Positions 1-64,000 of a stretch of DNA of 64,000 nucleotides are shown piece after piece. The position numbers were made by a program, and so were the translations under genes. The DNA is taken from the NCBI RefSeq assembly GCF_008369165.1, contig NZ_VOBA01000001.1:496001-560000 (forward strand). Direction: 5' to 3'. A model generated the notes under the pieces. It had not been told where the DNA came from. It saw only the letters and a program-made list of their open reading frames with translations, and did not search any database. Every line of letters begins with the position of its first letter. Position 1 is the first letter of the stretch. The stretch is from Dietzia sp. ANT_WB102 (lineage in GTDB: Bacteria; Actinomycetota; Actinomycetes; Mycobacteriales; Mycobacteriaceae).

Positions 1-714
1 GCACTCGGCGTGGCCGGCGCCCACATGGACGTCGCCATTCTCGACGAGAACGGCGACGAGTGCCCGGTGGCCGAGTTCGACGCCGACGGCGGACTGGTCA
101 ATGCCAGTGAGGCCATCGGGGAGATCTGCAACCTCACCGGCGCGCGGCTGTTCGAGGGCTATTACCGCAACCCGGACGCCACTGCCGAGCGCAACATCGG
201 CGAGGTCTACCACTCCGGCGACCTAGGCTACAAGGACGCGGACGGCTACTTCTACTTCGCGGGCCGCACCGGTGACAAGATCCGCGTGGACAGCGAGAAC
301 TTCTCGGCAGGCCCCATCGAGCGCATCCTCGACCGGCTCCCCGGCGTGCTCGTGGTGGCCGTGTACCCCGTGCCCGACCCGCGTACCGGCGACCAGGTCA
401 TGGCCGCGATCCAACTCGAGCCCGGCGTCGAGTTCGACCCGGCAGCATTCTCCGAGTTCTGCCGCACCCAACCCGACATGGGCACCAAATGGGCTCCCCG
501 GTTCGTCCGCATCATGGAACAGATGCCCGTGACGGCCACCCGCAAGATCTCCAAGCCCAGCCTGCGTCGCGAGTCGTGGATCGAGCCGGGCGAGGTCTAC
601 CTGCGCGGCGGCGCCGGCAACGTCGACGACGAGTACCGTCAGCTCACCGAGGCCGACCGGGAGGCCCTGCTCGCCGAGTACGAGCTGCACGGGCGCAAGC
701 CCGCGGGCGTCTGA
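1..714 (+). CDS. Acyl-CoA synthetase (AMP-binding), C-terminal part; 5' end outside window
   Basis: The reading frame is open from base 1 and ends at TGA 712-714, so this is the last 237 codons of a longer gene. The visible part carries late motifs of the ANL superfamily: the YHSGDLGY core, the hinge segment RTGDKIRVDSENFSAG, and near the C-terminus TATRKISKPSLRR, which contains the usual catalytic lysine. Such enzymes activate a carboxylic acid to acyl-AMP and then acyl-CoA. The wording of the hinge and tail resembles the FadD6/fatty-acid-transport type more than medium-chain ligases. The substrate cannot be read from this fragment. It converges on the DUF4870 gene with only 10 bp between them. 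Confidence 0.85.
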   Translation, partial: ALGVAGAHMDVAILDENGDECPVAEFDADGGLVNASEAIGEICNLTGARLFEGYYRNPDATAERNIGEVYHSGDLGYKDADGYFYFAGRTGDKIRVDSENFSAGPIERILDRLPGVLVVAVYPVPDPRTGDQVMAAIQLEPGVEFDPAAFSEFCRTQPDMGTKWAPRFVRIMEQMPVTATRKISKPSLRRESWIEPGEVYLRGGAGNVDDEYRQLTEADREALLAEYELHGRKPAGV

Positions 715-724
715 CCGTGCGCGC

Positions 725-1144
725 CTAGCGCAGGACGCGCAACTGGAACGGGTAGTCGATCGTCCGTCCCTTCGCTGCGCGGAGTGTGCCGATGACGTGA
801 CCGATAATCTGCGCGAGGAACGACACCGCGAGCAGGATCAGGCCGACGGGCAGGCCGATCACGGTGAGGATGAGGATCCAGCCGACGATGCTCATGATCC
901 ACAGGCCGAGGTTGAAGTTGAACGACCCCGCTGCGGCCTGGCGGACGAAGGGGCTGCGGTCCTTGTAGATCAGCCACATCACGAGCGGGCCGACGAACGA
1001 CAGCCACCCGGCCGACAGCGCCATCGCGATGAGACTGGACGCATGCGCCAGCGCCGCGAGGGTGCGGTCGTCGGGCCCGATGGCCGGGGGCTGCTGCCCG
1101 TGCTGGGGATAGCTGTACTGGTGATAGCCGGGCTGCTGGGTCAT
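725..1144 (-). CDS. DUF4870 domain membrane protein
   Basis: A 139-residue protein with a short Tyr/Gln/Pro-rich N-terminus, then ALAHASSLIAMALSAGWLSF, a central NFNLGLW segment and a third hydrophobic stretch. This is the layout of the DUF4870 (Tic20-like) family of small three- to four-helix membrane proteins, whose role is unknown. A GGGGGG tract lies just before the ATG. It diverges from ppc and converges on the acyl-CoA synthetase gene. No partner or function is evident from the context. Confidence 0.8.
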   Translation of the reverse strand: MTQQPGYHQYSYPQHGQQPPAIGPDDRTLAALAHASSLIAMALSAGWLSFVGPLVMWLIYKDRSPFVRQAAAGSFNFNLGLWIMSIVGWILILTVIGLPVGLILLAVSFLAQIIGHVIGTLRAAKGRTIDYPFQLRVLR

Positions 1145-1275
1145 CCCCCCAGTGTCCTCGACGCGCGGGGGCGGCGCATCAGGAATGTCCCCGGCTTTCG
1201 CGCGGGGAGGTCGGTCGCGGGAAGACGGTGCCCGGTGTCACGCGAATGTCATACGCCGCGCCTACTGTGGCAGCC

Positions 1276-4140
1276 ATGGCCGACCCCACCCGATCCGACG
1301 AGACCGCGACCGCGCCAGCGACCGCCGAGACCGACCCAACCGTGCCAGACCCGGACGAATCCGATCGGCTCGATGAGGCCGTGCGCCCGCTGCGCGACGA
1401 TGTGCGCTTCCTCGGTGCCCTCCTCGGGGACACGGTTCGCGACCAGGCGGGCGGGAAGATCTTCGACCTGGTGGAGACCGCCCGCCGCACCGCGTTCGCC
1501 GTCCGCCGATCGGAGGCGGACCGCGACGAGGTGGCAGCTCTGTTCACCGACGTCCCCGCCGCCGAGATGATCCCGGTGATCCGTGCGTTCTCCCTGTTCG
1601 CACTCTTGGCCAACGTCGCCGAGGACCTACATCAGGAGCGCCGACGACGCATCCACACCGCCGCGGGCGAGCCGCCGCCGGACGGGGGCCTCGAGGCCAC
1701 CTGGGCACGACTGGCCGAGAACGAACCGGACCCAGCGAAGCTGGACGCCGTGCGCGCCACGGCCCGGGTGGCCCCCATTCTCACCGCGCACCCCACCGAG
1801 ACCCGTCGGCGGACGGTCTTCGAGATCACCCGGCGCGTCCTCGACCTCATGCGTCGCCGGGACGCCCTGCGCACCGGGCCGCAGGATCGGGTCACCGACG
1901 CCGACCTCGAGCAGGTCGAGCGCGACATCCGTCGACAGGTGCTCACACTGTGGCAGACGGCGATCATCCGCAGCCAGCGCCCCCGAATCGAGGACGAGGT
2001 TTTGGGCGGGCTCCAGTACCACGAGGCCACGCTCATGGACGTGATCCCGCCGCTCAACGCTGAGATCGCCGAGCGCCTGGGCTGCGGGGACCGCCCCGTA
2101 GTGCGCCCCGGTTCGTGGATCGGCGGGGACCGCGACGGCAACCCCTACGTCACCGGCGACGTCGTTCGTTTCGCCACCGAGCAGGCCGCCGGGCTACTGC
2201 ACCGGCACTACGCCGAACAGCTGCGCCTGCTCGAGCGGGAACTGTCCCTCTCACAGCGCATCGTGGCGGTGCCCAGCGGGCTGCGCGACCTCGCGGACTC
2301 ATTGGAGGAGGCCGACGGGGAACTGGCCACCGCGCGCGAGGACGTGCCCTTCCGCCGCGCCGTGCGTGTGATCCGCCGCCGGCTCGCCGCGCGGTTGCGC
2401 TCGTCGTCGTCACCCGGGGAGCCGTCCCCGGCTATCGGTCGCGACGACGACGAGGCCTACTCCTCTCCGGGAGAGATGCTGGCAGACCTGGATGTCGTCG
2501 ACGCCGCTCTCGAGGCCTGCAGCGGCGATCTGTTGCGCCGCCCGCGTCTGCGGGACCTCCGCTGGGCGGTACGCACGTTCGGATTCCACCTGCAGGCGCT
2601 CGACATGAGACAGAACTCGGAGTCGCACGAGGAGGTGCTCACCGAGCTGTTCGCCCTGGCCGGAGTCAGCGAGGACTACTCGGCCTTGCACGAGGACGCC
2701 CGCGTGGAACTGCTGTTGCGGGAGCTCTCGCACGACCGGCCGCTACTGGGACCACGTGCGGAGCTGTCCGAGTTTGCGGAGAAGGAGCTCGGGGTGATGC
2801 GGGCGGCTGCGGCTGCCGTGGATCTGCTCGGACCGGAGGTGGTACCGCACTACATCGTGTCCATGTGCGCGACGGTGTCGGACCTACTGGAGCCGGCGGT
2901 GCTGCTGCGTGAGGTCGGGCTGTTCTCGGGCGACCCGGCCGAGCCGCGCTCGAGCGTACGACTCATCCCGCTGCTGGAGACGATCGACGATCTGGCGGCC
3001 GGGCCTGACATCCTCGACGCGGCGTTGGCGATCCCGCAGTTCCGGGCGCTCATCCGTGCCCAGGGAGACGTACTGGAGGTGATGCTCGGGTACTCGGACT
3101 CCAACAAGGACGGCGGCTACCTGGCCGCCAACTGGGCGCTTTACCAGGCAGAACGCGATCTCGCCCTCGCCGCCGAGCGCGCCGACGTGCACCTGCGCTA
3201 CTTCCACGGCCGCGGCGGCGCCGTCGGCCGAGGCGGCGGAAACTCGTACGAGGCAATCCTGGCCCAGCCGCCGGGCGCGGTGCAGGGCGCACTGCGGATG
3301 ACCGAACAGGGTGAGGTCATCTCGGCCAAGTACTCCGAGCCGCGGCGGGCACGCCGCAACCTCGAGGCGCTCGTGGCCGCGACGCTCGAGGCCTCGCTGC
3401 TCGACGTCGAGGGGTTGGGCGAGCGGGCCGAGGAGGCGTACGAGGTGATGGCAGAACTCGCGCAGCTCGGACGGGAGGCGTACGCGTCGCTCGTGCACTC
3501 CGACCCGGGGTTCATCGAGTACTTCACCACCTCGACCCCCGTCGCGGAGATCGGCGAGCTCAACATCGGGTCCCGCCCGTCCTCGCGCAAGCAGACCTCA
3601 TCGGTCGAGGACCTGCGGGCCATCCCGTGGGTGCTGTCCTGGTCTCAGTCGAGGGTCATGCTGCCGGGCTGGTTCGGCGTGGGCACCGCGCTGCGACAGT
3701 GGGTTGACGCTGAGGGCGAGGAGGCGGCCGAGGGACGGGTGGACACGCTGCGGCGGCTGTACGACGACTGGCCGTTCCTGCGGACGACGCTGTCCAACAT
3801 GGCGCAGGTGATGGCCAAGGCGGACATGGGTCTGGCCGGCCGGTACGCCGAGCTCGTGCCGGACGCCGAGGTGGGCAGGCGGATCCACGGGGTGCTCACC
3901 GACGAGTTCCAGCTGAGCCGCGAGATGCTGCTGGCGATCACGGGGCAACGGACGCTGCTCGACGACAACCCGGCGCTGGCCCGCTCGGTGCGCAACCGCT
4001 TCCCCTACCTCGAACCGCTGAACGTGCTGCAGGTGGAGTTGCTGCGCCGCTACCGCGCCGGAGACGAGGACCCGGCCGTGCGGATGGGCATCCAGCTGAC
4101 GATGAACGGCTTGGCCACGGCGCTGCGTAACTCCGGCTAG
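1276..4140 (+). CDS. ppc: Phosphoenolpyruvate carboxylase
   Basis: A 954-residue enzyme that carboxylates PEP to oxaloacetate, the anaplerotic feed of the TCA cycle. Diagnostic sites are present: TAHPTE with the catalytic His near residue 172, GYSDSNKDGGY near 605, FHGRGGAVGRGGG near 643, and the C-terminal ALRNSG, where the family normally ends in RNTG. Length is typical for bacterial PEPC. I chose ATG 1276 over GTG 1228 and ATG 1246: no Shine-Dalgarno precedes it, but TACTGT (1263-1268) ends 7 nt before it, the spacing of a leaderless promoter. The N-terminal 25 residues are low-complexity Thr/Ala/Asp. It stands alone as a transcription unit. Confidence 0.97.
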   Translation: MADPTRSDETATAPATAETDPTVPDPDESDRLDEAVRPLRDDVRFLGALLGDTVRDQAGGKIFDLVETARRTAFAVRRSEADRDEVAALFTDVPAAEMIPVIRAFSLFALLANVAEDLHQERRRRIHTAAGEPPPDGGLEATWARLAENEPDPAKLDAVRATARVAPILTAHPTETRRRTVFEITRRVLDLMRRRDALRTGPQDRVTDADLEQVERDIRRQVLTLWQTAIIRSQRPRIEDEVLGGLQYHEATLMDVIPPLNAEIAERLGCGDRPVVRPGSWIGGDRDGNPYVTGDVVRFATEQAAGLLHRHYAEQLRLLERELSLSQRIVAVPSGLRDLADSLEEADGELATAREDVPFRRAVRVIRRRLAARLRSSSSPGEPSPAIGRDDDEAYSSPGEMLADLDVVDAALEACSGDLLRRPRLRDLRWAVRTFGFHLQALDMRQNSESHEEVLTELFALAGVSEDYSALHEDARVELLLRELSHDRPLLGPRAELSEFAEKELGVMRAAAAAVDLLGPEVVPHYIVSMCATVSDLLEPAVLLREVGLFSGDPAEPRSSVRLIPLLETIDDLAAGPDILDAALAIPQFRALIRAQGDVLEVMLGYSDSNKDGGYLAANWALYQAERDLALAAERADVHLRYFHGRGGAVGRGGGNSYEAILAQPPGAVQGALRMTEQGEVISAKYSEPRRARRNLEALVAATLEASLLDVEGLGERAEEAYEVMAELAQLGREAYASLVHSDPGFIEYFTTSTPVAEIGELNIGSRPSSRKQTSSVEDLRAIPWVLSWSQSRVMLPGWFGVGTALRQWVDAEGEEAAEGRVDTLRRLYDDWPFLRTTLSNMAQVMAKADMGLAGRYAELVPDAEVGRRIHGVLTDEFQLSREMLLAITGQRTLLDDNPALARSVRNRFPYLEPLNVLQVELLRRYRAGDEDPAVRMGIQLTMNGLATALRNSG

Positions 4141-4209
4141 CCAGCCGCCGGGCAGCTGCCGGTGCCCGGTCCGTCCCCGCCAGCCCGGCCGGGGCCGCCG
4201 CCGGGCGTT

Positions 4210-4269
4210 GAGTCACTGCGTGCAGCGAACCCGCAGGACGAAGCCGCCGAACCGCTGACGCAGTGACTC
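4210..4269. repeat. 12-bp perfect inverted repeat, GAGTCACTGCGT / ACGCAGTGACTC
   Basis: Arms lie at 4210-4221 and 4258-4269 with a 36-nt spacer, between the convergent ppc and MFS genes. The left arm continues to GAGTCACTGCGTGCAG (4210-4225). The same sequence recurs in reverse orientation in another convergent gap at 51571-51589. It could form a long-loop hairpin acting as a bidirectional terminator, or be a dispersed repeat unit. No T-tract follows. Confidence 0.7.
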
Positions 4270-4280
4270 CACGCCGCTTC

Positions 4281-4364
4281 CCCGGGAGGGGGAGCGGGAG
4301 CGAAAGCAGGACCGAGGGCGGACCCGGGAGGGGGAGCGGGAGCAGAACCGGGGCAGGCCCGGCA
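4281..4364. repeat. Imperfect 42-bp tandem repeat, two copies
   Basis: A 21-base G-rich block beginning CCCGGGAGGGGGAGCGGG is repeated exactly at 4281-4301 and 4323-4343, followed each time by a diverged 21-base A/G-rich segment. It lies in the non-coding gap between ppc and the MFS gene, next to the inverted repeat. The strand bias (purine-rich on +) is strong. No function can be assigned. Confidence 0.75.
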
Positions 4365-4378
4365 GGCAGGCCCGGCGG

Positions 4379-5560
4379 TCAGCGCAGTTGACGGTGAGTG
4401 AGCGGGATAAGCAGCACACACACCGCGGCGATCCCGGCGATCCACGGCACGGGCCCACCGAAGCGGGAGAGCTCGGCGATCACATACGGGGTGGCCATCC
4501 CCAGGTAGGCCAGCACGTAGAACACGGCTACCAGCCCGGCGTGGTCGCGCGGCCCGGACTGCACCTCTACCTCTACGAGGCCTGCCACCAGCAGGGTCCC
4601 GTAGCCGATGCCCAGCAGGACCGCGACCGGCAGCAGCCACAGCGCGCGGCCGGGCAGGCCTGACGACGCTGCGAGCATCGCGCCGGCCGCCATGCCGAGC
4701 GACGCCGCGGTCAATCCCGCGATCGGCGGACGAGACGGGGCGGAACTCTCGGCCAGCCTGCGGATCGCTGGCTGGATCAGCACCCCGGAACCCAACGTCA
4801 CGCCGACCATCATCCCCGCGTATGCGGTCGGCAGTCCGCCGGCATCGCCGCCGAGCAGGTCGGCGAGCACAGCGAACGACATGCTGGCGCAGCCGAACAC
4901 CAACCACGCCCAGGGCGCCACACCCAGCAGGAAGCGGCGCGAACCCGCAGTGGCGGGGATGAGCGGCGCCCGCCCGGTCTGACCAGCTGGCTGGTAGGGG
5001 TCGGCGGCACTCCAGGCGGCGACCAGCGCGACGGTGCCGAGCACGAGATGCGGCAGGTACGCCGAAATCATTGGTGCCGGAGCGAACTGGCCGACGAGCC
5101 CCGCCACCATGCCTCCGAGTCCGAACCCGCCGGTCAATGCGATGGCAGCGCGGCGCGCCCCCGTCCCCGGCGGCTTCCCGGCCGACAGTTCGCGTACCCA
5201 GGCGCTACCCGCCCCGAACGCCGCGCCGGACGCGAGCCCCGCGAGGAAGCGACCGAGGTACAACCAGAACGGGCCGGCTGGACCCAGCAGCATCGCGACG
5301 GTTGCAGCCAGCGAGAGCACCAGTACCGGACGCATGAGCACCCGGCGCCCGTTGCGGTCCGACCATCGCCCGGCGACCAGCAAAGTGGGCAGTAGGCCGA
5401 CGATGTACACGCTGAACATCGCGGTGACGTCGGACTGCGAGAGCCCCTGCTCGGTGCGGTAGAGGAACAGCAGCGGCGCGAACTGGTTGGCGCCCCACCC
5501 GACGGCGAACACCGCGAGGGCTGCACGCAGCCAGCTGCGGTGATCGACGGGAGAATCCAT
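4379..5560 (-). CDS. MFS transporter, 12-helix type
   Basis: A 393-residue integral membrane protein with about 12 hydrophobic segments and the major-facilitator loop 2-3 signature GRWSDRNGRR near residues 62-71. The N-terminal half is the better conserved (ALAVFAVGWGANQFAPLLFL, GRFLAGLASGAAFG). The substrate is unknown; this subgroup is usually annotated as a drug or metabolite exporter. The start ATG 5560 has no Shine-Dalgarno. TAGGTT (5567-5572, minus strand) sits 6 nt upstream, and its TAG is the stop codon of the preceding lysE-like gene, so it may be leaderless with its own promoter inside that stop. Confidence 0.85.
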   Translation of the reverse strand: MDSPVDHRSWLRAALAVFAVGWGANQFAPLLFLYRTEQGLSQSDVTAMFSVYIVGLLPTLLVAGRWSDRNGRRVLMRPVLVLSLAATVAMLLGPAGPFWLYLGRFLAGLASGAAFGAGSAWVRELSAGKPPGTGARRAAIALTGGFGLGGMVAGLVGQFAPAPMISAYLPHLVLGTVALVAAWSAADPYQPAGQTGRAPLIPATAGSRRFLLGVAPWAWLVFGCASMSFAVLADLLGGDAGGLPTAYAGMMVGVTLGSGVLIQPAIRRLAESSAPSRPPIAGLTAASLGMAAGAMLAASSGLPGRALWLLPVAVLLGIGYGTLLVAGLVEVEVQSGPRDHAGLVAVFYVLAYLGMATPYVIAELSRFGGPVPWIAGIAAVCVLLIPLTHRQLR

Positions 5561-5569
5561 GCGGCGAAC

Positions 5570-6226
5570 CTAGCCCGCGCCAACCCGGGCCAGCGCGCCG
5601 ATGACGAACGCCACCCCCACACCGACGAACAACACACTGGCGACGACGTCGATCCACGGCAGTAGGCGTCCCATCCGCTCGTTGACCACTCGATGCGACG
5701 CGACCAGTGCGAGCCCGCCGAACCAGACCAGCGCCACGACGATCATCCCGGCGACGATCGCCACCGACGCCGCCACCGGGCTCCCGCCGCGCAGGAACGG
5801 GGTGAGCACCGCGCCGAAGAAGACCAGGGCCTTGGGGTTGGCGAGGTTGGTGGCCAGGCCGCGGGTGAAGTCCGCCCGTGGCGGGGCCTGCGGCGGGGTG
5901 GAGGCGGCGTGTCCGGCGTCGTCGGCCCGGCCGGCGCGCGACTCCCACCAGCCGCGTAGTCCCAGCAGGCCGAGGGCGGCGAGCAGGATCCCGCCGGCGA
6001 CCTGGAGACCTGTCATGACCTGCGGGTACACGCGCACGAGAGTGGCGACGCCGGCGAACGCGGCCGCGAGCCACACGGAGAGTCCGGTCACGATCCCCAG
6101 CGCTGTGGCCAGGCCCTGACGTCGCCCGGCGAGCGCGCGTTGGAGAACGACGACGACGTCGGGCCCCGGAGAGATCACGGCGATCGCCCATACGCCGAAC
6201 AGGCCCAGGAGTTGCGCGGCGGTCAC
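5570..6226 (-). CDS. LysE/RhtB family amino-acid or metabolite exporter
   Basis: A 218-residue, roughly six-helix membrane protein. The N-terminal FGVWAIAVISPGPDVVVVLQ contains the SPGPD signature of the LysE/RhtB family, which exports basic amino acids, homoserine or threonine. I place the start at GTG 6226, whose GTGA overlaps the ogt stop by 4 bp, indicating translational coupling. Upstream extension would run through the ogt coding sequence. It is the third gene of a sigma factor-ogt-lysE run; the substrate cannot be told. Confidence 0.88.
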   Translation of the reverse strand: MTAAQLLGLFGVWAIAVISPGPDVVVVLQRALAGRRQGLATALGIVTGLSVWLAAAFAGVATLVRVYPQVMTGLQVAGGILLAALGLLGLRGWWESRAGRADDAGHAASTPPQAPPRADFTRGLATNLANPKALVFFGAVLTPFLRGGSPVAASVAIVAGMIVVALVWFGGLALVASHRVVNERMGRLLPWIDVVASVLFVGVGVAFVIGALARVGAG

Positions 6227-6843
6227 GCAGCTGACTCCATCTCGAGGAGCTGCTGCTTGGCGGCAAGCCCGCCCCGGTACCCGCCGAGCCCGCCGTCCGA
6301 GCGAAGGATCCGGTGACACGGCCACACCAGCGGCAGCGGGTTGGTGGCGCAGGCCGTCCCCACCGCCCGCACCGCGCCGGGCCGCTCGAGTTCGGTGGCG
6401 AGCTGCCGATACGTCGCGGTCTGACCGTATGTGACGTTGGTCAGGTGCTGTTGGACCTGCCCGCGGAATCCCCGGGCGAGCCGGGTGTCGAGGGGCAGGT
6501 CGAAGTCTCGGCGGCGGCCGGCGAGATACTGGTCAATCTGGGCGGCGGCCTCGTTCAGCACCTCGGACTCCGGCGGGGCGCCCAGGACGCGGGGGCCGAG
6601 CCGGGCGGCCAACATCTCGAGGACCTCGCCGGTGTCCTCCACCTCGAACGCCACGTACACCAGTCCGACCGGGCTCGCCGCCAGCAGGAGCCCGCCGATC
6701 GGTGAGTCGACGGTCCGGTACATCACGTCGACCAGACCTTCGCGCCCGGCGTCGCGGGCCAGGCGCTCCCGCAGTCGGGTGGTGTCTGCGGGCGCGGCCT
6801 GCAGCGATCCCACGATCACCTTCCCGTGATTCGAGTCAGTCAT
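6223..6843 (-). CDS. ogt: Methylated-DNA-[protein]-cysteine S-methyltransferase
   Basis: A 206-residue suicide repair protein that removes alkyl groups from O6-alkylguanine to its own cysteine. The active-site motif WPCHRIL is present near residue 176, preceded by the DNA-binding helix region GQTATYRQLA and AVGTACATNPLPL. Length is slightly above the family norm because of about 40 extra N-terminal residues. ATG 6843 is preceded by GGCGAGGAG at good distance, so I prefer it over GTG 6846. Its start overlaps the sigma-factor stop by 8 bp and its stop overlaps the lysE-like start, so the three genes form one unit. Confidence 0.93.
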   Translation of the reverse strand: MTDSNHGKVIVGSLQAAPADTTRLRERLARDAGREGLVDVMYRTVDSPIGGLLLAASPVGLVYVAFEVEDTGEVLEMLAARLGPRVLGAPPESEVLNEAAAQIDQYLAGRRRDFDLPLDTRLARGFRGQVQQHLTNVTYGQTATYRQLATELERPGAVRAVGTACATNPLPLVWPCHRILRSDGGLGGYRGGLAAKQQLLEMESAA

Positions 6844-7420
6844 CACTTCTCCTCGCCCTCAAGTCCGCTTCGTTCGCGGCGACGTCATTCGTGTTTCCCG
6901 TCTCTGAGTTCCCTGCTGTGATCATCCTCCGGAGGCTCGCGATCCCGTCTGCGGCTGCGCGCCTGGCCGCCGCTTCGGTGCCTCCGGTGAGCTCGGCGAT
7001 CTCGGCGTAGCGGAGTCCGCCGAGGTACCGGTAGGCCACACAGACCCGCTGCCGGGTGGGCAGGGCGGCGACGACCTCCCAGACGTGCGAGTCGCTGACG
7101 TCGTCGTCGCTCTCGGCCACCTGTGTGCCGCCGGCACGCTGCGCGCGGGCGTCGAGAACGGCGATGTCGTCGGCGGCTCCGCCCGGCACAGCGTCGCGGG
7201 CCGAGCGTCGGACCACGTCCACCGCGCGGCGGTGCGCGACCCGCACGAGCCAGGCCTCCACGTCGGTGTCCTCGGGCAGCCCGGGCCATGCCCGCAGGGC
7301 GGAGATGAAGGTCTCGGACCAGGCGTCGTCCGCGTCGGGGCCCGGGCCGAGGACCGCGCGGCAGACCCGCAGCACGGTGGGTCCGTGGCGGTCCACCGCG
7401 GCGTCGAACGGAGCCCTCAT
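6836..7420 (-). CDS. ECF-type RNA polymerase sigma factor
   Basis: A 194-residue sigma-70 family protein of the extracytoplasmic-function class. Region 2 is visible as ADDAWSETFISALRAW and WLVRVAHRRAVDVVRR. Region 4 is LPTRQRVCVAYRYLGGLRYAEIAEL plus a helix-turn-helix. I chose ATG 7420, which has GGCAGGA upstream; ATG 7441 would add seven residues. No anti-sigma gene lies next to it. Instead it is translationally coupled to ogt and then a LysE-type exporter, suggesting either control by another mechanism or that it directs its own small operon, perhaps in alkylation or envelope stress. Confidence 0.88.
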   Translation of the reverse strand: MRAPFDAAVDRHGPTVLRVCRAVLGPGPDADDAWSETFISALRAWPGLPEDTDVEAWLVRVAHRRAVDVVRRSARDAVPGGAADDIAVLDARAQRAGGTQVAESDDDVSDSHVWEVVAALPTRQRVCVAYRYLGGLRYAEIAELTGGTEAAARRAAADGIASLRRMITAGNSETGNTNDVAANEADLRARRSDD

Positions 7421-7682
7421 GTGTGTCGATCCTGCCCTCATGGTCGGTGCCGGGGACGAGCACCCCGCGGTGTCGCGGACTGGCGCCGTGCGGCGTGCCG
7501 GTCATCTTGCGGCCGCACGGAGTAGTCGATCCGCGCGGCGGATTCGTGAGATCGGGTGTGTCGCGGGGCGGCGTGGCGGGAGGCCAGGTGGAGCGGCGAA
7601 CAATGTCGTGGACGCTCAGCGGTTCCCAACGGCCCGCGCAGCTCGCATACTGGGCTCACCGTCACGCCTCGGGGGGTCTGCA

Positions 7683-8702
7683 ATGCTCGGTTCCCGCACT
7701 CCACCACGCCCGCCCGGCCGCCCGCCGGCGGGCCGATCGACCCGATCGCGACTGGCCGGCGCGCTCGCCGTCCTCGCGCTCGCGATACCCGCCGGCGCGG
7801 CGGTGGGCTCGGTGCCGGGGCAGGTCGCGGACCAGTTCACGCCGCGGGCCCAGGCCCAGGCCCAGCTCGGCGATTATCTCCGCGACCTCGACCCCACCGG
7901 CGAGTTGGGGCCGTACGTCACCGAGGCCCTGGGCGGAATCAACGGACCGATCGGGAACCCGGGGCCGCCAGCCGCCGTCGACGCTCCGGTGACCTGCCGG
8001 CCGACTCCCGCACATCCACGGCCGGTCATCCTCGTCCACGGGACGTTCGACAACGGCCCCAACACCATGCCGCGACTCGGCGATCCGCTGCGCCGGCAGG
8101 GCTTCTGCGTGATCGCCCCGACCCTCGGTGCCTACGCCGGCAACCCGGCGCGCGGCGGGCTCGATTCGATCGCGGCCGCCTCAGGACCGCAGCTGGCCGG
8201 GGTGATCGACCACGTGCGGGCGGTGACCGGCGCCGCGCAGGTGGACCTGGTGGGCTATTCGCAGGGTGCTTCGATCGCCGGGTACACCACCAAGGTCCTG
8301 CGGCCGGGCGCCGTGAACCGTGTGGTCTCCGTCGCTGGTTACTGGGGCGCCGACAACAGCGGCCTCCTCCCCCACGAGTTGCCGCCGGAGGTCGCGGGGC
8401 TGGGCCTGTGGACTGCTAACTTGCGTGGACTCGCCGAACTGTCTCCGGGCAGTCCGATGCTCGCCGCCTGGTACGGGCTCGACCGCACCCCGTTCCTGCC
8501 TGGCGTCGGCTACACGCTCATCGCCACCCGTGGCGATGAGCTGCTGCCACCCGAACGCAGCTTCGTCCCCGGACCGGGCACACGATGGGTGATCACCGAG
8601 GACGCGTGCGGAGGCGGGCCGAGCACGCACGGCGGAATGGCCGTCGACGGGCGCACGCACTCACTCGTCGCCGGTGCGCTCGGCGGCGCCGGTGGTTGCT
8701 GA
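7683..8702 (+). CDS. Secreted alpha/beta-hydrolase, class 2 lipase/esterase
   Basis: A 339-residue exported esterase. Residues 1-45 form a signal peptide with an Arg-rich n-region and a hydrophobic core (LAGALAVLALAIPAGAAV). The oxyanion segment VILVHGTFDNG and the nucleophile elbow LVGYSQGAS (Ser near 192) follow. A likely acid residue is in IATRGDELLPP and a His in the C-terminal THGGMAVDGRTHS. This is the layout of the lipase class 2/EstA family, which splits acylglycerols outside the cell. The frame is open far upstream, but ATG 7683 has GGGGGG 7 nt ahead and is the first start giving a proper signal peptide. Confidence 0.88.
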   Translation: MLGSRTPPRPPGRPPAGRSTRSRLAGALAVLALAIPAGAAVGSVPGQVADQFTPRAQAQAQLGDYLRDLDPTGELGPYVTEALGGINGPIGNPGPPAAVDAPVTCRPTPAHPRPVILVHGTFDNGPNTMPRLGDPLRRQGFCVIAPTLGAYAGNPARGGLDSIAAASGPQLAGVIDHVRAVTGAAQVDLVGYSQGASIAGYTTKVLRPGAVNRVVSVAGYWGADNSGLLPHELPPEVAGLGLWTANLRGLAELSPGSPMLAAWYGLDRTPFLPGVGYTLIATRGDELLPPERSFVPGPGTRWVITEDACGGGPSTHGGMAVDGRTHSLVAGALGGAGGC

Positions 8703-8720
8703 ACCCCCGAGGCCGGAAAG

Positions 8721-9149
8721 TCAGTGCGAGTCGCAGGCGTGGCGCTGGTAAAGCTCGTAGGCGTCACGCAGACCGAGACCCGGGTGGGCGACCCGTAGGC
8801 GCCGCACCGCATCGATGTCCCCCGACGACCCCCGCACCGCGGTGGCGACCTGTTCGCTGCGGATGGTCTCGGCGATCCGCCGCGAGCGCTCTTCGTTCCG
8901 GCCACCGAGCCACCAGCGGTGCGCTGCCGCACCAAGCAGCATGACGGCCAGCGCGCTCCACACCAGCACGTCGAGGACTGCGGCTCGCCCGGAGAGCAGC
9001 TGCACGGCCACAATCACCAGCGCCCCCAGACCGCCGAGCACTGTCGCGGCCACGTAGGCGACCGTCGCGCGACCCCGCGACCGCGTCACGGCCTCGATCG
9101 CCCCGCGAGCCACCTCCGACGTGCTGTCCGACGAGCGGGGAGCCGTCAC
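8721..9149 (-). CDS. Membrane protein with C-terminal L7/L12-like helix motif
   Basis: A 142-residue protein with two transmembrane helices (about 28-52 and 58-76), a basic loop and a C-terminal segment DIDAVRRLRVAHPGLGLRDAYELY. That tail resembles the ribosomal L7/L12 C-terminal domain motif (xxIKxLRxxxPGLGLKEAKxLV), seen in many actinobacterial membrane proteins of unknown role. The GTG start overlaps the stop of the thiamine-binding-protein gene by 4 bp, so both are likely cotranscribed. No function is known. Confidence 0.75.
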   Translation of the reverse strand: MTAPRSSDSTSEVARGAIEAVTRSRGRATVAYVAATVLGGLGALVIVAVQLLSGRAAVLDVLVWSALAVMLLGAAAHRWWLGGRNEERSRRIAETIRSEQVATAVRGSSGDIDAVRRLRVAHPGLGLRDAYELYQRHACDSH

Positions 9150-9535
9150 GAGAGGGTCTCCTCGTCGTCGTCGGCCACTACCCCGGCGGCGGAGCTCGCC
9201 TCGCCCTCGTCCGTGTCACCACCGTTGAGGTCGCCCCCCGCGAGGTGCCGCTCCACCCGCTCGACCTTCCCTCTAAGCTCACCCGATCGGCCGGGTCGCA
9301 GGTCCGCCTTGAGTACCAGACTCACTCGCGGCGACACGGCCAGCACGGCGTCGGTGGCGGCCCTGATGACGGGCATGACTTCGTCCCACTCACCCTCGAT
9401 CGTGGTGAACATCGAGGTGGTCTCGTGCGGCAGGCCCGAGTCGCGGACCACGCGAACCGCTTCGGCAACGGCGCGGCTCATGGAAGCCGAGTCGTCCGCG
9501 GTGGACGTGGGGGCGACGGAGAACGCGAATAGCAT
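9146..9535 (-). CDS. MTH1187/YkoF-type thiamine-binding protein
   Basis: A 129-residue cytosolic protein. Its first 100 residues, from MLFAFSVAPTS through a SMSRAVAEAVRVVRDSG helix to GEWDEVMPVI, match the MTH1187 fold, small ferredoxin-like proteins that bind thiamine or its hydroxymethylpyrimidine part. The last 30 residues are Gly/Asp/Glu-rich and probably disordered. I chose ATG 9535 over the longer frame. It lacks a Shine-Dalgarno, and TACGGT lies 6 nt upstream, fitting a leaderless transcript. It is the first gene of a two-gene unit with the membrane protein at 8721. Confidence 0.8.
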   Translation of the reverse strand: MLFAFSVAPTSTADDSASMSRAVAEAVRVVRDSGLPHETTSMFTTIEGEWDEVMPVIRAATDAVLAVSPRVSLVLKADLRPGRSGELRGKVERVERHLAGGDLNGGDTDEGEASSAAGVVADDDEETLS

Positions 9536-9660
9536 GGCACAACCGTAATCCCGTCGCCCCCTGTCGCGCAGATCGGCGACACCTCTCGTCACAGTCGGCA
9601 GAGCGTCGCGGGGACATGTGGAGACGCCGGGGCATCCTCACGCGCAACATAATCGATCCA

Positions 9661-10560
9661 TCACCTATCGGCGGTGCGTCGCGCGTCCGCATTTCCACTC
9701 CCTCGGGCGCGGGAGACGCGGACGTACCGGGCGATCATCCGATCCATCACTCCCGGCGCGAGCCGCTGCAGTCGCCACGTCGCCCGGGCGCGGGCAGGTT
9801 CAATGACCAGAGCCCGATTGCGTGCGATGCCGTCGAGCACGCTCGCCGCCAACACGTCCGGGTCCAGTGGCCGGCGCACACCCTGGCCGTCGAGATAGAA
9901 ATACCGGCCGTCGAAGCCGTCGAGCTCCCCCTTGTCGAGGATCGCGGTGTCGACCGCCGCCGGGCACACCACGGTCACGCCCACACCGTGGCCCGCGGCC
10001 TCGGCGCGCAGGGACAGCCCGAGCCCGACGACCGCATGCTTGGTCATCACGTAACTGGTGATCAGTCCCGCCGGGCACAGTCCGCCCATCGACGCGGTGA
10101 GCACGATCGCGCCTGCGCCGCGGTCGATCATGTGCGGGTACGCGGCGTGCACGCAGTGGACCACCCCACGGATGTTGACGTCGATAATCGCGTCCCACTG
10201 CTCCAGGGTGAGCCTCTCCGTGTCGCCGCCCCAGGTGATGCCAGCGTTGGCGAACATCAGGTCCAGCTTGCCGCGAGTGGCGACCACCTCCTCGACGAGG
10301 GCCGACACGGCGGCGGCGTCGGTGACGTCGAGGTGCACCGGTTCCGCACTCCCGGCCCCCGCCGACCCGGCGCCGGGGCCGGACCTCGTCGTCGTCACCT
10401 CCTCGACGACGCGACGCGCGGCGGCGAGATCGATGTCGGCCACCACCACGTGCGCGCCCGCCGCGACGAGGGCGCGGCTGAGGGCCGCACCGATCCCGGA
10501 TCCGCCGCCGGTGACGATCGCCGACGCCCCCGCGAGCCGCGGGCCCCGCAGAGTGGTCAC
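9661..10560 (-). CDS. Short-chain dehydrogenase/reductase
   Basis: A 299-residue NAD(P)-dependent oxidoreductase. It shows the SDR nucleotide motif TGGGSGIG near residue 16, an acid residue after the second strand (VVADIDLAA, NAD preference likely), FANAGI, the catalytic Ser in TASMGG and YVMTKHA (Tyr-x-x-x-Lys). A C-terminal extension of about 50 basic residues is common in actinobacterial SDRs annotated as acting on lipophilic alcohols. The GTG start at 10560 overlaps the previous SDR stop by 4 bp, so it is the second gene of a unit facing the flavin monooxygenase operon. Confidence 0.9.
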   Translation of the reverse strand: MTTLRGPRLAGASAIVTGGGSGIGAALSRALVAAGAHVVVADIDLAAARRVVEEVTTTRSGPGAGSAGAGSAEPVHLDVTDAAAVSALVEEVVATRGKLDLMFANAGITWGGDTERLTLEQWDAIIDVNIRGVVHCVHAAYPHMIDRGAGAIVLTASMGGLCPAGLITSYVMTKHAVVGLGLSLRAEAAGHGVGVTVVCPAAVDTAILDKGELDGFDGRYFYLDGQGVRRPLDPDVLAASVLDGIARNRALVIEPARARATWRLQRLAPGVMDRMIARYVRVSRARGSGNADARRTADR

Positions 10561-11393
10561 GAGAACGCCCTGGTCGCCAGCCCGAGCACGTCCGGGTAGC
10601 GGCGCAGCTGGGCGCCGCCGTCGATCGCGAGGTCCTCGCCGGTCATCCAGTCCGCCGCGGCGAGGTGGAGCACCGCGCGGGCGACGTCCTCGGCGGTCCC
10701 CCGGTGGGCGATCGCGGAGTTCTCGGCGTACTCCTCGGCGAGGCCCGGGATCTGCAGGACGAGTTCGGTGAGCGGCGTGACGAGGAACCCCGGCGACACG
10801 GTGTTGACCCGGACCCCGCGCTCGCCCAGCTCGAGTGCCGCGACCTGGGCGAGCATCACCAGGCCCGCCTTGGCGGCACAGTAGGCCGCCATCCCTCGGC
10901 CGGGCTGCCGAGCGTTGAGGGAGGCGATCGCGACCATGGACCCGCCGTCGCGGACCACTCGGCCGCCGTGCTTGAACACCAGGAACGCGCCGGTCAGGCA
11001 CACGTCGACCACCCGGCGGAACTCGGCGGCGTCGTGGTCGGTGACCAGACCCAGCGTGCTGATACCGGCCGTGGTCACCACCAGGTCCGGGGCGGCCCCG
11101 GCGAACAGCGCCTCCACGGCCGCCTCGTCGGTCACGTCCACGGCCCGGGCCGTATGGGCCGATCCGACGCCGCGGGGGGACCCGAGCTCGGTTACCCGGG
11201 CGGCGGCGAGGTCCGCGTCGAGGTCGCCGATCGTGACCTGCCAGCCGTCGGCGGCGAGGGCCCGGGCGGTGGCCCAGCCGATGCCCGAGGCGCCTCCCAC
11301 GACGACCGCGGACCGGCCCGGGCCGCCCACACCGGCACCGCCCGAATCGCTCTCACCGCCGACAGACGACGAGTGGTGGCGGTCAGTGTCCAT
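10557..11393 (-). CDS. Short-chain dehydrogenase/reductase
   Basis: A 278-residue SDR with VVGGASGIG near residue 30, GDLDAD (acidic, NAD-type), TTAGIS in place of the usual NNAG, and YCAAKAG (YxxxK). The first 25 residues are a Ser/Gly-rich tail of no known role. ATG 11393 is preceded by GGGAGG at 5 nt. It is the promoter-proximal gene of the two-SDR unit. Its promoter region is shared with the divergent monooxygenase gene and holds the palindromic operator at 11456, so both directions are probably controlled together. Confidence 0.9.
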   Translation of the reverse strand: MDTDRHHSSSVGGESDSGGAGVGGPGRSAVVVGGASGIGWATARALAADGWQVTIGDLDADLAAARVTELGSPRGVGSAHTARAVDVTDEAAVEALFAGAAPDLVVTTAGISTLGLVTDHDAAEFRRVVDVCLTGAFLVFKHGGRVVRDGGSMVAIASLNARQPGRGMAAYCAAKAGLVMLAQVAALELGERGVRVNTVSPGFLVTPLTELVLQIPGLAEEYAENSAIAHRGTAEDVARAVLHLAAADWMTGEDLAIDGGAQLRRYPDVLGLATRAFS

Positions 11394-11455
11394 GGGGGCC
11401 TCCCGTGTAGATCGTGGCGAGCTTCGGTCGCGTTGCTCACCCCGACAAGTGACTC

Positions 11456-11486
11456 TGTTGACGACCGTCAACAAGAGCCCTAGTGT
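11456..11486 (+). promoter_or_regulatory. Monooxygenase promoter with overlapping palindromic operator
   Basis: The palindrome TGTTGACGACCGTCAACA (11456-11473) has 8-bp arms and a 2-bp centre. It contains TTGACG (11458-11463) as a near-consensus -35 box, followed at exactly 17 bp by TAGTGT (11481-11486), a good -10 box. A repressor on the palindrome would block RNA polymerase. The natural candidate is the TetR protein encoded by the second gene of the operon. A similar core, TTGACG-CC-CGTCAA, occurs at 24693. Confidence 0.75.
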
Positions 11487-11551
11487 GATGCGAGCCATAG
11501 CTCTCTTGTCGGCGAGTGTGCCTCGCCGGGGGATCCGCCGAAGGGGTTCGC

Positions 11552-12934
11552 ATGAAATCGACCTGCCAAATCGCCGTGATCGGCGCAGGCATCAGCGGCC
11601 TGACGACGCTGAAGATGCTCCGCGACTACGGGATTGACGCGGTGTGCTTCGAGGCGTCGGACCGGATCGGCGGGAACTGGGCGTTCGACAACCCCAACGG
11701 GAGCTCGAGCGCGTATCGCTCCCTGCACATCGACACCTCCAAGCACCAGTTGAGCTTCCGGGACTTCCCCATGCCGGAGGAGTTCCCGGACTTCCCCCAC
11801 CACAGCCAGATCAAGCAGTACCTGGACGACTACGCCGAGGCCTTTGACCTGCTGCCGGCCATCGAGTTCGAGACGCGGGTGCTGCACGCCGAGCGACTCC
11901 CGGACGGCGGGTGGAAACTGACCACGACCCGCACCGGGTCAACTGGGCGGGCCGGCGAGCAGGAGACCCGCTACTTCGACGGGCTCGTGGTGGGCAACGG
12001 GCACCACTGGGACCCGCGCTTCGCCGACTTCCCCGGCGAGTTCACCGGGGAGATGATCCACTCGCACGCCTACATCGACCCGTGGGATCCGCTGCATCTC
12101 ATGGACAAGAAGATCCTCGTCGTGGGCCTGGGCAACAGCGCCGCGGACATCGCCGTCGAACTGTCGTCCAAGGCCATGCGCAACGAGGTGACGTTGTCCA
12201 CCCGGTCCGGTGCGTGGATCGTTCCCAAGTACATCGCGGGCAAGCCCGCCGACCAGTACTTCACGACCTTCCCGTACATCCCGTACTCCTGGCAGCGCAA
12301 GGTCATGCAGGTGATGCAGCCGATGTCGGCGGGGCGGCCGGAGTCCTACGGCCTGCCCACCCCCAACCACAAGTTCTTCGAGGCCCACCCCACGCAGTCG
12401 GTCGAGCTGCCTTTGCGACTCGGATCTGGGGACGTGATCGCCAAGGGCGATATCGCGCGACTGGACGGCCGCACCGTCCACTTCGAGGACGGCACGAGCG
12501 ACGAGTTCGACGTGATCATCCAGGCCACCGGCTACAACACCACCTTCCCGTTCTTCGACCCGGACTTCCTCAGTGCCGACGACAACAACCACGTACCGCT
12601 CTACAAGCGGATGTTCACCCCAGGCATCGAGGACCTCGTCTTTGTCGGCTTCGCCCAGTCCACGCCGACGTTGTTCCCGTTCGTCGAGGCCCAAGCCCGC
12701 CTGGTGGCGGCGTGGGCGGCCGGGCTCTACCGCACCCCGCCGGTGGCAGAGATGGAGCGGACGATCGTGGAGGACGAGAAGAAGTACATCGGCCACATGC
12801 TGGACACGCCTCGCCACCAGCAGCAGGTGGACTACTTCCTCTACGAGCGTGACCTGCGGACCAGCGAGATCCCCCTCGGCCTCGAGCGCGCCCGCGAACG
12901 CGGCGCCGCCCTGCGGGCCCGGGTGACGACGTGA
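11552..12934 (+). CDS. Flavin-containing monooxygenase (class B)
   Basis: A 460-residue FAD/NADPH monooxygenase. It has the FAD motif VIGAGISGL at residues 8-16, the FMO identity sequence FTGEMIHSHAY (F-x-G-x3-H-x3-Y) near 160-170, and a second dinucleotide motif VVGLGNSAAD near 190. The Tyr ending the identity sequence is typical of FMOs rather than of Baeyer-Villiger enzymes, which carry Trp-Pro/Asp. Some proteins of this kind nonetheless oxidise ketones. AAGGGG precedes ATG 11552 at 5 nt. It heads an operon with a TetR regulator and an alpha/beta-hydrolase and faces two SDR genes, so it probably oxidises an organic substrate supplied by an SDR. Confidence 0.9.
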   Translation: MKSTCQIAVIGAGISGLTTLKMLRDYGIDAVCFEASDRIGGNWAFDNPNGSSSAYRSLHIDTSKHQLSFRDFPMPEEFPDFPHHSQIKQYLDDYAEAFDLLPAIEFETRVLHAERLPDGGWKLTTTRTGSTGRAGEQETRYFDGLVVGNGHHWDPRFADFPGEFTGEMIHSHAYIDPWDPLHLMDKKILVVGLGNSAADIAVELSSKAMRNEVTLSTRSGAWIVPKYIAGKPADQYFTTFPYIPYSWQRKVMQVMQPMSAGRPESYGLPTPNHKFFEAHPTQSVELPLRLGSGDVIAKGDIARLDGRTVHFEDGTSDEFDVIIQATGYNTTFPFFDPDFLSADDNNHVPLYKRMFTPGIEDLVFVGFAQSTPTLFPFVEAQARLVAAWAAGLYRTPPVAEMERTIVEDEKKYIGHMLDTPRHQQQVDYFLYERDLRTSEIPLGLERARERGAALRARVTT

Positions 12935-13584
12935 CGCCAGCCGCACCGTCGGCGAACACCTCCCCGCGCGGGGATCGCCGCCGCGAGGCCCTACTCGCAG
13001 CGCTCGACGAGCGATTGCGCACCACCGCACTGGACGACATCTCGGTCGCCGACCTGACCGTGTCCGCGGGGATCACCAGGTCCGCGTTCTACTTCTACTT
13101 CGACTCCAAGGCCGCCGCGGTGGGCGTCCTGCTGGCCGTGGTGCAGGACGAGGCCCGGGCGGCGGTCGAGACGATCGTGGGCGGCGAGGGGGATTTTCGC
13201 ACGCGCGTCTCCGGGGCACTCGAGAAGCTCACCGACCGCGTGTTGGATAACGCCCACATCTACCGGGCCCTGCTCACCGCCCGGAGCAAGCACGCGCAGA
13301 CGCGCGCCCTGTGGGACGAGGGCCGCCGGGTAATGGCCACCCCGGTCGCCGAGTTCCTGCGCGCGGAACGCGCGTCCGGTCGAGCACCGGACGGTGTGGA
13401 CGCGGACGCGCTCGCCGTGGGGCTCATCCACATCAACGAGACCGTGCTCGAGCGACTGGTCTTCGACACCGACGGCCCCCGCGAGCCACTGCTGACCGTC
13501 GCCACGGACATGTGGGTCCGCACGCTGTACGGCCGTCTCGACCCCGCGGTGGACGCCGCATCAACCCCAGGGAGAACCGCATGA
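12931..13584 (+). CDS. TetR family regulator, EthR-like
   Basis: A 217-residue repressor. The N-terminal helix-turn-helix runs through DDISVADLTVSAGITRSAFYFYFDSKAAAVG (residues about 35-65). The SAFYFYFDSK block and the C-terminal MWVRTLYGRL resemble EthR of mycobacteria, which controls the monooxygenase gene ethA. Here the regulator is downstream of, and coupled to, the monooxygenase (GTGA overlap). It probably autoregulates the operon through the palindrome at 11456. The ligand is unknown. Confidence 0.88.
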   Translation: MTPAAPSANTSPRGDRRREALLAALDERLRTTALDDISVADLTVSAGITRSAFYFYFDSKAAAVGVLLAVVQDEARAAVETIVGGEGDFRTRVSGALEKLTDRVLDNAHIYRALLTARSKHAQTRALWDEGRRVMATPVAEFLRAERASGRAPDGVDADALAVGLIHINETVLERLVFDTDGPREPLLTVATDMWVRTLYGRLDPAVDAASTPGRTA

Positions 13585-14510
13585 CCAGCCCCGTCGACAT
13601 CGCCTTCCGCTCCGGATCCGGGGCCGACGCCGCCGAGTGCCGCGGGTGGTTCCTGCCCGCCGCCGGCGCGGGCGCCACCGGCGACGATGGTGACGGGCGA
13701 CGCCCGTGCGTGGTGCTGGCGCACGGACTGGGCGGGACCGCCGACTCCGGGCTCATGCCGTTCGCCGAGGCGTTCGCAGCCTCCGGATACCACGCGCTCG
13801 TCTTCGACTACCGCGGCTTCGGCCGGTCCGACGGCGGACCCCGGCAGGTCGTCTCCCCCGCGCGCCAGCAGGACGACTACCGTGCGGCGATCGCCGCGGC
13901 GGCCGCCCGGCCCGACGTCGACCCGGAGCGCATCGTGCTGTGGGGCTGCTCGCTCGCGGGTGGCCACGTCATGGAGGTTGCGCGGGGCCGGGACGACGTC
14001 GCCGCCGTCATCGCGATGATCCCCCTGGTCGACGGACGGGCCGCCGCCCTGGCTGCGGCCCGCCAGCACACGCCCGCCTCGCTCCTGCGGGCGACGGGTT
14101 CCGCGGTTGCCGCCAAGGCGGTGACGGCGGCGGGTCGCCCCGAGCCGCTGCTCCCCCTGGTCGGCCCGCCCGGGTCGGCCGCCCTGCTGTCTCTGGACGG
14201 GTACGAGGAGGCCTACACCTCCGTCGCCGGGCCGACCTGGCGAAACGAGGTGGGCGCCTCCATCGGCACCGAGCTGGGCTCGTTCCGCCCCGGCCGGCAC
14301 GCGGAAGACCTCGCCGCCGTCCCCGTTCTGGTCCAGATCGCCGACCTCGACCGCAGCGCCCCGCCGCACGCCTCCGCCACGGCCGCCTTTGCCGCGCGCG
14401 CCGAGGTCCGCCACTACCCGGGCGATCACTTCGACCTCTTCGCCGGTCGCCCGTGCCACGACCGGGCGGTCGAGCACGCGCTGCACTTCCTGCGGCGACA
14501 CGTGGGCTGA
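13581..14510 (+). CDS. Alpha/beta-hydrolase (acyl hydrolase/esterase-like)
   Basis: A 309-residue hydrolase. It shows VLAHGLGGTADSG as oxyanion loop, FDYRGFGRSDG, and a nucleophile elbow WGCSLAGG in which the last Gly of GxSxG is Ala. A putative Asp lies in QIADLDRSAPP and the catalytic His in YPGDHFDLF. Its start ATG 13581 overlaps the tetR stop (ATGA) and has GGGAG upstream. In an operon with a monooxygenase it could hydrolyse the ester formed from a ketone, but that is inference; substrate and reaction are not shown by the sequence. Confidence 0.85.
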   Translation: MTSPVDIAFRSGSGADAAECRGWFLPAAGAGATGDDGDGRRPCVVLAHGLGGTADSGLMPFAEAFAASGYHALVFDYRGFGRSDGGPRQVVSPARQQDDYRAAIAAAAARPDVDPERIVLWGCSLAGGHVMEVARGRDDVAAVIAMIPLVDGRAAALAAARQHTPASLLRATGSAVAAKAVTAAGRPEPLLPLVGPPGSAALLSLDGYEEAYTSVAGPTWRNEVGASIGTELGSFRPGRHAEDLAAVPVLVQIADLDRSAPPHASATAAFAARAEVRHYPGDHFDLFAGRPCHDRAVEHALHFLRRHVG

Positions 14511-14555
14511 ACCGGGTCGCGCATGTCGTATGAGCCAGGCCACATGGCAATATTG

Positions 14556-14584
14556 TTGACACGTCATAGACGTTGACCTATATT
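14556..14584 (+). promoter_or_regulatory. Strong sigma-70-type promoter of the YceI gene
   Basis: TTGACA (14556-14561) and TATATT (14579-14584) are separated by 17 bp, close to ideal for the housekeeping sigma factor, and far stronger than most promoters in this GC-rich window. A second GTTGAC lies between the boxes and TTGTTG/CAACAA half-sites flank them (14553-14558 and just downstream of -10), suggesting a repressor site. The 5' leader would be about 57 nt with AAGGAG before the ATG. Confidence 0.75.
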
Positions 14585-14647
14585 TGGTGACACAACAAGT
14601 AGTTGGCCGGCTTCACCCGCCGGCGAACCCCATTTGAAGGAGTCACC

Positions 14648-15199
14648 ATGACCACCAACCTCAACGACCTCACCGGCACCTGGACCCTGGACCACACCCA
14701 CACCCGGCTGGGCTTCGTCACCCGCCACGCGATGGTCACCAAGGTGCGCGGCTCGTTTAACGACTTCACGGGCACCGTCACCGTGCCAGCCGAGGGCATT
14801 GAAGGCGCGACCGCGGAAGTCACGATCAACGCCTCGTCGATCGACACCCGCAACGCCGACCGCGACGGCCACCTGAAGTCCAACGACTTCTTCGCCATGG
14901 AAGACCACCCGCAGATCACGTTCACGTCCACCAAGATCGCCCCCAACGGTTCGGGCGGCGTGGACGTGACCGGCGACCTCACCATCAAGGGCACCACCAA
15001 GTCTGTGACGATCCCCTTCGACTTCGAGGGCACCGCCACCGACCCGTTCGGCAACCAGCGCGCCGGCTTCGAGGGCACCACCACCATCAACCGCAGCGAC
15101 TTCGGCCTCACCTGGAACGCTGCGCTCGAGACCGGCGGCGTACTGGTCTCGGAGAAGGTCACCCTCGAGATCGAGGTCTCGGCCGTCAAGAGCGCCTGA
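14648..15199 (+). CDS. YceI family lipid-binding protein
   Basis: A 183-residue protein covering the whole YceI domain: LTGTWTLDHTHTRLGFVTRH at the start, VRGSFNDFTG, IDTRNADRDGHLKSNDFF, GDLTIKGTTKSVTIPFDF and FGLTWNA. The family forms a lipocalin-like barrel that binds polyisoprenoid or amphiphilic ligands. No signal peptide is present, so this one is cytosolic, as is usual in actinobacteria. ATG 14648 has AAGGAG 6 nt upstream. The strong promoter and a perfect terminator make it a monocistronic, probably highly expressed gene. Confidence 0.93.
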   Translation: MTTNLNDLTGTWTLDHTHTRLGFVTRHAMVTKVRGSFNDFTGTVTVPAEGIEGATAEVTINASSIDTRNADRDGHLKSNDFFAMEDHPQITFTSTKIAPNGSGGVDVTGDLTIKGTTKSVTIPFDFEGTATDPFGNQRAGFEGTTTINRSDFGLTWNAALETGGVLVSEKVTLEIEVSAVKSA

Positions 15200-15238
15200 C
15201 GCACGGCCTGCCGATCCCGGCACCGCCTCCTTGGACGA

Positions 15239-15274
15239 CACCGCCCCCCACCTGGAACCAGGTGGGGGGCGGTG
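15239..15274 (+). terminator. Hairpin terminator after the YceI gene
   Basis: A 17-bp perfect stem: CACCGCCCCCCACCTGG at 15239-15255 pairs with 15258-15274. The apex GGAACC will open to form the loop. It is followed by TTCAACG without a long T-tract. It lies between convergent genes and can serve both. Confidence 0.85.
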
Positions 15275-15314
15275 TTCAACGTTCGGAGGCCGGCACAACA
15301 GGGGCGTGTCGGAC

Positions 15315-15914
15315 CTACGAGACGACGACGGCGAGGACCGCGGTGTGCGAACCATCCGCGTCCTGCCAAGTCCCGCTGAGCGTGCCTGGTGATCCGATGA
15401 GCGGGCGGTCTGCCTCGGCGTCGTTTTCCTCGGACACCACGCGGATGATCTGCAGGGCCGCATCGGGGCTCTGGGCGAGCGCATCGCCGCCACCGCGGAT
15501 GTTGACCGGCGACGGGGTGACCGTGCCGTCCTCGACCTGCACGTGGTCGGCGGCGCCGTCGCGGTGGCTGATCACCCGACGGACCTCGGAGATGTACACC
15601 GGGTCGGCGGAGGCGTCGTAGACCCAGCGCCGACCGAGTACGGAATGTTCCATCTCCCCGATCAGGAAGTCGCCCACCTCGTCGAGCTCGGCACCCCGGT
15701 AGGTCACCGGCACGTGGAAGGTTCGCGATCCATCGGTGAGCAGGAACGACTCCATCCCCACATCGCCTTCGGGGTCGACGAACCGGTAGGCGGTCACCTG
15801 CTCGAGGACCTCGGGGTCACCGTCGAACCAGTCCTGGTGGCGCACCCACGCCCGGAGGAGTTCCAGCTTGCCCGGGTCGAGGACGGCGTCATAGATCTCG
15901 GCGGTTCCACTCAT
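15315..15914 (-). CDS. Maltokinase N-terminal cap-like domain protein
   Basis: A 199-residue soluble protein of unknown role. The pattern WFDGDPEVLEQVTAYRFVDP, ESFLLTDGSRTFHVPVTYRG, DFLIGEMEHSVLGRRWVYD resembles the N-terminal cap domain of actinobacterial maltokinases and the CG0192-type stand-alone proteins. The kinase domain itself is absent. The ATG has GGGGGAG 9 nt upstream. It stands alone, convergent with the YceI gene and with no partner that would explain it. Confidence 0.65.
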   Translation of the reverse strand: MSGTAEIYDAVLDPGKLELLRAWVRHQDWFDGDPEVLEQVTAYRFVDPEGDVGMESFLLTDGSRTFHVPVTYRGAELDEVGDFLIGEMEHSVLGRRWVYDASADPVYISEVRRVISHRDGAADHVQVEDGTVTPSPVNIRGGGDALAQSPDAALQIIRVVSEENDAEADRPLIGSPGTLSGTWQDADGSHTAVLAVVVS

Positions 15915-16141
15915 GCGCTAAGACTCCCCCAAGTTTCCCGGTCCGGCAAACAGTTACCGGGCCGGGGGCTGTATGAAGAAGAATTCGTCAAGCGACCGTT
16001 CTTGCTGCGTGAGGCCATCGAACGCGCCGCACCGATGGGGGCCTGTGACGACACTCACAGCACGTGGCCGGGCTGCCCGTTACGGTTGGGCGCCGTACCG
16101 CCGGGTAATCCCCGGGCTGCCAATAGAAAGGTGGGAAATAC

Positions 16142-16630
16142 ATGAAGAAGACCCTCGCCGTGATCGGCTCCGCGGCCGCCCTGTCCTTTGCCGGCGCTGG
16201 CCTCGCCGTTGCCGATGACGCTCCCACGACGACCGGCCCGGATCAGACTGAGACCACCCAGAACGAGAACGCCGAGAACGAGGGCACCGAGGACGGGAAT
16301 ACCGACGGGGTCGAGACCCCCGCCGAGGTCTCGGAGATCGCCGCCCAGCTCTGCGGCACCATCGAGGCGTACGACTTCCTCGGCTCCGCCGAGGGCGTGG
16401 TGCCGGGCCTGAGCGACGAGGAGTGCGAGGCCAACGCCGACGCCGCGGTCGCCGCCGCCCTCTCCGGGGATATCGGTGGGGCCATCGAGATCCTGCGTGG
16501 CATCGACGCGGGCATCCCGGACGACGACGAGGCCACCGACGGCTCGGCCGCCGTCCTGGGCTCACTGACCGGCGGGGGCGCCGATGGTGGCGAGTCCGAA
16601 GACGTCGAGCCGGCCGCGCTCGGTTCCTGA
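16142..16630 (+). CDS. Secreted acidic protein of unknown function
   Basis: A 162-residue protein with a clear signal peptide (MKKTLAVIGSAAALSFAGAGLAVA, cleavage probably after AVA near residue 24), then a Thr/Glu/Asn/Asp-rich acidic linker to about residue 55 and a helical region with two cysteines (QLCGTIEAYDF and SDEECEANAD). These could form one disulfide bond. The C-terminus is Gly/Asp/Ser-rich. The mature protein is strongly acidic. I do not recognise a family, though small secreted proteins of this composition are common in Dietzia and Corynebacterium. Confidence 0.75.
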   Translation: MKKTLAVIGSAAALSFAGAGLAVADDAPTTTGPDQTETTQNENAENEGTEDGNTDGVETPAEVSEIAAQLCGTIEAYDFLGSAEGVVPGLSDEECEANADAAVAAALSGDIGGAIEILRGIDAGIPDDDEATDGSAAVLGSLTGGGADGGESEDVEPAALGS

Positions 16631-16643
16631 CAGCCCCCTTCGC

Positions 16644-16685
16644 GCGGGCGGCTGAGTGCGGGCGGCTGAGTGCGGGCGGCTGAGT
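16644..16685. repeat. 14-bp tandem repeat, three perfect copies
   Basis: GCGGGCGGCTGAGT is repeated three times without mismatch at 16644-16657, 16658-16671 and 16672-16685. It lies between the stop of the secreted protein gene and the terminator. Its copy number may vary between strains. Confidence 0.9.
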
Positions 16686-16709
16686 GCAGCCGCTCATCGC
16701 GCGGTTCCC

Positions 16710-16752
16710 CGGCTCGGCCCCGGTTCCCCTCGAGGGAGTCGGGGCCGAGCCG
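16710..16752. terminator. Bidirectional hairpin terminator
   Basis: CGGCTCGGCCCCG (16710-16722) pairs perfectly with 16740-16752 around a 17-nt loop that itself holds CCCTCGAGGG. It lies between the convergent secreted-protein and hydrolase genes. Confidence 0.8.
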
Positions 16753-16783
16753 TACGCGAGGAAAGGCCTACCGCAGGGGCGGG

Positions 16784-17701
16784 TCAGTCCGTCCGCGCGG
16801 TGTCCGCGGCGACGGTATTCGCAGCGGCGAGGTCGCCCAGCTTCTCGTGGTCGATGCGCCCGGGCACGGTATCGGACATGAACTCGGTAATGACCTGCTC
16901 GACCGCAGCCGGGTCCTCGACGTGTGGATAGTGGCCGCTGCCGTCGATGACCGCCAGGCGACTGCCCGGGATCGCCTCGTGGGTGGAGTGTCCGTGGGAA
17001 ATCGGGATGATCGGGTCGCGGTCTCCCCAGATCAGCTGGAACGGTAACTGGCCGGCCACGTGCAGGCGGTTGGTGGCGGAGACGGCCTGGCCCTTGTTGT
17101 CCACGACCGCCCGCAGTGTCTTGAAGAATGTCTTGCGGTGTCCCGGTCTGCCCAGGGACTCGTAGGCCGCCCATGACTCTGCGATCGACTCGGCCCGGAT
17201 GCCCATCCCTCTGAAGAAACGCCGTGCCGAATTCCCGGTGTTCACGAAGAGCGGGGCCGCACCGATCGTCAGCAGGATCTCGGCTCCGGGCACGGCCAGC
17301 AGCCGGAGGATCCAGTTGACCTCCTTGCCCAGGCCGCCACTGCCGATCAGCACGATCCGCTCGCAGTACTCGGGGTACTGGTAGACGAACTGCATGGCGA
17401 CGCCGCCGCCGAGCGACTGCCCGACGACCGTGCATCGCTTGATTCCCTTGACCACCAGCAGGTCGCGCAGGACCGACGCCATCGCGCCGAGCGAGTAGTC
17501 GTCGAAGTCGAGTGAACTCTCCCCGTGGCCGGGCAGATCCGGAGCGATGATGTGGAACCGGGATTCCAGGCGCGGAATCATCTCACGCCAGGTGGTCGAG
17601 CTGCCGGCCATGCCGTGGATGAGCAGGATCGTCGGCTTGCCCTCGCCGGCACCCGCCTCGCGGTAGGCCAGCTCTCGCCCGTGAAGTGTCGTGGTCTGCA
17701 T
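16784..17701 (-). CDS. Alpha/beta-hydrolase
   Basis: A 305-residue cytosolic hydrolase with LLIHGMAGSSTTW (oxyanion loop), DLPGHGESS, the elbow VVGQSLGGGVA (Ser near 110), a cap region and the acid/base pair in IWGDRDPIIP and DGSGHYPHVEDP. The order is that of the MhpC/epoxide-hydrolase-like family with a serine nucleophile, so an esterase, lipase or C-C hydrolase. I chose ATG 17701, which has GAGGGGGA 6 nt upstream; ATG 17707 is too close to that site. Substrate unknown. Confidence 0.88.
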   Translation of the reverse strand: MQTTTLHGRELAYREAGAGEGKPTILLIHGMAGSSTTWREMIPRLESRFHIIAPDLPGHGESSLDFDDYSLGAMASVLRDLLVVKGIKRCTVVGQSLGGGVAMQFVYQYPEYCERIVLIGSGGLGKEVNWILRLLAVPGAEILLTIGAAPLFVNTGNSARRFFRGMGIRAESIAESWAAYESLGRPGHRKTFFKTLRAVVDNKGQAVSATNRLHVAGQLPFQLIWGDRDPIIPISHGHSTHEAIPGSRLAVIDGSGHYPHVEDPAAVEQVITEFMSDTVPGRIDHEKLGDLAAANTVAADTARTD

Positions 17702-17846
17702 AGTCATTCCCCCTCGGGGACGGCCTCCCGCGCGTATCTCGTCGCAGGGAGTACCTCGCTTCATTGTGCGCCCTCAAGGTCGCTTGTGCAGTTCCCTACG
17801 TCACAGTACGACAGAGCCGCGTATGACGACGGGCTCTCGAGGCCGG

Positions 17847-18977
17847 TCAGGCAGGGGCGCGCTCGTGGTCGTCACCGCGCTGGTGGCCCTCGTCGTCGTC
17901 TTCGCCGTCGGGCCCCTCACCGTCGCGCCCGGCAGCGAGAGACCGCACGACGGTGTTGGCCATCGCGGTGACGGGGACGGCGAACAGCGCACCCACTATG
18001 CCGAAGAGATAGGTCCCGGCTGCGACCACCACGATCACAGCGAGCGGATGCAGCGCCACGGCGTGGCCCATGAGAAATGGTTGCAGCACATGCAACTCGA
18101 GCTGGTGGACCACTACGACGATCGCCAGCATCACGATCGCTATGACCGGACCGCGGTCGACCAACGCCAGCACCGTGGGGATCACCCCGGCGACGAGAGT
18201 GCCGACGATGGGCACAAAGGACGCCAGGAACACGACGACCATGATTGGGATCACGAACGGAACCCGCAGCAGCGCCGCACCGGTGCCGACCCCGGCTGCG
18301 TTGATGGCGGCCACGGTGAGCTGCGTTCGGGTGTAAGTGCCCAGGCTGCCCCAGCCGCGGCGGAAGGCGACGTCGACGTGCTCGCGGCTCGCGCGCGGCA
18401 GCCACCGCACGAAAAACTCCCACAGCCTCTCACCGTGGTAGAGGAAGAAGAACAGCGACACCAGGCAGATGAGCGCGCCCGCCACGGCGTCGAGCGCGGT
18501 GTGACCGACCTGGACCGCGCCGGCAGCGACCGAGTTGGAGTTCGTCTCGACCCAGGTGCGCACCTGGGAGACGGCCTCCTGCAGCCGGTCTGCGGTGAGG
18601 TGCAATGGGCCGTCCTTCAGCCACGTCAGGGCGGCGTCGGTGCCGCCGCCGAGTTTGGCCCGCATCTCAGGGACCCCGGTGGCGACCTGGGTCGTGACCG
18701 CGGCCAACGCGGCGAGGACGACAACTACGAGCCCGACGACGACGACGAGGGATGCCGCTGCCCGCGGGACTCGCTTCGGGATGCGGTCGACCAACGGACG
18801 GAGCATGGCCGCGAGCAGGACCGCGATCGCCAGCGGCGCGATAATGATCGCCAGCCGACCGATCACTTGGCCGAGGATCCAGCCCCCGCCCGCGATGAGG
18901 AGCAGGCACGCCGACCACACCGCCGCGAGCACGATCGGATACGGCAGGTGCTCGCGCGCGATGGGGCGGAGTGTCAT
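17847..18977 (-). CDS. AI-2E family transporter (PerM-like permease)
   Basis: A 376-residue membrane protein with about eight helices. Paired hydrophobic segments open the protein. A soluble region (VPEMRAKLGGGTDAALTWL) and LIGLVSLFFFLYHG-like helices follow, then VPFVIPIMVVVFLASFVPIVGTL and YLFGIVGALFAVPVTA. This is the AI-2E/YdiK family, whose members export signal molecules or act as sodium/proton antiporters. The tail is a charged GEGPDGEDDDEGH stretch. ATG 18977 lacks a Shine-Dalgarno but TATCAT is 6 nt upstream, fitting a leaderless start. Confidence 0.9.
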   Translation of the reverse strand: MTLRPIAREHLPYPIVLAAVWSACLLLIAGGGWILGQVIGRLAIIIAPLAIAVLLAAMLRPLVDRIPKRVPRAAASLVVVVGLVVVVLAALAAVTTQVATGVPEMRAKLGGGTDAALTWLKDGPLHLTADRLQEAVSQVRTWVETNSNSVAAGAVQVGHTALDAVAGALICLVSLFFFLYHGERLWEFFVRWLPRASREHVDVAFRRGWGSLGTYTRTQLTVAAINAAGVGTGAALLRVPFVIPIMVVVFLASFVPIVGTLVAGVIPTVLALVDRGPVIAIVMLAIVVVVHQLELHVLQPFLMGHAVALHPLAVIVVVAAGTYLFGIVGALFAVPVTAMANTVVRSLAAGRDGEGPDGEDDDEGHQRGDDHERAPA

Positions 18978-19252
18978 CGCCCAATGATAGGCCTCGCCGA
19001 GAGACTCCTCCCCGCGATCGGTGACAGGTGGTGGATCAGGTCCAGGGCGGTCGGTTCCGAGCGTTGCGGGGCGCGTGGGCAGGATCATCACGCGCACGAC
19101 ACCTTCTGGGATTCCGCCTCCCTCCACACCGAGGTCGTCACCAGCCCCGCACTGTCGCAGATCGGCAGGCAGTGGCCGACCGACGAGCGCCAGATCGGCA
19201 TCCTCGGCACGGCGAGCTCTGACGTCTCCCGCCCGCGGGTAACGTCGGGAAC

Positions 19253-20101
19253 ATGAGCAACGACGAGCGGCCGGACCTCTGGTTCCGCCGAGACGGCATG
19301 GAGCTGCGGGCCGTGGACTCCGGACCGGATGACGGTGAAGCGATCGTGCTGCTCCACGGCTTCCCGCAGCGAACCTCCAGCTGGGACCTTGTGGTGCCGC
19401 TACTGCACGCCGCCGGGTATCGCACCCTGGCGCTCGACCAGCGCGGTTATTGCGAATCCGCCCGCCCCCGCGGTCGGCGCGCGTACCGCCTGTCCGAGCT
19501 GGTCGGGGATGTCATCGCGCTGCTCGACGCCGCCGGTCTCGCTGACGCACATGTGGTGGGCCACGACTGGGGCGCCGCCGTGGCCTGGGGCGTCGCAGGG
19601 TCGCACCCCGACCGGGTCCGCACCCTCACCGCGGTGTCGGTCCCCCATCCCGCCGCGTTCCTCCAAGCGATGCTCACCTCCGATCAGCTGGTGCGATCCT
19701 GGTACATCGGGCTCTTCCAGCTGCCGTTCCTGCCGGAGTTGCTACTCACCTCGACCGGACCTCGGACAGAGAAGGCCCTCGCCGGGACGGGCATGACGCC
19801 GGAGATGATCGAACGCTATCGGCGCGAGATGGTCACGGCCGGCGCGATTCCCGGCGGGGTCGCCTGGTACCGGGCGCTGCCCTTCGCCTCTCCCCGGGGC
19901 GCGACCGCGCCGGTCCGCGTGCCCACGACATATGTCTGGAGCGACGGCGACCCCGCCCTGGGGCGGGGTGGCGCGGAGCGGACCCGCCACCATGTCGACG
20001 CCGACTACCGGTTTGTCGAACTGAACGGCGTCAGCCACTGGATTCCCGACGAACGACCGGTGGAGTTGGCCGACGCGATCATCGCCCGCGCGAAGGGCTG
20101 A
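19253..20101 (+). CDS. Epoxide hydrolase-like alpha/beta-hydrolase
   Basis: A 282-residue hydrolase whose nucleophile position is Asp: VVGHDWGAAVAW near residue 100. That elbow, with LLHGFPQRTSSW and LDQRGYCESARP, marks the epoxide hydrolase/haloalkane dehalogenase branch. The acid is probably in VWSDGDPAL and the base is His in NGVSHWIPDE. It would open epoxides to diols. ATG 19253 follows TAACGT by 7 nt without a Shine-Dalgarno, so it is probably leaderless. The 275 bp between it and the divergent permease gene hold only the two promoters as far as I can see. Confidence 0.88.
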   Translation: MSNDERPDLWFRRDGMELRAVDSGPDDGEAIVLLHGFPQRTSSWDLVVPLLHAAGYRTLALDQRGYCESARPRGRRAYRLSELVGDVIALLDAAGLADAHVVGHDWGAAVAWGVAGSHPDRVRTLTAVSVPHPAAFLQAMLTSDQLVRSWYIGLFQLPFLPELLLTSTGPRTEKALAGTGMTPEMIERYRREMVTAGAIPGGVAWYRALPFASPRGATAPVRVPTTYVWSDGDPALGRGGAERTRHHVDADYRFVELNGVSHWIPDERPVELADAIIARAKG

Positions 20102-20160
20102 ACCGCCGGTCAGGGCCGTCCCGCAGTCTCGCGACCGCCGCGCGCACGTGGCGCCGGACG

Positions 20161-22014
20161 CTACCCGGAGGCCGAAGGCGCCTCCGCATTGCAGCCCCGC
20201 TGCGCGGGGCGACTCGCCGCCGTACCGATATGACTGCCCGATAACTGCCGCGCCGTGTTGATCAGCCCCACCATGCTGAACGCCTGCGGGGTGTTGCCCA
20301 CCTGGCAGCGCCGTTCCACGTCGTATTCCTCCGACAACAGACCGACATCACTGCGCAGCCCCAGCAATCGCTCGAACAATTCCTCCGCCCGATCCTCTTC
20401 ACCCAGTCCGTGCAGGGCGTCGGCGTACCAGAAACTGCACGCGAGGAACGCGCTCTCTGTACCGGACAGACCATCCACGTCGCCGTCGGCGGTGGGGTCG
20501 TACCGCATGAGGTAGCCGTCCCTCATCAACTCGTGCTCGACGGCCCTCACCGTTCCGCGCATCCTCTCGTCAGCCCACGGCAAGAAACCCACGCGCGGCA
20601 TCAGCAGCAGCGCAGCGTCGAGACCTCGCGATCCGTAGAACTGGGTGAATGTCCCCCGATCCGAATCGAAACCGTTCGTGGTGATGTCGGTGTGAATCTG
20701 CTGACGCAGTCTGCGCCATCGGTCCACGGGGCCGTCGAGCCCGTGCTGCTCGACGGTGTGGACGGCACGGTCGACGCCGGCCCAGGCCATCACCTTGGAG
20801 TGCACGAAGTGGCGCTGCGGTCCCCGCATCTCCCACAGTCCGTTGTCCGGCTTATCCCAATTGCCCTCGAGGAAGTCCAGCAGCGCTCGTTGCACGTCCC
20901 ATGCGTCTTCGACCGGTTCGATGCCGGTCTCGCGGACCAGGTGGAGTCCGTCGAGCACCTCCCCCCACACGTCCAGCTGGAACTGGTCGGCCGCGGCGTT
21001 GCCGATCCGCACCGGGGTACTGGAGCGGAAACCCGGGAGCCAGTCGAGTTCGCTCTCGGGAATGCGCCGACTGCCGTCGATCCCGTACATGATCTGCAGC
21101 TTGGAGGGATCGCCTGCGACGGCTCGGACCAACCACTCGCGCCACGCGCGGGCCTCCTCCTCGTAGCCGGTACCGAGGAGAGCCTGCAGCGTGAACGTGG
21201 AATCCCGCAGCCAGCAGTATCGGTAGTCCCAATTCCGCGACCCGCCGATCTCCTCCGGCAACGATGTGGTCGCAGCCGCCAGGATGCCGCCGGTGGGGGC
21301 GTAGGTCAATGCCTTGAGCGTGATCACGGAACGGCGCACGGCCTCCGGCCACCGGCCCCGGTAGTCGCATTGATGAAGCCATGACCTCCAGAACTTCTCA
21401 GTGTCCCGGAGTGCCCGCAGCGCCTCGACCCTCCGAGGTCTCGGCAGGTGGGAGGCCCGGTAGGTCAGCACGAAGTGGACCCGCTGACCGGCGTCCACAT
21501 CGAATGACGCGACGGTGGTCATATCTTCGCCGCGAAGTCGGACGTCGGTGTCCAACCAGACGGCATCGGGTCCCGCGATCGCCTCGATGCCCCGGTCGGT
21601 GCTGCGTACCCACGGCACCACGTGTCCGTAGTCCATGCGAAGTCGCAGATCCATCCGCATCGGTACCCGCCCGCTGAGACCCTCGACAATCCGCACGACG
21701 TCCGCGGCGTCGCCTCGCGGTGGCATGAAGTCGGTCACCCGGACGCTGCCCTCAGGCGTGTGCCACTCCGACTCGAGAACCAGTGTGTCTTCCCGGTAGC
21801 GACGGGTCGTCGTGACGTCCCGCCCCTCGGGGGCGATCCGCCAGCGTCCCGCCGACTCGTCACCCAGCAGCGCGGCGAAGAATGCCGGGGAGTCGAACCG
21901 CGGAAGGCACAGCCAGTCAATGCTGCCGTCACGGTGCACCAGTGCAGCCGAGTGCAGGTCGCCGATCAGCGCGTAGTCCTCGATCAGCCGCGGCCCCTCG
22001 GCGCGGGTGCTCAC
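20161..22014 (-). CDS. Glycoside hydrolase family 15 protein (glucoamylase/trehalase-like)
   Basis: A 617-residue cytosolic GH15 protein. It has the N-terminal beta-sandwich (LIEDYALIGDLHSAALVHRDGSIDWLC) and the catalytic (alpha/alpha)6 barrel with SRNWDYRYCWLRDSTFTL, a general-acid region around DWLPGFRSSTPVRIGN and a C-terminal GTESAFLACSFWYADAL. In mycobacteria related proteins are trehalases; others release glucose from alpha-glucans. Its GTG start overlaps the stop of the glucose dehydrogenase gene (GTGA), so liberated glucose may be handed to that enzyme. There is no signal peptide, so the substrate is intracellular. Confidence 0.9.
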   Translation of the reverse strand: MSTRAEGPRLIEDYALIGDLHSAALVHRDGSIDWLCLPRFDSPAFFAALLGDESAGRWRIAPEGRDVTTTRRYREDTLVLESEWHTPEGSVRVTDFMPPRGDAADVVRIVEGLSGRVPMRMDLRLRMDYGHVVPWVRSTDRGIEAIAGPDAVWLDTDVRLRGEDMTTVASFDVDAGQRVHFVLTYRASHLPRPRRVEALRALRDTEKFWRSWLHQCDYRGRWPEAVRRSVITLKALTYAPTGGILAAATTSLPEEIGGSRNWDYRYCWLRDSTFTLQALLGTGYEEEARAWREWLVRAVAGDPSKLQIMYGIDGSRRIPESELDWLPGFRSSTPVRIGNAAADQFQLDVWGEVLDGLHLVRETGIEPVEDAWDVQRALLDFLEGNWDKPDNGLWEMRGPQRHFVHSKVMAWAGVDRAVHTVEQHGLDGPVDRWRRLRQQIHTDITTNGFDSDRGTFTQFYGSRGLDAALLLMPRVGFLPWADERMRGTVRAVEHELMRDGYLMRYDPTADGDVDGLSGTESAFLACSFWYADALHGLGEEDRAEELFERLLGLRSDVGLLSEEYDVERRCQVGNTPQAFSMVGLINTARQLSGSHIGTAASRPAQRGCNAEAPSASG

Positions 22015-23072
22015 TGCTGGCCCTCGTCGATCGCTATAACGACCTTCACGTCATCGTCCTGCGCAGTGAAGGCGTCCCGGTAGTCCTCGAGCGGCACCCG
22101 CCTGCTGATGACCCCCTCCAGCCAGGACGCGTCGGCCGCCGACAGCGCGTCGGCAGCCGCCTCGAAGTGACGACGGTTCGCGTTGACCGACCCCACCACC
22201 ACATCGTTCTCCAGTACGAGATCACGGTTGAGCGCGCCCGCATCCACCTCGACGGAGGAGCCGGGGGTCGACACGCCGGTCAGGCACACGATCCCGTACC
22301 CGTTCGTCCCTCGCATCGCGTCGAAGACCAGCTGACCGGCGCCGGTGGCCTCGATGATGATGTCCGGATCGACCTTCCCCGTGACCGTGGCCGCGTTCTC
22401 GCTGTGATAGGTGGCGCCCAGTTTCTCGACCAGGGCGGGCTTCGGCCCGCCGGTGACCTGATCGAGGACGTGGACGTCCAAGCCCTTCTGTACCCCGATC
22501 ATCGCCGCCAGCAAGCCGATCGGCCCCGCGCCCGTAACCAGGACGGTTCGTGGATCGAACCAACTGCGCTGCCCGATCCGGTAGATCTGCTCCCAGGCTT
22601 TGGCGACCACGCTGGTCGGTTCCATCAGCACACCTACACGTTCGAGATCCGGATCCAGGCGGACCGCGTACTCGGGTTCGACAGTCCACCACTGACTCCC
22701 GTATCCGTCGCGCTGTTTGATCCCGCGCTCCGTGTACTGCCCGTTACGACACATGTCGGGCTCCCCGTGTGCGCATGCTCCACACGGCACCGGGTCGGGC
22801 CGTCGAACCACACCCGCGACCAGGTCGCCTGCGTGAAAGCCTGAGTCCGCTGGCGCCTTCTCCACCCGGCCGAGTGACTCGTGACCGAGGATGAGCCGTC
22901 GTGCGCCGTCGGGTTCCTGTCCGTAGTCGCCCGAGACGATCTCCTTATCCGTCCCGCACACCCCGAGCGCGAGGCCGCGGACCAGGAGGTCCCCCGGCCC
23001 CGGTACGGGATCGGGGACGTCGTCCAGCGAGATCGAGTCTGCTGTTCCCGGGATCACCGTGAGTGCGCGCAT
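22011..23072 (-). CDS. Glucose 1-dehydrogenase-type zinc alcohol dehydrogenase
   Basis: A 353-residue medium-chain dehydrogenase. It shows the catalytic zinc site GVCGTDKE and LILGHESLG, a Cys-rich lobe (VPCGACAHGEPDMC), and a Rossmann motif VTGAGPIGLLAAMIGVQKG. The combination with VLDQVTGGPKPALVEKLGA and the C-terminal NDVVVGSVNANRRHFEAA is that of glucose 1-dehydrogenases, which oxidise glucose to gluconolactone with NAD(P). It precedes and overlaps the GH15 gene. Other sugar substrates are possible. Confidence 0.88.
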   Translation of the reverse strand: MRALTVIPGTADSISLDDVPDPVPGPGDLLVRGLALGVCGTDKEIVSGDYGQEPDGARRLILGHESLGRVEKAPADSGFHAGDLVAGVVRRPDPVPCGACAHGEPDMCRNGQYTERGIKQRDGYGSQWWTVEPEYAVRLDPDLERVGVLMEPTSVVAKAWEQIYRIGQRSWFDPRTVLVTGAGPIGLLAAMIGVQKGLDVHVLDQVTGGPKPALVEKLGATYHSENAATVTGKVDPDIIIEATGAGQLVFDAMRGTNGYGIVCLTGVSTPGSSVEVDAGALNRDLVLENDVVVGSVNANRRHFEAAADALSAADASWLEGVISRRVPLEDYRDAFTAQDDDVKVVIAIDEGQQ

Positions 23073-23217
23073 AGCCCCGTACTACTCTCCCGGTCGGTCT
23101 TCCGCCACTGGTCGCCCGAACCACCGTCGGTGACGACTCGTCGCGATGTCCTGGATCGTCACCGCGTCGCGGGTGGAGGGTCGACGACGACGTGAGTCAG
23201 AGCCCGGACGGCGGTCC

Positions 23218-24633
23218 CTACTCCTCGGCCCACGGCGGCGGGATGAACCTGGCGACGATCCCAGACAGCAGAGCGACACCGCCACCCAGGGCCAGTGCGA
23301 CGCGCAATCCGGTTTCGGAGGGGATCAGGAGGCCATGGCTTTCCACGGACATCTGGGCGAGCACCACGCCGATGACCGCGGCGGAGACGGACGTGCCGAT
23401 CGACCGCATCAGTGAATTGAAACTGTTCGCCGAGCCCATCTCGGTCCGGGGGACGGAGTCGAGGATGAGCGAGGGCATGGCACCGTAGGCCAGTCCCACG
23501 CCGCCGTTCATGATGATCGCGGAGATCATGAGTCCCCAGGTCGACCCCATGAGCAGGAGCGCCGATCCATAGCCGGCGGCGATGACGAGCGCGCCCAGGA
23601 CGAGCGTCGGTTTCGGTCCACGTTTGGTGATGAGTCGGCCACTGAGTGGAGACACGGCCATCATCGCCAGTCCGCCGGGGGCGATCCACAGTCCCATGGC
23701 GATCATCGACTGCCCGAGCCCGTAGCCGGTGCCGACGGGCAATTGCAGTACTTGCGGGACGATCAGCAGTTGGGCGTACATCCCTACACCGATCAGGACG
23801 GTCGCGATGTTGGTGACCAACACGGGCGGCCGGGCCGCCACCCTCAGGTCGACCAATGGTGAGCGCGCGCGCAGGACCCACGCCCCCCACCCGGCGAACA
23901 CCACAACCGAGAGCGCCCCCAAGCCGAGGGTCAGCCCGCTCGTCCATCCCCAGTCGGCGCCCTTGGACACCGCCAGCAGCATCGCGATCAGAGCGGTCGC
24001 CAACCCGAGGGCCCCCGGCACGTCGAGTGAGCCGTCCGGTTTGGCGGCCGGTGTGGGCCGCAGGATAGCGACCATCATCGTCACGATGACGACACCGAGC
24101 AGCGCGGAACCCCAGAACATCCACTGCCAGGCTCCGAACTCGGCCAGCGCGGCCGCCGCGGGGAGCCCGAGCGCGCCACCCACCCCGAGCGACGAGCTCA
24201 TCAGGCTGATCGACGGTGCCAGGCGGGCGGGCGGGAGGTTTTCGCGCATGGTGGCGATGCCGATGGGGATCACGCCGATGCCCATCCCTTGCAGGGCCCG
24301 TCCGATCAGCATCGGCCAGAGGGAGGTGGCCAACGCGCACACCACCGAGCCGACCACCATGAGGGCGGTGCACCCGATGAGGACGTACTTCTTGGGGTAG
24401 ATATCTCCGAGCCGGCCCATGACCGGGCCCGTCACGGCGCCGGAGAGCAGCGTGACGGTGACGACCCACGCCGCGTTGCTGGGGGACGTGCCGAGGATGT
24501 CCGGGAGACGTCCGAGGATCGGGATCACCAGCGACTGGCACAGTGACATCACGATTCCCGCCGAGGCGAGCACGAAAACCAACCCGTGATGGTCCGGTCT
24601 GGCGGTACGGGCGCCGCGAGCGTTGTCAGGCAA
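23218..24633 (-). CDS. MFS transporter, 14-helix DHA2 type (drug export)
   Basis: A 471-residue membrane protein with about 14 helices. The loop motif GRLGDIYPKKYVLIG follows helix 2, and motif C-like LMSSSLGVGGALGLPAAA occurs in helix 5, both typical of proton-driven DHA2 exporters. The best start is TTG 24633; a four-codon ATG reading frame (ATG 24640 to TGA) overlaps it and has the nearer ribosome site GAGAGGG. The promoter region carries the operator-like palindrome at 24693, similar to that of the monooxygenase operon, so it may belong to the same regulon. Confidence 0.88.
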   Translation of the reverse strand: MPDNARGARTARPDHHGLVFVLASAGIVMSLCQSLVIPILGRLPDILGTSPSNAAWVVTVTLLSGAVTGPVMGRLGDIYPKKYVLIGCTALMVVGSVVCALATSLWPMLIGRALQGMGIGVIPIGIATMRENLPPARLAPSISLMSSSLGVGGALGLPAAAALAEFGAWQWMFWGSALLGVVIVTMMVAILRPTPAAKPDGSLDVPGALGLATALIAMLLAVSKGADWGWTSGLTLGLGALSVVVFAGWGAWVLRARSPLVDLRVAARPPVLVTNIATVLIGVGMYAQLLIVPQVLQLPVGTGYGLGQSMIAMGLWIAPGGLAMMAVSPLSGRLITKRGPKPTLVLGALVIAAGYGSALLLMGSTWGLMISAIIMNGGVGLAYGAMPSLILDSVPRTEMGSANSFNSLMRSIGTSVSAAVIGVVLAQMSVESHGLLIPSETGLRVALALGGGVALLSGIVARFIPPPWAEE

Positions 24634-24692
24634 CCGTCATTTCCCTCTCCCGAACCGTCCCCACTGTCGAACGGAGACTACAGCGTCGCATT

Positions 24693-24706
24693 TTGACGCC
24701 CGTCAA
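24693..24706 (-). promoter_or_regulatory. Operator-like palindrome in the MFS promoter
   Basis: TTGACGCCCGTCAA is a perfect 6+2+6 palindrome about 60 bp upstream of the MFS start. Read on the minus strand it gives TTGACG as -35, with TGTAGT 18 bp downstream as a possible -10. The same core overlaps the -35 box of the monooxygenase promoter at 11456. Confidence 0.55.
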
Positions 24707-24796
24707 GAGCCGGAATGACGCGGGCGGGCAGGATCGAGGGTCAGTCCTCGGGGCTTTCCGCTGCCGCGGCCATCTCGGCGACCATCCGTACCGCGT

Positions 24797-26551
24797 CTAC
24801 GAGTACGGCGAGGCGAGGAGGAGTTCCACGTTCCGGTCCCCCGGTCCGCCGAGCCGGTCGGGGTCACGATTGAGATCGTTGAACGACAGTTCGCGGTAGA
24901 GCGAGGCGAGCCCGCTCAGCGACAGGTCGGAGTACGGGACCTCGTAGGGTGCGTCCGATTCGATGAGCGTCGCCATCAACGACAGGGTGCCGTCGCGGTT
25001 GTCCACGATCTCGATGATGCGGGCCTGTTGGGGGAAATCGATATGCGATGCCGTATTGATCTCCCAGAAACCCTGCTGCGGGCTCGGACCTGCGTGCGGG
25101 GTGACCCGGTTGTCGTGGGTGTGTCCGTTCACCCAGGCACACACGTTAGGGAACCGGTGTAGCAGCGCGATCAGTTCCCATCCGGAGTGTCGCGACTCGA
25201 ACGGGTTCTCCGGGTCCGGGACCAGAGTGTTCATGGTGTCGCTGGTGTGATGGCTGAACAACACGAACAGCACATCGTCTCGCTGCTGACGGATCTCGCG
25301 CCCGTCAGGACCGAAGTATCGACTGCTCCCGGCGATCAGGGTTTCCTCGATCCACCGCAGTTGGGCGGCGCCCAGGGAGCCGTCAATGAACCCACCCCGG
25401 TTCGTGCTGTCCATGCTGATCCCCACCACCCCAGGGGCGATGTCGAAACGGTAATAGCCGATCCCCGTCTCAGCCGCGTCGGGCGCGAACCCGTGTCCGC
25501 GCGGACCGGCACCCACCCGCGCGGGATCCCAGTGGGCGGCCATGAACTGTCGGGGCGTGAACGGTGCCCGCCGATCATCCGGGGTGACCACCCGCGCCGG
25601 GTTGGTCATGCCGCCCACGAGTCCTGGCACCGCGGCCGGATCCTCGCGGAGAGCCCGGTTGAGCATCTCCGCCTCTCTCGCGGATCCCGGCGCGCCGAAC
25701 TTGACCGCGCCGGTGTACAGCGCGGTGATCGGGTCGATCCCACTGGGGGCGGTGCCTTGGACCGCATCGTCGTGGTTTCCGAACACCGCGAACCACGGAA
25801 TGTCCAGGCCCGGGCTGCTCACGGGCGCTATCGCGGCCGACAGGAACCCGTCGATCACCGGGAACCCTGCGTTCTTGAACGAGTCCGGGTAGGTACTCTC
25901 TGGGCTCCAGTACAGGTCGAAGCCAGAGTCCTGGGTGCCCTCGTACCGGTGGGGGTCGCCGGTGTTGGGGACGAGCGACCCGCCACTGAGGACGGTGAGG
26001 TACCAGTCGAGCTCGACCTGCTCGTGGTTGTCCGTGTTGTCGCCCGTGGTCACCACGGCGTCGAACTCCCGACCCGTGAACGGCCCCCGTCGCACGTGGT
26101 TGATGCGGTCGACCAACGCCACCAGGCCCTGAGTGGTGAGCGTGTCCTGTGGTCGCGACGCCGACCCGATCAGCGGGTGGACGAACTCCACCCGGACGGG
26201 AGACTGGGCGTCGAGGACGTGCATGTCGGTCATCTGCACGAACGAGGTCAGCGCCAGCCGACGGTCCTCCCGGCCCGCCTGCGGCTGGGCCAACTCACCG
26301 CGTGCCACCAGCGGATAACCGGGGCCGCCAACCAGGCGTTGGTACCCCGGCCCGCCCGCCGGGGTCGCCGCCCGCTCCAGCGTCGTTCCCGCAGGCGAGC
26401 CGGCCATCGCATCGGCGGACGCCGGGGCTGGTGACCAGAAGCCGGCGCCCGGGCGGGTCGAGGACGTCCCCCAGAGAGCCGCCGGGCCGATGACACCCGC
26501 CACCCCGAGGCCGACCCCACCGAGAAAGGTCCTGCGATCGATCCGGTTCAC
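24797..26551 (-). CDS. Tat-exported metallophosphoesterase (TIGR03767-type)
   Basis: A 584-residue exported phosphoesterase. The N-terminus has a twin-arginine signal (DRRTFLGGVGLGVAGVIGPAAL). The calcineurin-like metal sites appear in order: FVQMTDMHVLD, VVTTGDNTDNHEQ, VFGNHDDAVQG, FSHHTSDTMN and WVNGHTHDNRV. Large insertions between them place it in the actinobacterial TIGR03767 family, whose substrate is not known. GTG 26551 has no Shine-Dalgarno; TAGGGT 7 nt upstream suggests a leaderless start. It stands alone; the 160 bp downstream toward the MFS gene hold that gene's promoter. Confidence 0.9.
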   Translation of the reverse strand: MNRIDRRTFLGGVGLGVAGVIGPAALWGTSSTRPGAGFWSPAPASADAMAGSPAGTTLERAATPAGGPGYQRLVGGPGYPLVARGELAQPQAGREDRRLALTSFVQMTDMHVLDAQSPVRVEFVHPLIGSASRPQDTLTTQGLVALVDRINHVRRGPFTGREFDAVVTTGDNTDNHEQVELDWYLTVLSGGSLVPNTGDPHRYEGTQDSGFDLYWSPESTYPDSFKNAGFPVIDGFLSAAIAPVSSPGLDIPWFAVFGNHDDAVQGTAPSGIDPITALYTGAVKFGAPGSAREAEMLNRALREDPAAVPGLVGGMTNPARVVTPDDRRAPFTPRQFMAAHWDPARVGAGPRGHGFAPDAAETGIGYYRFDIAPGVVGISMDSTNRGGFIDGSLGAAQLRWIEETLIAGSSRYFGPDGREIRQQRDDVLFVLFSHHTSDTMNTLVPDPENPFESRHSGWELIALLHRFPNVCAWVNGHTHDNRVTPHAGPSPQQGFWEINTASHIDFPQQARIIEIVDNRDGTLSLMATLIESDAPYEVPYSDLSLSGLASLYRELSFNDLNRDPDRLGGPGDRNVELLLASPYS

Positions 26552-26630
26552 ACAGGCGACCCTAGTCTGCGCTCCCCCCCGGACTGGCCCGTTTCAACGG
26601 TCCTGCTGAGGCGCCCGCAGTGGACGCTGG

Positions 26631-27590
26631 TCACACCGCGATCAACGCGTCCGCCGCCAACCGCCAGTCCGCCACCGGCGGCACAAGCACGTTCTCGCCG
26701 AGGACCTGTACGAGTACCGTCGAGGCGCCGGCGTCGAGATGCTCCTGCACGCGCCTCCGTGTGGCTTCGAGCCCGCGGGTGACGAGCGCCTGCTTGAGTC
26801 GATCGCTGCCCCCGCGCACGTAGTCCGACTCGTCGAAGCCCTGCCGCGTCCACGAGTTCCGGTAGTTCGGCAAGCCGGTATAGACGTTGAGGTGGTCGTG
26901 GGCCCGCGACCGCCACAGCTCGTCGTCGTCGTCGTCCACTCCCGGGGCCATCACCGCGGCGTGCTCCACGATCAGGGCCGGCCCATCGTCGGCGGTCCCG
27001 CCGAGGATCTCCCGGGCTCGCGCGGTGTGCTCGGGCAGCGTCAGGTACGGGTGCGCGCCGGCGGTCCGGTCGCGGGACAGTTCGAGCATCCTCGGCCCGA
27101 GCGCAGCGAGCACGACCGGCGGCATCGCGTTCTCGCCCGCCGCCATCGGCCCGGTCCCATCGAGGGCGTCGAGGTACTCGCGCATCGCCGACAGCGGCCG
27201 CCCATAGTGGTGCCCGCGGTGACGCTCGACCAACGGGGCGTGCGAGACGCCCAGGCCCAGGACGAACCGGCCGGGGTGCACGGCCTCGATCGTGCGGGCC
27301 GCCGACCCGGCTGCCGAGGCGTCGCGGCCGTAAATATTGGCGATGCCGGTGCCGATCACCATCCGCTGCGTGGCGCCCAGGTACAGCTGCGCCGCGGTGA
27401 ACGCTTCGCGGCCCACCGCCTCGCCGAACCACAGCGACCCCCAGCCTTGGTCGTCGAGCTCGCCGAGGACGTCCGAGAGCTGCGCCGGCGGCACCCCCTC
27501 GAGCGACCCGGTCCATAGTCCGACCCGGCCCAGTTGTCCGCGACCTGCCCGGTTGTCCCGGCCTGATGTGTTGTCCTGGGGAGCATTCAT
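26631..27590 (-). CDS. LLM-class F420-dependent oxidoreductase (TIGR03620-type)
   Basis: A 319-residue luciferase-fold (TIM-barrel) protein. The segments LGRVGLWTGSLEGVPPAQL, WGSLWFGEAVGREAFT, VIGTGIANIYGRD and FVLGLGVSHAPLVERHRGHHY are those of the actinobacterial TIGR03620 group, which uses coenzyme F420 (or FMN) for hydride transfer. I place the start at ATG 27590. The C-terminus DRLKQALVTRGLEATRRRVQEHL is the usual helical end. The substrate is unknown. It is divergent from the acyl-CoA dehydrogenase gene. Confidence 0.88.
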   Translation of the reverse strand: MNAPQDNTSGRDNRAGRGQLGRVGLWTGSLEGVPPAQLSDVLGELDDQGWGSLWFGEAVGREAFTAAQLYLGATQRMVIGTGIANIYGRDASAAGSAARTIEAVHPGRFVLGLGVSHAPLVERHRGHHYGRPLSAMREYLDALDGTGPMAAGENAMPPVVLAALGPRMLELSRDRTAGAHPYLTLPEHTARAREILGGTADDGPALIVEHAAVMAPGVDDDDDELWRSRAHDHLNVYTGLPNYRNSWTRQGFDESDYVRGGSDRLKQALVTRGLEATRRRVQEHLDAGASTVLVQVLGENVLVPPVADWRLAADALIAV

Positions 27591-27724
27591 GGCTCCGAGT
27601 GTGCCCGACCGCGACCGCCGTTCGTTCCAATCGGCCGCGCCCGACGCCCACCCCACGCCACACTGACCTGACACGTGTTGTAGTAAGCGCGGCACAGCCC
27701 GGGCACCGAAGAGACGAGACGCAG

Positions 27725-29035
27725 ATGTACGAGTGGTCCGAGACCGACCTGATGATTCGCGACGCCGTGCGCGCCTTCATCGCCAAGGAGATCCGTCCCC
27801 AGCTGGATGCCCTGGAGAGCGGCGAGACGCTGCCGTACCCGATCATCCGGAAGCTGTTCGCCGAGTTCGGCATCGACTCCATGGCGCGCGACGGGGTCGA
27901 GAAGATGCTGGCCTCCGCGCGCGCGAAGGAGACGGTCGGCGCCGCCGCGGGCGGTAGTTCGGTCGGCGGTGGGGCTCGCGGGCGAGACGACGACGAAAAG
28001 GAGGGCGGCTCCGGCGACGCCAGCGAGAACCGCGACTCCATGATGGCCGTGGTGATCAGTGAATTGGCCGGCGCGTGCATGGGTCTGGTGTCGGCGCTCG
28101 GCGTGAGCATCGGACTGGGCGCCACCACCATCATGTCCCGCGGAACGCTGGCGCAGAAGGAACGCTGGCTGCCCGGCATCGTGACCATGGAGAAGGTGGC
28201 GGCGTGGGCCATCACCGAGCCGGACTCCGGCTCAGACGCCTTCGGCGGGATGCGCACCTACGTGCGGCGCGACGGCGAGGACTACATCCTCAACGGCCGC
28301 AAGACGTTCATCACCAATGGTCCTTACGCCGACGTGATGATCGTCTACGCCAAACTCGACGAGGGGCCCGGTGGAGCGGGCGCGGACCCGGACGCCGAGA
28401 AGCGCGACCGGAAGGTGCTCACGTTTGTCCTCGACAAGGGCATGGAGGGCCTGACGCAGGGATCGCCATTCAAGAAGATGGGCCTGCACAGCTCCCCCAC
28501 CGGCGAGCTGTTCTTCGACGATGTCCGCCTGGGCCGCGACCGGCTGCTCGGCGAGTCCGAAGAGGGCCGCGGCGGGGACGGTCGCGAGTCGGCGCGGTCG
28601 AGTTTCACCGCCGAGCGGATCGGGGTGGCCACCATGGCGTTGGGCATTATCGAGGAGTGTCACCGCCTGTGCGTGGAATATTCCCGCGAGCGCACCCTGT
28701 GGGGTCAGGAGATCGGGCGCTTCCAACTCATCCAGCTCAAGCTGGCCAAGATGGAGGTGGCGCGCATGAACGTGCGCAACATGGTGTTCAACTCCATCGA
28801 GCGCGCGCGGGCCGGCAAGCCGCTCTCGCTCGCGGAGGCCTCCGCGATGAAGCTGTACTCGTCCGAGGCCGCCACCGAGGTGGCGATGGAGGCGGTGCAG
28901 CTCTTCGGCGGTAACGGCTACATGGCCGAGTACCGGGTGGAGCAGCTCGCCCGCGATGCCAAGTCGCTCATGATCTACGCGGGCAGCAACGAGATCCAAG
29001 TGACCCACATCGCCAAGGGACTACTCGCCCGCTGA
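27725..29035 (+). CDS. Acyl-CoA dehydrogenase (FadE-type)
   Basis: A 436-residue flavoenzyme of fatty-acid beta-oxidation. It shows the N-terminal helical domain, WAITEPDSGSDAFGG (FAD-binding motif), the middle beta-domain with NGRKTFITNGPYAD, and the C-terminal EIGRFQLIQLKLAKMEVARM, QLFGGNGYMAEYRVEQLARDAK and YAGSNEIQ. Between residues 70 and 105 a Gly/Asp/Lys/Glu-rich insert (SSVGGGARGRDDDEKEGGSG) interrupts the helical domain, longer than in usual family members. ATG 27725 is the best start. The upstream region holds ACACGTGT (27671-27678), a possible regulator site. Confidence 0.93.
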   Translation: MYEWSETDLMIRDAVRAFIAKEIRPQLDALESGETLPYPIIRKLFAEFGIDSMARDGVEKMLASARAKETVGAAAGGSSVGGGARGRDDDEKEGGSGDASENRDSMMAVVISELAGACMGLVSALGVSIGLGATTIMSRGTLAQKERWLPGIVTMEKVAAWAITEPDSGSDAFGGMRTYVRRDGEDYILNGRKTFITNGPYADVMIVYAKLDEGPGGAGADPDAEKRDRKVLTFVLDKGMEGLTQGSPFKKMGLHSSPTGELFFDDVRLGRDRLLGESEEGRGGDGRESARSSFTAERIGVATMALGIIEECHRLCVEYSRERTLWGQEIGRFQLIQLKLAKMEVARMNVRNMVFNSIERARAGKPLSLAEASAMKLYSSEAATEVAMEAVQLFGGNGYMAEYRVEQLARDAKSLMIYAGSNEIQVTHIAKGLLAR

Positions 29036-29082
29036 GCCGCTCGACCGGTTGCTCCTCCTGCCGGGCCTCGTACCGTCAGAAC

Positions 29083-29559
29083 ATGGCCACCGAGATGTTG
29101 CACACCTACATGCAGGACCACCACGCCGGTGCCGCCGCCGGGCTCGACCTGTTCCGGCGCGTTGCCGAGAGTCACAGCGACCCCCACGTCCGCGACGCTG
29201 TGGGCCGGATCAGAGACGAGACCGTCGAGGATCTCAAGGTCCTCGAGGAGCTCATGACGCTGGCCGGGACCGCTCCGTCGCTGCTCAAGGATCTGCCCGC
29301 CAAGGCGTCTGAGAAGCTCGTCCAGTTCAAGCCCAACCGGCGCTTTGCCGAACGTTCGCCACTGAGCGATCTGATCGAGCTTGAAGCGCTCACGTTGGCG
29401 GTGACCGGTAAGAAGATGGGCTTCCGGGCGTTGCTGGAGATCGGGGACACGCGACTGCCGACGCCCACGCTGCAGAACCTCGTCGAGCGGGCCGAGCATC
29501 ACGCGCGGGTGCTGGAGGAGCTACGCGTGAGGTGCGTGTACGTGCTCAAGGAGAAGTGA
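29083..29559 (+). CDS. Small all-helical protein, ferritin-like, function unknown
   Basis: A 158-residue soluble protein predicted to be a four-helix bundle. His/Glu pairs (HTYMQDHHAG, VEDLKVLEEL, IELEALTLAV, VERAEHHARVLEEL) are placed as in ferritin-like proteins, so a di-metal site is possible. A basic loop KNxxRFAERSPLSD-like segment lies in the middle. TACCGT (29071-29076) is 6 nt before the ATG with no Shine-Dalgarno, so it is probably leaderless. I do not recognise a characterised homologue. Confidence 0.7.
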   Translation: MATEMLHTYMQDHHAGAAAGLDLFRRVAESHSDPHVRDAVGRIRDETVEDLKVLEELMTLAGTAPSLLKDLPAKASEKLVQFKPNRRFAERSPLSDLIELEALTLAVTGKKMGFRALLEIGDTRLPTPTLQNLVERAEHHARVLEELRVRCVYVLKEK

Positions 29560-29586
29560 CCACACCGCTGGTGCCCGCGCGTGTCG

Positions 29587-29600
29587 GTTCCACGTGAAAC
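29587..29600. other. parS-like ParB binding site
   Basis: GTTCCACGTGAAAC matches the 14-bp parS core GTTNCACGTGAAAC at every fixed position. ParB loads at such sites to organise newly replicated origins, and in actinobacteria they cluster near oriC. The neighbourhood (gyrA end, pknAB block) fits a near-origin location. It is intergenic, between the ferritin-like gene and pntB. Confidence 0.8.
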
Positions 29601-29601
29601 T

Positions 29602-29633
29602 CGCCCGCAAGCGAGAGACGCCCGCAAGCGAGA
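29602..29633. repeat. 15-bp direct repeat, two copies, period 17
   Basis: CGCCCGCAAGCGAGA occurs at 29602-29616 and 29619-29633, directly beside the parS-like site. Each unit holds short CTCGC/GCGAG-type arms. Confidence 0.75.
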
Positions 29634-29679
29634 AACCGGAGCCCTTCGCCGGCGCGGCTGTCGCCGCCCGGAACGACGG

Positions 29680-29713
29680 CCGGGGGCGGCCCCTGTGATG
29701 GGACCGCCCCCGG
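29680..29713. terminator. Hairpin terminator between ferritin-like gene and pntB
   Basis: CCGGGGGCGGCCCC (29680-29693) pairs with 29700-29713 with one mismatch, loop TGTGAT. It lies between convergent genes and can end both transcripts. Confidence 0.8.
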
Positions 29714-29777
29714 TGTGCTGACCAGCCGCCGCGGGACGAAACAGTTCTTGAGTCGCCGGACGGAGCAATTCTGCGGG

Positions 29778-31199
29778 TCAGGCGTTCGCGCCCTGCTGGT
29801 CCTTGACGGCGGCGAGGATGTCACCGACGCGGTCCTTGGCGTCACCGAACAGCATCTGTGTGTTGTCGCGGAAGAACAGCGGGTTCTGCACACCGGCATA
29901 ACCCGCGGCCATCGACCGCTTGAACACGATGACGTTCTCGGCTTCCCACACGTGAAGCACAGGCATGCCTGCGATCGGGCTGCCCGGGTCCTCCGCGGCG
30001 TCCGGGTTCACGGTGTCGTTGGCGCCGATGACCAGCACCACGTCGGTGTCGGCGAAGTCGTCGTTGATCTCGTCGAGCTCGAGGACGATGTCATAGGGCA
30101 CCTTGGCCTCGGCGAGCAGCACGTTCATGTGTCCGGGCAGTCGACCGGCGACCGGGTGGACGGCGAATCGCACATCGACGCCGCGGTCACGCAGGGTGCG
30201 CGTGAGGTCGGCGACCGGGTACTGCGCCTGGGCGACGGCCATGCCGTAACCGGGGGCGATGATCACCGAGGAGGCGCCTCCCAGCAGCTCGGCGGCGCCG
30301 GCGACGTCGATCTCCTTGTGCTCGCCGTGGTCCTTCTCCTCGCCCGAGGAGGCTTCGATACCGAAGCCCCCCATGATGACGGAGAAGAACGAACGGTTCA
30401 TCGCCTTGCACATGATGTAGGACAGGTAGGCACCCGAGGAACCAACCAGTGCACCGGTGACGATGAGGAGGTCGTTGCCCAGCAGGAACCCGGTGGCCGC
30501 GGCGGCCCAGCCGGAGTACGAGTTGAGCATCGACACGACGACGGGCATGTCGCCGCCGCCGATGGAGGCGACCAGGTGCCAGCCCAGCGCCAGGGCCAGA
30601 GCGGTGACCACGATGAGCATCCACAGCGCCGGGGAGATGACGAACCACACCGTCAATGCGACGAACGCCACGAGGATGCCGAGGTTGATGAGGTTCTTAC
30701 CCGGCAGGACCAGCGGCGCGGACTTCATCTTCCCCGACAGTTTGAGGTACGCCACGATCGACCCGGTGAGGGTCACGGCGCCGATAAACACGCCGATGAA
30801 CACCTCGGCGTAGTGGATGCCCAGGAGCGATCCGGTGAGCTCACCGTGGAGCTCGGGCTCGAGGTATCCGTTCCATCCGACCAGCACGGCGGCAAGGCCG
30901 ACGAACGAGTGCAGCAGGGCGATCAGCTCGGGCATCTCCGTCATCTGGACGCTGCGCGCACGCGCCAAGCCGATGACAGCGCCGATGAGCACGGCCACCA
31001 CCATGAGCACGATGCCGAGGGTGGCGGGCTCTCCATCGATCACCAACACGACAGTGGCGACGAGCGCCAGGGCCATACCGGCGATGCCGAAGCTGAGGCC
31101 GCGACGGGCCGTCTCGTGCTTGGACAGGCCGGCCAGGGACAGGATGAACAGCAGCGCGGCGACGACATACGCCGCATTCGCAGCAGTCAGGAATGACAT
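29778..31199 (-). CDS. pntB: NAD(P) transhydrogenase subunit beta
   Basis: A 473-residue membrane subunit of the proton-translocating transhydrogenase, which passes hydride from NADH to NADP+ at the cost of the proton gradient. About eight to nine transmembrane helices fill residues 1-260. The C-terminal NADP(H)-binding domain follows with [57 protein letters not shown] and [14 protein letters not shown]. It lies 4 bp after pntA. Length is normal. Confidence 0.96.
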
Positions 31200-31203
31200 G
31201 GTC

Positions 31204-32820
31204 TCAGGCTCCCTTCGAGAACATGCCGAGCATGCGACGGGTCACGGCGAAGCCGCCGAAGACGTTGATGGACGCGACGAGGATCGCGATTGCGGCCAGG
31301 GCCAGGCCGAGGGTGTTGTCGATCCCGATCTGCAGCAGCGCGCCCACGACGATGACGCCGGAGATCGCGTTGGTGACCGACATCAGTGGCGTGTGCAGCG
31401 CATGGTGCACGTTGCCGATCACGTAGTAGCCGATCACCACTGCCAACACGAAGACCGTGATGTGCTGCGGAATCTCGCCAGGCGCGACGGCCACGAGCAG
31501 CACCAGAAGCGCCATGCCGAGCGCGGTCAAGGCCATCTTGGCGCCGGCCGACATCTTCTTCTTCTCAGCCGGCGGTTCCGCCGGCGCTGCGACAGCTGCG
31601 GCTGCTGGCGCGGCACTGACCTGCACGGGCGGCGGCGGCCACATGAGGTCGCCGCCCTTAGTGACGGTGACACCTCGCTGAACGACGTCGTCCATGTCGA
31701 GCGCCCAGCGCCCGTCCTTCTCCGGCGTCACCAGCTTGGTCAGGTTGACCAGGTTGGTGCCGTACAGCTGGGAGGCCTGCGCGGGCAAGCGCCCGGCCAG
31801 GTCGGTGTAGCCGATGATCGTCACACCGTTCTCGGTGACCACGACCTCGTCCGCCACACTGCCCTCGACGTTGCCGCCCTGCGCGGCGGCCATGTCCACG
31901 ATCACCGAGCCACGCTTCATCGCCGCGATGTCGGCGGCCGTGATCAGACGCGGCGCCGGCCGACCCGGGATCAGTGCGGTGGTGATGACGATGTCCACGT
32001 CGGCGGCCTGCTCGGAGTACAGCTTCGCCGCGGCCCGATCGTATGCCTCACTGGTGGCCTTGGCGTAGCCGTCGGTGGAGACGGTCTTCTCCTCCTCCGG
32101 CACCTCCACCGGGAGATACTCGCCGCCGATGGACTTGACCTGGTCGGCCACCTCGGGGCGGGGGTCGGTCGCGCGCACGATCGCACCCAGGCTGGAGGCG
32201 GCTCCGATCGCGGCCAGACCGGCCACGCCGGCGCCGGCCACGAGCACCTTCGCCGGAGGGACCTTGCCCGCCGCGGTGACCTGCCCGGTGAAAAAGCGGC
32301 CGAAGTGATGCGCGGCCTCGATCACGGCGCGGTAGCCGGCGATGTTGGCCATCGACGACAGCACGTCCATCGACTGGGCCCGCGAGATGCGCGGCACCGC
32401 GTCCATCGCCAGCGCGGTCACGCCGCGCTCGGCCAAGACGCCGAGCAGGTGCTCGTTCTGTGCCGGGGCTAGCAGGCCCACCAGGGTGGCACCCGAACGC
32501 ACTCGGGCTACCTCCGCATCGGTGGGCACGGCGACCTTCATCACCACATCCGCCGACCAGGCGGCATCTCCGTCGACCAGCGCGGCGCCGGCCTCGGAGT
32601 AGGCGGCATCGGCGAACTCGGCGCGTGTACCGGCGCCGTGCTCCACCACGACCCGGTAGCCCAGGCCGATCAACTTCGCCACCGTCTCAGGCGTGGCCGC
32701 GACCCGGTTCTCCGCCGGGTTGGACTCGGCGACAATACCGATCACCGACGACCCGGCACCGGCCTCCCGGACATCAGAATCCGGCTTCATATCAGGGATC
32801 TCTTCAAGGCTCGAAGCCAT
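31204..32820 (-). CDS. pntA: NAD(P) transhydrogenase subunit alpha (alpha1-alpha2 fusion)
   Basis: A 538-residue subunit. Residues 25-390 are the NAD(H)-binding domain related to alanine dehydrogenase: [22 protein letters not shown], the RQD-loop counterpart [20 protein letters not shown], and the Rossmann site [21 protein letters not shown]. After an Ala/Pro linker (residues 405-435) come four helices, the alpha2 membrane part. In many actinobacteria and proteobacteria these two parts are separate genes; here they are fused as in E. coli. ATG 32820 has AAAGGA 7 nt upstream. A perfect inverted repeat at 32911 lies in the promoter region. Confidence 0.95.
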
Positions 32821-32910
32821 AGGGCATCCTTTTGCAGCGTTGTAAAAAAAGCCGGTGTCTTCACATCGGCTCTGACGGTGGTGTCTGCGAGACTTATCTA
32901 CTTTTTGTGT

Positions 32911-32933
32911 CTCGCGACACACTCTGTCGCGAG
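32911..32933 (-). promoter_or_regulatory. Perfect inverted repeat upstream of pntA (likely operator)
   Basis: CTCGCGACA and TGTCGCGAG form 9-bp arms around CACTC, about 90 bp before the pntA start. On the minus strand it is followed by an A-rich stretch and TAGATAAGT, a possible -10 region. The arms would fit a dimeric repressor or activator. No regulator gene is adjacent. Confidence 0.55.
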
Positions 32934-33218
32934 CGCCTCGGTCGACCTTCGTACGAGCGAGGCTCATGATGCACCAGTGGGCAGGAGGGTGGCCCGTACA
33001 TCGTCCGCCATTGAGGCGTCTCTTCCGCGAAGAGGCGGGGGTACCGCTTGAACCGCCGGAAGAACTTCCGGCTGACTTTACGGGACACTGCACCCACCAC
33101 ACGATCCCGGATGGCTTCGACGGCGCGCTTTGTGAGACATCCCACAGAAACACGAGGGTTTACTCAGATATCGAGTGAGCTCACGGATACGCTCCGATTG
33201 ACCACTACGAGGGGTTCT
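32934..33218. other. Non-coding divergent region between pntA and the DUF2254 gene
   Basis: The region has no credible gene: both open frames across it give Arg-rich translations without family resemblance. It holds two inverted repeats. One is CTCTTC/GAAGAG around CGC near 33020-33035. The other, at 33055-33072, is GCCGGAAG-AA-CTTCCGGC with perfect 8-bp arms. They may form the leader or operator of the rightward DUF2254 gene. Confidence 0.5.
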
Positions 33219-34583
33219 ATGACCAGGCTTCGATTCCGACTCCGTCAGATCAGTTTGCGCTTCTGGTTCCTGCCCGCGGTCATGACACTCACCGCACTGG
33301 CTCTGGCCGCTTTAGGAACGTGGCTCTCTCACAACCCGGTCACCGCATTGACAACGGGGGAAGCAGGCGTTGCTCGCTGGCTCTACGACGGTGGGGTGGA
33401 CGGGTCCCGGAGCGTGCTCTCGGCGATTGCGAGCAGTTCGATAGGCGTTGGCGGCACCGTCTTCTCCATCACGATCGCCGCCCTGTCCTATGCCGCGGGC
33501 TCGATGGGTCCACGACTACTCCAAAACTTCACCGAAGACCGCGGCAACCAGATCACGCTTGGCATCTTCATCTCCACTTTCGCGTTCAGCCTCTACAGCC
33601 TGCGCACGGTTACGGCCGGCGAGGAAGGGCCGCCCTTCGTCCCTCACTACAACGTCACCCTGGCACTCATCATGGCGCTCGGCTGCATCGGCGCGCTCGT
33701 CTACTTCATCGATCACGTCACCAGGTCAATCAACACGACGCGCGTCGTCAACCTCCTCACCTCGGACCTAAGGTCCTCCCTGCTCTCAGTCACCGAGCAG
33801 AGCGACCCCGACCACAATGTGCTGCCGACACCCGACGAGGAGTTCTGGGCTGAAGCCGAGACTCTCTATGCCCATAACGGCGGCTACCTGCAGTTGGTCG
33901 ACCACCAGGGTCTCCTCAACCTCGCCGTCGAATCCGACACGACGATCCGACTCCTGGTGAAGCCCGGCGACTACCTCTTCCCTAACTCCCCCATCGCCGA
34001 GGCCTTCCCGAGCCTTCCCGACGGCATCCATTCCCGGCTCACGGTCGGCAACTCCCGCACCCGCAACCAAGACGTCGAGCACGCGGTGCGGCTCCTGGTC
34101 GAGGTCGGCACTCGTGCGCTCAGCCCGGGTACCAACGACCCTTTCACCGCTGTTGACGTGATCGACCGGTTCGGGGACGCACTGTGCACCCTGGAGAACC
34201 GCCGATGGCCCACAGGTGTGTATTCGAGGGAGGGCGAGATCCGTCTAGTCGTGGCGACGTCCGACTTCAAGGGACTGGTTGATTGCATGTTCGACCAGAT
34301 GCGGCAGTTTGGGGCAGGTGCTCCGTCTGTCAGCATCCGGATCCTCGATGTGCTCGCCGTCGCCGCACGGGTACTCGACGACCCCGAACGTCGTGCAGTA
34401 CTGACTTGGCATGCCACCAAGCTTCGTGACGACGCCCTCGACGCCACGCGCAACGCTGACGATCGGGTCGCCATCGAGAGCCGGCACCGCGACGTCCTCG
34501 AGGCAGTCAGCCAGGGAACAGGTAAAACTCCTCCGGCTGGAGCGCCTCTGCCGGCGCGCACCAGGTCGCCGATGCAAGAATAA
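33219..34583 (+). CDS. DUF2254 family membrane protein
   Basis: A 454-residue protein. An N-terminal membrane part of about four helices runs through FWFLPAVMTLTALALAALG, ITIAALSYAAGSMGPRLLQNF, QITLGIFISTFAFSLYSLR and NVTLALIMALGCIGALVYFI. A cytosolic part follows with GYLQLVDHQGLLNLA, LVKPGDYLF, EVGTRALSPGTNDPFTAVD and a helical tail. This is the complete DUF2254 layout; the function is unknown, though the ALSPGTNDP motif is strictly kept. GAGGGG lies 5 nt before ATG 33219. The frame is open upstream, but the extension is Arg/Thr-rich and crosses the inverted repeats. Confidence 0.88.
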   Translation: MTRLRFRLRQISLRFWFLPAVMTLTALALAALGTWLSHNPVTALTTGEAGVARWLYDGGVDGSRSVLSAIASSSIGVGGTVFSITIAALSYAAGSMGPRLLQNFTEDRGNQITLGIFISTFAFSLYSLRTVTAGEEGPPFVPHYNVTLALIMALGCIGALVYFIDHVTRSINTTRVVNLLTSDLRSSLLSVTEQSDPDHNVLPTPDEEFWAEAETLYAHNGGYLQLVDHQGLLNLAVESDTTIRLLVKPGDYLFPNSPIAEAFPSLPDGIHSRLTVGNSRTRNQDVEHAVRLLVEVGTRALSPGTNDPFTAVDVIDRFGDALCTLENRRWPTGVYSREGEIRLVVATSDFKGLVDCMFDQMRQFGAGAPSVSIRILDVLAVAARVLDDPERRAVLTWHATKLRDDALDATRNADDRVAIESRHRDVLEAVSQGTGKTPPAGAPLPARTRSPMQE

Positions 34584-34657
34584 ACCGCCGAATTTCGCGC
34601 GACTGACACTGTTCAGTCCACGATTGCACACGTTCAAGGCGTCAGCGCACGCTAAAA

Positions 34658-34690
34658 CGGCCTCACCCGGGTACATCCCAACTGAGGCCG
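34658..34690 (-). terminator. Terminator, mainly for tRNA-Leu
   Basis: CGGCCTCA (34658-34665) pairs with TGAGGCCG (34683-34690). Read on the minus strand the stem is followed by TTTTAG, so it is a proper terminator 27 nt after the tRNA-Leu 3' end. It may also stop the convergent DUF2254 transcript. Confidence 0.75.
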
Positions 34691-34716
34691 CTGCAGTTTC
34701 AAACTCAAACTGCCCG

Positions 34717-34802
34717 TGGTGGGCGAAGGGGGACTTGAACCCCCACGTCCCGAAGGACACTGGCACCTGAAGCCAGCGCGTCTGCCATTCCGCCACTCGC
34801 CC
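34717..34802 (-). tRNA. tRNA-Leu (anticodon CAG)
   Basis: An 86-nt class II tRNA including an encoded CCA end (34717-34719 on the plus strand as TGG). The acceptor stem GGGCGAG pairs with TTCGCCC (one G-U). The D-arm carries GGCGGAATGGCAGAC, the anticodon stem-loop is GCTGGCTTCAGGTGCCAG with anticodon CAG (34767-34769), the variable arm is TGTCCTTCGGGACG and the T-arm GGGGGTTCAAGTCCCCC. It reads CUG codons. A leucine tRNA beside fhaA is also seen in mycobacteria. Confidence 0.97.
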
Positions 34803-35031
34803 GAGTAACGCTGGAATACGGTAACACGCGCCTTCCAGAGCGCACTAATCGGCAGTGGGAACCCTGGGGAGACGCCCGTTCCAAGGTGTTCTGGACCAGT
34901 GTTCCGGGCTCCGGACGCGTGCTTTGAGCGGCCCACGCCTCTATGATCGACCGGATGCTCCCATACGTGGGGGCCACGCAGACGTGAACACGGCCAGTGC
35001 GGACGTAACCAGTATGGAGAGGAGGCGAGGC

Positions 35032-35889
35032 GTGGGATTCGTCGGGAAGTTCGAACGCACGCTCCAGGGCGCCGTCGGCGACGCGTTCGCCCGTCTCTTC
35101 GGTGGCAAGGTCGTGGCGGCCGAGGTCGAGGCGCAGCTACGCAAGCAGGCGGAGGCCTCCCTCAAGGTGGTCGACGGGCACCTGCTGGTGTCCAACAGCT
35201 ACACCATCACCCTGGCCCGGTCGGACTACGAATCGTTCACCGAGGACGAGGCGCTGGCCGTCAAGACCTTCTCTCGCCACCTGTCGGATCACATCTCCGA
35301 GCAGGGCTGGGAGACCTACGGACCGGTCACCCTGACCTTTGTGGAGCGCGACGACCTCCACACCGGACAGATGCGTATCGACGGGGTCGTGGACCCCGAC
35401 GCCGTCCCCTTCCACATCTCGGCCGCCGCGCCGGCCCCGGCGCCGGGACACCCGGCACCGTCGTCGCCGGGTGCGAGCAAGGAGAACAACAACATGCAGG
35501 CACCCGCTTCCAACTATCCGGTCTCTACCGGATCAGGCACCCGCAGCGCCGGCTGGGGCGGCCCGGCGGACGCGCCCACCCAGATCACGCAGGGCCGGTC
35601 CTCGCTGACCGTCAGCCTGCACCTCGAGGACGGTTCCGGGCGCACGTTCCGGCTCCAGCGGGGCTCCAACCTGCTGGGACGCGGGCAGGATGCCGCGTTC
35701 CGCCTCCCCGACACGGGCGTGTCGCGCCAGCACGCCGACATCCGATTCGATGGCCGCGAAGCGCTTCTCACCGATCTCGGCTCGACCAACGGCACCACGG
35801 TCAACGGCGGGCCGGTCCAGGACTGGCAACTCGCCGACGGCGACGTGATCCGGGTCGGACACTCGGAGATCACCGTCCGCTTCGACTAG
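35032..35889 (+). CDS. fhaA: FHA domain protein FhaA
   Basis: A 285-residue cytosolic scaffold protein. The N-terminal DUF3662 domain (VGFVGKFERTLQGAVGDAF to VNPDA-like VVDPDAVPF, residues 1-125) binds membrane partners such as MurJ in mycobacteria. A Pro/Ala/Ser/Asn linker follows. The C-terminal FHA domain shows NLLGRGQDAAFRLPD, VSRQHADIRF and LGSTNGTTVNGG, which recognises phosphothreonine. The linker is shorter than in M. tuberculosis FhaA, making the protein about half as long. GTG 35032 has AGGAGG 6 nt upstream; ATG 35014 would add six residues. It is the first gene of the division/signalling cluster. Confidence 0.92.
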   Translation: MGFVGKFERTLQGAVGDAFARLFGGKVVAAEVEAQLRKQAEASLKVVDGHLLVSNSYTITLARSDYESFTEDEALAVKTFSRHLSDHISEQGWETYGPVTLTFVERDDLHTGQMRIDGVVDPDAVPFHISAAAPAPAPGHPAPSSPGASKENNNMQAPASNYPVSTGSGTRSAGWGGPADAPTQITQGRSSLTVSLHLEDGSGRTFRLQRGSNLLGRGQDAAFRLPDTGVSRQHADIRFDGREALLTDLGSTNGTTVNGGPVQDWQLADGDVIRVGHSEITVRFD

Positions 35890-35904
35890 CCTCAACACGG
35901 ATGA

Positions 35905-35923
35905 CCCCCGGAACCACCGGGGG
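35905..35923 (+). terminator. Small hairpin between fhaA and fhaB
   Basis: CCCCCGG (35905-35911) pairs with 35917-35923 around AACCA. There is no T-tract. It may partly separate fhaA from the downstream operon, or just act as an mRNA processing or stability element. Confidence 0.55.
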
Positions 35924-35974
35924 CCGTGACACGTTGCTAGAGGTGAACTGACCGGCGAGGGGAGGACGGCACCA

Positions 35975-36433
35975 GTGCAGGGACTCGTTCTGCAGCTCTC
36001 GCGCGGCCTGTTGCTGGCGCTGTTGTGGCTGTTCATCTACCTCACCCTGCGAGCGCTGAAGACCGACGTCTTCGGCAACGTGGGAATGCGGTCGACAGGC
36101 CGCAGTGAGCGTCGGGGCGGAATGTTCGGTCGCGCCTCCAAAGCAGTCCGGCACCTCGTGGTCACCCAGGGCGCGCTCGCAGGCACCCGCATCACCCTCT
36201 CCAAACAACCTGTGCTGCTGGGCCGAGCCGACTCGTGCACGTTGGTGATCGACGACGATTACGCCTCCAACCAGCACGCGAGGCTCTCCCCGCACGGCCC
36301 CGACTGGTTCCTCGAGGACCTCGGCTCGACCAACGGCACCTATCTGGACAGGACGCGGGTGACGACCCCGGTCAAGGTGGACGCCGGTACGCCGATCCGG
36401 ATCGGCAAGACCGTGATCGAGCTCCGCACATGA
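35975..36433 (+). CDS. fhaB: FHA domain protein FhaB (FipA)
   Basis: A 152-residue protein with one N-terminal membrane anchor (LVLQLSRGLLLALLWLFIYLTL, residues 4-25) and a C-terminal FHA domain: PVLLGRADSCTLVIDDDYAS, NQHARLSPHGPDWFLEDLGS and TNGTYLDRTRV. In mycobacteria it links FtsZ/FtsQ and is phosphorylated by PknA. GTG 35975 has GGGGAGG upstream. Its stop overlaps the pstP ATG (ATGA). Confidence 0.93.
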   Translation: MQGLVLQLSRGLLLALLWLFIYLTLRALKTDVFGNVGMRSTGRSERRGGMFGRASKAVRHLVVTQGALAGTRITLSKQPVLLGRADSCTLVIDDDYASNQHARLSPHGPDWFLEDLGSTNGTYLDRTRVTTPVKVDAGTPIRIGKTVIELRT

Positions 36434-38007
36434 CCCCCGGGCTCGTCTACACCGCACGCTCGCATCTGGGCATGGTGCGGGAGAACAACGAGGACTCGGC
36501 GTACGCCGGCCCCCGGCTGCTCGCCCTGGCCGACGGGATGGGCGGGCACGCGGCGGGCGAGATCGCCAGCCAGTTCGTGGTGGCGGCGCTGGCCAGGCTC
36601 GACGAGGACGAACAGGGACAGGACCTCACAGGAGCGCTCACCCGCGCGCTGACCGTCGGCAACAACGCGATCGCCGCCCACGTGGAGGCGCACCCGGAGA
36701 CGGACGGCATGGGCTGCACGGCCACCGCGCTGCTCTTCGACGGTCGTCGGATGGGTCTGATCCACGTGGGCGACTCGCGGGCCTACCTGCTGCGTGACGG
36801 CACGCTGAGCCAGATCACCAAGGACGACACCTTCGTGCAATCCCTCGTCGACCGCGGGGAACTCTCCGCCGACGAGGCACACACCCACCCACGGCGCTCG
36901 CTCATCCTCAAGGCGCTCACCGGGGAGCCGGTGGAACCGACCGCCGTCATTCGCGAAGCCCGGGTCGGCGACCGCTACCTGTTGTGCTCCGACGGCCTGT
37001 CCGATCCGGTGAGCACCGAGACCATCGCCGAAACTCTCGCCACCGGGACCGTCGAGGAGGCCGCGGACCGACTCGTCCAATTGGCACTGCGCTCGGGCGG
37101 GCCGGACAACATCACGGTCGTCCTGGCCGACGTCCTAGAATCCCCGCGCAACGCGCCAACGATCCCCGTCGTGGTGGGCGCCGCATCTGGGGACGAGCCC
37201 GGCCAGATCGACCCCGCGGCCGACCCCTACTCCCACACCGCAGCCGGAAAAGCCGCCGCGTTCTCCCGCGCGCAGGTCGCCTCGCGGGGGGACGCCGACG
37301 GTGCGCCCGGCGGCGACGCCGCGGGCGCCGGGCGTGGGGGCCGAGCCGACGACGACGAGGTCGACCCTGCCCCGCCGCGCGGCAGCAGATGGCGTTTCGC
37401 CCTGAGCGTGGTCGGGGTACTCGTACTCCTGGCCGGGATCATCGGCGCGTCCGCGCTGCTCGTCCGCAGCAACTACTTCGTCACCGAATCCGACAGCCAG
37501 GTCGTGGTGAAGCGGGGCATCTCCGGGGAGGTCTTCGGCATCTCCCTAGCCTCGGTCAGCCAGGTGGCGTGTATCACCCGCGAGGGCGACCTCACCATGC
37601 ACTCCCCCGACGCCATCCCCACCGGGTGTGACGTGTTCACCCTGGGCGACCTCCGCGAACCCGCGAGGGAGACCGTGCGGGCCGGGATGCCCTCGGGCAG
37701 TCTCTCCGATGCCAATGCGCAGGTCTCCCGGCTCGCGCAGGACAACCTCCTGCCGCCATGCGAGCCCGAGGAGCGGCAGGAACGTCAGGGCGGTCAAGCC
37801 TCGTCGTCGTCGCCCTCCCCCTCGGACTCGCCGTCACCCACCGGTTCGACGTCGCCCACCGACCCCGCGTCACCCGACGATCGGCCGTCACCCGCGGCGG
37901 CGACCGCACCACCGGCCGCTCCCAGCCCATCGGACCGCGCGGCGAGTCCTCCCACCCCCACATCCCCCGAGCCGGTTCCCGGCGAGACCTGCCGGGTGGT
38001 GAACTGA
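36430..38007 (+). CDS. pstP: PP2C-type Ser/Thr phosphatase PstP
   Basis: A 525-residue membrane phosphatase that reverses PknA/PknB phosphorylation. The PPM metal-site motifs are in order: RENNEDSAY (about 17-25), ALADGMGGHAAGE (about 33-45), LIHVGDSRAYLLRDG (about 110), LLCSDGLSDPV (about 187) and GGPDNITVVLADV (about 222). One transmembrane helix lies at about 321-345, followed by an extracytoplasmic domain with two cysteines (VACITRE, TGCDVF) and a long Ser/Pro/Thr tail. It overlaps fhaB by 4 bp and precedes rodA by 3 bp. Confidence 0.95.
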   Translation: MTPGLVYTARSHLGMVRENNEDSAYAGPRLLALADGMGGHAAGEIASQFVVAALARLDEDEQGQDLTGALTRALTVGNNAIAAHVEAHPETDGMGCTATALLFDGRRMGLIHVGDSRAYLLRDGTLSQITKDDTFVQSLVDRGELSADEAHTHPRRSLILKALTGEPVEPTAVIREARVGDRYLLCSDGLSDPVSTETIAETLATGTVEEAADRLVQLALRSGGPDNITVVLADVLESPRNAPTIPVVVGAASGDEPGQIDPAADPYSHTAAGKAAAFSRAQVASRGDADGAPGGDAAGAGRGGRADDDEVDPAPPRGSRWRFALSVVGVLVLLAGIIGASALLVRSNYFVTESDSQVVVKRGISGEVFGISLASVSQVACITREGDLTMHSPDAIPTGCDVFTLGDLREPARETVRAGMPSGSLSDANAQVSRLAQDNLLPPCEPEERQERQGGQASSSSPSPSDSPSPTGSTSPTDPASPDDRPSPAAATAPPAAPSPSDRAASPPTPTSPEPVPGETCRVVN

Positions 38008-38010
38008 CTC

Positions 38011-39459
38011 GTGACCTCACCCGCATCAGAACCCCGAGGACAGGCCGTCCCCCGCAGTCCCCGCCGGGGCAAGGAACTCGTCCTGCTCATCGCGGCCACG
38101 GTGATCATCGGCTTCTCGCTGCTCCTGGTCCAACTCGCCCAGGAGCAGGAACTGTCCCTGGCGCTGCTGTGGATCACCCTGGCGTTCCTCGGCCTCACCG
38201 GCGGTGCCCACCTGCTCATCCGCTGGCTGGCCCCCTACGCCGACCCGGTGCTGCTCCCGGGCGTCGCGCTGCTCAACGGACTGGGTCTGGTGCTCATCTA
38301 CCGGCTCGACTTGGCGTACGCGGCCACTGCCGCCGCGAACGGCAACGACCCGCCCGGTATGGACGTCACCCGGCAGTTGCTCTGGACTCTCATCGGCCTC
38401 GCCGTCATGGGCGCGGTCCTGTACTTCCTCCGCGACCACCGTGTGCTGGCCCGCTACGGCTACACGATGGGCTTCGCGGGACTCCTCCTGCTGGCGATCC
38501 CGGCCGTACTGCCCGCCCGGTTCTCCGAGATCAACGGCGCCAAGAACTGGATCATCCTGCCCGGCTTCACCATCCAGCCCGGCGAGTTCGCGAAGATCCT
38601 GCTCATCGTGTTCTTCGCCTCGATCCTGGTGGAGAAGCGCGAGCTGTTCACCACCGCCGGCAAGCGGGTCCTGGGCGTGGACCTGCCGCGCGCCCGCGAC
38701 CTCGGGCCCATCATCGTGGCCTGGTTCCTGTCGCTGGGTGTGCTCGTGTTCAACACCGACCTCGGCATGTGCCTCCTGCTGTTCGCCACCGTGCTGACCA
38801 TGCTGTACGTCGCCACCGAACGGGTGAGCTGGCTGCTCATCGGCGTCGTCCTGGTGGCCGTGGGCGGCGTACTGGCGTACGCACTGTTCGGCCACGTCCG
38901 CGTGCGCTTCCAGATCTGGCGGGATCCGTTCGCCTTCTTCGACACCGGCGGCTACCAGAGCTCGCAGGCCCTCTTTGGCCTCGCCTCCGGCGGCATGGGC
39001 GGCACCGGGCTCGGCAACGGTCGGCCCGACCAGGTGCCGTTTGCGGGCACCGACTTCATCACCTCCACCATCGGCGAAGAGCTGGGTCTGATCGGCCTGG
39101 CGGCGGTCCTGATGGTCTACCTGCTCCTCATCCTGCGTGGCATCCGGGTGGGGCTGACCATCCGCGACAGCTTCGGCAAACTCGTCGCCGTGGGGCTCGC
39201 GTTCACCATGGCGATCCAGGTGTTCGTCGTGGTGGGCGGCGTGTCCACGCTCGTGCCCCTCACCGGTCTGACCCTCCCGTTCATGGCATACGGAGGCTCC
39301 AGCCTCCTCGCCAACTACGCACTGTTGGCGATCCTGCTCCGGCTGTCCCACGACGCTCGCCGCCCGCTACCCACTCCACGCCAGGCGCCCGCGCTGGCCG
39401 ACGCCGCCACCGGCATGATGCGGACCCCGCGGTTGTCGCTGGGCCGGAAGACCGGGTGA
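38011..39459 (+). CDS. rodA: SEDS peptidoglycan glycosyltransferase RodA/FtsW family
   Basis: A 482-residue polytopic protein (about 10-12 helices). It polymerises lipid II into glycan strands together with the class B PBP encoded next. SEDS signatures are present: NGAKNWIILPGFTIQPGEFAK with the conserved Gln-Pro-x-Glu, RVRFQIWRDPF, GGYQSSQALFGLASGG and, near the end, TLPFMAYGGSSLLANY. GTG 38011 is 3 bp after the pstP stop. Position and order match rodA of mycobacteria. Confidence 0.95.
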   Translation: MTSPASEPRGQAVPRSPRRGKELVLLIAATVIIGFSLLLVQLAQEQELSLALLWITLAFLGLTGGAHLLIRWLAPYADPVLLPGVALLNGLGLVLIYRLDLAYAATAAANGNDPPGMDVTRQLLWTLIGLAVMGAVLYFLRDHRVLARYGYTMGFAGLLLLAIPAVLPARFSEINGAKNWIILPGFTIQPGEFAKILLIVFFASILVEKRELFTTAGKRVLGVDLPRARDLGPIIVAWFLSLGVLVFNTDLGMCLLLFATVLTMLYVATERVSWLLIGVVLVAVGGVLAYALFGHVRVRFQIWRDPFAFFDTGGYQSSQALFGLASGGMGGTGLGNGRPDQVPFAGTDFITSTIGEELGLIGLAAVLMVYLLLILRGIRVGLTIRDSFGKLVAVGLAFTMAIQVFVVVGGVSTLVPLTGLTLPFMAYGGSSLLANYALLAILLRLSHDARRPLPTPRQAPALADAATGMMRTPRLSLGRKTG

Positions 39460-39466
39460 GCGCCGC

Positions 39467-40939
39467 GTGAATACCGCCATCCGCCGGGTCGCGGTCGCCG
39501 CCATGGTCATGGTGGTCGCCCTGCTGCTCCAACTCACCTGGGTCCAGGTGTTCCGCGCCGACGAACTGCGCGCCGACTCCCGCAACACCCGCATGCTGCT
39601 GGACGAGTACTCCCGCCAGCGCGGGCAGATCACCGCCGGCGGGCGCGTACTGGCCATGTCGCTGCCGTCCGACGGGCGCTTCGAGTTCGAACGCACCTAT
39701 CCCACCGACCCGGCCGTGTTCGGTCCGACCGTCGGGTACTACTCGCTGCAGTTCGCCACCTCCGGGATCGAGCAGACTCAGAACGCGTTCCTCAACGGCT
39801 CCGACCCGAGGCTGCTGTCCCAGCGGATCACCGGACTGATCTCCGGGCGCACCCCGCAGGGTGGCTCGGTGGAACTCACCTTGGATCCGACGGGCCAGCA
39901 GGTCGCCTACGAAGCACTGCTCCGCGGCGCGGACCAGGGCCCGTTCGTGGGCTCGGTCGCCGCCGTGCGCCCTTCGACCGGCGAAGTGCTCGCACTGGCC
40001 TCCAGCCCGTCGTTCGACCCGGGCGCACTGTCCAGCCTCGATCCGGACGTCCGCGGGCAGGAGATGGCGCGCATCGACCAGAGTCCGGACCGGCCACTGC
40101 TCAACCACGCCACCCAACAGGCGCTGCCGCCCGGCTCCACCATGAAGATCATCACCACCGCAGCCGCGCTCGAGCAGGGCATCGGCCCGGACACCCCGGT
40201 CTCGGGAGCCGACCGCACCCTCCTCCCCGGAACCGCTACCTACCTGCAGAACTACGCGGGCCAGACCTGTGGCGGCGGGACGGTCACACTGCGCACCGCC
40301 CTCGAGCTGTCCTGCAACGTGCCGTTCGTCGAACTCAGCCAGGACGTCGGCGCCGAGGCGTTCACCGAGATGGCCGAGAAGTTCGGCGTCGACGGCACGG
40401 CCCCGAAGGACTTCGGCATCCCGGTCGCACCGTCCGGTCTAGGACAGATGGAGGATGCCGCCCAGCTGGCCATGAGCGCGATCGGCCAGAGCGATGTCCG
40501 CATGACTACCCTGCAAAGCGCCATGGTGGCGGCGACCGTCTCCAACGGCGGCGTCCGCATGGAGCCGCAGCTGATCAAGTCACTGACCGCGCCCGACCTT
40601 TCCGTCGTCCAGGGTTTCACTCCGCGCGACGCCGCTCGGGCCCTCACCGACGAGCAGGCCGGCACCCTCACCGAGATGATGATCGGGGCCGAGCAGCACG
40701 CCGGCGGCGGTCTGCCGGGAGTCACCATCGCCTCCAAGACCGGCACGGCCGAGCACGGCGTTGACTCCTCCGAGTCCATCCCCTACACCTGGTACATCGC
40801 GTTCGTCCCCGGCCGCGACATCGCGGTGTCCGTCGCGATCGAGTCCGGTCCCGGCATTGATCGCGGTACCGTCGGCGCCACCTACGCCGCCCCCATCGGC
40901 CGCGAGGTCCTGGGCGCGCTGCTGGGGGGAGCACAGTGA
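39467..40939 (+). CDS. pbpA: Penicillin-binding protein PbpA (class B transpeptidase)
   Basis: A 490-residue membrane-anchored transpeptidase. One N-terminal helix ([20 protein letters not shown]) is followed by an N-domain, then the penicillin-binding triad motifs: [10 protein letters not shown] (SxxK, Ser near 224), [11 protein letters not shown] (SxN) and [11 protein letters not shown] (KTG). It crosslinks peptidoglycan with RodA as partner and in mycobacteria is a PknB target. Its GTG start follows rodA by 7 bp and its stop overlaps pknA by 4 bp. Confidence 0.95.
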
Positions 40940-42510
40940 GTCTGACTTCCGGCGCGGTCCTGTCCGACCGTTACCGCCTGCTGCGTCTCATCGCCACCGG
41001 CGGCATGGGTCAGGTGTGGGAGGCCGCCGACACGGTCCTCGACCGGCACGTCGCCGTGAAAGTGCTCAAGGCGGAGTACTCCTCCGACCCCGAATTCGTC
41101 GAGCGCTTCCGTTCCGAGGCCAAGGTCACCGCGAGGATCTCCCACCCCGGGATCGCCACCGTCTACGACTACGGACAGATCGACGACCCCGCCTCCGGCA
41201 GTCCACTGTCCTACCTGGTCATGGAACTCGTGGTGGGCGAGCCGCTCTCGGACGTCCTCGCCCGCGAGGGGACGCTGCCGATGCGGCACACGCTGGACAT
41301 GCTCGAGCAGACCGGCCGCGCACTCAACGCCGCCCACGCCATCGGACTGGTCCACCGGGACGTCAAGCCGGGCAACATCCTCATCACGCCCGCGGGGCAG
41401 GTCAAGCTCACCGATTTCGGGATCGCCAAATCGATGGGAGCATCCGCCGTCACACAGACGGGGATGGTCGTGGGTACTGCCCAGTACATCGCCCCCGAAC
41501 AGGCCATGGGTCACGAGACCTCCCCCGCCGGCGACGTGTATTCGCTGGGCGTCGTGGGCTATGAGTGCCTGGCCGGGAGGCGGCCGTTCGTCGCCGATTC
41601 GCCGGTATCCATCGCGATGATGCACGTGCGGGAGACCCCGCCACCGCTGCCCGACGCCGTGCCCGAGCCAGTCCGCCGAGTTCTCACCGAGGCCATGTCC
41701 AAGGCCCCCGAGCAGCGGTACCCGGACGGTGAGGCGTTCGCGGAAGCGATCGCTGACATCCGCGCCGGCCGCGACCCGCGCCCCCCGGCCGCGTTCATCG
41801 CGGCCGCCGGCGCCGCAGCGGGTGCGGCGGCTGCGGGCGCGACCGCTGCGACCACCGTTCTGCCTGAGGACGGCCCGAGTGGCGTGTACCGGGCGAGTGG
41901 CGCACCCGAGCCCACGCGCGCCTTCACCCGCGCACACCCCGGCACCCCGGGGCAGCCACGCACGCAGGGGCAACGGCCACAGCAGACTCGACCCGGCCCT
42001 GCGCCGGCCACCACGCGCCGCCAGCCCGCCCCGCCGGTCACCTCCGGGCCCCCGCGGCGCCGTGGGGGACCCGGTTGCGCGGGGTGGTTCCTGGTGGTCT
42101 TCGTGCTGGTCGCGATCGTGGCGGTCGCGGCCGCCATCGCGCTGTCCAATGCCGGTGTCTTCGGCTCGGGCGGGCTCTTCGGTCGCACCACGAGCACACC
42201 GACGCCGCCCACCACCCCGGCGACGACCATCACGACGCAGGCCCCCGCCCCGGCGCCCGCGCCGCAACCAACCCCCACCCCGACGCCGTCACCCGAGCCG
42301 TCGCCGTCGCCGACCGCGGCGCCGCCGGCCCCGGACCTGCAGGACATGCTGGACTCGCTCACCTCAGAGTTCAGCTCGCTGCTTCCACCCCAGGAGCAGC
42401 AGGGACAGCCGGGGCAGAACCAAGGTCAGGCGCAGCGTCAGAGCCAACCGCAGGCGTGGGGCCCCGCCGGCGACACCGTCCCCGCCCGCGGGGGAGGTGA
42501 CCGCGGATGA
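40936..42510 (+). CDS. pknA: Ser/Thr protein kinase PknA
   Basis: A 524-residue membrane kinase. The N-terminal kinase domain (1-275) shows [14 protein letters not shown] (Gly loop), [10 protein letters not shown] (ATP Lys), [12 protein letters not shown] (catalytic loop), [10 protein letters not shown] (DFG), the activation segment with [17 protein letters not shown] and [11 protein letters not shown]. An Ala/Pro/Arg linker leads to one helix ([20 protein letters not shown], about 385-405). A Thr/Pro-rich extracytoplasmic tail of about 115 residues follows, without PASTA domains. It controls cell shape and division with PknB and overlaps it by 4 bp. Confidence 0.95.
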
Positions 42511-44546
42511 CCACTCCATCGATTCTGGCGGGCCGGTACGAGGTCGGTGAGCCACTCGGTTACGGCGGCATGTCCGAGGTTCGTCGGGGACGCGACACTG
42601 TCCTCGGCCGGGACGTGGCGATCAAGATCATGCGTCCGGAACTGGCGCGAGACGAGACCTTCTACCAGCGCTTCCGCCGGGAAGCGCAGAACTCGGCGTC
42701 GCTCAACCATCCGTCGATCGTGGCGATCTACGACCAGGGCGAGGAACGTACTGCCGACGGTGCGCTGCCCTACATCGTCATGGAACTAGTCGAGGGCGAC
42801 ACCCTTCGCGACATCGTCAAGATGGACGGCCCCATGGAGGTCGAGCGCGCTCTGGGTGTGATGGCCGACGTGTGCGGTGCCCTGGACTTCTCACACAAAA
42901 AGGGCATCGTCCACCGCGACGTCAAGCCAGCGAACATCATGATCACCCGCGAAGGTGCGGTCAAGGTCATGGACTTCGGCATCGCCCGGGCCATCAGCGA
43001 TTCCAGCTCGACCCTCACCAACACCTCGTCGGTCCTCGGCACCGCCCAGTACCTCAGTCCGGAACAGGCGCGCGGGGAGACCGTCGACGCCCGTTCCGAC
43101 CTGTACTCCGCGGGATGTGTGCTCTACGAGATGGTCGTCGGAGCGCCGCCCTTCACCGGCGAGTCTCCTGTCGCTGTGGCGTATCAACACGTCCGCGAGT
43201 CGCCGGCGCCACCGTCGTCGGTGAACCCGGAGGTGAGCCGCTACGTGGATGCGGTGGTCATGCAGGCGATGGCCAAGAATCCGCATAACCGATACAACAC
43301 CGCCGGGGAGATGCGGACCGATCTGATCACCGTTCTCACCGGTGGTCGCCCTACGGCGCCCCTGGTGATGTCCGATGACGAGCTCGACGACGACCTGAGG
43401 CCGGACGCCCCCCACGGTTTCACCGGCGCGGGGTACGGAACCGGCCCATCCCAGTGGTCCCCGTCGGATGCACTCACCGAGGCCCACGCCCTACCGGCGC
43501 TGTCCGGCGGCGCCGCCGACTCGGGTGCCGGTGCTGTGGACGCCTCCGGTCCTACTTCTCATCGCGGCGACCCCTCCCGCCGCGACGGTCGGCGCAGGCC
43601 GCGGGCGGTGGCCATCGCGCTGGCCGCGCTGCTGGTGCTGGGCGGTATCGCGGCCGTGTCCATGTGGGCGACGACCTCCGACAATGGCGGCGGGACCGCG
43701 CTGGCGCAGGAGGTCACGATCCCCGAGGTCGCCCAGCGGCCGGTGGCGGACGTCGTCGACGAACTCACCTCGATCGGGCTCAAGCCTGTGCAGACCGCGG
43801 AGCCGCACCTCCAGATACCTGAGGGCCATGTGATCTCGTCCGACCCGATCGCCGGCAAGCGCCTGACGGTGGGCTCGGAGATCACCCTTGTGGTCTCGAC
43901 GGGGAAACCGATCCTCTCGGTCCCCAATGTGATGGGGATGTCCCCGGGCGACGCCCGGTCGGCCTTGGAGGAGGCCGGATTCCAGGTGGTCCCAGAGAAC
44001 GCGACGCGCCCGTCGACGTCCGAGGACCAGGACAAGGTCGTCGACACCGACCCGGGGCCCGGTGCACAGGTGCCCTCAGACCGTCCGGTCCGGTTGACGG
44101 TGGGCTCCGGGCCCGAGCAGATCGCGGTGCCCAACGTGGTGGGCCAGTCCGCTGATCCGGCACGCGCGGCGCTCGAGGCGGCGGGCTTCCGCGTCGACAC
44201 CCTCCGAGTGGACGGCACCGCGCCGGAGGGCCAGGTGGTGAACCAGTCCACCTCCGGTGGCCAGACACAGCTCAAGGGCGCGACCATCACGCTCCAGATC
44301 TCGGCCGGTAACCGGTTCGACATGCCCAACCTCGTCGGCGACACCGTCGAGGGGGCTCTTGAGAAGCTCGAACGGGCCGGGTGGCGTGGCGACCGCGGAC
44401 AGCTCCTGGAGCTGCCGCAGAACGACCCCGACCTCACCCGAGTGGGCCGGATTTTCTCGCAACAACCGCCGGTAGGCGAGGCCGGCGTCAATGATCAGGT
44501 CATGGTCCGGGTGATCCGCTTCGGACTCGTCCCCGGTCCGGGCTGA
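42507..44546 (+). CDS. pknB: Ser/Thr protein kinase PknB with four PASTA domains
   Basis: A 679-residue receptor kinase. The kinase domain shows [48 protein letters not shown] and an activation loop with [20 protein letters not shown]. After a juxtamembrane linker comes one helix (about 368-390). Four PASTA repeats follow (about 400-465, 466-533, 534-600, 601-675), recognisable by [40 protein letters not shown] and [20 protein letters not shown]; they sense muropeptides or lipid II. It closes the operon. Domain number and order are as in M. tuberculosis. Confidence 0.96.
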
Positions 44547-44561
44547 CCGGCGCTCCGCGCG

Positions 44562-45242
44562 TCAGGCCAGGGCTGCACCGCGCGCACGGTCGAGGTCGGA
44601 TTCCAACCGCGCGACCAGCGTCTCCGACGGTCGCTCGCCGCACATTCCCAGCCAGTTGGCGAGCATGCGGTGGCCGCCATCGCTCATCACCGACTCGGGG
44701 TGGAATTGCACGCCATGGATCGGCATATCGCGATGACGCATAGCCATGACCAGGCCGGACCCGGTCCACGCAGTGGGCACCAGGGTGTCGGGGATCGTCT
44801 CCGGCACCACCGTGAGGGAGTGATATCGCGTAGCCGTGAACGGGCTGGGAATCCCGGCGAGCACACCCGAGTCGTCGTGGGTGACCTGGCTGGTCTTGCC
44901 GTGCATGAGTTCGGCGGCCCGGTCGACGGTCGCGCCGAACGCCTCGCCGATCGCCTGATGGCCCAGACACACACCCAGCACGGGGATGCCTGCGCGCCCA
45001 CATACCCCGATGAGCGGGATCGTGGCCCCCGCCCGGTCCGGCGTTCCCGGACCGGGGCTGAGCAGGACGCCGTCGTAGCCGCTGACCACGCGTTCCAGTC
45101 CGACCGGGTCGTAGCCGCCGTCAGGGCCGGCGAGCCTGGGGTCGTCGTTCCTCCACACGTCGCACGTCGCGCCCAACTGGCCCAGGTACTGGACGAGGTT
45201 GTAGACGAAGCTGTCGTAGTTGTCGACGACGAGGATGCGCAT
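44562..45242 (-). CDS. trpG: Glutamine amidotransferase, anthranilate/aminodeoxychorismate synthase component II
   Basis: A 226-residue class I glutamine amidotransferase that supplies ammonia to chorismate-using synthases. It shows ILVVDNYDSFVYNLVQYL, GVLLSPGPGTPDRAG, the nucleophile in VLGVCLGHQAIGEAFG (Cys near 90) and the His/Glu pair in VQFHPESVMSDGG. In mycobacteria this locus, next to pknB, is called trpG/pabA and may serve both tryptophan and folate synthesis. ATG 45242 lacks a Shine-Dalgarno; TACGCT 6 nt upstream suggests a leaderless start. It converges on pknB with 15 bp between. Confidence 0.92.
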   Translation of the reverse strand: MRILVVDNYDSFVYNLVQYLGQLGATCDVWRNDDPRLAGPDGGYDPVGLERVVSGYDGVLLSPGPGTPDRAGATIPLIGVCGRAGIPVLGVCLGHQAIGEAFGATVDRAAELMHGKTSQVTHDDSGVLAGIPSPFTATRYHSLTVVPETIPDTLVPTAWTGSGLVMAMRHRDMPIHGVQFHPESVMSDGGHRMLANWLGMCGERPSETLVARLESDLDRARGAALA

Positions 45243-45330
45243 AAACGCAGCGTACTGCGGTCGGACCGGTGAACGTCCGGGGTGGTCTTGGTAGAGTGGC
45301 CCTGACATCCCCCACCAGTTCGAGGACTCC

Positions 45331-45597
45331 ATGCCCAAGTCAAAGGTCCGGTCCAAGACCGAGTTCACCGATGCGGCTGTCAGCCGCACCCCCGTCAAGG
45401 TCAAGGGAACCCCGACGGCGCGGTGGTACCTGGTGGTCATGTTCGCGTTGATGATCCTGGGTCTGCTCTGGTTGGTGACCTACTACATCGCCGGAGAGCG
45501 CATCCCGTTCATGCAGTCCCTCGAGACGTGGCAGAACTTCGCCATCGGTTTCGGGCTCGCGGTTGTGGGCCTTCTCATGACCATGAACTGGCGCTAA
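45331..45597 (+). CDS. crgA: Cell division protein CrgA
   Basis: An 88-residue inner-membrane protein with a charged N-terminus (MPKSKVRSKTEFTDAAVSRT) and two helices (RWYLVVMFALMILGLLWLVT and FAIGFGLAVVGLLMTMNW) joined by YYIAGERIPFMQSLETWQN. This is the complete CrgA family, which recruits FtsZ, PBPs and FtsI at the division site. TGAACG and TAGAGT (16-bp spacer) upstream form a likely promoter, and CGAGG precedes the ATG. Its place between trpG and the PH-domain gene is conserved in Mycobacteriales. Confidence 0.96.
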   Translation: MPKSKVRSKTEFTDAAVSRTPVKVKGTPTARWYLVVMFALMILGLLWLVTYYIAGERIPFMQSLETWQNFAIGFGLAVVGLLMTMNWR

Positions 45598-45635
45598 CCC
45601 CTCTCCCACAGACGGTTTCCGACTCTTCCACAGGG

Positions 45636-45916
45636 TTATCCACAGGTCACCCCCCGCCCGACGCGGGGGGTGACCTGCATTTTCTCCCCTCATACCTCAT
45701 ATGCGCAGGTCAAGTGCCTCATTGCAACTGAGGCGCAGGCGTTGGTCCGGCTGTTCCACACCCCTCACACGCTGTGGACAACTCCCTCCACACTGGGGAT
45801 AAACCCTTGGTGACAACAATGGGGACGACGCCGCAGGTCGGGCCCGCTCCCAGTCGAACGCCAATCGAACTCCACCCGTGTTATTCATCCACAGTGTGGA
45901 TAGAGCCTGTGGATAA
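45636..45916. other. DnaA-box cluster in the crgA downstream region
   Basis: Three consensus boxes are present: TTATCCACA (45636-45644), TGTGGACAA (45773-45781, the TTGTCCACA form used in mycobacteria) and TGTGGATAA (45908-45916). At least three one-mismatch boxes accompany them: TGGGGATAA (45794-45802), TCATCCACA (45885-45893) and TGTGGATAG (45895-45903). The stretch is visibly less GC-rich than its surroundings and contains no gene. It may titrate DnaA or act in initiation control. The usual oriC beside dnaA is expected beyond the right edge. Confidence 0.7.
45643..45677 (+). terminator. crgA terminator
   Basis: CAGGTCACCCCCCGC (45643-45657) pairs perfectly with 45663-45677 around CCGAC. 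TTTTCTCCCC follows shortly after (from about 45680). One DnaA box overlaps its 5' edge. Confidence 0.88.
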
Positions 45917-45931
45917 GGGAGGATGGGCAGC

Positions 45932-46399
45932 ATGAGTGGTGACGCCGTATCGGGGGCCGGGGCCCGCGCCGCGTCATGGTCACCGGGTGCCCTGTGGCCG
46001 GCCGTTCAGATCGCGGCGGGGATAGCGCTGGTCGCGGTCGGGTTACAGCGGCAGGACCCTCTCGCCATGCTGCTCACCGGCCTGGCGGCACTGTTCCTCA
46101 TCCCCGCGGGCACATCTCAGCTACTGCGGCGGCCTCGACTCGAGGTGGTGGACGGCCAGCTGGCGATCAAGAAGCTCGGACGCGTGGTCTTCGTCCCGAA
46201 GTCCGCAGTAGTGGAGGTCCGTGCGCTTGGGGTAGCCCGATGGGGTGCGCGACAGCAACTGATGCGGCTGGAATACACCGACGAGCGGGGACGCGAACAG
46301 CTGGACGTGTACACCCGTCTCGACCTGGGGACTGATCCGAGAGATGTCGTCGCGGCGTTGCACCGTCTGGGGTTCGGGGCGGTCGACCGTCCCTCGTGA
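45932..46399 (+). CDS. Membrane PH-domain protein (Rv0010c-type)
   Basis: A 155-residue protein with two helices (LWPAVQIAAGIALVAVGL and AMLLTGLAALFLIPAG) followed by a bacterial PH-like domain: LEVVDGQLAIKKLGRVVFVPKS, VVEVRALGVARWGARQQLMRLEY and LDVYTRLDLGTDPRDVVAALHRL. It corresponds to the conserved protein between crgA and ppiA of mycobacteria; the function is unknown. ATG 45932 has GGAGG at 9 nt; ATG 45923 abuts that site and is less likely. A DnaA box ends 16 nt before the start. Confidence 0.88.
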   Translation: MSGDAVSGAGARAASWSPGALWPAVQIAAGIALVAVGLQRQDPLAMLLTGLAALFLIPAGTSQLLRRPRLEVVDGQLAIKKLGRVVFVPKSAVVEVRALGVARWGARQQLMRLEYTDERGREQLDVYTRLDLGTDPRDVVAALHRLGFGAVDRPS

Positions 46400-46480
46400 G
46401 TGCCCGGCCGTGGACGCTGCCGCCCGCCTGCCGACGGGTATCGGCACGGGCGGGCGGTACGGGCGGGCGGTGTGTGGGCG

Positions 46481-47215
46481 TCAGCGGGTGACGAGGAATC
46501 CGAACGTCATGGTGTCCGCGGCGTACCAGCCAGCGGCACCGACCAGTCCCACGAGGACGACGAAGCCGACCCACGACACGGTCTCGCGGCCCACGCGGCC
46601 CACGCGCTGGGGCATCCGGCGCGGCACCACCACCAGCGCGACGGCAGCAACGGCACCGACCGCGAGCCCGCCGAGATGGGCCGCCAGCGAAATACCGGGT
46701 ACGAGGAAGCTCACGCCCACGTTGAGGACGAGCAACAGTCCGATCCCCTTGACGTCGAGACGCATCGACATCGCCACGATTGCGTACGCCCCCATCAGGC
46801 CGAAGATCGCACCGGATGCGCCGGCCGTGAGCGCGTTCTGGCTGTAGAACATCACAGCCACCGACCCGCCGAGCGCCGAGCCCAGGTAGAGGGCGAGGAA
46901 ACGGGCGTGCCCGATACTGCGCTCGATCCCCAGTCCGAGGATCCACAGCATGTACATGTTCAGCACCAGGTGCATCGGGCCGAAGTGCTGGAACGCCGAG
47001 GTGAGCAGCCGCCACCACTCGTCCCTGGCCGCCACCATCGGCGGGAAGAGCGCCGTGGACTCGAACAACGGCGAGGCGTTGTTGGCCAGGAAGCTTCGTG
47101 CCTGCACAACGGTCGTGGCGTAGACGGCAAGGTTGGCGGTGATGATCCACGCCGTGACCGGCTGGAGGCGGAAAAAGCGCGCGACCGCGCCACCTCGATG
47201 GGTCTGGATGCTCAT
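46481..47215 (-). CDS. Rhomboid family intramembrane serine protease
   Basis: A 244-residue protein with six to seven helices. The rhomboid features are EWWRLLTSAFQHFGPMHLVLNMYML in helix 2 with its loop, the catalytic Ser in TAGASGAIFGLMGAY (near 132) and the catalytic His in SLAAHLGGLAVG (near 182). It cuts membrane proteins within the bilayer. It lies between ppiA and the PH-domain gene, a place where the mycobacterial order has no gene. GGGAG precedes ATG 47215 closely. Substrate unknown. Confidence 0.93.
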   Translation of the reverse strand: MSIQTHRGGAVARFFRLQPVTAWIITANLAVYATTVVQARSFLANNASPLFESTALFPPMVAARDEWWRLLTSAFQHFGPMHLVLNMYMLWILGLGIERSIGHARFLALYLGSALGGSVAVMFYSQNALTAGASGAIFGLMGAYAIVAMSMRLDVKGIGLLLVLNVGVSFLVPGISLAAHLGGLAVGAVAAVALVVVPRRMPQRVGRVGRETVSWVGFVVLVGLVGAAGWYAADTMTFGFLVTR

Positions 47216-47242
47216 GTCTCCCGGCTATTCATGCTGCGTCGG

Positions 47243-47276
47243 TCGTGCTGCCGATAGAGTCGTGCTGCCGATAGAC
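47243..47276. repeat. 17-bp tandem repeat, two copies
   Basis: TCGTGCTGCCGATAGAG at 47243-47259 is followed directly by a copy at 47260-47276 that differs only in its last base. It lies between the rhomboid start and the ppiA terminator. Confidence 0.8.
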
Positions 47277-47278
47277 CT

Positions 47279-47313
47279 GCGGCGCGGGTCCGGGAGTCCG
47301 GAACCCGCGCCGC
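47279..47313 (-). terminator. ppiA terminator
   Basis: GCGGCGCGGGT (47279-47289) pairs with ACCCGCGCCGC (47303-47313), with a further CCGG/CCGG pairing in the loop. It is 20 bp after the ppiA stop. Confidence 0.82.
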
Positions 47314-47333
47314 CGGCCGACCGGGAAGGTCAG

Positions 47334-47855
47334 TCAGGAGATCTCGATCGACTCGATGACGACGTCCTCGGTCGGACGGTCCATCGCGCCGGTGCGGGTG
47401 GTCGCGATGGCATCGACGACCTTGCGCGAGTCCTCGTCGGCGACCTTGCCGAAGATGGTGTGGCGGTTGTTCAGGTGCGGCGTGGGGCCGACGGTGATGA
47501 AGAACTGCGAACCGTTGGTTCCCGGGCCCGCGTTGGCCATGGCCAACAGGTAGGGCTCGGAGAACTGCAGCTCCGGATGGAATTCGTCCTTGAACTGGTA
47601 GCCCGGGCCGCCGCGGCCGGTGCCGGTGGGGTCGCCACCTTGGACCATGAAGCCGGAGATGACGCGGTGGAAGATCGAGCCGTCGTAGAACGGGCCGGAC
47701 TTCTCACCCTTGGCGTTGGCCTGGGAGTACTCCTTGGAGCCGTCGGCCAGGCCGACGAAGTTCTGCACGGTCTCCGGGGCGTGGTTGCCGTACAACTCGA
47801 TGACGATGTCGCCCCGGTTGGTGTGGATGGTTGCCTTCTGCGTTGCGATGCTCAC
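47334..47855 (-). CDS. ppiA: Cyclophilin-type peptidyl-prolyl isomerase
   Basis: A 173-residue cytosolic cyclophilin. It shows [20 protein letters not shown], the catalytic [20 protein letters not shown], and [21 protein letters not shown] with HTIFGKV, all strongly like mycobacterial PpiA. It speeds cis-trans isomerisation of proline bonds. I chose GTG 47855, which starts the conserved part; the longer frame adds a Cys/Asp/Pro-rich stretch without support. Its place on the gyrA side of the PH-domain gene is conserved. Confidence 0.94.
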
Positions 47856-47935
47856 GCCTCCATCCTGCCACGCAGGCGTAACCGATGTCGGCGAGGTGGC
47901 GCTCGGGGCCGGAGCTCCTGTGCCACCATCGTCAC

Positions 47936-48652
47936 ATGAGCACACGAAGCGATCGCGCCGCCGAGCGTAAGGCAGTCAAGCAGGCGGAAAAAGAGCTGAA
48001 GAAGGCACGCACAGCCGCACAGAAGGCATTCGACCTCAAGGATCCCCGTTTCCTGGGGGAGGCCGCCGTCGCCGCCACCCGCGGCCCGGTCGGACTCGCC
48101 CTCTTCGGCGCCAGCCGCGGAATGCAGGTACTGCGGGAGCGTCGCGCCGAGCAGGCGGAGTTGTTGAACGATCTGGCGGCAGACGCCCGGCAGCACGCCG
48201 AGGCACTGCGTGAACAGACCTCCGCGCTCGCCTCACCCGACCGGAAGCGGGGCGGACTGCGCCGGTTCGCGCCGCTGTGGATCGTCGGTCTCGCCGGTGG
48301 CGCGGCCGTCGCCGGCGCCACCGCCTACTTCCTGCGCGACCAAGGCTCCACCGCGCCCGCGCCCGCGCCTGCTCCCTCGCCGACCCCGACCCCGACACCG
48401 GCCCACACGCCCACCCCGGCCGAGGACGGTCCCGCCGTAACGAGCGGGACCGCCGACTCGGCCGGCTCGAAGACCGGCGAGGACCTGACGATCGACTCCG
48501 CGGATCCCGAGGGCCCCGCCGACCAGTCCGCCGAGACCTCCCCAGCCGCGGACAGCGCCACACCGGGCCCTGCGGCCGGCTCCGCGCCGCAACCCTCGGA
48601 CGATCAGCCCGGGGGCGACGCCTCCGCTGACGGGACCTCGACCACCACGTGA
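47936..48652 (+). CDS. Hypothetical single-pass membrane protein with Pro/Thr tail
   Basis: A 238-residue protein. A basic coiled-coil-like N-terminus ([21 protein letters not shown]), an Ala/Arg helix, then one transmembrane segment ([20 protein letters not shown], about 115-135) and a low-complexity extracytoplasmic tail rich in Pro, Thr, Ala, Ser and Asp, starting [15 protein letters not shown]. No family is recognised; similar proteins occur near ppiA in other Mycobacteriales. Its stop overlaps the GNAT start (GTGA). Confidence 0.72.
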
Positions 48653-49131
48653 TCGACGCGGACCCGGCACTCGACGGGACCGCGCTCGATGTGGTCGCGT
48701 CGACCCTCGCCGAACTGGGTCCCCTGGACGTCCACGCGCTGTACAAACTGCGCGTGGACGTCTTCGTCGCAGAGCAGGACTGTTCGTACGCCGAAATCGA
48801 CGACGTCGATGCCGACCCCGGCACCACCCACCTGCTCGCCCGGACCCCCGACGGAGGGCTCGTTGCGACACTGCGGGTGTTCGGATCGAAAGAACCCGGA
48901 GGGGTGATGCACATCGGTCGCGTCTGCACGACACCCGCGTGGCGGCGGCGGGGCGTCGCGTCGCGGATGATCCGCCGAGGGCTCGAATTGTGCGGCGACG
49001 GGCCGGTGGAGATCGGAGCCCAGTCCTACCTGGAGCGGTGGTACGAGCAGTTCGGATTCGTGCGGTGCGGCCCCGACTACCTCGATGGACGGATCCCCCA
49101 TCTGCCCATGCGGCGCGACCTCCTAGGATGA
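48649..49131 (+). CDS. GNAT family N-acetyltransferase (ElaA-like)
   Basis: A 160-residue acetyl-CoA-dependent transferase. The N-terminal LYKLRVDVFVAEQDCSYAEIDDVD and HLLARTPDGGLVATLRVF, the acetyl-CoA motif GRVCTTPAWRRRGVASRMI (R/Q-x-x-G-x-G/A variant) and the C-terminal YLERWYEQFGFVRCGPDYLDGRIPHLPMR match ElaA/YjcF-type GNATs. The substrate is not known. It is translationally coupled to the hypothetical membrane protein gene. Confidence 0.85.
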   Translation: MIDADPALDGTALDVVASTLAELGPLDVHALYKLRVDVFVAEQDCSYAEIDDVDADPGTTHLLARTPDGGLVATLRVFGSKEPGGVMHIGRVCTTPAWRRRGVASRMIRRGLELCGDGPVEIGAQSYLERWYEQFGFVRCGPDYLDGRIPHLPMRRDLLG

Positions 49132-49170
49132 GACCCGGCTCACCCCCTTCGATCTCTTCCGAGGAGAAAC

Positions 49171-50493
49171 ATGACGTCTGACGCTCCCTCCGGCTCACTG
49201 GTCAAGGCTCTCCTCCCGGAGAGCGAAATGCCGACTCACTGGTACAACATCCAAGCCGATCTTCCCGAGCCGATGGCCCCCCATCTGCATCCGGGGACCA
49301 GGGAGCCGCTCGCTCCCGAGGACCTGGCACCGCTGTTCCCGATGGCCCTCATCGAGCAGGAGGTCACGCCGGAGCGCTACATCGAGATTCCCGAGGCGGT
49401 GCAGGAGATCTACCGTCTCTGGCGTCCGTCGCCGCTGATCCGCGCCCGCCGCCTGGAGGCGGCACTCGGCACGTCGGCTCGGATCTACTACAAGTACGAA
49501 GGCACGAGCCCGGTCGGTTCCCACAAGCCGAATACTGCGGTCGCGCAGGCGTACTACAACGCCGCGGAGGGCATCACCAAGCTCACCACCGAGACCGGAG
49601 CCGGCCAATGGGGCGCCTCACTGGCGTTCGCCGGTCAGGCCTTTGGCATCGAGGTCGAGGTGTGGCAAGTCAAGGCCTCGTTCGAATCCAAGCCGTACCG
49701 CCGGATGCTCATGGAGACCTTTGGCGCGTCGGTCCACCCGAGCCCCTCCGATCTCACCGAGTCGGGCCGCGCATTCCTGGCCAAGGATCCGCAGACCCCG
49801 GGCTCGCTCGGGATGGCGGTCTCCGAGGCCGTCGAGGTGGCTGCTGGCGACCCCGAGGCCCGCTACTCGCTGGGGTCGGTGCTCAACCACGTGTGCCTGC
49901 ACCAGACGGTGATCGGCGAGGAGGCCCTCAAGCAGTTGGGGATGTTCGATGAAGGCGCCCCCGACTACGTGTACGGCTGCGCCGGTGGCGGCTCCAACCT
50001 CGCCGGACTCGCGTTCCCGTTCATCCGAGAGAATCTCGCTGGCGCCCAGACCCAGATCGTCGCCGTCGAGCCCACTGCATGCCCGTCGCTGACAGAGGGC
50101 GAGTTCCGCTACGACCACGGCGACGTCGCCGGCCTGACCCCACTGATGAAGATGTACACCCTCGGTCAGGACTTCGTCCCGGACCCCATCCATTCCGGCG
50201 GCCTGCGGTACCACGGGATGGCGCCGCTGGTCAGCCACGTCAAGCACCTGGGCCTTCTCGACTCCATGGCGGTGGAACAGAAGGTCGCGTTCGCCGCGGG
50301 CATCGAATTCGCCAAGGCGGAGGGCATCGTCCCGGCGCCCGAGTCAACCCACGCCCTGGCTGGCGCCATGGCCAAGGCCCGCGAGCACACCGGCGACGCC
50401 GGCACCGGCCCGTCGATCGTGATCGGTCTGTCCGGACACGGCTTCCTCGACCTCCCGGCGTACGAGTCCTTCATCCGCGGCGAGATGGACTGA
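49171..50493 (+). CDS. TrpB2-type PLP-dependent enzyme
   Basis: A 440-residue fold-type II PLP enzyme of the TrpB2 group (TIGR01415). The PLP lysine lies in [19 protein letters not shown] (near residue 118), the substrate site in [19 protein letters not shown] and the phosphate-binding loop in [15 protein letters not shown]; the end [12 protein letters not shown] is also typical. TrpB2 forms tryptophan from indole and serine without needing a TrpA partner, and is often unlinked to trp genes, as here. GAGGAG stands before ATG 49171. Its role beside a standard tryptophan pathway is unresolved. Confidence 0.93.
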
Positions 50494-50542
50494 CACTTCC
50501 CGACCCCCCTACGATCCACACCCTCGATCACAGGAGCCCCTT

Positions 50543-51472
50543 ATGACCAAGACCATCGACTTCACCGACCGCGTCGCGATCATCACCGGTGCCGGGGGCG
50601 GCCTCGGCCGCGCCTACGCATTGGCCCTGGCCGAGCGTGGCGCCAAGGTCGTCGTCAACGACCTCGGTGGCGACGTCCACGGCGAAGGTGGCACACCCTC
50701 CATGGCGCAGCAGGTCGTCGACGAGATCACCGCCGCCGGTGGTGAAGCCATCGTCGACGGCAACGACATCACCGATGAGGCCGCCGTCGACTCACTCGTG
50801 TCGTCGGTGATCGAGAAGTGGGGCCGCATCGACATCCTCATCAACAACGCCGGGATTCTGCTGGACAAGTCTTTCGCCAAGATGGAGACGAGCGACTTCC
50901 GCAAGGTTCTCGAAGTGCACCTCATGGGTTCGGTCAACTGCACCAAGGCCGTGTGGCCGCACATGGCCGAAGCGGGCTACGGACGCATCCTCATGACCAC
51001 CTCTACGTCCGGCATCTACGGAAACTTCGGCCAGGCCAATTACGGCGCCGCCAAATCTGGCCTCGTGGGGCTGATGAATGTCCTCGCCATCGAGGGCGAC
51101 AAGAAGAACATCAAGGTCAACGCGATCGCCCCCACCGCCGCCACCCGCATGACCGAGGACCTGCTGCCGCAGCGGGTGCTGGACATCATGGGCCCCGAGA
51201 CGATCGCTCCCGGCGCCCTGTTCATGGTCAGCGACGACGCCCCCACCAAGACCATCCTCGGCGCCGGCGCCGGCGTGTTCGCGGTGTCCCAGATGGTCGA
51301 GTCGCGTGGGGTGTACCTGCCCGACGAGGCCCGCACCCCCGAGGTCGTGGCCGAGCGCTGGAACGAGATCTCCGACCTCACCGACGCGCAGACCCTGACG
51401 GGCGCCTTCGAGCAGACCTCCAAGTACGCCGCGCTCGCAGCCCGCGAACTGGGCCTGCACCTGGAGAGCTGA
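50543..51472 (+). CDS. SDR of the multifunctional-enzyme-2 (3-hydroxyacyl-CoA dehydrogenase) type
   Basis: A 309-residue SDR with IITGAGGGLGRAYALALAERG, VVVNDLGGDVHGEGGTPSMA (the long loop after strand 2 that marks peroxisomal MFE-2/HSD17B4-like enzymes), NNAGILLDKSF, a catalytic Ser in TTSTSGIYGNFGQ and NYGAAKSG (YxxxK). The last 60 residues (RGVYLPDEARTPEVVAERW) extend the fold. It probably oxidises (3R)-hydroxyacyl-CoA or a sterol/bile-type alcohol. CAGGAG lies 7 nt before ATG 50543. Confidence 0.9.
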   Translation: MTKTIDFTDRVAIITGAGGGLGRAYALALAERGAKVVVNDLGGDVHGEGGTPSMAQQVVDEITAAGGEAIVDGNDITDEAAVDSLVSSVIEKWGRIDILINNAGILLDKSFAKMETSDFRKVLEVHLMGSVNCTKAVWPHMAEAGYGRILMTTSTSGIYGNFGQANYGAAKSGLVGLMNVLAIEGDKKNIKVNAIAPTAATRMTEDLLPQRVLDIMGPETIAPGALFMVSDDAPTKTILGAGAGVFAVSQMVESRGVYLPDEARTPEVVAERWNEISDLTDAQTLTGAFEQTSKYAALAARELGLHLES

Positions 51473-51570
51473 CCGTGCGACCCGCCACGGGTCCAGTCGG
51501 AGACATCGGAGTCACCTCCCCGCCTGGAGTCACCAGGTCAGGATGTGATGGCGCGCGTCTTGGGGAAACT

Positions 51571-51589
51571 CTGCACGCAGTGACTCCAC
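51571..51589. repeat. Second copy of the GAGTCACTGCGTGCAG intergenic element
   Basis: CTGCACGCAGTGACTCCAC is the reverse complement of the element at 4210-4225 over 16 bases and matches 4258-4272 over 15. Here too it lies between convergent genes. GGAGTCAC at 51508-51515 and the bases 51580-51587 form a looser inverted pair around it. Confidence 0.7.
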
Positions 51590-51623
51590 CGACCGGGAAG
51601 CGTAGCGGGGGGCGCCACGCGGG

Positions 51624-53495
51624 TCACTCCTGGTCGGCGAACTGGGTCTCGTAGAGCTCCGCGTAGCGACCGCCGGCCGCGAGCAACTCCGCGTGGGTTC
51701 CTGACTCCACCACCCGGCCCGCCTCGAGCACCAGGATCCGGTCGGCGGCGCGAACGGTGGACAGCCGGTGCGCGATCACCAGTGACGTGCGGTCGGCCAT
51801 CGCCTCGGTCAGCGCCTCCTGCACCGCGGACTCATTGGTGGAGTCGAGCGCACTCGTGGCCTCGTCGAGCACCACCACGGACGGCGCCGCGATGAGTAGT
51901 CGCGCGATGGTCAGACGCTGACGTTCACCACCCGAGAGTCGGTATCCGCGGTCGCCGATGACCGTGCCGAGACCGTCCGGCAGTGACCGCACCAGGTCCT
52001 CGAGCCGGGCCCGCCGCAGCGCGTCCCACACCAGGTCGTCAGATACCTCCGGCCGGGCGAAGGTGAGATTCGAGCGGATGGTGTCGTGGAAGAGGTGGCC
52101 GTCCTGGGTGACCATGCCCACCGTCCGACGGAGCGACGACGAGGTGACCTCACGCACATCGAGACCCGCCACACGCACCGCGCCGGAGTCGACGTCATAG
52201 AGGCGGGGCAGCAAGGAGGCGATGGTGGACTTGCCCGCCCCCGACGAGCCGACCAGGGCGATCATCTGACCCGGCTCGGCGCGGAAGGAGATCCCGTGGA
52301 GCACCTCCTGGCCGCCCCGGGTGTCGAGCACTGCGACCTCCTCGAGCGAGGCGAGGGACACTTTGTCCGCCGAGGGGTAGGAGAACCGGACATTGTCGAA
52401 CTCGATTGCCGCCGGACCCTCGGGAACGGCGACGGCGTCGGGGGCGTCGGCGATCAGGGGCTCCAGGTCCAGGACCTCGAAGACGCGCTCGAAACTGACG
52501 ATCGCCGTGACGACGTCCATCGGCGCGTTGGCGAGCGACGTCAGCGGACCGTACAGACGGGTGAGCAGTAGGGCGAGGGCCACGACGGATCCCGCATCCA
52601 GCGCACCGTTGAGGGCGAACCAGCCGCCGAGTCCGTAGACCAGTGCCAAAGCCAGCGTCGACACGAGCGTCAGCGAGTTCATGAACACGCTCATCAGCAG
52701 TGCCGTGTTGACGCCGATCCCCCGGACGCGGCCCGCCCGGGCGGCGAACTCCGCCGACTCCGTCTCGGGTCGGCCGAAGAGCTTGACCAGGGTCGCGCCG
52801 CCGGCGTTGAAGCGCTCGGTCATCTGATCGTTCATCGAGGCGTTGAGGTCCGAGGCCTCGCGACGCAGTCGCGCGAGCCGCTTGCCGACATACCGGGCCG
52901 GGAACAGGAAGATCGGCAACAGCAGGACCGACAGCACCGTGAGCTGCCAGTTGATGCCGGCCATCACCGCCAGCGTGAGCACGAGCTGCACGAGATTGGA
53001 CACGACCCCGGACAGGGTGTCGGAGAACGCGCGCTGGGCGCCCATCACGTCGTTGTTGAGTCGGCTGACCAGAGCCCCTGTTCGGGTACGCATGAAGAAT
53101 GCGACCGGCATGGTCTGGACGTGGTCGAATACCGCGCGGCGGAGGTCGAAGATGAGCCCCTCGCCGATCCGCGCGGACCAGAGGCGGGACACGATGTTGT
53201 TGGCCGCCTCCACGATCCCGATCACAGCGATCGCCAACGCGAGCCCCAGGACGACCTTGACCGACGAGGAGTCGACAATCGCTGTGACCACCCGGCCGGC
53301 GAGTATCGGGGTCGCCACAGCGAGGGTGGCGCCGAACACCGAGAGCACCAGAAAGAAGAGAATCCGGCGGGTATGCGGGCGGGCAAACCGGCCGATCCGG
53401 TTGAAGTTCTCGCGAGTGAAGACACTGCGATCTAGTGCGATGTTGTTGCTCTCGGCCCGCATGAGGGTCCGCATGGCGGCCTGTTGCATCGTCAC
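51624..53495 (-). CDS. ABC transporter, fused permease-ATPase half exporter
   Basis: A 623-residue type IV ABC half-transporter that works as a dimer. Six helices occupy about 35-335 (ILFFLVLSVFGATLAVATPI, VVSNLVQLVLTLAVMAGI and others). The ATPase domain has Walker A VGSSGAGKST, Q-loop VTQDGHLF, signature YRLSGGERQRLTIAR, Walker B SVVVLDEATSALD and H-loop IAHRLSTV. Substrate unknown; family members export lipids, drugs or peptides. I chose GTG 53495, which has GGAG 9 nt upstream; longer frames add Arg/Pro-rich residues. It is divergent from alkB and shares its promoter region. Confidence 0.92.
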   Translation of the reverse strand: MTMQQAAMRTLMRAESNNIALDRSVFTRENFNRIGRFARPHTRRILFFLVLSVFGATLAVATPILAGRVVTAIVDSSSVKVVLGLALAIAVIGIVEAANNIVSRLWSARIGEGLIFDLRRAVFDHVQTMPVAFFMRTRTGALVSRLNNDVMGAQRAFSDTLSGVVSNLVQLVLTLAVMAGINWQLTVLSVLLLPIFLFPARYVGKRLARLRREASDLNASMNDQMTERFNAGGATLVKLFGRPETESAEFAARAGRVRGIGVNTALLMSVFMNSLTLVSTLALALVYGLGGWFALNGALDAGSVVALALLLTRLYGPLTSLANAPMDVVTAIVSFERVFEVLDLEPLIADAPDAVAVPEGPAAIEFDNVRFSYPSADKVSLASLEEVAVLDTRGGQEVLHGISFRAEPGQMIALVGSSGAGKSTIASLLPRLYDVDSGAVRVAGLDVREVTSSSLRRTVGMVTQDGHLFHDTIRSNLTFARPEVSDDLVWDALRRARLEDLVRSLPDGLGTVIGDRGYRLSGGERQRLTIARLLIAAPSVVVLDEATSALDSTNESAVQEALTEAMADRTSLVIAHRLSTVRAADRILVLEAGRVVESGTHAELLAAGGRYAELYETQFADQE

Positions 53496-53623
53496 GTAGT
53501 GGAGCTCCTCCCACGTCGGAGAGGGGCCCCGACGACCGTTCGGTACAACCCGGCTCGGGGCTCTCCTATTCCGGCCCACCGCCGCCGAGGCGGGTCTCGC
53601 CGTCGTCGCCCCGATCCGGTGAA

Positions 53624-53652
53624 TGGACAAATTTAGGGTTCATGTCTAGACA
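53624..53652 (+). promoter_or_regulatory. Putative alkB promoter with palindromic operator
   Basis: TGGACA (53624-53629) and TAGACA (53647-53652) are 17 bp apart. The -10 box lies inside TGTCTAGACA (53643-53652), a perfect 10-bp palindrome, and a related half-site TTGTCTAA follows at 53665-53672. The TetR protein encoded after alkB is the likely binder. The leader would be about 70 nt. Confidence 0.55.
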
Positions 53653-53729
53653 CGACGAAGGATTTTGTCTAATGTCAGGTGTAGCGCTGTGGCAGTCGCC
53701 ACACCTTGTTGATCCGGAGGTCGACTGCG

Positions 53730-55235
53730 ATGTCCAGCATCGAATACATCCGCCCCGCCGACGGGGCACCACACACACCCCACCACGACCACGTCACCAC
53801 GGACATCGAGCCGTACCCGTGGTCCGACGCCAAGCGGTACCTGTGGCTACTCGGCCTGGTCCCGGCGATGGGACTGTTCCTGTCGATGCCGTTTGTCGCC
53901 GGTTTCAACGCCCTGGGCTGGGAGGTAGCCGCCACGGTCGCGTGGTTCCTGCTGCCGTTACTGGTCTACGTTGCGATCCCGCTCGCCGACCTCGCCGTGG
54001 GCGCCGACGGGGAGAACCCACCGGACGAAGTGATGGACAAGCTCGCGGCCGACCCGTTCTACCGGTGGTGCACCTACCTCTACATCCCGTTCCAGTACGC
54101 CTCGTTGATCGCGGCATGTTACCTGTGGAGCTCCAACGACCTATCGTGGCTCGGATACGACGGCGGGCTGGGCATCGCCGCCTCGATCGGTGTTGCGTGG
54201 ACCGTAGCTATCACGGGCGGAATCGGCATCAACACCGCCCACGAACTGGGCCACAAGATTGCCGGAAGCGAGAAGTGGCTCTCCAAGGTCGCCCTCGCCA
54301 CCACCGGTTACGGCCACTTCTTCATCGAGCACAACCGCGGTCATCACGCTCGCGTGGCAACCCCGGAGGACCCCGCGAGTTCGCGGCTCGGCGAGTCGTT
54401 CTGGATGTTTTTGCCGCGCAGTGTCGTGGGCTCGGCGCGGTCGGCATGGTCGCTGGAGAAGGAACGACTGGGCCGACTGGGCAAGGGCCCGTGGACCATC
54501 CGCAACGACAACCTCAACGCATGGCTCATGACCGTGGTGCTGTTCGGCGCTCTCATCGCGATCTTCGGATGGCAGGTCGCGCCCTGGCTGATCGTCCAGG
54601 CCATCTTCGGCTTCTCCCTGCTTGAGGTGGTCAACTACCTCGAGCATTACGGACTGCTCCGGCAAAAGACCTCCGCCGGTCGCTACCAGCGCTGCCGCCC
54701 CGAGCACTCGTGGAACTCCGACCACCTGGTGACCAACATCTTCCTGTACCACCTGCAGCGTCACTCGGACCACCACGCCAACCCCATGCGCCGGTACCAG
54801 GTCCTTCGCAGCTTCGAGCAGGCCCCGCAGCTGCCGTCGGGCTACGCCTCGATGATCGTCCTGGCGTACATCCCGCCGCTGTGGCGCAGAGTCATGGACA
54901 AGCGAGTCCTCGCGCACTACGACGGTGACATCACCCGCGCGAACATCCAGCCGTCCAAGCGGGGCAAGCTTCTCGCCCGCTACGGGGTCGACTCTTCTGC
55001 GGCCGGCGCCACGGCGGTGACGGAGAGGATCGTCCCCGACACCGACATCGCCACCGAGCAGGTCTCCCCCACCGGTGAATACGTGTGCCCCAATTGCGGG
55101 AACCACTACTCCGAGGCCGCCGGCCTGCCGCGCGAGGGTTTCCCACCCGGCACCCCCTGGTCGGCCATCCCCGACACCTGGCAGTGCTCCGACTGTGGCG
55201 TGCGGGACAAGATGGATTTCCGGCCCGTGAAGTGA
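53730..55235 (+). CDS. alkB: Alkane 1-monooxygenase fused to rubredoxin
   Basis: A 501-residue fusion. Residues 25-405 are a membrane di-iron hydroxylase with six helices and the three histidine boxes: NTAHELGHK, EHNRGHHARVATPEDPAS and LQRHSDHHANPMRRYQ, plus NYLEHYGLLR. After a linker of about 45 residues comes a rubredoxin domain with YVCPNCGNHYSEAAGLP and WQCSDCGVRDKMDF, whose four cysteines hold one iron and pass electrons to the hydroxylase. It oxidises n-alkanes to 1-alcohols. In Dietzia the corresponding gene is alkW1, described for medium- to long-chain alkanes. GGAGG is 9 nt before ATG 53730. Confidence 0.95.
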   Translation: MSSIEYIRPADGAPHTPHHDHVTTDIEPYPWSDAKRYLWLLGLVPAMGLFLSMPFVAGFNALGWEVAATVAWFLLPLLVYVAIPLADLAVGADGENPPDEVMDKLAADPFYRWCTYLYIPFQYASLIAACYLWSSNDLSWLGYDGGLGIAASIGVAWTVAITGGIGINTAHELGHKIAGSEKWLSKVALATTGYGHFFIEHNRGHHARVATPEDPASSRLGESFWMFLPRSVVGSARSAWSLEKERLGRLGKGPWTIRNDNLNAWLMTVVLFGALIAIFGWQVAPWLIVQAIFGFSLLEVVNYLEHYGLLRQKTSAGRYQRCRPEHSWNSDHLVTNIFLYHLQRHSDHHANPMRRYQVLRSFEQAPQLPSGYASMIVLAYIPPLWRRVMDKRVLAHYDGDITRANIQPSKRGKLLARYGVDSSAAGATAVTERIVPDTDIATEQVSPTGEYVCPNCGNHYSEAAGLPREGFPPGTPWSAIPDTWQCSDCGVRDKMDFRPVK

Positions 55236-55294
55236 CCCCGTGCACGGGGGGCGGCGATGAGGTCCCCGCCGCACGTCGGAGGGGATCAGGAACA

Positions 55295-55939
55295 ATGGAC
55301 GCCATGCCCCGTCACCGTGCGACAAGTGACCGACGCTCCTCCACCGACACCCGCGGGGAGCGTCGGTCACTGCGGTCAACGGTGTTCGAAGCCATGCACG
55401 AACTGCTGGGTACGAGCGACTGGTCATCGGTCACCATGTCCGACGTGGCCAAGGCCGCCGGACTGAGCCGCCAGACTCTGTACAGCACCTTCGGAAACCG
55501 TCAGGGACTCGCCCAGGCCTACGCCCTCCAACTGTCCGAGACGTTTGCCGGGGAGATCCGCGACTCGATCATCCGCCACCCAGGACAGATCGAGACCGCC
55601 CTGCGCGAAGGCATCAACGGCTTCCTGCTCTCCAGCCGCAGCGACCCGCTTGTCCGCGCACTGCTCACCGGGGACATCAAGCCCGACCTCCTGCGGCTGA
55701 TCACCACCGAGGCCGGCCCATTGATCGAGCGGGCCACCGAGGTCCTCACCCCGGCGCTGTCGGACAGCTGGATGCGGATCGAGAAGTCGCAGGCGCGACT
55801 CGCGGCGTCGATCATCGCCCGGATCGGCATCAGCTTCATCTCGCTGCCGCCCAACGACCCCGAGCAGCTCGCCACCGGCCTCACCGAGGTCATCGCGCCG
55901 TACCTGGAGAAGGTCGTCCACGTCGACGTGCAACACTGA
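55295..55939 (+). CDS. TetR family regulator (AlkX-like)
   Basis: A 214-residue repressor. The helix-turn-helix is at about 40-65 (WSSVTMSDVAKAAGLSRQTLYSTFGNR). The ligand domain contains EGINGFLLSSRSDPLVRALLTG, and its C-terminal part ARLAASIIARIGISFISLPPND resembles regulators placed directly downstream of alkB in actinobacteria. In Dietzia such a regulator (AlkX) represses alkW1 and responds to fatty acids. I chose ATG 55295, with AGGA shortly upstream; ATG 55304 is possible. It lies 59 bp after alkB, probably in the same transcript. Confidence 0.9.
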   Translation: MDAMPRHRATSDRRSSTDTRGERRSLRSTVFEAMHELLGTSDWSSVTMSDVAKAAGLSRQTLYSTFGNRQGLAQAYALQLSETFAGEIRDSIIRHPGQIETALREGINGFLLSSRSDPLVRALLTGDIKPDLLRLITTEAGPLIERATEVLTPALSDSWMRIEKSQARLAASIIARIGISFISLPPNDPEQLATGLTEVIAPYLEKVVHVDVQH

Positions 55940-55961
55940 GCCTCGCGGACGCGGCACGAGC

Positions 55962-55992
55962 CCCCCGGCACCGCGGTAGGCCGGGCCGGGGG
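55962..55992. terminator. Hairpin terminator after alkB-tetR
   Basis: CCCCCGGC (55962-55969) pairs with GCCGGGGG (55985-55992), loop ACCGCGGTAGGCCGG. It sits 22 bp after the tetR stop and before the convergent thioesterase stop, so it may serve both. Confidence 0.7.
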
Positions 55993-56004
55993 CACCGCGT
56001 CGCG

Positions 56005-56763
56005 CTAGGGCGCGTCAGCGATGGTCGATCGCGCGCCCGGCTTCCCCGGCACCGGAACGCTCGCCTCGAGGAACAATCCCCGCGCCTGCACACACAGCCG
56101 ATCCCCGGCGTGGATCGTGGCGTGGGTCCACGTCTTCCGGCCACTGAACTCCTCCACCCACGCGCGGAAAGTCAACGGCTGGAGCAGCGGGGTGGGCGAA
56201 CGATAGTCGATCTCGTAGTGCGCCGTCATCCCGAAGCGACCGCCCCAGTGGTTGGCGAAGCCCATCATGTGGTCGATGATGAGCGCGCTGATCCCCCCGT
56301 GAACACACCCGGGCGGGCCCTGATACACGGGGCCGAGAGTCACTTCCGCGGTCACCGACCCGTCGTCGCACCCGAAGAATTTCACTGGGGGCGCGATGGG
56401 GTTCTCCTGACCCCCGACCGGGTTGGAGCGCCGGGTCCCTGCTCCGGTCCACATCATCTCAAGGCGCTGCTCGGGGGTCGGCACCCGCGGTTCGAGCAGA
56501 TCGGCCACCTCGGCAAGGCGGTCGGCGATGTCTCCGAGCTCCACCTCCGAGTGCGCCAGCGCTGCCGTCGCCTCCCGCAATCTGCGCAGCTCGGCGACGG
56601 CCCGATCGAGTTCCGGGTCAGCCGGCGCCAACTCCGGGACGGGGACCGGAGCGAACGACTCGCCGAGGCGTTGACGCGCCGCCTCGAGGGAGAACTCCTC
56701 CTCCGGACCCAACCCCGGGAGGGGTACTCCGCCAAATCCGGGACTATCGCTGTGTTTAGTCAT
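56005..56763 (-). CDS. PaaI family thioesterase with helical N-terminal extension
   Basis: A 252-residue protein. The last 130 residues are a hotdog-fold domain with GPVYQGPPGCVHGGISALIID (the HGG catalytic turn), IDYRSPTPLLQPLTFRAWVEE and RKTWTHATIHAGDRLCVQARGLFL. The N-terminal half is helical (DPELDRAVAELRRLREATAALAH) and is shared with the two paralogues at 57679 and 58391. Such enzymes hydrolyse acyl-CoA thioesters. Start ATG 56763: TACGCT lies 6 nt upstream and there is no Shine-Dalgarno. Only 11 bp separate it from the divergent SDR gene. Confidence 0.88.
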   Translation of the reverse strand: MTKHSDSPGFGGVPLPGLGPEEEFSLEAARQRLGESFAPVPVPELAPADPELDRAVAELRRLREATAALAHSEVELGDIADRLAEVADLLEPRVPTPEQRLEMMWTGAGTRRSNPVGGQENPIAPPVKFFGCDDGSVTAEVTLGPVYQGPPGCVHGGISALIIDHMMGFANHWGGRFGMTAHYEIDYRSPTPLLQPLTFRAWVEEFSGRKTWTHATIHAGDRLCVQARGLFLEASVPVPGKPGARSTIADAP

Positions 56764-56775
56764 AGTCTTAGCGTA
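56763..56775. promoter_or_regulatory. Interlocked divergent leaderless promoters
   Basis: On the plus strand TAGTCT (56763-56768) is 6 nt before ATG 56775. On the minus strand TACGCT (56775 down to 56770) is 6 nt before ATG 56763. Each -10 box takes its first T from the other gene's start codon. Neither side has room for a 5' leader or ribosome site, so both transcripts should be leaderless. Confidence 0.75.
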
Positions 56776-57596
56776 TGTCGACACCTGTCAATCCGAAGCA
56801 GTTCGATCCCGCTACCTATGGCCCGTGGGCCCTCGTCGTGGGCGGAAGTGAGGGCGTGGGCGCCGAGATCGCGTTCCGCCTCGCCGATCAGGGGGTGTCA
56901 TCGGTGCTCGTCGCGCGTAAGACCGGCCCCCTCGAGGAGACCGCCGAAGCCGTGCGCGCCAAGGGCGTCGAGTGCCGCGTCGTGTCGGTCGACCTCACCG
57001 AGCCCGGCGCCACCGAGGGCATCGCCTCGGTCTGCGAGGGGCTCGACCTCGGCCTGATCGTGCTCAACGCCGGAGCCAACACCTACGGCTCCGAGTTCGT
57101 CGAGGCGGACATGGACCAGGTCCAGAAGGTCATCGACCTCAACATCACCTCGCCGATGCAGATCATCCGGAACTTCGGTCCCGCACTCAAGGCCCGCGGA
57201 CGCGGCGGCATCGTGGTGATGGGGTCGATGGCCGGTTACCTCGGCCACGCCGACATGAGCGTGTACTCCGCCGCCAAGGCATTCAGCCGGGTCTTCGTCG
57301 AGGGCCTCTGGCTGGAGATGCGCGAGTACGGGGTGGACGTCGTCGAGGTCATCCTCGGCGTCACCCGCACGCCCGCCATGATCCGCGCCGGCCTGGACAT
57401 GGACCTGCCCGGCATGACGGTCAGCGAGCCCGCCGAGGTCGCCGAGGAGGTCCTGGCCTCGATCGGTAACGGGCCCGTGCACGTCTGTGGTGGAGAGAGC
57501 AACCGCCAGGGCGTCGAGTTCTCCTCCGGCGTCAACCGTGGTCGGATCGTGGCCGGCGCGCACAAGCGGATGAAGGCACTGCGCGGCAACAGCTGA
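56775..57596 (+). CDS. Short-chain dehydrogenase/reductase
   Basis: A 273-residue SDR with ALVVGGSEGVGAEIAFRLADQG (GGxxGxG), LVARKTG (basic, NADP preference), VLNAGANTYGS, a Ser in VVMGSMAGYLGHADMS and VYSAAKAFS (YxxxK). The sequence around FDPATYGPWALVVGGSEG is typical for actinobacterial SDRs annotated in lipid or steroid clusters. The very short divergent spacing to a PaaI thioesterase suggests a joint pathway. Start ATG 56775 is probably leaderless. Confidence 0.9.
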   Translation: MSTPVNPKQFDPATYGPWALVVGGSEGVGAEIAFRLADQGVSSVLVARKTGPLEETAEAVRAKGVECRVVSVDLTEPGATEGIASVCEGLDLGLIVLNAGANTYGSEFVEADMDQVQKVIDLNITSPMQIIRNFGPALKARGRGGIVVMGSMAGYLGHADMSVYSAAKAFSRVFVEGLWLEMREYGVDVVEVILGVTRTPAMIRAGLDMDLPGMTVSEPAEVAEEVLASIGNGPVHVCGGESNRQGVEFSSGVNRGRIVAGAHKRMKALRGNS

Positions 57597-57678
57597 CCAG
57601 ACGACCCCAGCGCCCTTGGTCTTTCCGGTCACCTGCCGGAATGGCCGGGGGCGCGGTCTCGGGCTCGGTCGAGTGGGT

Positions 57679-58329
57679 TCAGCCCCGGGCCAACCACTCA
57701 TCCGCGGAGTCGGCGATCGCCTTGGGTACCACGAACATCCCCTCCGCGATCGCACAGATCGTCTCGCCGCTGGACACCGTTCCGGTCGTCCAGATCTTTC
57801 GCCCGTCGCGGCGCTCCTGTTTAGCTTCGAAGAGGAGCGGCGTGTTGAGAGGAGTCGGCGATTGATAGGTGATGCGGAGATCGACTGTCATCGCCACCGT
57901 CTTCGCGGCAGCGTTGGCCAACCCGAGGAGCTCGTCGAAGATCAGCGCCACGATCCCACCGTGGACACACCCGGGCGGGCCCTGGTACTCGGTCCCCAGG
58001 ACAAGGTCTGCTCGGACCACACCATCAGGAAGTAGCACCGTCTCGAGCGGCGGCGCCATGGGGTTCCGGTTCCCCGTCACGGGGTTGGTGCCGATGTGGT
58101 CGAGTGACCCCCAGTCGCCGAAGTCGGCCGGGTCGAACCTGGTTCCCATGGTCTCCAGGCGGTCCGCGAGCTCGCGGATGACCTCAGCCTCGGAATGGAC
58201 ATCATCAAACGCCCACCCAGCTACGAGACCCCGCAGGCGACGTAGTTGCCGGGTGAGTTCGGAGGCACCCGAAGCGTGGTCTGGCATCTCGAGAAAGGCC
58301 TCACCACGGTCGGTGTCGTCGGTCGTCAC
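57679..58329 (-). CDS. PaaI family thioesterase
   Basis: A 216-residue paralogue of the 56005 protein. It shows a helical N-terminus (LTRQLRRLRGLVAGW, EAEVIRELADRLETMG) and the hotdog domain with GTEYQGPPGCVHGGIVALIFDELLG, ITYQSPTPLNTPLLFEAKQE and KIWTTGTVSSGETICAIAEGMFV. I chose GTG 58329 (residues VTTDDTDRG): TAAGGT lies 8 nt upstream and the neighbouring paralogue also starts with a TT-dipeptide. GTG 58398 overlapping the upstream gene is the alternative. It is the last gene of the three-gene unit beginning at 60552. Confidence 0.87.
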   Translation of the reverse strand: MTTDDTDRGEAFLEMPDHASGASELTRQLRRLRGLVAGWAFDDVHSEAEVIRELADRLETMGTRFDPADFGDWGSLDHIGTNPVTGNRNPMAPPLETVLLPDGVVRADLVLGTEYQGPPGCVHGGIVALIFDELLGLANAAAKTVAMTVDLRITYQSPTPLNTPLLFEAKQERRDGRKIWTTGTVSSGETICAIAEGMFVVPKAIADSADEWLARG

Positions 58330-58390
58330 GAGTGGAGACCTTACCGTGCGCTCGTCGGCGGCCGACCGGTCCGGCCGCCCGCGCCCCTGT

Positions 58391-59101
58391 TCACCCACCG
58401 GACAGTCGCCGCCGGTTCTCGACCAACAGGTCGCCGGGCATCACGAACAGTCCTTCAGCGGTGGCGCACAGACGGTCTCCCGCATGGATCGCTCCCTGCG
58501 CCCACACCTTGCGGCCGTCCACGCGCACCTGCCGGCCGGTCACCACGATCGGCTCCAGGATCGGTGTCGGGCTGCGGTAGTCGACGTCCAGGTACACGGT
58601 CATACCGGTCTGACCGGTATGGAAGTTGGCGCGACCGAGAACCACGTCGAAGAGCAGGGCCACCACGCCACCGTGCACGCAGGCCGGAGGCCCCTGATAC
58701 TCGAGGCCGAGCGTGGTCTCACCGCGGAGGGTGCCGTCGGGAAGCCTGTCGAACTCGACCGGCGGGGCGAGCACGTTCGCCCGTCCGAGGATGGGGCAGT
58801 TGTCGATGTAGTCACCCGTCGACCAGGTGACCGCCTGTCGGCGCTCCGGACCCGCCGACGCGGCCTCGAGTTCGTCCGCGATATCGCGCAGGCGCTCTGT
58901 CAACGGTTCGAGGTCCGTGTCCAGGACCGCCCCGGTCGTCAGCGCGCGAATCCTTCGAACCTGATCGACCAGGGCGAACACGCCGGCCTCGTCGTCGTCC
59001 ATCCGGTCGATCGGCAGCCCGCCCGCCCCTGAGGCCCGGAGAGGACCGAGGTCTATTCTGGGACGGTCTCGGCGCGCCGGCGCCTGGTCGGGTGTGGTCA
59101 C
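58391..59101 (-). CDS. PaaI family thioesterase
   Basis: A 236-residue third paralogue. A longer N-terminus, then helices VFALVDQVRRIRAL and LTERLRDIADELEAA, and the hotdog domain LEYQGPPACVHGGVVALLFDVVLG, VDYRSPTPILEPIVVTGRQV, KVWAQGAIHAGDRLCATAEGLFV. The order HGG-turn, SPTP strand, AEGLF strand is the same in all three proteins. Its GTG start overlaps the stop of the flavoprotein gene by 4 bp, so it is translated with it and may act on its product. Confidence 0.88.
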   Translation of the reverse strand: MTTPDQAPARRDRPRIDLGPLRASGAGGLPIDRMDDDEAGVFALVDQVRRIRALTTGAVLDTDLEPLTERLRDIADELEAASAGPERRQAVTWSTGDYIDNCPILGRANVLAPPVEFDRLPDGTLRGETTLGLEYQGPPACVHGGVVALLFDVVLGRANFHTGQTGMTVYLDVDYRSPTPILEPIVVTGRQVRVDGRKVWAQGAIHAGDRLCATAEGLFVMPGDLLVENRRRLSGG

Positions 59102-60552
59102 GCCTGCACCGCCCCGGCCGCGCCCAGTCCCGCACGCCGCCCGTAGAACGAGCCGTCGCCGAGGGACGTACCGGAGATGTATCCATCACCGTGCAGTCCG
59201 TGAGTGCAGCGGCCGGCGGCGAACAGACCCGGGATCGCCTCCCCGGCGCGGTCCAGCACGCGCGACTGCAGATCCGTGTGGAGACCGCCGAGGGTGAAGC
59301 CCTGCGCCTTGAGGGTGAGGCCATTGAAGCTGTCCGGGCCGCCCGCGCCCGTGGGGTAGGCCCCGAACGGTGGCTCGAGGGGGCGCACCCACTGGGCGTT
59401 CTTGCCGAACTGCGGGTCCTCGCCGCGCTCCGCGCCGGCGTTGTAGCGGCGTAGTTGGTCGGCCAGCGCATCGGCGGGAAGGCCGCAGTCGGCGGCGAGC
59501 TCTTCGATCGTCTCGGCGGCGTGCATGGGCTGCATGCCCCACAGTTCGGACTCGGGGACGTCCTCGATGCCCTTCTCGTCGATGATCACCCACACCGGCG
59601 GGCGCCGGTGGTGGACAGCGGCGTGGCAGTACAGGCCCGGGTACACCTCTTCGTTGATAAAGCGCTGTCCGTCGCCGTCGACGAGCATCGCCCCCACCAC
59701 CAGGCGCGGGATGATGAGCATCGCGGTCTCGGTCTGGTGCATGCGCCGCACCGCCGCGCCGATCTCCATGCCCATCTCGATGCCCGAGCCGTCATCGCGG
59801 CCGTCGGAGACCTTGTCCTTGCCCAGCTGCTGCGGGGCCCACTGCTCGAGCATTCTGTCGTTGTCCACGAACCCGCCCGTGGCCAACACCACGCCGCCGG
59901 TGGCCCGGAACTCCCGCTCCTCGCCGAACTCCGTGGCGCGCACGCCTACGACACGGCCGTCGTCCACGATGAGTGAGCGAACCTTGATATCGCACTCCAG
60001 CGTCACGCCGGCCTTCTCGGCGCTCGCGACGAGCGAATCCATGAGGACGTTGCCGGCGAAGTTCGGCGCGGGCGGGCGGTGACCGCGTGCAGCCGGGGTC
60101 GCGATCGAGGCGTACGGCTCGGCCCGCTCACCCATCCACATCAGGCCCGAATCGTCGCCTGCCATCCAGGTGGGCGTGTCCCACAACTTGGGCTGGAACA
60201 CCGCACCGTGGGCGACCAGCCAGTCGTGGTGCTCCACGGCGCCCGCGCAGTAGTCGGCAATTTTGGCCTCGTCGGCGTTGGGCCCGAGTGCGGCCAGGAG
60301 GAACGCGCGCATGTCGGCCTCGGTGTCCGCCATACCCACCGCCTGCTGTGTGGCCGTTCCGCCGCCGAGGTACACCTCGCCGCCTGACTGCGCCGACGAG
60401 CCCCCCGGCCCGGAAGCGCCCTCCAGCACGATGACCGACGCTCCGGCTTCGGCCGCCTCGATCGCCGCGCAGGCCCCGGCGATGCCCATCCCCACCACGA
60501 TGACGTCCGCCGTCCGTACGGCTGGACGAGTGTCCGTACCCATGTCCGTCAT
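59098..60552 (-). CDS. FAD-dependent oxidoreductase, 3-ketosteroid dehydrogenase/fumarate reductase family
   Basis: A 484-residue flavoprotein. It has DVIVVGMGIAGACAAIEAAEAG (FAD Rossmann), a second FAD site GASGPGGSSAQSGGEVYLGG, ATGGVVLATGGFVDNDRML, and a C-terminal GLHGDGYISGTSLGDGSFYGRRAG. The Gly/Ser stretch and the end resemble KstD and the fumarate reductase flavoproteins; the enzyme probably introduces or reduces a C=C bond next to a carbonyl. Start ATG 60552 follows TAGTGT by 7 nt (leaderless). It leads a unit with two thioesterases and is divergent from the NTF2-like gene. Confidence 0.88.
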   Translation of the reverse strand: MTDMGTDTRPAVRTADVIVVGMGIAGACAAIEAAEAGASVIVLEGASGPGGSSAQSGGEVYLGGGTATQQAVGMADTEADMRAFLLAALGPNADEAKIADYCAGAVEHHDWLVAHGAVFQPKLWDTPTWMAGDDSGLMWMGERAEPYASIATPAARGHRPPAPNFAGNVLMDSLVASAEKAGVTLECDIKVRSLIVDDGRVVGVRATEFGEEREFRATGGVVLATGGFVDNDRMLEQWAPQQLGKDKVSDGRDDGSGIEMGMEIGAAVRRMHQTETAMLIIPRLVVGAMLVDGDGQRFINEEVYPGLYCHAAVHHRRPPVWVIIDEKGIEDVPESELWGMQPMHAAETIEELAADCGLPADALADQLRRYNAGAERGEDPQFGKNAQWVRPLEPPFGAYPTGAGGPDSFNGLTLKAQGFTLGGLHTDLQSRVLDRAGEAIPGLFAAGRCTHGLHGDGYISGTSLGDGSFYGRRAGLGAAGAVQA

Positions 60553-60559
60553 GACGGTC

Positions 60560-60597
60560 ACACTACTGTGCGCCCCGTCACCGCAGCCCACTAGTGT
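60560..60597. promoter_or_regulatory. Facing leaderless promoters of the flavoprotein and NTF2-like genes
   Basis: The identical hexamer TAGTGT occurs on both strands: minus at 60565-60560 and plus at 60592-60597. Each ends exactly 7 nt before its ATG (60552 and 60605). The 52-bp gap between the genes thus holds two near-mirror promoters. Confidence 0.75.
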
Positions 60598-60604
60598 CTG
60601 CCTT

Positions 60605-61162
60605 ATGGACAACGAACCTGACACCCGACAAGTCCGCGACGGCGTCGACGCCCGCCTGGAGGCCCTGGAGGCCCGACTCGTCGCAGCCGAGACCGGACTT
60701 GATCGGGCGGCTGATGAACTGGCTGTCCTCCGTCTTCTGGCCTCGTACTCCCCCCGCGTCGACTCGGGGGACGCCGAGGGCGTCGCGGAGTTGTGGACCG
60801 AGGACGGCGTCTACGACGTGGACACCGGGGTGCTCGACGGGCACGACGGCCTCGTGGAGATGGTGAACGGAGACGCCCACCAGGGGCTCATCGCGCACGG
60901 CTGCGGGCACGTCCCGAGCCTGCCGGTGGTGCTGCTCGACGGGGACCGCGCGGTGGCGACCGGGTATACCCAACTCGTGGTGCGCTCGTCGCGCCCGGGT
61001 CGGTACACGGTGCTGCGCGTGACGGCGAGCCGGTGGGAGCTGGAGCGGCGCGGCCGGGTGGACGCGCCGGACCGCGGGTGGCGGGTCGTGTTGCGCACCG
61101 CGCGCGCGGTGACCGACGACGGCGAGGGCCGGGAACTGCTGGGACGGTCCCGCGAGAGGTAG
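60605..61162 (+). CDS. NTF2-like (SnoaL/ketosteroid isomerase-like fold) protein
   Basis: A 185-residue protein. A helical N-terminus (RDGVDARLEALEARLVAAET) precedes a cone-shaped NTF2-like domain: ELAVLRLLASYSPRVDSGDAEGVAELWTEDGVYDVDTGVLDGHDGL, HGCGHVPSLPVVLLDGDRAVATGYTQLVV and GWRVVLRTARAV. Such domains serve as isomerases, dehydratases or binding proteins for steroids and polyketides. Being divergent from a KstD-like flavoprotein, it may act on the same substrates, but no catalytic pair is certain. ATG 60605 is probably leaderless. Confidence 0.85.
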   Translation: MDNEPDTRQVRDGVDARLEALEARLVAAETGLDRAADELAVLRLLASYSPRVDSGDAEGVAELWTEDGVYDVDTGVLDGHDGLVEMVNGDAHQGLIAHGCGHVPSLPVVLLDGDRAVATGYTQLVVRSSRPGRYTVLRVTASRWELERRGRVDAPDRGWRVVLRTARAVTDDGEGRELLGRSRER

Positions 61163-61172
61163 CGTGGCAGGT

Positions 61173-61649
61173 ATGAACCGCCGACGCCCCGCGGACGCCG
61201 ACCCGACTCTGCGCGCGGGTCGTCTCGCGCTGCTGACGACCTCCGCGGTCCATCTGGGATTCCAGTCGATTGTCACCTCGGTGGTCTATCCCCAGTTGTT
61301 CGACGGCCCCACCCACGGGATCGCCGAACGTCAGGCCGACCACGCCCGCCGCATCGCCCCCGTGGCCCTCACTCTGTACGCGACGAGCCTGGGGGCGGTG
61401 GCGTGGGCGGCGTACGGTTCGGTGCGCTCGGGCGAACGTGGCGGTCTGGCGGCCACGATGCTCGCGTGCGCCACGGGCGTCGCCGTCCCGGCGATCACCG
61501 CCGGCGTGCTCCCGCTGCACATGGGGATCGCCCAGGAGCGGGTCACCGGCCCGAGGATCCAGGCACTGATGGCCACGGACCGGCTCCGTACTGGGCTGGC
61601 CGCACTGGGGCTCGCGGCGGCGGCGCAGGCCCTGAGCAGTCGCGACTAG
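61173..61649 (+). CDS. Hypothetical four-helix membrane protein
   Basis: A 158-residue membrane protein with helices around LALLTTSAVHLGFQSIVTSV, VALTLYATSLGAVAWAAYG, LAATMLACATGVAVPAITAGV and TGLAALGLAAAAQALSS. Conserved-looking residues are FQSIVTSVVYPQL and VLPLHMGIAQERV. No family name can be given. ATG 61173 follows TAGCGT by 7 nt; the TAG of that hexamer is the stop codon of the NTF2-like gene, so a promoter may be embedded in the stop. GTG 61164 is an alternative start. Confidence 0.75.
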   Translation: MNRRRPADADPTLRAGRLALLTTSAVHLGFQSIVTSVVYPQLFDGPTHGIAERQADHARRIAPVALTLYATSLGAVAWAAYGSVRSGERGGLAATMLACATGVAVPAITAGVLPLHMGIAQERVTGPRIQALMATDRLRTGLAALGLAAAAQALSSRD

Positions 61650-61656
61650 TCGGACG

Positions 61657-62889
61657 CTAGCCGGGCCGCCCGGGCCTGCGGGCTGTGCCCCTTGCCCACG
61701 GCCGGGTCACCGCGAGCAGGGCGCCGCCGGCGATCGCTCCGACCGTCAGCGCCAGCAGGTGGTACGCGGGGATCAGGCCGAGTGATTCTGCGATCACCGC
61801 CGCGACGACCGCCGGCACGCCGAGCGCGAGGTACGCCACCACGAACAGCGCCGCGAACGCCTGCCCTCGCACCGCCGGCGGCGCGCTCTGCGCAACCAGG
61901 GTGGTGCCCATGAGGAACAGCAAACCCATCCCGAGACCGGTGAGCCCCGCGGCGACGATGAACCCGACGACCGACCGGGCTTCCAGCGACACCGACGCGG
62001 TCACGAGCCCCGTGACCAGGGTGAGGACACCGATCACCACCCCGCGCCGCCACTGCGAGGGACCGGACCGCAGATTCCACGCCAGCTGCGCGACTCCGGC
62101 CGCCGCCTGCAGGGCCGCCACGACCAGGCCGGTGACGAGGTAGTCGGACGCGCCGATGAGGTCACGGGCGATCGCCCCGCCGAGACCGAGGAACACACCG
62201 CCGACGCACCACGACACGATCACGCACACGGCCGCCAGCGTGAAGGCGGACCTCATCTGCGGGGGCACGGACGGCGGACGTATGCGCAGCGCCGCACGCA
62301 GGCTCCCCGAGCCGCCGGCGGTCTCGGGGACGATCGCGGCCACGCCGACCGTGAGCGCGACCGTGAGGACGCCGATGACGAGGTAGGGGTGGACGAGGGG
62401 CGACGACGACGAGGTGGCCACCGCCCCGGCGAGCAGCACCCCGCCCGCGATGCCGAAGTTGGTGGTGGAACTACTGGTCAGGGCGCCGACCCGGGAATCC
62501 CTGGTCGGATGGAGTTCGATCAGAGCGGCGGTGGCCGATCCGGTGATCAGACCGACCGCCAGGCCCTGGACGACGCGGGCCGCGATCAGCCAGGCCACCG
62601 AGGACGCCGCCGCAAGCAAGCCCATGCTCAGGGCGAGCAGAATCAGGCCCGCCAGGATGACCGGGCGGCGGCCGATGGCGTCGGAGACCCTGCCGAGGAA
62701 CAGCAGCGGAACCAGGACCGCGAGCGAGTACACGGCATAGACCACCGTGATGGCGGTGCCGCCGACGCCCCAGGCCTGCTGGTAGTCGACGTACAGGGGC
62801 GAAGGGGTGGCGCTGGAGGCCAAGGCTACGGTCACCACGAGCGCCATGAGCACGAACGGGGCCCGGGACGAGCGGGGGGTGGGGTGCAC
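61657..62889 (-). CDS. MFS transporter
   Basis: A 410-residue protein with 12 helices. It shows the loop motif GRVSDAIGRRPVILAG (about 65-80) and, in helix 4-5, VVQGLAVGLITGSATAALIEL. The family is typical for sugar or drug export; substrate unknown. The frame is open further upstream, but that extension would run into the tRNA-Ala gene. I placed the start at GTG 62889, with AGGGAG just upstream; the ATG of MALVVTVALASS would be the next choice. Only 7 bp separate it from the convergent hypothetical gene. Confidence 0.87.
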   Translation of the reverse strand: MHPTPRSSRAPFVLMALVVTVALASSATPSPLYVDYQQAWGVGGTAITVVYAVYSLAVLVPLLFLGRVSDAIGRRPVILAGLILLALSMGLLAAASSVAWLIAARVVQGLAVGLITGSATAALIELHPTRDSRVGALTSSSTTNFGIAGGVLLAGAVATSSSSPLVHPYLVIGVLTVALTVGVAAIVPETAGGSGSLRAALRIRPPSVPPQMRSAFTLAAVCVIVSWCVGGVFLGLGGAIARDLIGASDYLVTGLVVAALQAAAGVAQLAWNLRSGPSQWRRGVVIGVLTLVTGLVTASVSLEARSVVGFIVAAGLTGLGMGLLFLMGTTLVAQSAPPAVRGQAFAALFVVAYLALGVPAVVAAVIAESLGLIPAYHLLALTVGAIAGGALLAVTRPWARGTARRPGRPG

Positions 62890-62948
62890 TGTCTCCCTAT
62901 CCGCAGCGGGAGGGTGCCAGCCGGCTAGCGTGCCAGCCGGCGGGTGAG

Positions 62949-63021
62949 TGGAGCCTAGGGGATTCGAACCCCTGACATCTGCCTTGCAAAGGCAGCGCTC
63001 TACCAACTGAGCTAAGGCCCC
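62949..63021 (-). tRNA. tRNA-Ala (anticodon TGC)
   Basis: A 73-nt tRNA. Acceptor GGGGCCT/AGGCTCC, D-arm TAGCTCAGTTGGTAGAGC, anticodon arm GCTGCCTTTGCAAGGCAG with TGC (62986-62988), and T-arm CAGGGGTTCGAATCCCCT. The CCA end is not encoded. It follows tRNA-Ile by 59 bp. Confidence 0.98.
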
Positions 63022-63080
63022 GTACCTCCAAGCATAAACGCCGGACCGCGTCTAGCGGATCCGGCGTCTGCCTGACGGAG

Positions 63081-63154
63081 TGGGCCTAGGAGGACTTGAA
63101 CCTCCGACCTCCAAATTATCAGTTTGGCGCTCTAACCACCTGAGCTATAGGCCC
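63081..63154 (-). tRNA. tRNA-Ile (anticodon GAT)
   Basis: A 74-nt tRNA. Acceptor GGGCCTA/TAGGCCC, D-arm TAGCTCAGGTGGTTAGAGC, anticodon arm CCAAACTGATAATTTGG with GAT, and T-arm CGGAGGTTCAAGTCCTCC. CCA is not encoded. The Ile-Ala pair downstream of gyrA is a conserved feature of Mycobacteriales. Confidence 0.98.
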
Positions 63155-63232
63155 TTGTACCGAGAGGTCAATCTACCCGACTCCCTCGCCGCCACCCAAA
63201 TCGGCGTACCCGGGTGGCGGCTCCCGGCACGT

Positions 63233-63835
63233 TCAGTAGCGGCGATCAGCGAGGGTGACCTGCACGCCGCCGCCGGTCAGCCCCGCCGCGAGGTTGTAGA
63301 TGAACACTGCGAGGGTCGCCAGGATCGACAGCAGGAGCACGTTGAGAAGGCCCACTCCCCCGCTATAGAGGAAGATCGTCGACGGCCCGATTACTGCAGC
63401 GGACTCGTCGCCCGCCACGCCGGACAGCAGACCGCCGAGGCGGTCCCACACACCCATACCGGACAGCAGCAGGTACGTCACGCCGATGGCGACCATCCAC
63501 ACCAGGTAGAGGGCGAGCATCAGGCCCAGCACCGTGGTGAACGCCGACCATGGGTCGATCCTTCGGAGGACGAGAACCGACTCCATCGGTCCGCGGCGCT
63601 CGGTAGGCGGCACGATAGGCGCGGCGCGCCCGGCCGCGCCCCCCGAGTGGGCCCTGGACACACCCCCGCTCACACCCTCGGCACGGTGGTTGGTGGCGGC
63701 GGGGAACGCGGTGGTGGCCGACGCGCCTGAGACTGCCTCCGACCCGCCGTACCCGGGCGCCGGGGTCGACCCCTCGCGTGCGGGCCCGTCGGTGGCCGGG
63801 TCGGTCGGGTCGGTCGGGTCGGTCGGGTCGGTCAT
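63233..63835 (-). CDS. DUF3566 transmembrane protein
   Basis: A 200-residue protein conserved directly after gyrA in Mycobacteriales (Rv0007-type). The N-terminal 85 residues are low complexity, starting with TDP repeats. The DUF3566 domain follows: ESVLVLRRIDPWSAFTTVLGLMLALYLVW, GVWDRLGGLL and LNVLLLSILATLAVFIYNLAAGLTGGGVQVTL, with two to three helices. The function is unknown. It starts 3 bp after the gyrA stop. Confidence 0.93.
   Translation of the reverse strand: MTDPTDPTDPTDPATDGPAREGSTPAPGYGGSEAVSGASATTAFPAATNHRAEGVSGGVSRAHSGGAAGRAAPIVPPTERRGPMESVLVLRRIDPWSAFTTVLGLMLALYLVWMVAIGVTYLLLSGMGVWDRLGGLLSGVAGDESAAVIGPSTIFLYSGGVGLLNVLLLSILATLAVFIYNLAAGLTGGGVQVTLADRRY
63798..63833. repeat. 9-bp tandem repeat, four perfect copies, coding
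   Basis: GGGTCGGTC is repeated four times without mismatch and encodes the TDPTDPTDPTDP start of the DUF3566 protein. It is a likely site of length variation between strains, since the unit is a multiple of three. Confidence 0.92.
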
Positions 63836-63838
63836 CCC

Positions 63839-64000
63839 CTACTCCTCCTCGACGGACTCGGCTTCGGACCGGTCCTCGTCGTCGGGCTCGTCGGCGTTGC
63901 GGGCGATGGCCAGCAACGAGTCGCCCTCGGCGAGGTTCATCAGTCGCACGCCCTTGGTCTGCCGGCCGGCCTTACGGACCTGCTTGGCAAACGTGCGGAT
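63839..64000 (-). CDS. gyrA: DNA gyrase subunit A, C-terminal end (gene continues past window)
   Basis: The last 53 codons of gyrA, ending at TAG (63841-63839). The segment VRKAGRQTKGVRLMNLAEGD and SLLAIARNADE is the last blade of the C-terminal DNA-wrapping propeller, followed by an acidic tail (DEPDDEDRSEAESVEEE) as in other actinobacterial GyrA. The upstream part lies beyond base 64000, where gyrB, recF, dnaN and dnaA are expected. Confidence 0.95.
   Translation of the reverse strand: MRTFAKQVRKAGRQTKGVRLMNLAEGDSLLAIARNADEPDDEDRSEAESVEEE

What the first reader, a model, noticed from the sequence alone, without database searches (positions are those of the whole stretch)
45636..45916. DnaA-box cluster between crgA and the PH-domain gene, well away from gyrA
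Three consensus DnaA boxes (45636, 45773, 45908) and at least three one-mismatch boxes sit in a 281-bp, comparatively AT-rich non-coding stretch. The usual oriC lies next to dnaA, which must be beyond the right edge, at least 18 kb away. This may be a DnaA-titration or initiation-control site, or a relic of the origin. The conserved place next to division genes (crgA, pknAB) suggests a replication-division link.
Basis: partly seen in the sequence, partly recalled or inferred. Interest (0 to 1): 0.72.

Follow-up and report, generated by a model that had tools for sequence, protein, structure and literature searches.

The report
DnaA control site beside crgA
Near the replication origin of this Dietzia-like bacterium lies a non-coding site where the replication starter DnaA should bind; the same site, joined to the likely recognition sequence of a cell-division regulator, recurs in many related bacteria and may couple DNA replication to cell division.

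Summary
The cluster is real: three exact and three one-mismatch DnaA boxes in 281 bp, never reached in 3000 shuffles. It is not the origin: GC skew turns near dnaA, about 24 kb away. It matches in position a DnaA-bound region mapped in Mycobacterium tuberculosis and M. smegmatis (Rv0010c-Rv0011c, PMC7738170), whose function is open. New here: its core (45868-45916) is an old composite element. A model built without Dietzia has one strong match in this genome, here (E 5e-11; next 0.15), and matches 63 of 177 sampled genomes outside the order (E<=1e-5). Where crgA was also listed, 43 of 54 lie within 500 bp downstream of crgA; in nine the element is elsewhere. Three boxes, head-to-head then tandem, show the topology of E. 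coli DARS but other spacing. Box I overlaps by one base a palindrome matching the published motif of McdR (Rv1830), an essential division regulator; in Dietzia its left half is degenerate. Best reading: a DnaA-activity control site, more DARS-like than a sink, gated by McdR. Anatomy and conservation are shown; binding and mechanism in Dietzia are inferred. I found no paper joining McdR to this site in the library searched; one likely relevant paper was not held.

The parts
45331..45597 (+). crgA (neighbour; the element lies downstream of it)
   Evidence: Pfam PF06781, E 9.9e-33
45624..45644 (+). tandem pair of boxes 12 bp apart: 45624 TCTTCCACA (two mismatches) and 45636 TTATCCACA (exact)
   Evidence: the pair recurs in the genus alignment
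45645..45675 (+). perfect 13-bp GC-rich hairpin (5-nt loop) followed by a short T-rich stretch; terminator-like, after crgA
   Evidence: a perfect 12-bp GC-rich hairpin found in 17 of 21 genus loci; function inferred
45773..45802 (-). boxes at 45773 (TTGTCCACA, exact) and 45794 (TTATCCCCA), with a TCCACA half-box on the other strand between them
   Evidence: distance from box 45773 to box I is 112 bp in 19 of 19 genus loci measured
45854..45870 (+). two TCGAAC words 11 bp apart, conserved in the genus; role unknown
   Evidence: read by eye
45868..45885 (+). McdR-motif-like palindrome AACTCCACCCGTGTTATT: right half perfect, left half with two mismatches to AATnACAnnnnTGTnATT
   Evidence: motif from PMC9040748
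45885..45893 (+). core DnaA box I, TCATCCACA; overlaps the palindrome by one base
45895..45903 (-). core DnaA box II, CTATCCACA, head-to-head with box I
45908..45916 (-). core DnaA box III, TTATCCACA (exact), tandem with box II
45873..45916 (+). match of model R1, built from 41 non-Dietzia sequences
   Evidence: E 5.0e-11, 44 bits; next in the genome 0.151, 13.7 bits
45932..46399 (+). PH-domain gene (neighbour), counterpart of Rv0010c by position
   Evidence: Pfam PF10756, E 2.7e-6; start codon chosen by eye

Best explanation
It is an origin-near DnaA-control element, not an origin. DnaA loads on a three-box core (I and II head-to-head, III tandem with II) and, in Dietzia, on further boxes at fixed distance. 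The complex most likely acts in trans on DnaA itself, changing how much active DnaA is available for oriC, by promoting nucleotide exchange as E. coli DARS does. McdR, a MerR-type division regulator, binds the abutting palindrome and, sharing a base with box I, helps or hinders the DnaA assembly, so that the division programme can speak to initiation. SHOWN here: the boxes, fixed geometry, conservation, palindrome-motif match, presence of mcdR and a whiB gene with a perfect motif in Dietzia. PUBLISHED for mycobacteria: DnaA binds the corresponding region; McdR binds the motif at other promoters; McdR overexpression raises origin-near copy number. INFERRED: McdR binding at this site, DARS-like action, gating.
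For: Orthology: same gene neighbours as the DnaA region Rv0010c-Rv0011c bound in vitro and, by its homologue in M. smegmatis, in vivo (PMC7738170). Model R1 without Dietzia: one strong hit in the genome, at this place, and 13 of 13 genus loci with named records. Outside the order: 63 of 177 genomes at E<=1e-5; with crgA listed for 54 of them, 43 within 500 bp downstream of crgA, 2 within 3 kb, 9 elsewhere. Geometry: 39 of 42 genera (one fetched locus each) have I-II 9-11 and II-III 12-13 as the best triple; 3.7% in shuffles. Head-to-head I-II plus III is described as characteristic of and essential in DARS (PMC10380432). McdR motif within two mismatches downstream of crgA in 64 of 78 order loci and within one in 16 of 16 out-of-order loci. 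The exact palindrome ATTACACNNGTGTAAT was found in 25 of 196 genomes, one place each: 15 in the element, 10 beside a WhiB-family gene. Positive role: published changes in the head-to-head pair phenocopy dnaA alleles whose long cells the authors liken to reduced-function alleles. McdR overexpression filaments cells and raises origin-near copy number. Not local transcription: neither flanking gene changed in dnaA mutants.
Against: No binding was tested for any Dietzia protein. I-II spacing is 10-11 bp, not the 14 of E. coli DARS1, which turns the two DnaA molecules differently. E. coli datA also has a head-to-head pair, so the topology is not unique to DARS. Place near oriC resembles datA or a sink more than DARS. 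The M. tuberculosis dnaA mutants showed no change in initiation rate. In the Dietzia genus the McdR left half-site is AACTCCA, with two mismatches in 19 of 21 loci. The McdR paper's main text does not mention crgA or dnaA, and its table of five peaks could not be read. The model finds nothing or only weak matches in several in-order loci: no hit at E<=1 in 12 of the 17 loci L062, L067-L069, L072, L073, L076, L077, L079-L081, L086, L087, L118, L132, L135 and L057 given to it. The two order genomes of family f13 have only weak hits.
Confidence: 0.45

Rival explanations
1. A DnaA sink or inactivator (titration, or datA-like ATP hydrolysis). The site is copied soon after initiation and removes DnaA; McdR overlapping box I releases DnaA.
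For: Only about 26 kb from dnaA-dnaN; up to eight boxes in genus loci; McdR overexpression raising origin-near copy number fits displacement of DnaA; datA has a head-to-head pair too.
Against: A sink needs no strict geometry, yet spacing is fixed. Loss of a sink should raise DnaA activity, whereas the published site mutants resemble dnaA alleles likened to reduced function.
Confidence: 0.3
2. A local regulator of the PH gene or crgA: DnaA and McdR control transcription here.
For: In Dietzia box III ends 15 bp before the PH start that I chose; McdR acts at the start site of whiB2 (PMC9040748).
Against: In L187 (another order) the element lies between convergent rhomboid and crgA genes; in L183 between convergent rhomboid and iron-sulphur genes. 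No PH-like ORF in 16 of 16 out-of-order loci tested (the search model came from the order, so divergent homologues could be missed). Expression of Rv0010c and Rv0011c unchanged in dnaA mutants. Promoters were not scanned here.
Confidence: 0.12
3. A relic or spare origin.
For: Three exact boxes here against one between dnaA and dnaN.
Against: GC-skew minimum 565.6 kb, purine minimum 565.9 kb, parS-like sites 573-575 kb, all at dnaA (the keto minimum, 559.7 kb, lies between the two places). No TAG-trio read by eye here, whereas dnaA-dnaN has TAGTAGTAG.
Confidence: 0.03
4. Chance clustering.
For: None beyond the shortness of the boxes.
Against: 0 of 3000 shuffles, genus-wide fixed spacing, independent model match.
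Confidence: 0.01

Closest known systems
Mycobacterial DnaA region Rv0010c-Rv0011c (PMC7738170)
   Same: Same neighbours (PH gene and crgA), near oriC, cluster of boxes with a palindrome of two boxes upstream of the PH gene; DnaA-bound in M. tuberculosis DNA in vitro and its homologue in M. smegmatis in vivo.
   Different: Dietzia has a longer array (about 280 bp against a 155-bp intergenic region in M. tuberculosis). The paper reports no correspondence in other bacteria; here the core is traced across the order and into other orders and joined to an McdR motif.
E. coli DARS1 and DARS2
   Same: Three-box core, I and II head-to-head, III tandem with II.
   Different: DARS1 spacing is +14 -12 - by scan; here +10/11 -12/13 -. 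In DARS2 the head-to-head pair 14 bp apart was read by eye (first box three mismatches), its third box is unclear. Activity untested here.
E. coli datA
   Same: Cluster of boxes outside oriC; one head-to-head pair (12 bp).
   Different: Its essential parts are described as boxes 2 and 3 with an IHF site (PMC4585315); no IHF counterpart was sought here.
McdR (Rv1830) operator of whiB2 (PMC9040748)
   Same: Palindrome AATnACAnnnnTGTnATT; the exact form occurs both in this element and beside WhiB genes.
   Different: Here joined to DnaA boxes and, where the neighbours are convergent, not in a promoter place; half-degenerate in Dietzia.
DnaA-box clusters upstream of dnaB
   Same: Second cluster in this genome, rplI-dnaB, at the place that DnaA also binds in mycobacteria.
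   Different: Lacks the composite core: best model match there 13.7 bits.

Membership tests
Mycobacterial Rv0010c-Rv0011c DnaA site | lies between crgA and the PH-domain gene near oriC | tested here: met
Mycobacterial Rv0010c-Rv0011c DnaA site | palindrome of two DnaA-like boxes upstream of the PH gene | tested here: met
   boxes I and II, 45885+ and 45895-
Mycobacterial Rv0010c-Rv0011c DnaA site | DnaA binds it | not testable with these tools
   published for mycobacteria only
E. coli-type DARS | three-box core with I-II head-to-head and III tandem | tested here: met
E. coli-type DARS | box spacing of DARS1 (14 and 12 bp) | tested here: not met
   I-II is 10 bp here; 9-11 in 39 of 42 genera; (14,12) in none of 42 though allowed
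E. coli-type DARS | releases ADP from ADP-DnaA | not testable with these tools
   needs purified DnaA
E. coli datA | boxes with an IHF site between, ATP-DnaA hydrolysis | not tested
   no IHF-site search made; activity needs biochemistry
McdR operator | palindrome AATnACAnnnnTGTnATT | tested here: inconclusive
   window: two mismatches, all in the left half; 64 of 78 order loci within two, 16 of 16 out-of-order loci within one
McdR operator | organism has mcdR and a canonical target | tested here: met
   FHA - MerR - BFN - MerR gene order at C1:2500-2502 kb and a WhiB gene with a perfect motif; calling the last MerR gene mcdR rests on gene order recalled from M. tuberculosis
oriC | next to dnaA at the skew minimum | tested here: not met

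The most novel reading that the evidence does not exclude
A large part of this bacterial class carries, near the origin, a composite DNA switch in which the essential division regulator McdR and the initiator DnaA bind overlapping sites on a three-box, DARS-type core. It would be a DnaA-reactivating element of a new architecture, independent of its neighbouring genes, by which the division programme sets replication initiation; it would join two tuberculosis pathways so far described apart (dnaA/Rv0010c-Rv0011c and McdR-WhiB2).
Probability: 0.3. Interest if true: 0.9.

Novelty: new variant of a known kind. Interest (0 to 1): 0.74.

Why it matters
The corresponding site in mycobacteria is a hotspot of recurrent clinical change with unknown action (PMC7738170). 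Showing that its core is old, fixed in geometry and joined to the motif of an essential division regulator gives a concrete hypothesis for that action, offers a possible link to the unexplained rise of origin-near copy number on McdR overexpression (PMC9040748), and lets both be tested in harmless species.

Tried and rejected
Relic origin: rejected on skew, purine minimum and parS-like sites. RNA element: one Rfam match up to E 1, a plant-virus hairpin below its gathering score, taken as chance. Strict pattern TCCACAN{1,2}TGTGGAN{6,7}TGTGGA: 54 of 298 order genomes, many matches not near crgA; in the one that I followed (G201) it lies just upstream of dnaA. So the bare box geometry is not unique to this site and I moved to a whole-element model. 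MtrA as owner of the palindrome: rejected, its published motif is a direct repeat. FtsR (Rv1828) as owner: rejected, its published motif is a different 25-bp inverted repeat. NCBIfam named neither of two WhiB-like proteins; Pfam did. The name whiB2 for them is by likeness recalled, not from a call. Literature: no paper held both 'DnaA boxes' and crgA, nor 'DnaA-reactivating' and Actinobacteria; 23 papers mention Rv0010c and the McdR paper is not among them; the two of these that I searched for resR, Rv1830 or whiB2 held none of them. A Science 2022 paper on the same regulator (resR), recalled, may overlap but is not held.

Limits of my counts: geometry loci are those fetched for their good CrgA match, one for each of 42 genera; genera without a fetched locus (for example g17) were not tested. 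The box set included TTATCCCCA, chosen after seeing the alignment, and its shuffles keep single-base composition only. In one search one of 20 scrambled motifs evidently equals the true one (identical counts at zero and one mismatch); without it about 3 of 1482 control scans reach two mismatches. Nine of the 63 stronger hits had no crgA row. The class search used stricter filters and its match list was cut.

Full report
OBSERVATION. Shuffling the 325-bp intergenic stretch 3000 times never gave three exact boxes or six near boxes. The genome holds 25 exact boxes against 10 for the reversed pattern.

NOT THE ORIGIN. dnaA and dnaN (Pfam) flank a gap at 567.8-568.4 kb of contig 1; the cluster is at 541.6-541.9 kb. 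The cumulative GC-skew minimum is at 565.6 kb, the purine minimum at 565.9 kb, the keto minimum at 559.7 kb, and parS-like sites lie at 573-575 kb. A TAGTAGTAG run, read by eye and like the DnaA-trio (recalled), lies between dnaA and dnaN.

THE GENUS. CrgA was found in 21 of 23 genus genomes; all 21 carry 4-8 boxes downstream. Box 45773 and box I are 112 bp apart in 19 of 19 loci measured (a twentieth was cut by my 450-bp limit; the 21st, L043, is the divergent one and was not measured). In 17 distinct sequences mean column identity is 0.94-0.96 in boxes, 0.93 in the palindrome and 0.79 in the spacer.

A KNOWN DnaA SITE. PMC7738170 (abstract, sections 7, 9, 10 and 12 and passages seen) mapped DnaA on M. 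tuberculosis DNA in vitro and in M. [quoted passage not shown] Rv0010c-Rv0011c is the PH-crgA intergenic region. This genome has box clusters or boxes at four of the five places: crgA-PH (6), rplI-dnaB (7), rpmH-dnaA (3 within about 50 bp) and dnaA-dnaN (1 exact) (rpmH read by eye); the fifth I did not look for. In that paper a palindrome of two boxes is hit by convergent changes, reconstructed changes lengthen cells and phenocopy dnaA alleles, flanking-gene expression is unchanged in dnaA mutants, and the action is left open between titration and nucleotide exchange.

THE CORE ELEMENT. Aligning the DNA downstream of crgA from other genera of the order showed a shared core, GAATTACATnGnTGTnATTCATCCCCAnTGTGGATAAnnCCTGTGGATAACTC. 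A sequence model (R1) from 41 non-Dietzia sequences has one strong match in this whole genome, at 45873-45916 (E 5.0e-11); the next is 0.151. It also matches 13 of 13 genus loci with named records, 12 Dietzia and one Actinomycetales MAG. Not all relatives have it: of 17 further loci that I gave to it because the element looked weak or absent (L057 included), 12 gave no match at E<=1 and five gave matches of 11-25 bits.

GEOMETRY. Searching each of 42 genera (one fetched locus each) for the best triple of a plus box and two minus boxes with both distances free from 9 to 18 bp gave I-II 9-11 and II-III 12-13 in 39; most often 10 and 13 (26), or 11 and 12 (7), which keep I-III at 23. Thirty-five of the 42 have at most five mismatches in all; 0 of 838 shuffles do, and 3.7% of shuffles show that geometry. 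E. coli DARS1 reads +14 -12 -. Head-to-head boxes I and II are called characteristic of and essential in DARS (PMC10380432, passages). So the topology is that of DARS, the spacing is not; datA too has a head-to-head pair. I therefore say 'works like', not 'is'.

BEYOND THE ORDER. R1 matched 63 of 177 out-of-order genomes at E<=1e-5. CrgA rows were listed for 54 of these: 43 elements lie within 500 bp downstream of crgA (40 same strand, 3 opposite), 2 within 3 kb, 9 elsewhere; for 9 more no crgA row was listed. All nine displaced ones are in one family (f34). In one of them (G535) dnaA is at 0.2-1.6 kb, the element at 10.8 kb, and crgA about 30 kb on the other side of the contig start; there the element lies between a rhomboid gene and an iron-sulphur gene that converge on it. 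In L187 it lies between convergent rhomboid and crgA genes. No PH-like ORF was found in 16 of 16 out-of-order loci. The element therefore does not depend on PH or crgA transcription.

THE PALINDROME. The exact form ATTACACNNGTGTAAT occurs in 25 of 196 class genomes, one place each, and not in the control pattern; 15 places are in the element and the other 10 lie beside a WhiB-family gene. PMC9040748 (abstract, passages, sections 6 and 10) reports that McdR (Rv1830), an essential MerR-type regulator, represses whiB2 through AATnACAnnnnTGTnATT: the same palindrome. It also reports that McdR overexpression filaments cells and raises origin-near copy number; its main text does not mention crgA or dnaA. 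Downstream of crgA the motif lies within two mismatches in 64 of 78 order loci and within one mismatch in 16 of 16 out-of-order loci. Box I begins on the last base of the motif, so the two proteins would touch or exclude each other. This genome has the FHA - MerR - BFN - MerR gene order of the Rv1827-Rv1830 locus (order recalled) and a WhiB gene with a perfect motif just upstream. At the crgA core itself, however, Dietzia keeps only the right half intact (two mismatches on the left in 19 of 21 genus loci, one mismatch at another place in the other two).

READING. Best supported: a trans-acting DnaA-control element joined to an McdR operator. I prefer positive, DARS-like action because strict geometry is kept, because head-to-head boxes are the essential DARS feature, and because published changes in the pair look like loss of DnaA function; but closeness to oriC and the McdR copy-number effect also fit a sink that McdR relieves. 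Biochemistry would decide.

NOVELTY. The mycobacterial site is known. The reach beyond the order, fixed three-box geometry, independence of neighbours and union with the McdR motif were not found in the library searched; subscription papers, above all the recalled Science 2022 resR paper, could not be checked.

Noticed in passing
G000:C1:732711-733000 (L019:12711-13000): Second strong DnaA-box cluster, 7 boxes (3 exact), between rplI and dnaB; the counterpart region upstream of dnaB is DnaA-bound in mycobacteria.
   Followed up: partly
L019 about 13825-14250: dnaB seems to carry an intein-like insert at its P-loop (read by eye; Pfam DnaB_C is matched in two stretches).
   Followed up: no
L036/L052 and L043: Extra copies of the whole palindrome-plus-three-box core, three in L052 and two in L043.
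   Followed up: no
window 45672-45840: GCAGGTC word recurs: TGACCTGCA and GCAGGTCA as an inverted repeat around the foot of the hairpin, and CCGCAGGTCGG before the core; conserved in the genus, meaning unknown.
   Followed up: no
G000:C2:197069-197108 (L022): Two exact DnaA boxes 31 bp apart; genes there were not identified.
   Followed up: no
several class genomes, e.g. G533, G485, G480: Weaker matches downstream of crgA lie on the opposite strand to crgA (13 of the 23 near ones), so the three boxes may be inverted in some lineages.
   Followed up: partly
G000:C1:1387283-1387624: Second, weak hit of the DnaA ATPase family (E 5.8e-5).
   Followed up: no
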